Of a DNA stretch of 33,247 nucleotides, positions 1 through 33,247 are shown piece by piece. Origin of the DNA: Campylobacterales bacterium. Lineage in GTDB: Bacteria > Campylobacterota > Campylobacteria > Campylobacterales > Sulfurovaceae. Each line of letters starts with the position of its first letter. The first letter of the stretch is position 1. The notes below the pieces were generated by a model. It was given only the letters and a program-made list of their open reading frames with translations, ran no database searches and was not told the DNA's origin. Made by a program: the position numbers and the translations under genes. The stretch lies in the NCBI GenBank assembly GCA_016937775.1, contig JAFGVX010000029.1:1-33247 (forward strand), given 5' to 3'.

Positions 1-13
1 ATGAAGGTCAAAG

Positions 14-442
14 ATGAAGAGTGAAGAGGCAATTGCAAAGATAGTTGCATCACATGGTGCAACACTCTATGATACAGAGATAGCAAGCGAATTTGATGAG
101 ACAATCTTTAGAGTATATATCACAAAAGAGGGCGGAGTATCGCTCGATCTTTGCTCTGCTATCTCTCATGATCTTTCTCTTTATTTTGATGTTAATTCTC
201 CTTTAGAGGTGCAATATAGGCTAGAAGTAAGCTCGCCGGGCATTGAGAGAGTTTTAAATAAGCCAAAACATTTTGCAAATTCTATAGGAGAGATGATTAA
301 GTTACGGGTTGTAGATGAAGGTAATATCATAGGGGTGCTCAAAAGCTTTGACGATAACACTTTGGTCGTTGATATTGAAGGGAAAGAACGATCGATTGAT
401 ATGGGCAGCATTAAAAAAGCTAGAACATATTTTGAGTGGTAA
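14..442 (+). CDS. rimP: Ribosome maturation factor RimP
   Basis: 142 aa; RimP-like 'YRLEVSSPGIERVLNKPKHF' segment; adjacent to ribD. Confidence 0.93.
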   Translation: MKSEEAIAKIVASHGATLYDTEIASEFDETIFRVYITKEGGVSLDLCSAISHDLSLYFDVNSPLEVQYRLEVSSPGIERVLNKPKHFANSIGEMIKLRVVDEGNIIGVLKSFDDNTLVVDIEGKERSIDMGSIKKARTYFEW

Positions 443-446
443 TATT

Positions 447-1454
447 TTGGAAAAATTAGATGAGTTTTGCATGCAACTCGCGCTTCAAGAGGCGTGGAAG
501 TACCAAATTCTTACCTATCCGAACCCTGCTGTGGGGGCTGTAGTCTCGTGTGAAGGTAAGATTATATCCGTTGCTGCACATAAGAGTTCCGGCACATCTC
601 ATGCAGAGATTGTTGCGCTTATCGAAGCGTATGAGATTATGGCAAAAAAAAATGCAAATTTTGATACAAATGATGCTCAAAGTGTTCATACATTTTTACG
701 CCGTCTTCCTGAGGGTTTTTTTGCCAAATGTACACTCTATGTCACACTTGAGCCATGCTCGCATGAAGGCAAGACACCTTCGTGTGCAATGCTCATTAAG
801 GATCTGAAGCTCAAGAGAGTCTGTATAGCAACACTTGATCCCATCATCTTGCACTCAGGTGGTGCAAAAATGCTTGAAGATGCAGGTATAGAGATAGATA
901 TTGGTATTTTTGAAGAGAAGGCAAAAGAGCTTCTGTATCCTTTTGAAGTATGGCAAAAGAGAGCTTTTGTGCTTTTTAAATTGGCACAAACTTCCAACGC
1001 CAAGATAACAGGCGGAGTGATTAGCTCACAAACCTCTAGAGAGCACACACATGAGCTTAGAGCGCTGTGTGATAAGCTACTCATTGGTGGTGCAACAGTG
1101 AGAGCAGATGAGCCAATTCTTGATAGTAGATTGACTCAAAAAAATCCTCCTGATGTATATATCTATACAAAAAATAGTGACACGATATCAAAAGATATAC
1201 CACTTTTTGATGTTGCAAATAGAGAGGTTAATCTTGGCGAAGACTTATCATTTTTGGATAAACCTTCATTTGTTTTAGTTGAAGGCGGCGAGGGGATGCT
1301 TAAAGCACTTAAAGATAAGATAGACTTTATATTGTTTTATCAAGCACCAAATTTGAGAGCCAAAGAGCACTCTTATGAGCTTGATATGGATTTGAAGTTT
1401 ATGCATTTTCAAAGAAGCGGACAAGATATAGCAATATGGAGCAAAAGAGTATGA
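447..1454 (+). CDS. ribD: Bifunctional diaminohydroxyphosphoribosylaminopyrimidine deaminase / 5-amino-6-(5-phosphoribosylamino)uracil reductase RibD
   Basis: 'YPNPAVGAVV', 'HAEIVAL', 'TLEPCSHEGKTPSC' deaminase zinc motif; the track start at 348 overlaps rimP, so a TTG start at 447 (just after the rimP stop) is preferred. Confidence 0.92.
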   Translation: MEKLDEFCMQLALQEAWKYQILTYPNPAVGAVVSCEGKIISVAAHKSSGTSHAEIVALIEAYEIMAKKNANFDTNDAQSVHTFLRRLPEGFFAKCTLYVTLEPCSHEGKTPSCAMLIKDLKLKRVCIATLDPIILHSGGAKMLEDAGIEIDIGIFEEKAKELLYPFEVWQKRAFVLFKLAQTSNAKITGGVISSQTSREHTHELRALCDKLLIGGATVRADEPILDSRLTQKNPPDVYIYTKNSDTISKDIPLFDVANREVNLGEDLSFLDKPSFVLVEGGEGMLKALKDKIDFILFYQAPNLRAKEHSYELDMDLKFMHFQRSGQDIAIWSKRV

Positions 1455-2176
1455 GTGATAATCAAAAACAAGAAAAAATCATAGGTATGTTCGATGAGAT
1501 TGCATCAACTTATGATCTTGCAAATAGGGTTTTGAGTTTTGGGATTGATAAGCAGTGGCGTAAAAAAGGGTGCGATAAAGCCTATGAGATACTCGCTAAA
1601 AATGAGCTTGAGCGTATAGCAGATATCGCATGTGGAACGGGTGATCTGCTTTTATATTGGAAATCAAGAGCGCAAAAAAAAGATATAAAGATTGGAGAAT
1701 TTGTAGGTATTGATCCTTCAAAGGGTATGCTTGAAGTTGCAAAGAAAAAAGTGAGTTTTGCCTCTTTTTTAGAGGGGAGGGCTCAAGAGTTGCCTTTAGA
1801 GGGCAATAGTTGTGATATCGTCTCCATATCTTATGGTATCAGAAATGTCGTTGATAAACCAAAAGCACTTCAAGAGTTCAATAGAGTTCTCAAAGAGAAA
1901 GGTATTGTCGTCATTCTCGAATTTACTAAACAAGAAAAGAGCGGATTTATCTCAAAAATTGTCGATATCTATATGAAAAAGATACTGCCTGCTATTGGAG
2001 GATTGGTATCTCAAAACTATAAAGCCTATAAGTATCTGCCTGATTCTATAGAAGATTTTTTGACAACGCGGATGCTTGAAGAGGCATTGAGTGATGCAGG
2101 ATTTGAGATAAAATATTCTAAATCTTTCTCAATGGGCATCTCAACACTCTTGGTGGCACAGAAAAAAGAGGGATAA
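1451..2176 (+). CDS. ubiE: Demethylmenaquinone methyltransferase UbiE/MenG
   Basis: SAM methyltransferase with 'FDEIASTYDLANRVLSFGIDKQWRK' and 'ISYGIRNVVDKPKALQEFNRVLK'; ATG at 1451 overlaps the ribD stop (ATGA). Confidence 0.93.
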   Translation: MSDNQKQEKIIGMFDEIASTYDLANRVLSFGIDKQWRKKGCDKAYEILAKNELERIADIACGTGDLLLYWKSRAQKKDIKIGEFVGIDPSKGMLEVAKKKVSFASFLEGRAQELPLEGNSCDIVSISYGIRNVVDKPKALQEFNRVLKEKGIVVILEFTKQEKSGFISKIVDIYMKKILPAIGGLVSQNYKAYKYLPDSIEDFLTTRMLEEALSDAGFEIKYSKSFSMGISTLLVAQKKEG

Positions 2177-3436
2177 ATGGCATCTTCATCTTTGGTAAGC
2201 GTCTCATCACTTAATACAAAGATCAAATCACTTTTAGAGACCACCTTTATGCACATAAGCCTAGAGGGCGAGGTGGCATCATTAACTTACCATACAAGTG
2301 GACATCTTTATTTTAGCGTCAAAGATGCAGACAGCTCCATAAGATGCGTGATGTTCAAATCCAATGCTTCAAGAATGAAATTTCGTCTCGAAGAGGGGAT
2401 GCGTATCATTATAGAAGGTTCCGTGAGTGTCTATGTGCCACGAGGAGAGTATCAATTTTACGCACTAAGCATCGAGCCTTATGGGCAAGGTGCACTTGCT
2501 CTCGCATTTGAGCAGCTCAAAAAGAGTCTCGAGGCAAAAGGGTATTTTGATGTTTCAAGAAAAAAACAACTTCCAAGATATATAAGCTCTTTAGCTTTGG
2601 TCACAGCAAAAGAGAGTGCTGCACTCCATGATATGCTTAAAATTGCACAGAAACGCTGGTCACTACTTGATGTAACCATAGTTGATACTCTAGTTCAAGG
2701 CGAACAAGCGCCTATGCAGATAGCAGGGGCTATAAAAAAAGCTGATACTCTTGGTGTGGATGTAATCGTAGTCGCTAGAGGTGGAGGAAGTATAGAGGAT
2801 CTCTGGGCATTTAATACCGAAGAGGTCGCAGATGCCATCTTCCATGCTACAACACCTATAGTAAGTGCCGTGGGTCATGAAGTTGATGTGATGATTAGCG
2901 ATTATATTGCCGATCTGAGAGCGCCTACACCAAGCGCGGCTATGGAGATGATCTTACCAAGCAAAGAGGATGTTGCTATTTCTCTTGATGAGCGTTTTGA
3001 TGCGATAAAAAGAGTTATGAGTGATAAAATACATAATTATGATCGTTCATTAACCCATATAAAAGAGATGCTCGTGCATCTAAGTCCTCAAAGACAAATC
3101 GATGAGATACTCTCCAAGATAGAAGATATCAAAAAAGAGTTTGTATTTACAGTAGGAAAGATATTTGCGTATAAACAGAGAGAAATCAGTGAGAAGATCG
3201 AAGCGCTCAATGACAGTATAGTAAGACAGATGGCACAAAAAGATATGATGCTTAAAAATTTATTGGCATTTTATCTTGCCAGTGATCCTAGAAAAAGAGT
3301 AGTGGATGGTTGGGCTCAAGTTTTAGTAAATGATAAACTCACTAAGTTAGAAGATATTGATAAGGGGCAAAAATTTATGCTTCAAGACAAAACTACAAAG
3401 TTAACTGTAGTTTGCGAAGATAAGTCTAAGATTTAG
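2177..3436 (+). CDS. xseA: Exodeoxyribonuclease VII large subunit
   Basis: N-terminal OB fold '[42 protein letters not shown]'; '[24 protein letters not shown]', 'VSAVGHEVD'. Confidence 0.95.
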
Positions 3437-4680
3437 AGATAACTTTTTAAAACTTCTGGTATCTCTATACTTCCATTTTCATCTTGATAATTTTCCATGA
3501 TGGCAACAAGTGTTCTACCAACTGCAAGAGCAGAGCCATTTAATGTGTGAACAAAGTTGTTTTTACCATCTTCTTTGTATCTGATTTTTGCTCTTCGTGC
3601 TTGAAAATCTCTAGTATTTGATATGGAACTTATCTCTCTATATTTATTTTGTCCTGGCAACCATACTTCTATATCAACAGTTTTACTAGCACCAAATCCT
3701 AGATCTCCACCGCAAAGCATAACAAGTCTGTGCGGAAGCCCAAGAAGTGTCAAAAGATTCGAAGCATTTTCTACCATCATATCAAATATCTCATCACTTT
3801 TATCTGGGTGAGTGATAGCAACCATTTCAACTTTGTCAAATTGATGTTGTCTTATCATCCCTCTAGTATCTCTTCCTGCGCTTCCTGCTTCTTTTCTAAA
3901 ACAAGGAGTATATGCGCTCATCAAAATCGGTAGAGCATTTGCATCGATTATCTCATCATTGTATAGATTTGTTAAAGGTACTTCAGCTGTTGGTATCAGA
4001 TACAAATCTTCATCGTCTATCTTAAATAGATCTTCTTCAAATTTTGGTAATTGCCCAGTGCCAAGAAGCATTTGTGCATTATTCATAAGTGGCAAGTTGA
4101 ACTCTTCAAAACCTGCTTTTGCATTGGTATCTAAAAAGAAATTTATCAAAGCACGCTCAAGCTTTGCTCCTTGTCCTTTGAGTACAGAAAAACGACTTTT
4201 AGCGAGTTTCACGCCTCTTTCAAAATCAATCCAACCGTTTGTAACACCTAGATCCCAATGTTCTTTCGGTTCAAATCCGAACTCTTTTGGAGTAAGAACT
4301 TTTTTGATTTCTACATTATCATCTTCACTTAAACCTTCTGGAACGCTATCATCTGGAAAGTTTGGTATCATAAGAGCTAAATTTTCTAGCTTTTCATTTG
4401 CAACTCTTGCATTTTCTAGCAATGCCGGAAGCTCATTTTTGTATTTATCTATATCATTTTTTAGCGTATCCGTATCAAGACCTTTTTGTTTGTATTCTCC
4501 AAAAAGTTTTGATAGTTTGTTTTGTTCCGCTTTTGCACTCTCGTAAGCAGTATTTGCCTCTTTGAGCTCCACAAACATATTTTTAAGAGTTTCCAATATA
4601 CCGGTATCAACACCTTTTTTTTGAAGCTTTAGGCTTGCTTCATCAAGATTGTTTTGGAGATATTTTAGATCAATCATCAA
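3433..4680 (-). CDS. serS: Seryl-tRNA synthetase
   Basis: '[16 protein letters not shown]', '[28 protein letters not shown]', '[19 protein letters not shown]' class II aaRS motifs. Confidence 0.97.
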
Positions 4681-4883
4681 AAACCTTCGTCAAAAATTTA
4701 GTAATTATAGTCAAAAAGTAAGAAAAGGGAGTTTAATAAGGAGAAGCGTATAGATTTGATTTCGATAATATATAAATGGATGACAGTGCTATCAGCTTGT
4801 AAATCTTGGCGACAAAAGAGATAAATAGTATGATAAATTAGAACTGTGATATAATTTTGGCAACATAAATAGAAAGGAATTTT

Positions 4884-5783
4884 TTGAGTTCAGAGAAAAA
4901 TATGCTCATAGTAGCCGGCGTTCATAAAAGTGCCACGACTTCACTCTATGAATATTTTATGCCCCATAAAGATATTTGTTGTGGGAAAAAGAAGGAGATT
5001 CACTATTATACCCCGTTGCGTTATAAGAAAAAAATTGACTCTTTAGACTCTTATTTAAAGCAGTTTTCTCAATGCGAAGAGAAGCAATATCTTCTAGAAG
5101 CAAGCCCACCTTATCTATACGGCAAAAGTGCAATAGCTCAAAAAATTCATAATGATTTTAAAAATGCTCGAATTATCATTATCTTGAGAGAACCGACGGA
5201 GCGTTTCATCTCTTTTTTCAAATTTACAAAAAGTGATTTTAGGTTGAATAAGGATGTGGAATTTAGAGATTTTATAGATAAAAGTTATGCATTGAAAGAT
5301 GCAGTGGATACAGATGATCTCTACTATAGAACTTTTCGAGAAGGTCAATATTCTGAATATCTCGAAGATTGGTTTACTGTTTTTGGAGACTCTTTAAAAG
5401 TAATCTTTTTTGATGACGTAAAAGAAAACCCACAAAATGTCATGTTCGATTTGTGTAAGTGGCTTCATATTTCAGACGATCCCTATAAAGATTTAACTAT
5501 ATTTGAAATCAAAAATAAAACGAAAGCTTCAAGGTTTAAATCTATCTATAAAATTGCCTCTTTTATAAATATGAGGTTTGAACTCTTTTTTAGAAGACAT
5601 CCGAGTATCAAAAAAACTCTTTACAAATTATATTTTTTACTCAATGAAGATAAGGCAAAAAATGATATTCGAAATGTAGACATTGATTATCTGCGAACTC
5701 TCTATGCGGATGAAAATAAAAAATTAGCTATATTACTGAAGAAAAACGGCTATACAAAACTTCCAAAATGGTTAGATCTATAG
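4884..5783 (+). CDS. Sulfotransferase domain protein (PAPS-dependent type)
   Basis: N-terminal 'VAGVHKSATTSLYEYFMPHKDICCGKKKEIHYY' (5'-phosphosulfate loop type) and 'ARIIIILREPTERFISFFKF' (3'-phosphate site type); TTG start with AAAGGA SD. Confidence 0.82.
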   Translation: MSSEKNMLIVAGVHKSATTSLYEYFMPHKDICCGKKKEIHYYTPLRYKKKIDSLDSYLKQFSQCEEKQYLLEASPPYLYGKSAIAQKIHNDFKNARIIIILREPTERFISFFKFTKSDFRLNKDVEFRDFIDKSYALKDAVDTDDLYYRTFREGQYSEYLEDWFTVFGDSLKVIFFDDVKENPQNVMFDLCKWLHISDDPYKDLTIFEIKNKTKASRFKSIYKIASFINMRFELFFRRHPSIKKTLYKLYFLLNEDKAKNDIRNVDIDYLRTLYADENKKLAILLKKNGYTKLPKWLDL

Positions 5784-5835
5784 AAAAATAGAGAATAAGG
5801 CATATTATTTCTATGGCATATAGAGATTTTTCATA

Positions 5836-6369
5836 TTAATTTATTGCATCCATCGGTGCTTCAAGCTTCGTAAGATTTTCATCATACATCCCAACAAGAA
5901 GGAGTTCTCCCGAGTCATCGACTCGAAATTCACCATAGCGTGCTCTTTCATAATATTTTGCAGTTCCCTCTTGGAAGAAAAAAGCATTGGTAGCAAACTT
6001 GACCTCGCCGCCTCTTATGCGGTAGTGCATAAGCAGCTCATCATCTGATAGCTTTTGATTGGCATAGAGTGTTTTAAAGCTTGCGATTTTTTTATCATCT
6101 AGTTTGACGATTACATACCCATCTTCTGCATCAATGGAGTAGGTTCGGTTGCCATACTCATCATAATCTTGCAAAGCACGGTAGATGTCGTTACTAATCT
6201 CAAATCGTAATGCCATATAATCGCCTTGCATGAGTGAACGAGGATCAACCGGAGCCAGTGCTAAGTAAACAACCTCCCCATTTGCTAAGTGATTTTCTTT
6301 TTTGAGAATCGATATATTGACAAGTAGCAATACAAGTATGAGGGAGATAAATGCGACTATCTTATCCAT
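5836..6369 (-). CDS. GDYXXLXY-domain membrane-anchored protein
   Basis: 'DPRSLMQGDYMALRFE' motif; N-terminal TM helix; start at MDKIVAFISL preferred over the ORF start at 6387. Confidence 0.85.
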   Translation of the reverse strand: MDKIVAFISLILVLLLVNISILKKENHLANGEVVYLALAPVDPRSLMQGDYMALRFEISNDIYRALQDYDEYGNRTYSIDAEDGYVIVKLDDKKIASFKTLYANQKLSDDELLMHYRIRGGEVKFATNAFFFQEGTAKYYERARYGEFRVDDSGELLLVGMYDENLTKLEAPMDAIN

Positions 6370-6751
6370 TTTCGACCTCCTTATCAACTAAAAGAAAGTG
6401 TTTCAATGTCCAGTATAAGATAAGTAATGCAATTCCAAGCACCAATAAAGTGCCGGCTTTTTCTAGTAATGTAATATCGAGAAAATAGTAGTAGGAAGAG
6501 ATAGAGAAGAGTAGAGATATGATACCTAATCCCATCAAAATACGATTACTATTGGAAAAACCCAACAAGAGTATAAGTATGCTTGTGATGATGCCATATA
6601 CTTCTATGGAAATCGCAGTCAATATCATAGTAGCAATAAAAATACTCATTGTAAATGAATCTGTGATTTTATGACCATATCGTTTGAGAATAGACCAAGT
6701 AACATAGAGAACTACCGCCCCTATAAGAAGTTCTCCAATCCACGGAGGCAT
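6362..6751 (-). pseudogene. C-terminal part of a DUF4401 membrane protein, separated from its N-terminal part by an in-frame TAA
   Basis: In the same frame as the ORF 6752-7465, directly after its stop codon (CAA TAA ATG CCT CCG TGG); multi-TM. May be a genuine split gene rather than a pseudogene. Confidence 0.6.
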
Positions 6752-7432
6752 TTATTGGATATTGTCAAAATAGGTTAGATTTTCAGCAATCTCACGATAA
6801 CTAAAAAATATGCTTTGACTCGTATTCATATAGACAATAGCAAAAATAAGTCCATATCCAATGGCTCTTTGTTCGGACATGTATCTTGGATAATTAAATT
6901 CATGAAGCCATAAAAATGCTGTAACAAATACTATAATGGCGGTTGCAATACTAGGCATACCAAAGAAAAAAAGTGCTATCGAAAAAGAAGAGGCAGCCAA
7001 AAAAGACCCAACTATTCGATGAATATAATTTGGTACAAATAGTGCAATCATCGCAAAAAATAGCGATGTAAGAAGCCATTGTACTTTGTCACTAGTAGTG
7101 CTCTCAAAGATACCCCAAACGATAAGTGCTTGTCCTGCAAAACTTATTGCCAAGGCAAGATTTTCGTAAAAATCATTTTTTGGTATTTGTAAAAGAGCAA
7201 ATCCTCCTGCAATCATCATTCCGCCCAATACGAGAGATACAGAGGGATTCTCAAGAGCATTATAAAACTGTAAACCTAAAAATAAAAATAGAAACAGAGC
7301 AGCCAACCAGCCAGAGATAGCAAGGAGTATTTTTGTATGCCAAAATGTCTCAATCGTATCAGACTTTGGTTGTTCTCCTTGTACGATACCTGCTTGTTTG
7401 AGTATTCCCCAAAGATTTTTTTTAATACTCAT
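6752..7432 (-). pseudogene. N-terminal part of a DUF4401 membrane protein
   Basis: 'ISGWLAALFLFLFLGLQF' and multi-TM; start at MSIKKNLW (ATG at 7432, ATGA overlap with the upstream ORF). May be a genuine split gene. Confidence 0.6.
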
Positions 7433-7650
7433 GCTTTCCACTCCTTTTGGATTTTTCGCAACCAAAATGCTGCTCCCGCACCCATGCCTACTATTAATAT
7501 TGCCACGAGAAGTAATCCCTCGATATTTAAATCTTTTATTACAACTTTTAATAAAAATGATGTTGCCGTAATGATGCCTGAGAGTGCTACACTTGAGAGC
7601 ATAAAAAGATCGCGTCTGATATTTTTATAAAAAAAGTAAAAAGACGCCAT
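7429..7650 (-). pseudogene. C-terminal part of a DUF2157 membrane protein, separated by an in-frame TAG
   Basis: Same frame as ORF 7660-8394: ...GTT GTC TAG TTT ATC TGG ATG...; 'FYFFYKNIRRDLFML' plus C-terminal TM. Confidence 0.6.
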
Positions 7651-7659
7651 CCAGATAAA

Positions 7660-8394
7660 CTAGACAACAAGAATCAATATATTTTGCTCTTCAAATATCA
7701 CATACATAGCAAGCAAAGTGATACTAGCTCCACTGCTAAGAGCTAAGATTCGAATAGCCCAATGATGAGCAAGCCATTCCCGTTTGGTACTTAAAAATTC
7801 CCAAATGATAAGAGCAAGCGTATTGAGAGCAAACAGGAGTCCAAAGAGATTGATAACCGGAGCCCACCAAGAGAAAAATGAGAAACCAAAAGTCGAATAA
7901 TATAATATCAAAGAGAGATTAAACAACATTAACCACATGATCCAAAGAGGACTAAAGTGTCCTATGAGTACCCATGGGGTTATCAGTAAAGCCCAAGTAA
8001 AGAAGAGTTGCCAAGAGTCAGCGCCAGTTTGGTAGGTTATGCCGTATAAAGCAAGTAGTACACCAACGAGAATACTCGCCGTGAGTAGTGTGACTTTGGA
8101 AGCTATAGGGTGGCTGTAAAATCTCCAATATGCCAAAAGGCTTCCAGCGATTAAGAGTTCAACTGCTCCAAATTTTACGAATTTACCGATATTGTCTATA
8201 TTGTACGCGATGAAAAACATAACTGAAAATGCAATGGCAAGACTTCCGAGCCATAGTAAAAGCTTGCCAATAAATACAAACCAATCTTTTTCTGTTGGAA
8301 AAACTTTTGTTATGCTCAGGGCTTCATCAATCTTCTCTTTTGGAATGTGACCTTGTTCGATAAGCAAAATGATTTGATCTCGGATTGATGCCAT
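7660..8394 (-). pseudogene. N-terminal part of a DUF2157 membrane protein
   Basis: 'GKLLLWLGSLAIAFSVMFFIAYNIDNIGKFVKFGAVELLI' is DUF2157-like; the ORF ends in the middle of a hydrophobic segment (NILILVV*). Confidence 0.65.
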
Positions 8395-8451
8395 TGTGAC
8401 TCCTCGTTCATTTGGGCTAATGCATTTGATAAATATTATAGCTTTCCATTA

Positions 8452-8931
8452 TTAAATTACAATAGTGGAGTAGATTTTCTTCTTTGTAGCTATTTTTGAT
8501 AAAATTTTATTGAGTCCATCTGCAAATGCCCTAATGGTTTTTGCATCTATGGCACTTGGTCCGCCCGTGATCTCTCCACAGCAGCGAAGTTCGTCCATGA
8601 GGTTTCTCATGGCTAGAAGGTATTTTATATTTTCTTCATCATAGATAGTCCCCCTAGGATCAAGAGCAAATGCTCCTTTGGCGACTACTCTATCTGCGAG
8701 TGGGATATCTGCTGTGATGACGAGGTCTTCTGCTTTGGCAAGTTCAGCTATGCGGTTATCTGCAACATCCAATCCCAAAGGGACAACTTCCATAGATATA
8801 TATGCTTCGTTTGGGATGCCTATCTTTTTGTTTGCGATAAATATCGTGGTGATAGATCGTTTGAGCACCGCGCGCAAGAGTATCTCTTTGAGTGCATTTG
8901 GAAAAGCATCAGCATCGACGAGTATCTTCAT
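8452..8931 (-). CDS. YaiI/YqxD (DUF188) family protein
   Basis: 'MKILVDADAFPNALKEILLRA', 'DLVITADIPLADRVVAKGAFALDPRGTIYDEENI', 'TGGPSAIDAKTIRAFADGLNKIL'. Confidence 0.93.
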   Translation of the reverse strand: MKILVDADAFPNALKEILLRAVLKRSITTIFIANKKIGIPNEAYISMEVVPLGLDVADNRIAELAKAEDLVITADIPLADRVVAKGAFALDPRGTIYDEENIKYLLAMRNLMDELRCCGEITGGPSAIDAKTIRAFADGLNKILSKIATKKKIYSTIVI

Positions 8932-8933
8932 GG

Positions 8934-10202
8934 CTATCTTCTGTTTCTATCTCTTTTGTTTCTATCCCCATCTCGTTTTTTAGGAGCTGAGTTGTTTGAT
9001 CTCGGACGATTATTTCCGCCACCGCCACCTCTGCCTTGCTGTATGGGTTTTGCTTTGATAGATGGATCTGGTTCATAGCCCTCTATGATGCTTTTATCTA
9101 GGTCTATCTTGATAAGTTTTTCTATCCCTTTAAGATAATCGAACTCATCAACACATACGAGCGATATCGCCTCTCCGTCATTGCCGGCTCTTCCGGTTCT
9201 GCCTATGCGATGCACATAATCTTCTGCGATATTTGGAAGCTCAAAGTTTACCACATGTGGTAAAGAGTCTATGTCGATACCTCTTGCTGCTATATCTGTA
9301 GCGACGAGAACTCTTACTTTGTTCGCTTTAAAATCACTCAGTGCTTTTGTTCTAGCCCCTTGACTTTTGTTGCCATGGATTGCAGATGAAGTGATGTTCA
9401 TCTTTTGCAGGTACTCACAGAGTTTATTTGCACCATGTTTTGTGCGGGTAAATACAAGTACTTGCTCCCAGCGATTTTTTTCTATGAGATGTCCAAGGAG
9501 TGCGCTTTTGCGTTTACAATCAACATAGATAACACTCTGTTTCACAAGCTCACAAGATGTGTTGCGTCTTGCTACTTCTACGATAGTAGGATTTTTAAGG
9601 ATGCTTTCACATAGCTTTTTGATCTCATCACTATAGGTAGCAGAAAAGAGGAGATTTTGTCTCTTAGTAGGGAGGAGGGCAATCACTTTTTTGATATCGC
9701 GGATAAAACCCATATCAAGCATCCTGTCGGCTTCATCGAGCACAAATATCTCTACCTTGCTTAGATTGACAACTCTTTGCGTGATAAGATCAAGCAGTCT
9801 GCCTGGCGTTGCTATGAGGATATCTACACCGTTATTTAAGGCTTTTATCTGTGGATTTGCACCCACCCCTCCAAAGACAATAGTGCTTTTAAATGGAAGA
9901 TATTTGCCGTATGTTTTGACACTCTCGCCTACTTGGGCAGCGAGTTCTCTCGTGGGTGTTAGGATGAGGGTTCTGATGTTGCGTTTTTTTGCTTGTGGCT
10001 TTTGTTCACGAGATAAGATTTCTAGTATCGGGAGTGTAAAACCTGCTGTTTTTCCTGTGCCTGTTTGTGCACCTGCGAGCATATCGCGTCCTGCTAGTAT
10101 GTGGGGTATCGCTTGTGCTTGAACAGGGGTTGGGGTTGTGTAGCCTTCATCTGTTACGGCTTTGAGTATAGGGGCGCTTAAGTGTAGCTCTTTAAATGAC
10201 AT
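8934..10202 (-). CDS. rhlE: DEAD-box RNA helicase, RhlE type
   Basis: 'AQTGTGKT', 'PTRELA', '[13 protein letters not shown]', 'SAT', '[10 protein letters not shown]'; basic RGG-like tail. Confidence 0.93.
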
Positions 10203-10426
10203 TTTTTGGTTTCCTTTGATTTTTTAGGGGGAGAAAAAGCATGTTTATGGATGAGATTTCAATTAAGGGTATTATACCCGTATTTTTTATATATGTGCTT
10301 TGGCGGTGGTGTTGCATATAATGTTTAAGTTTTTGTGTTGATTTTGTTATTATGTAGAAATTCGTATGAGTTATATGGAGTTATTTTTTATACTCCCATC
10401 ATTTCGATGAGAGCATATTATTTGGA

Positions 10427-10795
10427 TTACTCTGTGATGAGCTTGATCTCTTTGACATCCAACACTTTTTCTTTATTGGCTTTCATATACTCATAGGCTT
10501 CCTCAATGGTGTCAAACTCGGACCCACCGCCACATCCGTTATCTGAGACGACTTTAGGATTTTTAAGTATCTCTACTTGAGTGCGTACATATTTGCCACG
10601 ATTTTTATAGCTTGCAGTATATTCAACGATGGCAGCGACTTGGTATCCGGGAAATACATCTTCGCCTATGGTTCGAATGGTATTTTCATCATTTGGTGTA
10701 TAAAAGTTTTGCATATTGCCATATTGGTAACAAGTAATCGTTTCGGCTGATGCGATAAATATCATAAACGGTAAGAGTAGCAGTATTTTTTTCAT
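10427..10795 (-). CDS. Small secreted/periplasmic hypothetical protein
   Basis: 'MKKILLLLPFMIFIASAETITC' signal peptide; start moved from 10870 to 10795. Confidence 0.7.
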   Translation of the reverse strand: MKKILLLLPFMIFIASAETITCYQYGNMQNFYTPNDENTIRTIGEDVFPGYQVAAIVEYTASYKNRGKYVRTQVEILKNPKVVSDNGCGGGSEFDTIEEAYEYMKANKEKVLDVKEIKLITE

Positions 10796-10904
10796 ATCTT
10801 TCCTTTTTATTGTGTTTGAGTGAGTATTATATTCTATTGATGAGAGAATAATACTTGCAATTGATAACAAAGCGAAAATATTTATGTGATTTGATGCAAT
10901 AGAG

Positions 10905-10981
10905 TGGTAGCAGGAGGGGAACTCGAATCCCCGACCTCCGGCTTATGAGACCAGCGCTCTAACCAGCTGAGCTATCCTGCC
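10905..10981 (-). tRNA. tRNA-Met (anticodon CAT)
   Basis: Minus strand GGCAGGATAGCTCAGCTGGTTAGAGCGCTGGTCTCATAAGCCGGAGGTCGGGGATTCGAGTTCCCCTCCTGCTACCA; cloverleaf arms and encoded CCA visible; acceptor closes with a G1-U72 wobble. Confidence 0.95.
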
Positions 10982-11142
10982 ATTGAAGTTAACAGTAGTT
11001 GTTAATTGGAGTCCGAATTTTATCTAAAGTAACATTAATTGTCAATAGAGATTCTACCTTTTGTGAATGATATTTTTCTCCGTAAAATCAAAGGTTTAGT
11101 CAAATTGACTCATAATAGTTAAATAAATTTATATATTATTGC

Positions 11143-11171
11143 TTGACTTTTTTAGTTAAAATCACTATAAT
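11143..11171 (+). promoter_or_regulatory. Sigma70-type promoter for groESL
   Basis: TTGACT (11143-11148), 17-nt spacer, TATAAT (11166-11171), upstream of groES. Confidence 0.7.
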
Positions 11172-11206
11172 CACAACTGCAAAAATTGTTATAAAAGGAG
11201 AAAAAA

Positions 11207-11467
11207 ATGGCTTTTAAACCATTGGCAAACAGAGTACTTGTTTTAAGAGAAGAGGAGGCAAATACTACTGCTTCTGGTATTATCATTCCAGACAATGCTA
11301 AAGAAAAACCACTTCAAGGCAAAGTCTTAGCAGTTGGTTCTGAGTGCGAAGATATAAAAGAGGGTGATACGGTCGTTTTCGGAAAATATAGCGGTACGGA
11401 GATTGTTATAGATGATAAAGAGTGTCTTATATTGACAAGCGAAGATGTGCTTGGAATAATCGAATAA
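11207..11467 (+). CDS. groES: Co-chaperonin GroES
   Basis: 86 aa '[42 protein letters not shown]'. Confidence 0.98.
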
Positions 11468-11489
11468 TAATCAAAAAAATAAAGGATAG

Positions 11490-13121
<1,632 letters not shown>

Positions 13122-13128
13122 TCACTCT

Positions 13129-13150
13129 TATCCGCACACTTGTGCGGATA
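13129..13150 (+). terminator. Hairpin downstream of groEL (candidate terminator)
   Basis: TATCCGCAC-ACTT-GTGCGGATA perfect 9-bp stem, followed by a moderately T-rich stretch. Confidence 0.65.
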
Positions 13151-13196
13151 CCTCTTCTATCTTTTAAAATCCATCATAAATTCAAACTTTTAACAA

Positions 13197-15002
13197 TCAC
13201 ACCTTCGCGCGTTCTTTTGCTTTTGCTATGATGGCTTCATCATTTGCCATATCGAGCCATCTAAATTTATAACCACTTTGCATAGTGCCCTCTAAGATAT
13301 CTCCACTATTTCTAAAGAGCAGATCAAGTCTTGCTATCTCAAAGCCGTTATCTGTTTTGGCAAATTTTTCTAATCTTTGATTATTTTTGTCATTGGTATA
13401 TAAAAAACAGCTTGCCTCTTGTCCATGTCTGCCGACCCTGCCTCTTAATTGATGGAGGGTTGCTAGCCCAAGCCGTTCGGGTGCGACGATGATGATAGTC
13501 GTCAGTCTCGGCAAGGAGATGCCGACCTCTACAACGGTCGTTGCTAGTAAGATGTTACCGCGTTCTCTAAAATCGAGCAAAACATCTTGTTTCTCTTTAT
13601 CCTTGCCGTGTGTGACAAAGACTCGCTCATAATTTTTCTCCCAAAACCCTCTTGCTTCATCGATGGATTGGTAGGGTATCTGCTCACTCTCTTCGACAAG
13701 CGGATAAATGATAAGTATTTGATTATTTTTGGTTATTTCGCCATCAATATGTGTAAGAAGGGGTTTAAAATCCTCTTTTGAGATTATTTTCGTGGTAATG
13801 TTTTTTTCAAAAGGCGTATGAGTGATAAGACTGATATCAATGAGTGCTGAGTCCATCATCGCTTGCGTTCGGGGTATTGGGGTGGCTGAAAATTGGAGCA
13901 TATGCGCTCTTTTTTTCCCAATTTGCATCAATTTTTCAAGTTTGTTTCTTTGCATCACTCCAAAGCGGTGCTGCTCATCTATCATTATTAGTTCCACTTT
14001 TGGTAAATCGTCAAGGTACAAAAGTGCATGTGTTCCTATAATAAGGGTCGCATCTTTATAGTCTCCCTCTTTTTTGTTTTGTGCAACAAGTGCTATTTTT
14101 ATATCTTTGAGATATTTAGATGCTTCTTCGAAGAGTTGGAGTGCAAGCAAGGAGGTTGGTGCCATAAGGATGCTCTTTTTTGGATATGCCATCATCGCAG
14201 CAGCCAAGATGACAATTGTTTTACCGCTTCCCACATCGCCGACGATTACTCTTTTGGTAGCTTTCTTGCTATTTTGAAGATCATTTTGTATCGCTCTGAT
14301 CGTCTCAAGTTGATCATCTGTAAGGGTAAAGGGGAGGCTTTCTATAAAATCATCGGGAGAGCTGCCGAGGGTGGATGCGGAAGGGAAGTTGATCTTTTTG
14401 CCTTGAAGTTTTTTAAAATGTGCATAGGCTTCAAGCCCTTTGAGTTGATGAAGAATCGGTGTTTTTGGCATCTTATTTTGATCATATATCTCACTTAAAT
14501 CTTTTGGAAAGTGAAGCATAAGCAGAGTCTTTATCTCACTCTCTTCTAGCCCTATACTTTTAAGTGAATTACTATCGATGTAATTGTGAATCAATTCTCT
14601 CATCTCTGATTGTCCAAGCACTGTTTTATAAGTTGGTATGATCTTGCCTGCTTGTGCTATCTTTTTGGGTTGTGATATTTGAAATGCTCCCATAAAGTAT
14701 GTGATTTTACCTTTGATGAAATGAGTAGAACGAGGAGTAAATGTTTGGTAATGATAAGGAGTAACATTGAAAAAGATAGCAATAATCTCTTTTTTATACA
14801 ATGGAAGATAAAAAATTATATGGAGTTGTTTGGATTTTTTTTGAATGCTTCTCACTTCGGCTTCAGCGGTTATCGTAGTGTTGTCTACAAGAGGTTTACC
14901 AAGTGTGGTATCTTCATATTTTACAGGTACGATAAGAGCTAGATCGAGTAGTGATTTCACCTTTAGTTTTTTAAAGAGAGACTCTTTTAACACACTATCC
15001 AT
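13197..15002 (-). CDS. recG: ATP-dependent DNA helicase RecG
   Basis: 'VGDVGSGKTIVILAAAMMA', 'MIDEQHRFGVMQR', 'QFSATPIPRTQAM', 'LRGRVGRHGQEASCFL'. Confidence 0.95.
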   Translation of the reverse strand: MDSVLKESLFKKLKVKSLLDLALIVPVKYEDTTLGKPLVDNTTITAEAEVRSIQKKSKQLHIIFYLPLYKKEIIAIFFNVTPYHYQTFTPRSTHFIKGKITYFMGAFQISQPKKIAQAGKIIPTYKTVLGQSEMRELIHNYIDSNSLKSIGLEESEIKTLLMLHFPKDLSEIYDQNKMPKTPILHQLKGLEAYAHFKKLQGKKINFPSASTLGSSPDDFIESLPFTLTDDQLETIRAIQNDLQNSKKATKRVIVGDVGSGKTIVILAAAMMAYPKKSILMAPTSLLALQLFEEASKYLKDIKIALVAQNKKEGDYKDATLIIGTHALLYLDDLPKVELIMIDEQHRFGVMQRNKLEKLMQIGKKRAHMLQFSATPIPRTQAMMDSALIDISLITHTPFEKNITTKIISKEDFKPLLTHIDGEITKNNQILIIYPLVEESEQIPYQSIDEARGFWEKNYERVFVTHGKDKEKQDVLLDFRERGNILLATTVVEVGISLPRLTTIIIVAPERLGLATLHQLRGRVGRHGQEASCFLYTNDKNNQRLEKFAKTDNGFEIARLDLLFRNSGDILEGTMQSGYKFRWLDMANDEAIIAKAKERAKV

Positions 15003-15071
15003 GTTTTTCCTTTGATACGCTAATCATATCAAAAAGAGTGACAAGAGTCTCAAAATATTTCAAATTGAAAT

Positions 15072-16370
15072 TTATTTTTTTTGGTTGCCTTTTGTGACGA
15101 TTGAAAAAGAGAGTTTGGTTATCTCGTTATGTGATTGTATAAATTCATTAATCTCTTGCAAATTTGCATTTTCAATTTTTTTGAGCTGCTCTTCTTCAAA
15201 GTCAAGTGGTCTACCTAGATAGTAGTTTTCAAATGCTCTTCCAAGTCTTTGTGAAAGTGTCTCATTTCTGAGTGCTTCACTTCCTACTAAAAATTCTTTT
15301 GCTTCATCAAGTTCTTGTTGGGTAACGCCTTCTTTGACAAAATCATCAATTACCTTTTTCACTACGCGCATAGCTTCATCTTTGCTTTCAACTTTGGTTT
15401 GTAAAGAACCAATGAGGTAACTACTAAGCTTTGATCGTACAAGCATTGCATAAGCACTGTATGCTAGTCCCCTTTTGACTCTCACCTCTTCCATGATACG
15501 ACTGCCAAAACCGCTTGCACCTAAAATGTGACTGGCAATTTTTGCCTTATATTGATCTTCGCTATCATATGAAAAATTTAAAGGTGCCCCAAAATAGATA
15601 TATGCTTGGTGGATATCTTTTTTAAACTCTTGCTTTATCTCTCTTTTGCTTGATGCTTTGATATTCTCAAAATTGATTTTTTCAACTTTTTTCAATTTGC
15701 CTAATATACTTACAATACTTTTTTTTGCCTCTTCTTGAGAGATACTGCCGCCTATAACAACAATGGCGTTATTGTAGCCTAGCTTAGTATCGATAAAATT
15801 CTTTATATCATCGATTTTTACTTCGAGTGTGGAGCTTTTTGTTCCTTTGGAATCTCTTGCAAGCGGTGTGCCCTGAAAGAGTACTTTTGTAAGTAGAATA
15901 CGGGATGTATAGTCATAATCACTCTCTTTTTGTGTGAGCCAACCGATCTTTTGTCTTTTGACTCTCTCAAGTGCTTTTTGAGTATAATTTGGATCACTTA
16001 AAAGTTCTTCTAAAAGTTTTACGCCACTATGAAATTCACTTTTGAGCGCATCGAGTTCTATGATGAAATTGGTTCGTGTTGCATGTGCCGAAAGTGAGAT
16101 GGCTTTTTCATCCAATCGTGTTGCAAAATTACTACTTCCATCTTTTTGGGTACCTTCATTGAGTAGTTTTGCGCTTAAATCTACCAATCCGTCAATAGGA
16201 GAGCTTAATTCGCCACTATTTTCAAAGACTATCTGCATGGAGACGATAGGAAGATAATTGTTCTGCTCAAATATGACAGGCACTTCACTCCCGTTAATAT
16301 TTATCTTTTCTATGCTGCTTCCCATCAAAAAACCTCCTAATATACTCAACAAGATTACTATTTTTTTCAC
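15072..16370 (-). CDS. M16-family peptidase-like protein, probably non-catalytic subunit
   Basis: Signal peptide; M16 fold signatures 'GFGSRIMEEVRVKRGLAYSAYA'; zinc HxxEH motif not present in the expected position. Confidence 0.85.
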   Translation of the reverse strand: MKKIVILLSILGGFLMGSSIEKININGSEVPVIFEQNNYLPIVSMQIVFENSGELSSPIDGLVDLSAKLLNEGTQKDGSSNFATRLDEKAISLSAHATRTNFIIELDALKSEFHSGVKLLEELLSDPNYTQKALERVKRQKIGWLTQKESDYDYTSRILLTKVLFQGTPLARDSKGTKSSTLEVKIDDIKNFIDTKLGYNNAIVVIGGSISQEEAKKSIVSILGKLKKVEKINFENIKASSKREIKQEFKKDIHQAYIYFGAPLNFSYDSEDQYKAKIASHILGASGFGSRIMEEVRVKRGLAYSAYAMLVRSKLSSYLIGSLQTKVESKDEAMRVVKKVIDDFVKEGVTQQELDEAKEFLVGSEALRNETLSQRLGRAFENYYLGRPLDFEEEQLKKIENANLQEINEFIQSHNEITKLSFSIVTKGNQKK

Positions 16371-16385
16371 TATATCCCCAATCTG

Positions 16386-17438
16386 TTAAAATTTCTCCAA
16401 GATGTTATAGGCTGTATCTCTTTTTGCAGGTTGTTCGCCCACATCTTTTATGAGTCGTATCATCTCATCTTGGTGCATAGAGTTACTCGCGCCCGCAGCT
16501 GCTACAACATTCTCCTCCATCATGGTTGAACCTAAATCATTGGCTCCATAAAGCAGTGCCATCTGTCCGATATAACTTCCTTGTGTTACCCAAGAGCTTT
16601 GTATGTTTTTAACATTATCTAAAAATAGTCTAGCAACGGCTAAGAGTCTGAGGTATCTATTGGATGACTGCTTTTGGATGCTCGGTATCTCTTTTTTAAG
16701 TTGCGTGTTTTCACTTTGAAATGACCACATGATAAATGCTCTAAAACCGCCGGTTTCATCTTGGAGGTTTCGTACGTGATCCCAGTGCTCTACAATTTCG
16801 CGTGTGGTTTCAATGGTTCCAAACATCATCGTTGCCGTTGATTTCATACCGATTTTATGTGCTTCTTTGTGCACTTCGAGCCATCTATCTTTATCAAGTT
16901 TTTTTGGAGCGATGATATCGCGAACCCGATCGCTAAGTATCTCAGCCCCAGCACCCGGAATGGAGCTTAAGCCTTTGGCTTTGAGCCTTTGGAGGACTTC
17001 GCTCACACTCAGTTTTGAGCGTTTGGCGATATAGTCGATCTCAATGGCAGAGAATCCATGAATCGTGATATTTGGATATTTTGTATGGATATGCGCAACA
17101 AGTTCTTCATACCACTCAATCTCAAGCTTTGGATGCACACCCCCTTGAAAGAGTATCTGCGTGCCTCCTATAGCTATGAGCTCATCAATTTTTTGATCTA
17201 TTTCTTCATAGGAGAGCACATAGCCCTCATTTTCTTTTTCATGCCGATAAAAGGCGCAAAATTTGCAATCTACCCAACATACATTGGTATAGTTGATATT
17301 TCTATCGACGATAAAAGTAGTCACGCCTTTTGGGTGGAGTTCTCTTTTTCTTGCGTACGCCATCGCACCAAGTGTTTTAAGATCGCCGTTTTCTATCAAG
17401 TCAACAGCCTCATCGATACTCACCCTATCATTCATCAA
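16386..17438 (-). CDS. mqnC: Cyclic dehypoxanthinyl futalosine synthase MqnC (radical SAM)
   Basis: 'NYTNVCWVDCKFCAFYRHE' radical SAM CxxxCxxC; 'GGVHPKLEIEWYEEL', 'MMFGTIET', 'FQSENTQL'. Confidence 0.92.
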   Translation of the reverse strand: MMNDRVSIDEAVDLIENGDLKTLGAMAYARKRELHPKGVTTFIVDRNINYTNVCWVDCKFCAFYRHEKENEGYVLSYEEIDQKIDELIAIGGTQILFQGGVHPKLEIEWYEELVAHIHTKYPNITIHGFSAIEIDYIAKRSKLSVSEVLQRLKAKGLSSIPGAGAEILSDRVRDIIAPKKLDKDRWLEVHKEAHKIGMKSTATMMFGTIETTREIVEHWDHVRNLQDETGGFRAFIMWSFQSENTQLKKEIPSIQKQSSNRYLRLLAVARLFLDNVKNIQSSWVTQGSYIGQMALLYGANDLGSTMMEENVVAAAGASNSMHQDEMIRLIKDVGEQPAKRDTAYNILEKF

Positions 17439-17831
17439 CTATTTCCCTATAGAGTCAAGCACTCCATTTATAAAAGAGGGAGATTTTTCATCAGCAAGAT
17501 CTTTTGCAAGCTCGACTGCTTCATTGATAATGATAGCTCTATCAGTTCCACCGATAAGTATCTCATAAGCACCTAACCGCATGATCGCTTTTTCAACTTT
17601 ACCAATCGATATATAGTCCCATCCATCTAAATGTTTTGCTATCTCGGCATCTAACTTTTCAAGATTTTCGATGGTGCCTACAAAGAGTTCTCTTGAGAAA
17701 TCCCTCTGCTTATTTCTAATCTTTTGCTCTTCTAGCATCTCATCAAAAAAATCAGCTATCGTTTCATTGCCAAGATCATAAGCGTAGAGAAGTCCTACGA
17801 CAGCATTTCTTGCTTGGTGTCTTGTTGCCAT
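17439..17831 (-). CDS. nusB: Transcription antitermination factor NusB
   Basis: 'RHQARNAVVGLLYAYDLGN', 'RLGAYEIL', 'IIINEAVELAKDLADEKSPSFINGVLDSI'. Confidence 0.95.
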   Translation of the reverse strand: MATRHQARNAVVGLLYAYDLGNETIADFFDEMLEEQKIRNKQRDFSRELFVGTIENLEKLDAEIAKHLDGWDYISIGKVEKAIMRLGAYEILIGGTDRAIIINEAVELAKDLADEKSPSFINGVLDSIGK

Positions 17832-18298
17832 TATGCTATTTCATTGTAAAGATTTATCATCTCGATAAGACCTGCCATAGCCTCACTTCCTTTATTGCCG
17901 GCTTTTGTTCCGGCTCTCTCGATCGCTTGCTCTATGGTATCAACGGTAAGCACACCAAAAGTGACTGGTTTTGCATGCTTGAGTGTCACACTGGCAATCC
18001 CTTTTGTGGTTTCTGCTGAGACATAATCAAAATGCGGTGTTGCCCCTCTGATAACAGCACCGAGACAACATACAGCGTCATATTTGCCACTACTGAGTGC
18101 TTTATCTAAAGCAAATGGTATCTCAAAAGCTCCGGGAACAATGATAAGATCAAGTTTATCCACATCACCTCCGTGTCTCGAGTAGGCATCTTTGGCACCG
18201 TTGACTAAATGTTCCGTGATAAAGTTGTTAAAACGCGCACTGATTATGGCTACCTTTTTTGAGTTGTCAACTTGTAATTTTCCCTCTATTGTTTTCAT
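17831..18298 (-). CDS. ribH: 6,7-dimethyl-8-ribityllumazine synthase
   Basis: '[15 protein letters not shown]', '[19 protein letters not shown]', '[25 protein letters not shown]'. Confidence 0.97.
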
Positions 18299-18443
18299 GG
18301 CTTAAAACCTTATTGTATTTTTACTATTATTGTATCATATCTGTTCTAACAATTCACTATATTGTAAAATATCTGTTTTTAATTCTAAAAAAAGATGGAG
18401 CGAGTATAATTTGATGTTGAGATATTAAAATGCGGAGTTAGTT

Positions 18444-18950
18444 ATGAAAAATATTTATATGTTGGTATTTCTAGCTATGCTAATAAGTGGCTGCTCGAAG
18501 GGGTTAAGCCCGGAAGCACAAACCAAATTGGATGGAATGGAAAAAGAGTGTTTTGATGGTAATTTGCAAACTTGTCTTTCGTTGAAAAAGCTTTATGAGT
18601 TTACGAGGAGATATAGTTCAATCGATTATGATAAGCAACCAGCAATAATAGACCAAGCATGCAAATTGGGTGATATGGATAGTTGCTATACGATGGGTGT
18701 TATGTATTTCCGTGGATGTATCGTGGGATTACCTCGTATAGAGCCTGACTTTCAAAAGGCTATAGAATATTCAAAAAAGGCTTGCGAAGGTGGCGATAAA
18801 TTTGGTTGTATGACATTGGGACAAATATATAATAATGGATGCGGCGTAGCTAAAGATACTGTCAAAGCAGAAGAGTTTTTTAAGATCGCAGAGAGACGAC
18901 ACATTGGTTTGTTTGATACGACAGAGTGCCCAACAGGTAGTTGTTGGTAA
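18444..18950 (+). CDS. Sel1-like repeat lipoprotein, cysteine-rich
   Basis: Lipobox 'LISGC'; repeat units 'ACKLGDMDSCYTMGVMYFRG', 'ACEGGDKFGCMTLGQIYNNG'. Confidence 0.85.
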   Translation: MKNIYMLVFLAMLISGCSKGLSPEAQTKLDGMEKECFDGNLQTCLSLKKLYEFTRRYSSIDYDKQPAIIDQACKLGDMDSCYTMGVMYFRGCIVGLPRIEPDFQKAIEYSKKACEGGDKFGCMTLGQIYNNGCGVAKDTVKAEEFFKIAERRHIGLFDTTECPTGSCW

Positions 18951-18983
18951 TAATATTTGAAAGATATCCGGAGCGATTGTTTA

Positions 18984-19784
18984 TTATTCTACAATTTCTC
19001 TAATGGCATCGATCTGCTCGATAAGTGTTTCTAGTTTGCTTAGCTCAATCATATTTGGACCATCGCTCAGTGCCATTTTTGGATCAAAATGGGTCTCAAA
19101 GAAAAAGCCATCTACTCCAACAGCAGCTGCACCACGACTCAGATATGGTACGAAAGAGCTATCACCGCCACTGCTTGCGCTACCGCTTGCAGGCATCTGC
19201 ACAGAGTGAGTTGCATCAAAGACGACAGGTGCAAACTCTCGCATAATTTTCAATCCTCGCATATCCACAACAAGATTGCCATAACCAAAAGTGCTTCCGC
19301 GTTCAGTGAGCCAAACACCGTATTTTTTTGCATCATCATAGTTAGCTTTGCCTTCAAAACCTCTTGTTTTTAGCACTTTAGTAACAGAGTGCTCCATCGC
19401 TTGTGGCGCTAAAAACTGCCCCTTTTTTATATTGACGATGCATGGTGTCTTGGCGGCTGCAACAAGTAAGTCAGTTTGGCGACATAAAAATGCAGGTATC
19501 TGCAATACATCAACGACCTCGCTTGCAATTTTCGGTTGCGATGCATCGTGTACATCAGTAAGTATCTTAAAGCCAAACTCTTTTTTTACATCTTGTAAAA
19601 GTCGTAATCCTTCATCAATTCCCGGACCTCTAAAGCTTTCAATGCTTGTTCTGTTGGCTTTGTCAAAACTTGCTTTAAAGTAGAAATCTTTTGTGCAGTC
19701 ATCGTTGTATTTTGAGAGTCCCTCAGCTATTCTAAAAACGGTCTCTTTGCTTTCTAGAACACAAGGTCCGGCTATTAAAATCAT
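18984..19784 (-). CDS. kdsA: 3-deoxy-8-phosphooctulonate synthase
   Basis: 'AGPCVLES', '[25 protein letters not shown]', '[10 protein letters not shown]', '[18 protein letters not shown]'. Confidence 0.96.
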
Positions 19785-20704
19785 ATATTTCCTTTTTCAG
19801 GTTTTTCTTTTTTGCTTACTAACATTCCTGCTATTATAACCAAGATTATACCTAAAATCGTAATAATATCAGGTAATTTATCTCCTAAAATAATTCCTAC
19901 AATTGTAGCAAATATGATATTTGAATACGATATGGCTCCTATGATGCCTGCTTTTGATAGTGAATATGCTTTTGTCATCAAAAGTTGTGAGACGGTAGCA
20001 AAAAGACCTACGGCTATGATATAGAGCCACTCTTTACCTTGAGGCATCAAAAAAGGAGCGAGGAGAAAGTCGAGCTCTTTTGGTGCATAAAAAGGAGCAA
20101 TTGCCATAAGAATGATAGGACCGATAGAGCCTATACCCATAAATGAGAGTACGATCGCTCTTGTGTCGTAGTATTGCCTGAGCTCTCGTATGGAGGTATA
20201 AGCAAGCGCTGCACCGATGCCCGAGAGAACCCCCAATATATCATACTTGCTAAAGGCAAAACCTTCAGGTTGGGCGACAAGTAAGATACCGCCAAATCCC
20301 AAAACAACTGCGATGATAGCACTCCTTGGAAGCTTCTCATTTAAAAAGAGATAAGCAAAGAGCGCTACAAAAATAGGTGATGTTTTATTGTAGGTCGTTG
20401 CAACCCCCAGGGGGATATATGCCATCACATAAAAATAGCACAGCAAGGAGATAAAGCCGATTGCCCCTCTAAAAATTAAGAGCCAAGGCTTCCCTCCAAT
20501 TTGTTTAAGGGGTACTTTCCAAAGTGTAAGGAGTATGATAACAACGCCAAATATATTGCGAAAAAAAGTGACCTCAAGAGAGGGAAGTGTTGCTACAAGA
20601 AGTTTTACAAAACCTCCCATGATAGCAAAGCAAAATGACGCCAAGAGCATCAAAAGAACACCCCTGTCTATATTTTCTATCTTCTCTCTCAAGCAGCCCT
20701 CCAA
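19781..20704 (-). CDS. DMT superfamily (EamA) transporter
   Basis: Ten hydrophobic segments; '[10 protein letters not shown]', '[27 protein letters not shown]'. Confidence 0.9.
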
Positions 20705-20748
20705 ATTTTTAGAAGCTTATCATAAACTGATTCATTTATCAATGAGTG

Positions 20749-21507
20749 TTATTTGATGCGCTCGCCTCTGAGGTCACCAAAAAGGAGAAGGTCTTTGAGT
20801 ATTGCTTTTTGTGCCATTCCTTCATCATCGATGGCAATAAGAAGTTCACCTTGTTTGCTAGTAAATATCTTTTGATAAATGATCACACTAATATACCAAT
20901 AGTCGCCCTTAAGAAGCATTTTTTTGTATTTTGGTATTTCGTCTTTAGGGGGAACGATAACGGTAACTCGTCCTTTTTGTTTCTCTGCGCCTACAGTTTT
21001 AAATTGATACTCTTTTGCAAGTGTTTTATCTTTGATGAGGTTTCCAAGATTAAAGTAAAGACTCAAAAGATCATCCTCGGCATAAAAATCAAGCGTGCTT
21101 TTTTGATCTTCAGTGACTTTGTCGCCCTTCTTTTTTATATACTGTTTAGTTACTTTTTTGTTTTTGTGATCTACGGTATATATTTTCTCGACATATTTAT
21201 TTCCGAAACTTTTGATAACATGGTAGCTCTCACTTATGAATCTGCCATTTTTTATGTGCCCTTTTGAGATATGCTTTTCTTTTCTGCTATTGCTTAGAAT
21301 TTTTGCCAATCCCGTAGCTTCAGCTCCTATTTCTATGGTGTATCTATTTTTTTCAGTCGTAATCTTTGCGTCGGCAATTCCAAGTTCACCCACAATACCG
21401 AATGAGACTTTATATTGTGCCTCAATGGTTTTTGCATCTAAGAACCCAAAACCTATAAGAGTGTATAATATAAATAGTATAAGGCTCTTTTTCAAAGTAA
21501 TCTCCAT
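20749..21507 (-). CDS. DUF3108 domain-containing periplasmic protein
   Basis: Signal peptide; 'YKVSFGIVGELGIADAKI', 'DDLLSLYFNL', C-terminal 'AILKDLLLFGDLRGER'. Confidence 0.75.
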   Translation of the reverse strand: MEITLKKSLILFILYTLIGFGFLDAKTIEAQYKVSFGIVGELGIADAKITTEKNRYTIEIGAEATGLAKILSNSRKEKHISKGHIKNGRFISESYHVIKSFGNKYVEKIYTVDHKNKKVTKQYIKKKGDKVTEDQKSTLDFYAEDDLLSLYFNLGNLIKDKTLAKEYQFKTVGAEKQKGRVTVIVPPKDEIPKYKKMLLKGDYWYISVIIYQKIFTSKQGELLIAIDDEGMAQKAILKDLLLFGDLRGERIK

Positions 21508-21581
21508 TTTTGTTTAAATCTATTGTACTATAATTGGGTGGAATAAATGTGATTATGTTATCCATGAATCAAGGAGAGTGA

Positions 21582-22793
21582 ATGTCACAAGTTGCGACGA
21601 CTACCTTATCAGATGAAAATATGAGCATAGGTTTGGATATTGTTGATGGTATAGATAAGAGCATTGATGCTTCCGGGATAGACTCCTTATTACATCCGAT
21701 TTATGTGAAGATACCTTTTTTGCAAACAAGTTTTTTAGGAACGACGGTGGGCAATCTCATATTGGCAGTCATAGTTCTGTTTTTTTTCTTTTTTCTTAGA
21801 AAAATATTTGTCTTTACTGTTGCAACTTTTTTGCAGAGTTTGGCAAAACGAACAAAGAACTATTATGATGACAGAATTATTTCTGCACTCAAAGGTCCCG
21901 TAGGGCTTGCATTTGTTTTGGTCGGTTTGCATATCGCTTTAGCACTTGTAACACAAGAGAATGTAATTGTAAAAAATATCTCAAATACACTTTTGATATT
22001 CAATATTTTTTGGGCAATTATCGCTTTGAGTGAAGCACTCAAGGGGATCATGAGTAGTGCCATGAGCAAGTTCAATCGTGACCTTTCTAAAGAGATAAGC
22101 AACTTCATACTTGCGATTATCAAGATACTTATCGGTGCTTTAGGTTTGGGTGCGATGCTACAAGTATGGGGTGTGAATGTCACAGCGCTCATTGCTTCAC
22201 TCGGGCTTGGAGGTTTGGCATTTGCACTTGCTGCAAAAGATATGGCATCCAATCTTTTTGGCTCTTTTTCTTTGCTTGCAGATAGATCGATACGCATTGG
22301 AGAGTGGATTAGTGTCGCTGGAAACGAAGGAATAGTCGAGGATATTGGTATGAGAACGACGAAAATGAGAGCGTTTGATAAATCTTTGATTGTAGTGCCA
22401 AATCAGCTTGTGGCAAATAGTCCTGTCTATAACTTTTCAAGAAGAGGTGTGAGACGCATCAATATCAATGTAGGTTTGACTTATAGTACGACAAAAGATC
22501 AGGTAATCAAAATTGTAAATGCCATAAGAGAGATGTTAGAAAATCATGAAGATATATCGCAAGATGATACACTCCTAGTAAATTTTGAATCATTCGGAGC
22601 GAGCTCTTTAAATATTTTTATCTATACCTATACCGCAACATCAAATTGGAAGAGATATTTGGAGATTAGAGAGGATGTGCATGTAAAGATTATGGATATA
22701 GTAGAGGAAAACGGCGCTTCATTTGCCTTCCCTTCAACTTCACTTTATGTAGAGAAAGTGCCCGATTTGAAAAGAGAGGGTGATTTAAATTAA
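21582..22793 (+). CDS. MscS-family mechanosensitive ion channel
   Basis: 'ASLGLGGLAFALAAKDMASNLFGSFSLLADRSIRIGEWI', 'IGMRTTKMRAFDKSLIVVPNQLVANSPV'. Confidence 0.95.
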   Translation: MSQVATTTLSDENMSIGLDIVDGIDKSIDASGIDSLLHPIYVKIPFLQTSFLGTTVGNLILAVIVLFFFFFLRKIFVFTVATFLQSLAKRTKNYYDDRIISALKGPVGLAFVLVGLHIALALVTQENVIVKNISNTLLIFNIFWAIIALSEALKGIMSSAMSKFNRDLSKEISNFILAIIKILIGALGLGAMLQVWGVNVTALIASLGLGGLAFALAAKDMASNLFGSFSLLADRSIRIGEWISVAGNEGIVEDIGMRTTKMRAFDKSLIVVPNQLVANSPVYNFSRRGVRRININVGLTYSTTKDQVIKIVNAIREMLENHEDISQDDTLLVNFESFGASSLNIFIYTYTATSNWKRYLEIREDVHVKIMDIVEENGASFAFPSTSLYVEKVPDLKREGDLN

Positions 22794-22880
22794 GTGTCGC
22801 GTATCACTTTTATTTTTTTCAAATATAATAATATCTAGGCATCTTAAAAGAGTTTTATACATATCTAAAAAGGAAATATT

Positions 22881-23849
22881 GTGAAATTTTTTGTATCACT
22901 CATTATAAAAGGAACACTTGCGTCTTTGTTTGTTTCTCCACTCTTTGCAATTGATTTTGTTTCGATTGGAACAGCCGGAGTAACGGGGATATATTTCCCC
23001 ACGGGTGGAGCGATCTGTCGTATGGTCAATGAGCATAAAAAAGAGATAGGTATCAAGTGTTCCGTCGAGTCAACGGGAGGTTCGGTTTATAATGTCAATA
23101 TGATAAATAATAACGAACTTGATCTTGGAATCTCTCAAAGTGATACTGCATATCAGGCTTATAACGGAGAAGGTGTTTTTCAAGATAAGCCGATTAAATC
23201 ACTGCGCTCAGTCATCGCTATTTATCCCGAGCTATTGGCATTTGTTGTAAAAAAAGATGCAAATATAAAAAATATAGCCGACATAAAAGGTAAAAAGATT
23301 AACATTGATGTTCCGGGTTCCGGCACTAGGATGTCAAGCGACCTTGTTTTGCAAGCATACGGCATAAAATACGATGACCTCTCACTTGTGAATGAACTTA
23401 AATCATCAGAGGGTCCAACTATACTCAAAGACAATAAAGTTGATGGCTACTTTTTCATGGTTGGGCATCCGACGGCAAATATTAAAGATGCGGCCAATTC
23501 TGTTGCAATCGATCTTGTTGCTGTTGATAGAGCTCAAATTGATGCGATTATTGAAGCACATCCGTATTATGCAGCAGGCGTTATCTCAAAAGAGTTTTAT
23601 AAAGGTGTTGATCATGATACATTAAGTTTAGGGGTTAAAGCAGTTCTTGTCACGAGCGAAAATGCAAATGAAGAGATAATCTACAATATCACAAAAACAA
23701 TACTCGATAATTTTGAGGAGTTTAAAGGGATACACCCTGCGTATAAAACAATCACAAAAAAATCGCTTCTGGAAGGACTTTCTGTCCCTCAACATCCAGG
23801 AGCTATAAGAGCCTTTCAAGAGGCAGGATTGATCGAGGAAAAGAAGTAA
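22881..23849 (+). CDS. TAXI-family TRAP transporter solute-binding subunit
   Basis: 'VSIGTAGVTGIYFPTGGAICRMVN', 'STGGSVYNVNMINNNELDLGISQSDTAYQAYNG'; GTG start, signal peptide. Confidence 0.93.
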   Translation: MKFFVSLIIKGTLASLFVSPLFAIDFVSIGTAGVTGIYFPTGGAICRMVNEHKKEIGIKCSVESTGGSVYNVNMINNNELDLGISQSDTAYQAYNGEGVFQDKPIKSLRSVIAIYPELLAFVVKKDANIKNIADIKGKKINIDVPGSGTRMSSDLVLQAYGIKYDDLSLVNELKSSEGPTILKDNKVDGYFFMVGHPTANIKDAANSVAIDLVAVDRAQIDAIIEAHPYYAAGVISKEFYKGVDHDTLSLGVKAVLVTSENANEEIIYNITKTILDNFEEFKGIHPAYKTITKKSLLEGLSVPQHPGAIRAFQEAGLIEEKK

Positions 23850-25931
23850 TTGAAGTCAATACAACAAACCCAAGAGAGTAATGTAGACACAGAGGCTTTA
23901 ACAGAGCAGCTTAAAGGGCAGAGAAATTTACAAGAGGACTCTTGGCAATATTGGATGATTGTCGTTATAGCTTTTTTATGGTCTTTGTATCAGCTTTATG
24001 TTGTTATCGTGCCGACAAATAGTGTTTTTATACGCTCAACCCATCTTGCTTTTGCTTTAGCTCTCGCTTTTATGATGTATCCTATGTTTCGTTCAAGCAA
24101 AACCATGCGAACCATCCCTTGGTACAATTTTTTAATTATGCCCGCTGCCGTGTTTACTTCGCTCTATATCTATCTCTTTTATGATGCACTTAATGCCAGA
24201 AATGGCTCTTGGACTACGGCTGATGTTATTGTGGGAATTTTAGGCATTATTTTATTGTTAAAAGCCACAAGAAGAACGCTTGGATTAGCACTTCCTATTA
24301 TTGCTATAATTTTTTTGATCTATGATCATCTAGGGCAATCTATGCCCGATATCATAGCGCATAAGGGTGCAAGCATTAATAAAATAGTAGGACAGATGTT
24401 TCTTACGACAGAGGGGATATTCGGAGTGCCTTTGGGGGTGAGCGCAAGTTATGTTTTTTTGTTTGTTCTCTTCGGCGCACTTTTAGATAAAGCGGGCGCG
24501 GGGAAATATTTTATTGATCTTGCATATGCGCTTTTAGGTAAATATGACGGCGGACCCGCAAAAGCATCCGTTGCTGCTTCAGGAATGATGGGGATTATCT
24601 CAGGAAGTTCTATAGCCAATACGGTAACGACGGGAACTTTTACGATACCGCTTATGAAGAAACTCGGATTTCCCGGATATAAAGCCGCTTCAGTAGAGGT
24701 GGCAGCCTCAACAAATGGGCAACTTATGCCTCCTATTATGGGTGCGGCTGCATTCATCATAGCAGAGTTTTTAGGACTTGCTTATACTGATGTTATCATG
24801 GCTGCTGCTATTCCTGCTTTTGCGAGCTATTTTGCTCTTTTTTACATTGTCCACTTGGAGGCAAAAAAGCTTGGTATAGTAGGTGAAGATCCGGCAAAAT
24901 TTCAAAATGCATTTACGATTTTTAAAAGTGGTATGCACTACATCATACCGATATTTTTTTTGATATATACACTTATTGTGCTGAGACAATCCCCTCAATC
25001 TGCCGCATTTAATGCGATAGTATTTATAATGCTTATCATGGTCACGCAGCATCCTGTAAAAGCATGGCTGAAAAATAAAAAAGTGACACGATCTGATTTT
25101 TTAGTCGGCTTTTATACTATAGGCGAGGGGATGGTCTCGGGCGCAAAAAATATGGTGCCTATTGCTATTGCAACAGCCGTTGCCGGCATTGTTGTTGGTT
25201 CAGTTACATTGACGGGCATAGGGTTGACGCTCGCAGATGTCATCACACAACTCTCAGGCGGATATATTGTCGGTGTTTTGTTTTTAACCGCGGTCGTTTC
25301 ACTTATTTTAGGGATGGGGCTTCCTACAACGGCAAATTATATCGTTATGGCATCTTTAACCGCACCGATTATTATGGAGCTAGCAGGCGATTTAGGCTAT
25401 CTTATTCCTGCAATCGCGGCTCATATGTTTGTGCTTTATTTTGGTATCCTTGCTGATGATACGCCTCCTGTCGGTATGGCGGCGTATGCTGCTGCCGGGA
25501 TTGCTAAAAGTGATCCTATTAGAACGGGGCTTCAGGGGTTTGCATATGATATCAGAACAGCAATTTTGCCGTTTGCTTTTTTCTTTAACAATAAATTACT
25601 ACTTATAAAGAGTGTTGATGCGGCACACCTAAAAGATCCTTCAACTTGGCAATGGGTAACAAATCCTTTTGAAATAGCACTTATATTTGTAACGGCGGTT
25701 ATTGGAATGTTTGCTTTCTCTTCTGCAGTGCAAGGATGGGTTAGAAAAAAAACCACTATTGTTGAAAGAGCACTCCTTCTTATGATAGCTGTATCAATGC
25801 TAGTGCCGAATATTGTAATGCAATGGTTGCATCTAGGAAGCGAATATACAGTATATGCTTTGGGAGCCATAGTTTATCTTATGATTTATATAACTCAAGT
25901 AAGAAGTATGAAAAGTACAAATGAAAGATAG
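23850..25931 (+). CDS. TRAP transporter fused 4TM/12TM permease
   Basis: 693 aa; 'GGPAKASVAASGMMGIISGSSIANTVTTGTFTIPLMKK', 'ILGMGLPTTANYIVMA', 'LADDTPPVGMAAYAAAGIA'; TTG start abutting the TAXI stop. Confidence 0.94.
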   Translation: MKSIQQTQESNVDTEALTEQLKGQRNLQEDSWQYWMIVVIAFLWSLYQLYVVIVPTNSVFIRSTHLAFALALAFMMYPMFRSSKTMRTIPWYNFLIMPAAVFTSLYIYLFYDALNARNGSWTTADVIVGILGIILLLKATRRTLGLALPIIAIIFLIYDHLGQSMPDIIAHKGASINKIVGQMFLTTEGIFGVPLGVSASYVFLFVLFGALLDKAGAGKYFIDLAYALLGKYDGGPAKASVAASGMMGIISGSSIANTVTTGTFTIPLMKKLGFPGYKAASVEVAASTNGQLMPPIMGAAAFIIAEFLGLAYTDVIMAAAIPAFASYFALFYIVHLEAKKLGIVGEDPAKFQNAFTIFKSGMHYIIPIFFLIYTLIVLRQSPQSAAFNAIVFIMLIMVTQHPVKAWLKNKKVTRSDFLVGFYTIGEGMVSGAKNMVPIAIATAVAGIVVGSVTLTGIGLTLADVITQLSGGYIVGVLFLTAVVSLILGMGLPTTANYIVMASLTAPIIMELAGDLGYLIPAIAAHMFVLYFGILADDTPPVGMAAYAAAGIAKSDPIRTGLQGFAYDIRTAILPFAFFFNNKLLLIKSVDAAHLKDPSTWQWVTNPFEIALIFVTAVIGMFAFSSAVQGWVRKKTTIVERALLLMIAVSMLVPNIVMQWLHLGSEYTVYALGAIVYLMIYITQVRSMKSTNER

Positions 25932-26179
25932 GTGATGTAAATATGGAGAAGTTTCTGCATCATTTTTGAGTGATATTGTACTATTCTATCGAGTTTTGAC
26001 TGCCTTTTGAAGAATATAGAGTAGAATCATCAGAATTTTTGTATATTTTTTTCAAGAAATGTGATATATCGTAACTTTATCCTTTCTGAGGTAGCTAAAT
26101 TACATTGTTTTGTTGAATAATGTTTATGTTTTTAAGTATAATAAAATCCTAGTTTAAATTTAATATCAAAGAGGTGAGT

Positions 26180-27838
26180 ATGGAGAGTGTTGATACAGTT
26201 TCGACTGATGTGTTGATAATTGGGGGAGGACCTTCAGGTCTCTCGGCAGCAATACGTCTTGCTGATAAATTGAAAGAAAAAGGTGTAAGCAAAAATATAA
26301 TGCTTATTGAAAAAGGTGAGGAAATCGGCTCTCATATTCTTTCGGGAGCGGTTATTAAAACCGATGTTTTTAAAGAATTGTTAACTTCTGATGAATTTAA
26401 TGAAATGCCGTTTGATTGTGAAGTTAAGGTCGATAAAACGGTTAAATTGAGTGAAAACGGCGAGACCACTTTACCTTTTCATCCGCCTTATATGAACAAT
26501 ATCGGAAACCAAATTGCATCTTTGGGAAAAATCTGTAAATTTCTTGCTACGTGTGCAGTTAGTAGAGGAGTAGAAATATATAGCGGTTTTGCAGTGGATG
26601 AACTACTCTATGAAAACGGAAAAGTAGTTGGTGCTAAAACAAAAGATACAGGTGTGGATCATGAGGGGAAACCACAAAAGAATTTCCAAAAAGGTACATC
26701 GGTAAAAGCCGGCATTACAATACTCGCAGAAGGTACGCGCGGAAGTTTGGCTAAGCAATTGATTTCAAAATTTGATTTAGATGCTACATCTAATCCTCAA
26801 GTTTATTCTCTAGGCGTAAAAGAGAGTTGGAATGTGCCTGAAGGCAGAATTGAAGCCGGAACGGTTTATCACACCATGGGTTATCCTTTGATTGATGGTC
26901 AAGAGTTTGGGGGTGGATTTATCTATGGTATGAAAAACAATAAGGTCGGACTAGGTTTAGTTGTTGGACTTGATTATGAAGATCCTAGTTTCAATATCCA
27001 CGCTGCTATGCAAGTTTGGAAACAACATCCGAAAATTAAGGCTATCTTGGAAGGTGGTTCTGTGAGTGAAGCAGGCGCTAAAACTTTACCTGAAGGTGGT
27101 TGGAACTCTATCCCAAAACTTTATGATGACAATGTTATGATCGTTGGAGATAGTGCCGGATTTGTTGCTATGCCTGCACTTAAAGGTATCCATCTAGCGG
27201 CTACTTCGGGGATGTGTGCTGCAGATACTGCTGCACTAGCATTAGTAAAAGGCGATACATCCGCTTCTACTTTAACTCGCTATAAAGAGCTTGTTGATGC
27301 AAGTAGAATTAAAAAAGAGTTATATCCGGTAAGAAACTTTAGAGCCGTTATGCAAGACGGGATGATACTTGGTGGGCTTAAGTTTGGTGTTCAACTTCTC
27401 ACACGAGGTTTCTGTTTGCTTACACCTGATACACATAGCGATGCAAGTGAAACTAAAAAAGTAAAAGAGTTTACAGGGCGTCCTTTCAAAGAGAGATTTG
27501 CCGGGAAACTTGATTTTGATAAAAAATTAACTTTTGATAAAGTTACAACAGTTTTTCAATCACGCGCAATGCACGATGAGCATCAGCCGGTTCATATAAT
27601 CATAAATAACCCTGAACAATTCCGATCATCTAATATAGAAGTGTACGGCTTAAGCGAAGAAGCTATGTGTCCTGCTGAAGTGTATGAGTTACATATAGAT
27701 AAACAAGGCAATAAAAGCTTACGATTGCATGCCGAAAATTGTCTTCACTGTAAAACTTGTGATATAAAATCGCCAAACGGCGGCATAACATGGACGACGC
27801 CTTATGGTGAAGATGGTCCAGAATATAGAGAAATGTAG
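26180..27838 (+). CDS. Electron transfer flavoprotein-ubiquinone (quinone) oxidoreductase
   Basis: FAD motif 'VLIIGGGPSGLSAAIRLA'; 'GSHILSGAVIKTDVFKEL', 'VYSLGVKESW', C-terminal 'MCPAEVYE...NCLHCKTCDIKSPNGGITWTTPYGEDGPEY' 4Fe-4S domain; start at ATG 26180 with AGAGG SD. Confidence 0.95.
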   Translation: MESVDTVSTDVLIIGGGPSGLSAAIRLADKLKEKGVSKNIMLIEKGEEIGSHILSGAVIKTDVFKELLTSDEFNEMPFDCEVKVDKTVKLSENGETTLPFHPPYMNNIGNQIASLGKICKFLATCAVSRGVEIYSGFAVDELLYENGKVVGAKTKDTGVDHEGKPQKNFQKGTSVKAGITILAEGTRGSLAKQLISKFDLDATSNPQVYSLGVKESWNVPEGRIEAGTVYHTMGYPLIDGQEFGGGFIYGMKNNKVGLGLVVGLDYEDPSFNIHAAMQVWKQHPKIKAILEGGSVSEAGAKTLPEGGWNSIPKLYDDNVMIVGDSAGFVAMPALKGIHLAATSGMCAADTAALALVKGDTSASTLTRYKELVDASRIKKELYPVRNFRAVMQDGMILGGLKFGVQLLTRGFCLLTPDTHSDASETKKVKEFTGRPFKERFAGKLDFDKKLTFDKVTTVFQSRAMHDEHQPVHIIINNPEQFRSSNIEVYGLSEEAMCPAEVYELHIDKQGNKSLRLHAENCLHCKTCDIKSPNGGITWTTPYGEDGPEYREM

Positions 27839-27851
27839 GAGAGGGAAATAT

Positions 27852-29819
27852 ATGGCTTTAACAATAATTAGTTTAATGAAACAAGTACCGTTAGCATCAG
27901 AGATGAGAATGGGTGAAGATGGCTTAATGGATAGAACAAAGGCAAAATCTATCATAAATGTGGATTGTAGTTTTGGACTTGAGGCAGGTTTACAGCTGAA
28001 AAAGCAAAATCCGGATGCCAAATTGATCGTCTGTTCTATGGGACCGCCTTCATTTGAGGTCTCATTGAAAAAAGCGATAGCTATGGGGTATGATGAGGCG
28101 TATCTTCTCTCAGATAGAAAACTTGGAGGAAGTGATACCTTTGCGACGGGTTTAGCGATAGCTACGATGTTGCGACATTTAGGTTTTGGAAAAGGGCTTA
28201 ATGAGGATTTTGTTATCGTCGCGGGGAGACAAACGAGTGATGGTGATACAGCGCATGTTCCTTCTCAAGTTGCAGAGAATTTGAAAATTCCTCAAGGTAC
28301 ATTTATCGAAACTGCTAGTTTGGTAGACGGTAAAGTTCACGCAAAAAGAATTATCGAGGGCGGTTATCAAATGATGAGTCTTCCTGTTCCATGCGCTATG
28401 AGTTTTACGCCAACAGGAGTTGAGCCTAGAAGAAAATCTTTAGCCGGCGCGGTTAAAGCAAATAGAGCAAAAGTTACAGTATTTAGCATCGAAGATATTA
28501 ATTTGAGTGAAGAGTTTATCGGATTGGGGACTCCGGGGGAAAACGGGTCTCCGACAATCGTATCAAAAGTTGCAAATGTCGTAAGCGAGAGAGCTCCTAT
28601 AAAAATGTCATCAGGGCACAATGAGAGAGAATTGGTATCAAGTTTTTTAGATAACTTTAAAGCCGGTAAAAATACTTTAGAAGTCAAAGAGGCGAAAGCA
28701 AAAGTAGAAAAAACTAGAGATGAGAGCCTAGAAGTTATTGACTTTAGAAACGGTGCAAAAGGTATTATTACTTGGGCAGAAGTCGTAAAAGGTCAAATTT
28801 CTAGACCATCTTTAGAGCTTTTAACACCGGCAAGAGAGTTGGCGAATGATTTAGGTAATGATACAAAAGTAACAACAGTATTGATCGGTAAAAATGTCGG
28901 CGAGCTTGCAAAAGAGCTCATAGCATATGGCGCAGATGAAGTTGTCGTAGTAGATGATGAGAGACTCGAAGAGTACAGAATTTTACCGTTTTCAGAAATC
29001 TTTGCACAAGTAATCAAAGAGAGAAATCCGGAGATTGCACTCTTTGCTGCAACAACGGCAGGGCGTGAATTGGCTCCTAGAATTGGAGTTAAGACAGGGA
29101 GTGGGGTAACTGCTGATTGTACTTCACTTGAGATAGGCGAGCATAAACATAGAAACAAAGAGACAAAAGTGCAAGTAATATATGCTCCATTACTAGAGTC
29201 AAGAAGACCAACTTATGGTGAATCTAAGCTTGCTACGATTATCGGTTTTGTTTGTCCTCAAATCTCGACTGCACGTGCTGGAACATTTGCTGTGCCTCCA
29301 AAAGATGAAAGTAGAAAGGGAACTATCTCTAGCTTTACCCCAAAATTAGATGAGAGCGAATTTGTATCTGAAATTATTGAAACCGTGATCGGCGAAGCCG
29401 GCGGTCAAGCTCTATTTGATGCAGATATTATAGTTTCAGGCGGGCGCGGTACTGCAGGTGATGGTATGCAACTCGTGAAGGATTTAGCACAAGCATTGAA
29501 AGAACAAGGTCTAAAAGCAGAATGGGCAGCATCAAGGGTTATGGTTGATGAGGGTGTTTCTGAATATGCAAAACAGATAGGTCAAACGGGTAAAACCGTA
29601 CGACCCAAAGTGTATGTTGCAGTCGGTATTAGTGGTGCGGTGCAACATGTCGCCGGCATGAAAGAAGCGGAGACGATAGTTGCAATTAATCACAATGCGA
29701 AAGAGACGATTTTCAATAATGCTGATTTTGGAATAGTCGGCGAGTATGAAGATGTACTTCCTGAGCTTATAGAAAAGGTAAAAAATGGGTTTACATTTGG
29801 CATAGAAGCTAAAGCATAA
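27852..29819 (+). CDS. Fused electron transfer flavoprotein, beta then alpha subunit in one polypeptide
   Basis: N-terminal EtfB 'LTIISLMKQVPLASEMRM...VIVAGRQTSDGDTAHVPSQVAENLKIPQGTF'; C-terminal EtfA 'VSGGRGTAGDGMQLVKDLAQAL' and 'VYVAVGISGAVQHVAGMKEAETIVAIN'; start at 27852 with AGGAGAGG SD. Confidence 0.93.
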   Translation: MALTIISLMKQVPLASEMRMGEDGLMDRTKAKSIINVDCSFGLEAGLQLKKQNPDAKLIVCSMGPPSFEVSLKKAIAMGYDEAYLLSDRKLGGSDTFATGLAIATMLRHLGFGKGLNEDFVIVAGRQTSDGDTAHVPSQVAENLKIPQGTFIETASLVDGKVHAKRIIEGGYQMMSLPVPCAMSFTPTGVEPRRKSLAGAVKANRAKVTVFSIEDINLSEEFIGLGTPGENGSPTIVSKVANVVSERAPIKMSSGHNERELVSSFLDNFKAGKNTLEVKEAKAKVEKTRDESLEVIDFRNGAKGIITWAEVVKGQISRPSLELLTPARELANDLGNDTKVTTVLIGKNVGELAKELIAYGADEVVVVDDERLEEYRILPFSEIFAQVIKERNPEIALFAATTAGRELAPRIGVKTGSGVTADCTSLEIGEHKHRNKETKVQVIYAPLLESRRPTYGESKLATIIGFVCPQISTARAGTFAVPPKDESRKGTISSFTPKLDESEFVSEIIETVIGEAGGQALFDADIIVSGGRGTAGDGMQLVKDLAQALKEQGLKAEWAASRVMVDEGVSEYAKQIGQTGKTVRPKVYVAVGISGAVQHVAGMKEAETIVAINHNAKETIFNNADFGIVGEYEDVLPELIEKVKNGFTFGIEAKA

Positions 29820-29838
29820 AAAAATATAAAGGAGAAGC

Positions 29839-30783
29839 ATGGTAGGAAGAAAAGTTGGAATAGTAGGCGCTGGATTTGTTGGCGCCACAGCCGCATACAG
29901 CATGACGATATTGGGAATTTGTCACGAGGTTATCTTGTATGATGTTGTGCCTGAAATGGCGATTGGAAAAGCGATAGATATAGGACAATCGACAAACTAT
30001 TCCGCAAAAGGAACGATAGTCACGGCAGCAAAAACGCCTGCAGATATAAAAGATTGTGATATCGTTGTTATCACTGCAGGAGTTCCGCGAAGAAGCGAGA
30101 TGAAAAGAGCTGATCTTTTGATGATTAATGCGAAGATTGTAAAAGAGGTTGTGGAGAATGTCAAAATATATTCTCCAAATGCCATTATACTTTGTGTATC
30201 AAATCCTTTGGATGTTATGAACTATGTTGCGTATAAGCTTACGGGCTGGGACAGAAAGAGAATTATCGGTATGGCAGGAGCACTCGATGTTTCTAGAATG
30301 GCATACCAAATTCATAAAAAAGTAGGCTTCGGTTCGGGTCAAATGCGAGCAATGGTTGTCGGCAATCATGGACAAGATATGATCCCATGTCCTGAGATAT
30401 CTGCCGTTGGGGGCGTACCGCTCGATCAATTGTTAGGCAGAAACGATATGGATGAGATTATCGAGAAGACGAAAGAGGGTGGTGCAGAGATCGTCAAATA
30501 TCTTAGTACTTCAGCCTACTATGCTCCGGGACGAGCTATCTCGGTAATGGTTGAAGCGATACTTCATGATTCTAGAATTGTGATGCCGTCTTCTGTTGTG
30601 CTTGACGGAGAATATGGGCATAAAGATGTTTCTATCGGAGTTCCTATTGTACTTGGAGCAAGTGGTGTCGAGAAAATTATTGAGCTTAATATTCCCGAAG
30701 ATAAAAAAGTAAAATTCGATCAAGCGGTAGCTTCAGTACAAGAGTCTATCGATATATTGAGAGAAAATAACTTTTTTGACTAA
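29839..30783 (+). CDS. mdh: Malate dehydrogenase, LDH-like type
   Basis: 'KVGIVGAGFVGATAAYSM', 'ITAGVPRRSEMKRADLLMINAKIV' (Arg at the malate-specific position), 'VVGNHGQDMIP'. Confidence 0.88.
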   Translation: MVGRKVGIVGAGFVGATAAYSMTILGICHEVILYDVVPEMAIGKAIDIGQSTNYSAKGTIVTAAKTPADIKDCDIVVITAGVPRRSEMKRADLLMINAKIVKEVVENVKIYSPNAIILCVSNPLDVMNYVAYKLTGWDRKRIIGMAGALDVSRMAYQIHKKVGFGSGQMRAMVVGNHGQDMIPCPEISAVGGVPLDQLLGRNDMDEIIEKTKEGGAEIVKYLSTSAYYAPGRAISVMVEAILHDSRIVMPSSVVLDGEYGHKDVSIGVPIVLGASGVEKIIELNIPEDKKVKFDQAVASVQESIDILRENNFFD

Positions 30784-30800
30784 TCCGCGCGCTCGCGGAT
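30783..30800 (+). terminator. Hairpin downstream of mdh (candidate terminator)
   Basis: ATCCGCG-CGCT-CGCGGAT 7-bp stem followed by AGATTTTAGATTTTATTTCT. Confidence 0.7.
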
Positions 30801-30812
30801 AGATTTTAGATT

Positions 30813-31481
30813 TTATTTCTCATTTCTTTTTAGATACTCGCTCAAAGTTAAAAGTTTATTTTGCTCTATCGGTTGAGATTTTAGTATCTCAGCAAGAGAT
30901 TTAACGCCCATAGAAAGAAGGTATTGGAGATTGTCATCAAAAGATGCCCCTTCAATCACATAGATATCATCTTTGTGCACTTCAAACATAAAGCCACCGT
31001 TAGGTATCGGTGACATTGAAAGTGTAACAGTGTAGTGGTCTTTAATGATACTCTCTTTTTGAGAATACATTAGTCCTACATTAAAGCTCTTATTTGCTCC
31101 AAAACCCGCAATTGCAACGACTAATACCTTCCTATCTCCGGCTTTCGATGAGTTAAATATACCGATCATATCTTTAATCGTTTTATAGCCGGGAATTTTC
31201 TCGAGAAGTTTTTCAACCCATTGTGCAAATCTCGTATCCATCAGATGACCTACAAAATAGAGTAGCATTAAAAAAAGTACAATAAATATCAATATCCAAA
31301 GATTTTGATATTTTTCGGGATTGAAGCCGATGAACGCAAAGAATTTTATTCCAACAAGTTCGGTTACGGTTCTATATATCCATATTATCGCCATAGCTAT
31401 TAAAGCTATGGGGAGTATCCAAAAGAGTCCTTTGAGGATAAGCTCTAAAAAATGACTAAAAAACTTATTTTTTTTGTGCAC
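30813..31481 (-). CDS. DUF502 family membrane protein
   Basis: 'LKGLFWILPIALIAMAIIWIYRTV', 'IPGYKTIKDMIGIFNSSKAGDRKVLVVAI'; two N-terminal TM helices. Confidence 0.88.
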   Translation of the reverse strand: MHKKNKFFSHFLELILKGLFWILPIALIAMAIIWIYRTVTELVGIKFFAFIGFNPEKYQNLWILIFIVLFLMLLYFVGHLMDTRFAQWVEKLLEKIPGYKTIKDMIGIFNSSKAGDRKVLVVAIAGFGANKSFNVGLMYSQKESIIKDHYTVTLSMSPIPNGGFMFEVHKDDIYVIEGASFDDNLQYLLSMGVKSLAEILKSQPIEQNKLLTLSEYLKRNEK

Positions 31482-33032
31482 CTATATTCCTTTTGAAGAA
31501 CTGTTTTTTAATCTTCCTTGCATGCTAAGATAACTATTGAGTGCTCCTATATAGGCTTTTGCGCTTGCAAGCATAGTATCCAAACTAAGTCCGTGACCTA
31601 TCATTGCAGGCTCACTATCGTCAAATGTTACTTTGACTGTTACATTCGCTAGAGCATCTTTACCTTGTGAAACGGAAGTAACTTTATAGTCAATCAAAGT
31701 ACCTTTAAAGCCCGTGACTCTATCAATCGTTTTAAAGACAGCATCTATTGTACCTCCTCCGATACTCGCATCTGTTTTTTCTTTCTCTTTGTGCCTTATC
31801 GTCACGGCAGCACTCGGAACACCACCTGTTGAATCCATGAGTTGCATAGCAATCAATTCATATACTTTCTCTACATGAGTCATTTCACTTGTTACAAGTG
31901 CCCGTATATCGTCATCATAGATATTCTTCTTTTTGTCGGCAAGCTCTTTAAATCGCTCGAATGCTTTGTTTATCTCTTCATTATTTGCCTCAAACCCAAG
32001 TTTTGTAAGTTTATCTTTAAATGCCGCTCTTCCGGAATGTTTGCCAAGTATTAATGTGTCACTGATGTCTATGCCTATATCTTCAGGTCTGATAATCTCA
32101 TAGGTCTCTTTGTTTTTGAGCATTCCGTCTTGGTGGATGCCACTCTCATGAGCGAATGCATTTTTACCGACAATTGCTTTATTTGGTTGTGGTTCGATTC
32201 CCGTGATATTAGCTATCAATCTACTTGTCAGATATATCTCTTTAGTGTTAATATTGGTATCTAAACCGACAAAAATATCTTTTCGTGTCTTCATTGCCAT
32301 AACAATCTCTTCAAGTGCAGCATTACCGGCTCGTTCACCTAAGCCGTTAATAGTGCATTCAACTTGTCTAGCGCCATTCAAGATGCTCTCCAAGGAGTTT
32401 GCTACACCAAGTCCAAGATCATTATGATTGTGAACAGATATGATAGCTCTTCCTTTGGTGTATTCACTCATTATTCGTATCATTTCGCCTATTTCGCTCG
32501 GCATTCTAAAACCAACGGTATCGGGTAAATTGATAGTAGAAGCACCTGCTTCTATAACAGCATCAGTAATCTCTTTCAAAAAACCTATATCACTTCTGCC
32601 GGCATCTTCGCAGCTAAACTCCACATCATCTGCAAATTCTTTTGCATATGTAACGGCATTAATAGCCTTTTTGATGACCTCATCGGGAGTCATTCTAAGT
32701 TTATGTTCCATATGTATGGAACTTGTTGCGATAAAAGTATGAATCCTTTTAAATTTTGCATGTTTTATAGCTTCACCCGCAGCTTTTATATCTTTGTCTA
32801 CTGCTCTTGCAAGCGAACATACGGTGGAGCGGGCTACCTTTTGTGCTATTTGTGAAATAGCATCAAAATCTCCAGGACTTGCAGCTGCAAATCCTGCTTC
32901 TATGATATCAACGCGTAATCTTTCTAACTGAGAAGCTATACGTATCTTCTCTTCAGTGTTCATAGATGCGCCGGGGCTTTGTTCCCCGTCTCTCAATGTC
33001 GTATCAAATATCTTTATAATTTCTGTTGTCAT
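31482..33032 (-). CDS. leuA: 2-isopropylmalate synthase
   Basis: '[16 protein letters not shown]', '[15 protein letters not shown]', '[15 protein letters not shown]', '[11 protein letters not shown]', C-terminal regulatory domain. Confidence 0.96.
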
Positions 33033-33121
33033 AATAAATGCCTTTAAATAAATGCAAACAATAGTGTAATATTGTTAAATTATACCAAAAAAGGTAATAG
33101 CATGTTGTTAAAAAATGATAA

Positions 33122-33190
33122 TTAAAGAGATAGAAGCAGGAGAGATGTAGCTTTTTTGTAGAATGTTGTTTTTGTAATATAAGTTTTCAT
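33122..33190 (-). CDS. Putative leucine-rich leader peptide of leuA (22 aa: MKTYITKTTFYKKATSLLLLSL)
   Basis: ATG at 33190-33188, TAA at 33124-33122; SD AGGAG five nt upstream; Leu codons CTC CTG CTT CTA then TCT CTT; 89 nt before the leuA start. Not in the supplied ORF track (too short). Confidence 0.75.
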   Translation of the reverse strand: MKTYITKTTFYKKATSLLLLSL

Positions 33191-33200
33191 TATCTCTCCT
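33138..33200 (-). promoter_or_regulatory. Long-range inverted repeat pairing the leader SD with the leader Leu codons
   Basis: AGGAGAGAT (minus strand 33200-33192) is perfectly complementary to ATCTCTCCT (minus strand 33146-33138). Confidence 0.6.
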
Positions 33201-33213
33201 CTTTTTTTGTTGC

Positions 33214-33242
33214 ATTATACACTATTTCTTTTTTTATTGCAA
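33214..33242 (-). promoter_or_regulatory. Sigma70-type promoter for the leuA leader transcript
   Basis: Minus strand TTGCAA (33242-33237), 17-nt spacer, TATAAT (33219-33214). Confidence 0.75.
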
Positions 33243-33247
33243 GCAAT

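Follow-up and report, generated by a model that had tools for sequence, protein, structure and literature searches.

A LeuL leader upstream of leuA in a Sulfurovaceae genome and the predicted pairing of its leucine codons with the leader's own Shine-Dalgarno sequence

A gene for 2-isopropylmalate synthase that is preceded by a short reading frame ending in a run of leucine codons raises the question of whether, and through which RNA structure, leucine could govern its expression. The gene considered here lies in a window of 33,247 nucleotides, by which we mean the whole stretch of DNA that was analysed. This window is contig C62 of a metagenome-assembled genome (MAG) of 1.49 Mb in 108 contigs, which is 89% complete and belongs to the Sulfurovaceae. 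According to our analysis, leuA (31482-33032, minus strand) encodes a 2-isopropylmalate synthase of 516 amino acids, an assignment already made in the initial annotation, with a score of 760 bits against the NCBIfam equivalog model, whose cut-off is 532. A putative leuA Shine-Dalgarno (SD) sequence, AAAGG, is found at 33045-33041 (minus strand). LeuA has 90% sequence identity to the protein of an uncultured Epsilonproteobacteria MAG and 77 to 85% identity to the LeuA proteins of several Sulfurovum MAGs, which makes the host a Sulfurovum-like member of the Campylobacterota; leuB is encoded elsewhere in the MAG, on another contig. In a different part of the window (23850-30783, plus strand), upstream of a malate dehydrogenase gene, we noted genes encoding a fused TRAP transporter permease and a FixC-like FAD oxidoreductase, as well as a 671-amino-acid protein, a single chain of which matches electron-transfer flavoprotein beta and then alpha.

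The leader reading frame, leuL, occupies positions 33190-33122 of the minus strand, starts with the ATG at 33190 and encodes the 22-codon peptide MKTYITKTTFYKKATSLLLLSL*. The SD sequence AAAGAGGAGAGATA, with the core GGAGAG, lies 5' of this start codon. The frame ends in CTC CTG CTT CTA TCT CTT TAA, so that Leu accounts for five of the six final residues (control codons at 33142-33125, minus strand), and 89 nt of the minus strand separate its stop codon from the ATG of leuA at 33032. The frame, its SD sequence, the terminal Leu run and the 89-nt gap are all present as initially annotated. A frame of 10 to 45 codons that starts with ATG, is preceded by an SD sequence and has at least five Leu among its last six residues occurs once in the 33-kb window, for which 300 first-order Markov simulations give an expectation of 0.003. 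On the basis of this expectation, together with conservation among relatives, a chance reading frame was rejected. Upstream of leuL, the promoter P1 proposed in the initial annotation could be located on the minus strand (33242-33214), with TTGCAA at 33242-33237 and TATAAT at 33219-33214 separated by 17 nt and 10 of 12 positions matching the consensus. The P1 match alone carries little weight, since matches of such quality are expected by chance (two found in the window versus 1.6 expected). Its -10 element is better supported than the whole promoter match, because in 108 of the 123 relatives a TANAAT or TATACT sequence precedes leuL at a distance of no more than 60 nt. P1 lies just where the contig ends, so that no sequence further upstream is visible.

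As stated in the accessible parts of the publications, in 2013 C. jejuni and most Epsilonproteobacteria with leu genes were proposed to carry a leader peptide, named LeuL, and leader-peptide control was proposed for it (PMC3847290). The C. jejuni LeuL contains rare Leu codons, its RNA ends shortly past the stop codon (PMC3847290), and a start-codon Ribo-seq signal has been reported for it (PMC11955535). As far as those parts describe it, the epsilonproteobacterial LeuL resembles the leader of the window in being a short, SD-preceded frame upstream of leuA with several C-terminal Leu codons, mostly ones that are uncommon among the genes of the genome. Where 20 to 35 amino acids, a ribosome-binding site and a position directly upstream of leuA characterize LeuL, the window has 22 amino acids, GGAGAG and a distance of 89 nt. 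The window frame is a LeuL leader peptide and an additional member of a known group. The leader of the enterobacterial leu operon (Rfam Leu leader) likewise carries a Leu-rich leader peptide ahead of leuA; unlike that leader, the one studied here displays no strong terminator or antiterminator that we could recognise. Identity with the Rfam Leu leader was rejected, given that no match in the window reached the gathering score of this family and only a tRNA was matched.

The initial annotation had proposed that the frame and its terminal Leu run should be conserved in relatives, and this is borne out. Among 163 distinct leuA upstream regions, nearly all from Campylobacterota, 123 contain a LeuL by strict criteria (ATG start, SD sequence, 15 to 40 amino acids and at least three Leu in the last ten residues), a set in which the SD sequence and the Leu codons are not evidence by themselves, having been selected for, and whose selection leaves the swap tests described below unaffected. 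Several further leaders, outside the strict set, start with GTG or TTG, and a clear leader was not found in some of the 163 regions. Synonymous changes are enriched between related leaders in all three leader groups, which fits the translation of leuL; the N-terminal part of LeuL is weakly conserved within the leader class of the window. For Leu, the leaders mostly use CTC, CTG, CTT and CTA (250, 159, 108 and 79 codons, with 29 TTA and 14 TTG), whereas the first 20 codons of leuA mostly use TTA and TTG (105 and 37 codons, with 26 CTN). The first Leu codon is CTC in 81 and the second is CTG in 78 of the 123 leaders. CTT is not rare in the window, because the leuA gene there has 13 CTT codons in addition to three CTC, one CTA and one CTG. 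At L086, a locus from the same genus, leuL changes frame by one base within an A run, the SD sequence and CTCTCCTG being retained; either a sequencing error or a real frameshift could explain this. A leuA match is absent from two relatives estimated to be 98 to 99% complete, G001 of the same genus and G023 of the same family, and some relatives such as these may have lost the ability to make leucine.

A second LeuL class has a strongly conserved peptide, IKxxKxLPKIEIKNxLL, which is maintained across synonymous codon changes. The string PKIE is present in 32 of the 163 candidate leaders, and loci of this type include L015, L016, L017, L026, L175, L181, L187, L190 and L235. The conservation of the peptide sequence suggests that the nascent peptide of this class may itself matter, perhaps for stalling. 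The 28-amino-acid LeuL of L235, from a Campylobacter-type genome, falls within the class with LPKIEIKN or LPKIEIRN, a motif that the window peptide lacks, and the string PKIEIKN was not found in the literature searched.

The best-supported RNA structure of the leader, which was absent from the initial annotation, is a helix in which the Leu codons pair with the SD sequence of the same leader. In the window, AGGAGAGAT of the SD region (33200-33192) is the perfect complement of ATCTCTCCT, which covers Ser-Leu-Leu codons (33146-33138). The predicted helix comprises 12 bp with one bulged G and is present in both the minimum free energy (MFE) and the centroid structures. Its 5' arm, AAGAGGAGAGAT (33203-33192, minus strand), includes the leuL SD sequence and covaries with the Leu codons, and its 3' arm, ATCTCTCCT-G-CTT (33146-33134, minus strand), corresponds to Ser-Leu-Leu-Leu codons. 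Since CTC-CTN resembles an anti-SD sequence anyway, the pairing was tested in several ways. The mean energy of pairing between the SD region and the Leu tail is -11.9 kcal/mol for native leaders, versus -10.4 kcal/mol when partners are exchanged across the whole set of leaders (none of 5,000 swaps as low), -10.2 kcal/mol after permutation of each leader's own synonymous codons, and -8.4 or -5.6 kcal/mol with random synonymous codons. Swaps within genera or leader classes, the level at which this test controls relatedness and hence does so in part, gave -10.9 kcal/mol (p=0.001), and four control region pairs showed no pairing excess in the same test.

Group by group, the native pairing is supported singly in g3, g2 and g1, in the PKIE class and in the group termed "other"; taken alone, genus g8 and the Arcobacter class did not yield significant covariation between SD and Leu arms, and g4 and g9 have too few members for a single-group test. 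When the SD sequence was anchored on GGA(G) and the Leu arm on the first Leu-Leu, the position just outside the near-invariant core covaried within genera (79% paired versus 69%, p=0.0005), and covariation at helix positions further out is below significance singly. Among the many compensatory changes, those affecting whole helices include the pairs AGGAGCGTACC/GGTATGCTCCT, AGGAGGATAGA/TCTATCCTCCT, AGGAGTGTAC/GTACACTTCT and CAGCAGGAGT/ACTCCTGCTG. In an alignment of eight members of the window's genus, GGAGAG/CTCTCC is invariant, and a base pair that is A-U in six members is U-A in the other two (the window and L002). The leuL SD sequence has a predicted openness that averages 0.48 across the family (0.64 in the window) as long as the Leu codons have yet to be transcribed, falls to 0.10 (window 0.01) once the leader is complete, and is 0.39 (window 0.07) when a ribosome occupies those codons. 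In light of the swap, covariation, compensatory-change and SD-openness results, it is very likely that the helix between the SD sequence and the Leu codons has been selected, while its function is what we infer below. Judging from these sequences, the Leu control codons could double as an anti-SD element able to close the leader once they have been transcribed.

The idea of a self-pairing leader may have a precedent in E. coli trpL, for which pairing of a distal segment with the ribosome-binding site of the leader has been discussed. Within the open-licence literature, and in the parts of it that were accessible, no report was found of control codons pairing with the leader's own SD sequence. 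The actinobacterial LEU element, a leader with a run of Leu codons upstream of leuA, has Leu codons that pair with the SD sequence of leuA (PMC1262725); it shares the pairing of Leu codons with an SD sequence, but the partner is that of leuA there and that of leuL here. Pairing of the LEU-element type, between the Leu codons and the leuA SD sequence, is unsupported in our set (native -5.10 versus swapped -5.08, p=0.39).

The interval between leuL and leuA contains a further element, TTTTTTGGTATAAT (33092-33079, minus strand), which looks like a second promoter, P2, and as such would supply leader-less leuA mRNA. GnTANAAT is conserved in this interval in 59 of 76 Sulfurovaceae regions, versus 7.8 expected from shuffles, and is found in 15 of 47 regions outside this family. 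Extended -10-like elements between the two genes were also seen in the Arcobacter-type loci L020, L022, L037, L204 and L214 to L218, and in Sulfurovaceae they often lie just 3' of a small hairpin with co-varying arms. Many Sulfurovaceae intervals also contain a dyad, TCTAAT...ATTAGA, around ACC...GGT, which was set aside as a DNA operator because the spacing of its half-sites, as assessed by eye, varies and because the window lacks its outer arm.

Our best inference from these data is that leuA is subject to leucine-dependent attenuation. We consider it rather probable that LeuL, a leucine-sensing leader that would act in cis on leuA, exerts leucine-responsive, ribosome-mediated control of this gene and that the self-closing helix is a part of such control. 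P1 would transcribe leuL and, as predicted SD accessibility suggests, a ribosome would load onto the emerging transcript while the Leu codons have yet to be made. With ample leucyl-tRNA, this ribosome would complete leuL and depart, upon which the Ser-Leu-Leu codons would pair with the leader's SD sequence, a pairing to which covariation points, and would bar further initiation; RNA polymerase would then tend to stop between leuL and leuA, by analogy with the leader RNAs of C. jejuni. When leucyl-tRNA is short, the ribosome would stall on the CTC/CTG codons and block the helix, the SD sequence could stay open to more ribosomes, and transcription would continue into leuA. The P2-like site downstream of leuL may sustain some basal leuA expression that does not depend on the leader. 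One prediction argues against opening in the window: when a ribosome is stalled on the Leu codons, the openness of the SD sequence there is only 0.07, the family mean being 0.39. The stricter proposal, that the control codons are the anti-SD sequence of their own leader and that ribosomes enter only on nascent RNA or while the Leu codons are occupied by a ribosome, is put forward tentatively, as a serious possibility.

The enterobacterial leu and trp operons are governed by classical attenuation at an intrinsic terminator. Applied to the present locus, a stalled ribosome would let an antiterminator form and thereby block a terminator upstream of leuA, the helix between SD and Leu codons being secondary, a version that we deem doubtful. 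It is consistent with the enrichment of hairpins followed by a U tract, which under lax criteria occur in 21 of 76 Sulfurovaceae intervals (9.6 +/- 3.2 expected) and mostly 21 to 30 nt before leuA, and with the folding of the interval just upstream of leuA, which is better than that of shuffles family-wide (mean z of -1.00). However, a standard terminator scan called none in the window, where the candidate, AACAATA-ttacac-TATTGTT (33076-33057, minus strand), is a weak terminator-like hairpin by lax criteria, AU-rich, with an interrupted U tract behind it and a folding z of -0.58. Furthermore, when 455 leader region pairs were compared between native leaders and within-group swaps, the pairing of SD and Leu codons came out on top (t=-5.6) and no downstream region emerged as an alternative antiterminator partner, an absence which is weak evidence since the t values are uncalibrated and values up to +5.3 also occur. 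Leader-less transcripts from the downstream promoter would contain the hairpin as well. Of the classic leucine attenuator described in the initial annotation, the leader-peptide layout holds, being conserved and showing the synonymous excess, whereas the attenuator layout is not supported by the standard scan, which gave no terminator beside the weak hairpin found by lax criteria, or by the antiterminator search, which gave no pairing.

In E. coli tnaC, attenuation is Rho dependent and a stalled ribosome acts as a shield. A comparable arrangement, in which the pyrimidine-rich, unstructured interval between leuL and leuA would be exposed after translation and shielded by a ribosome stalled on the Leu codons, appears to us about as unlikely as the intrinsic version. 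The result of the standard scan, which leaves the window without a strong intrinsic terminator, agrees with it, as do the C/U-rich and G-poor end of the leader, the detection of rho above the cut-off in 36 of 40 relatives and, in the accessible part of the report, the ends of C. jejuni leader RNAs just past the stop codon (PMC3847290). It is opposed by the terminator-like hairpins that many relatives carry and by the failure to find a full rho gene in the MAG of the window, which, at 89% completeness and with relatives having one, is probably a matter of MAG incompleteness. The likelihoods that we assign to the intrinsic and Rho-dependent versions overlap with that of ribosome-mediated control through LeuL, as both are versions of the same general idea.

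The P2-like site could make the leader unimportant. In that case, the downstream promoter would drive leuA and leuL would be a relic or bystander, a separate short RNA with little effect; this is in line with the frequency of GnTANAAT in Sulfurovaceae intervals and with TTTTTTGGTATAAT in the window, but is improbable considering that the leader, its Leu codons and the SD helix are kept under selection beside leuA across the order. That LeuL is instead a small protein functioning in trans, rather than a cis leader, is very improbable, for although the synonymous excess in all leader groups and the LPKIEIKN motif kept through synonymous change in the second class would suit it, the Leu codons at the end of the frame and the pairing they engage in are in keeping with cis control, and conservation of the N-terminal part is low in the leader class of the window (the invariable position beside leuA follows from LeuL having been sought in leuA upstream regions).

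Regarding leucine-responsive control through LeuL, the open-licence literature searched, as far as accessible, presents LeuL as a predicted attenuator, and an account of how it works was not found there. The leader itself is known, and what looks new is that its Leu codons are also built to pair with leuL's own ribosome-binding site. For LeuL, the accessible parts of PMC3847290 and PMC11955535 mention neither this helix nor the promoter-like site between leuL and leuA, both seen here in the window and its relatives. Since the helix spans the Leu codons, their replacement, which the initial annotation had suggested as an experiment, would alter RNA pairing and leucine sensing together. The covarying helix between ribosome-binding site and Leu codons offers a defined target for mutation and predicts leucine-dependent re-initiation on the leader. 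If the proposal is true, leuL would be a self-closing leader in which leucine starvation raises both ribosome stalling and ribosome loading, and this self-closing logic would be common to many LeuL leaders of Campylobacterota.
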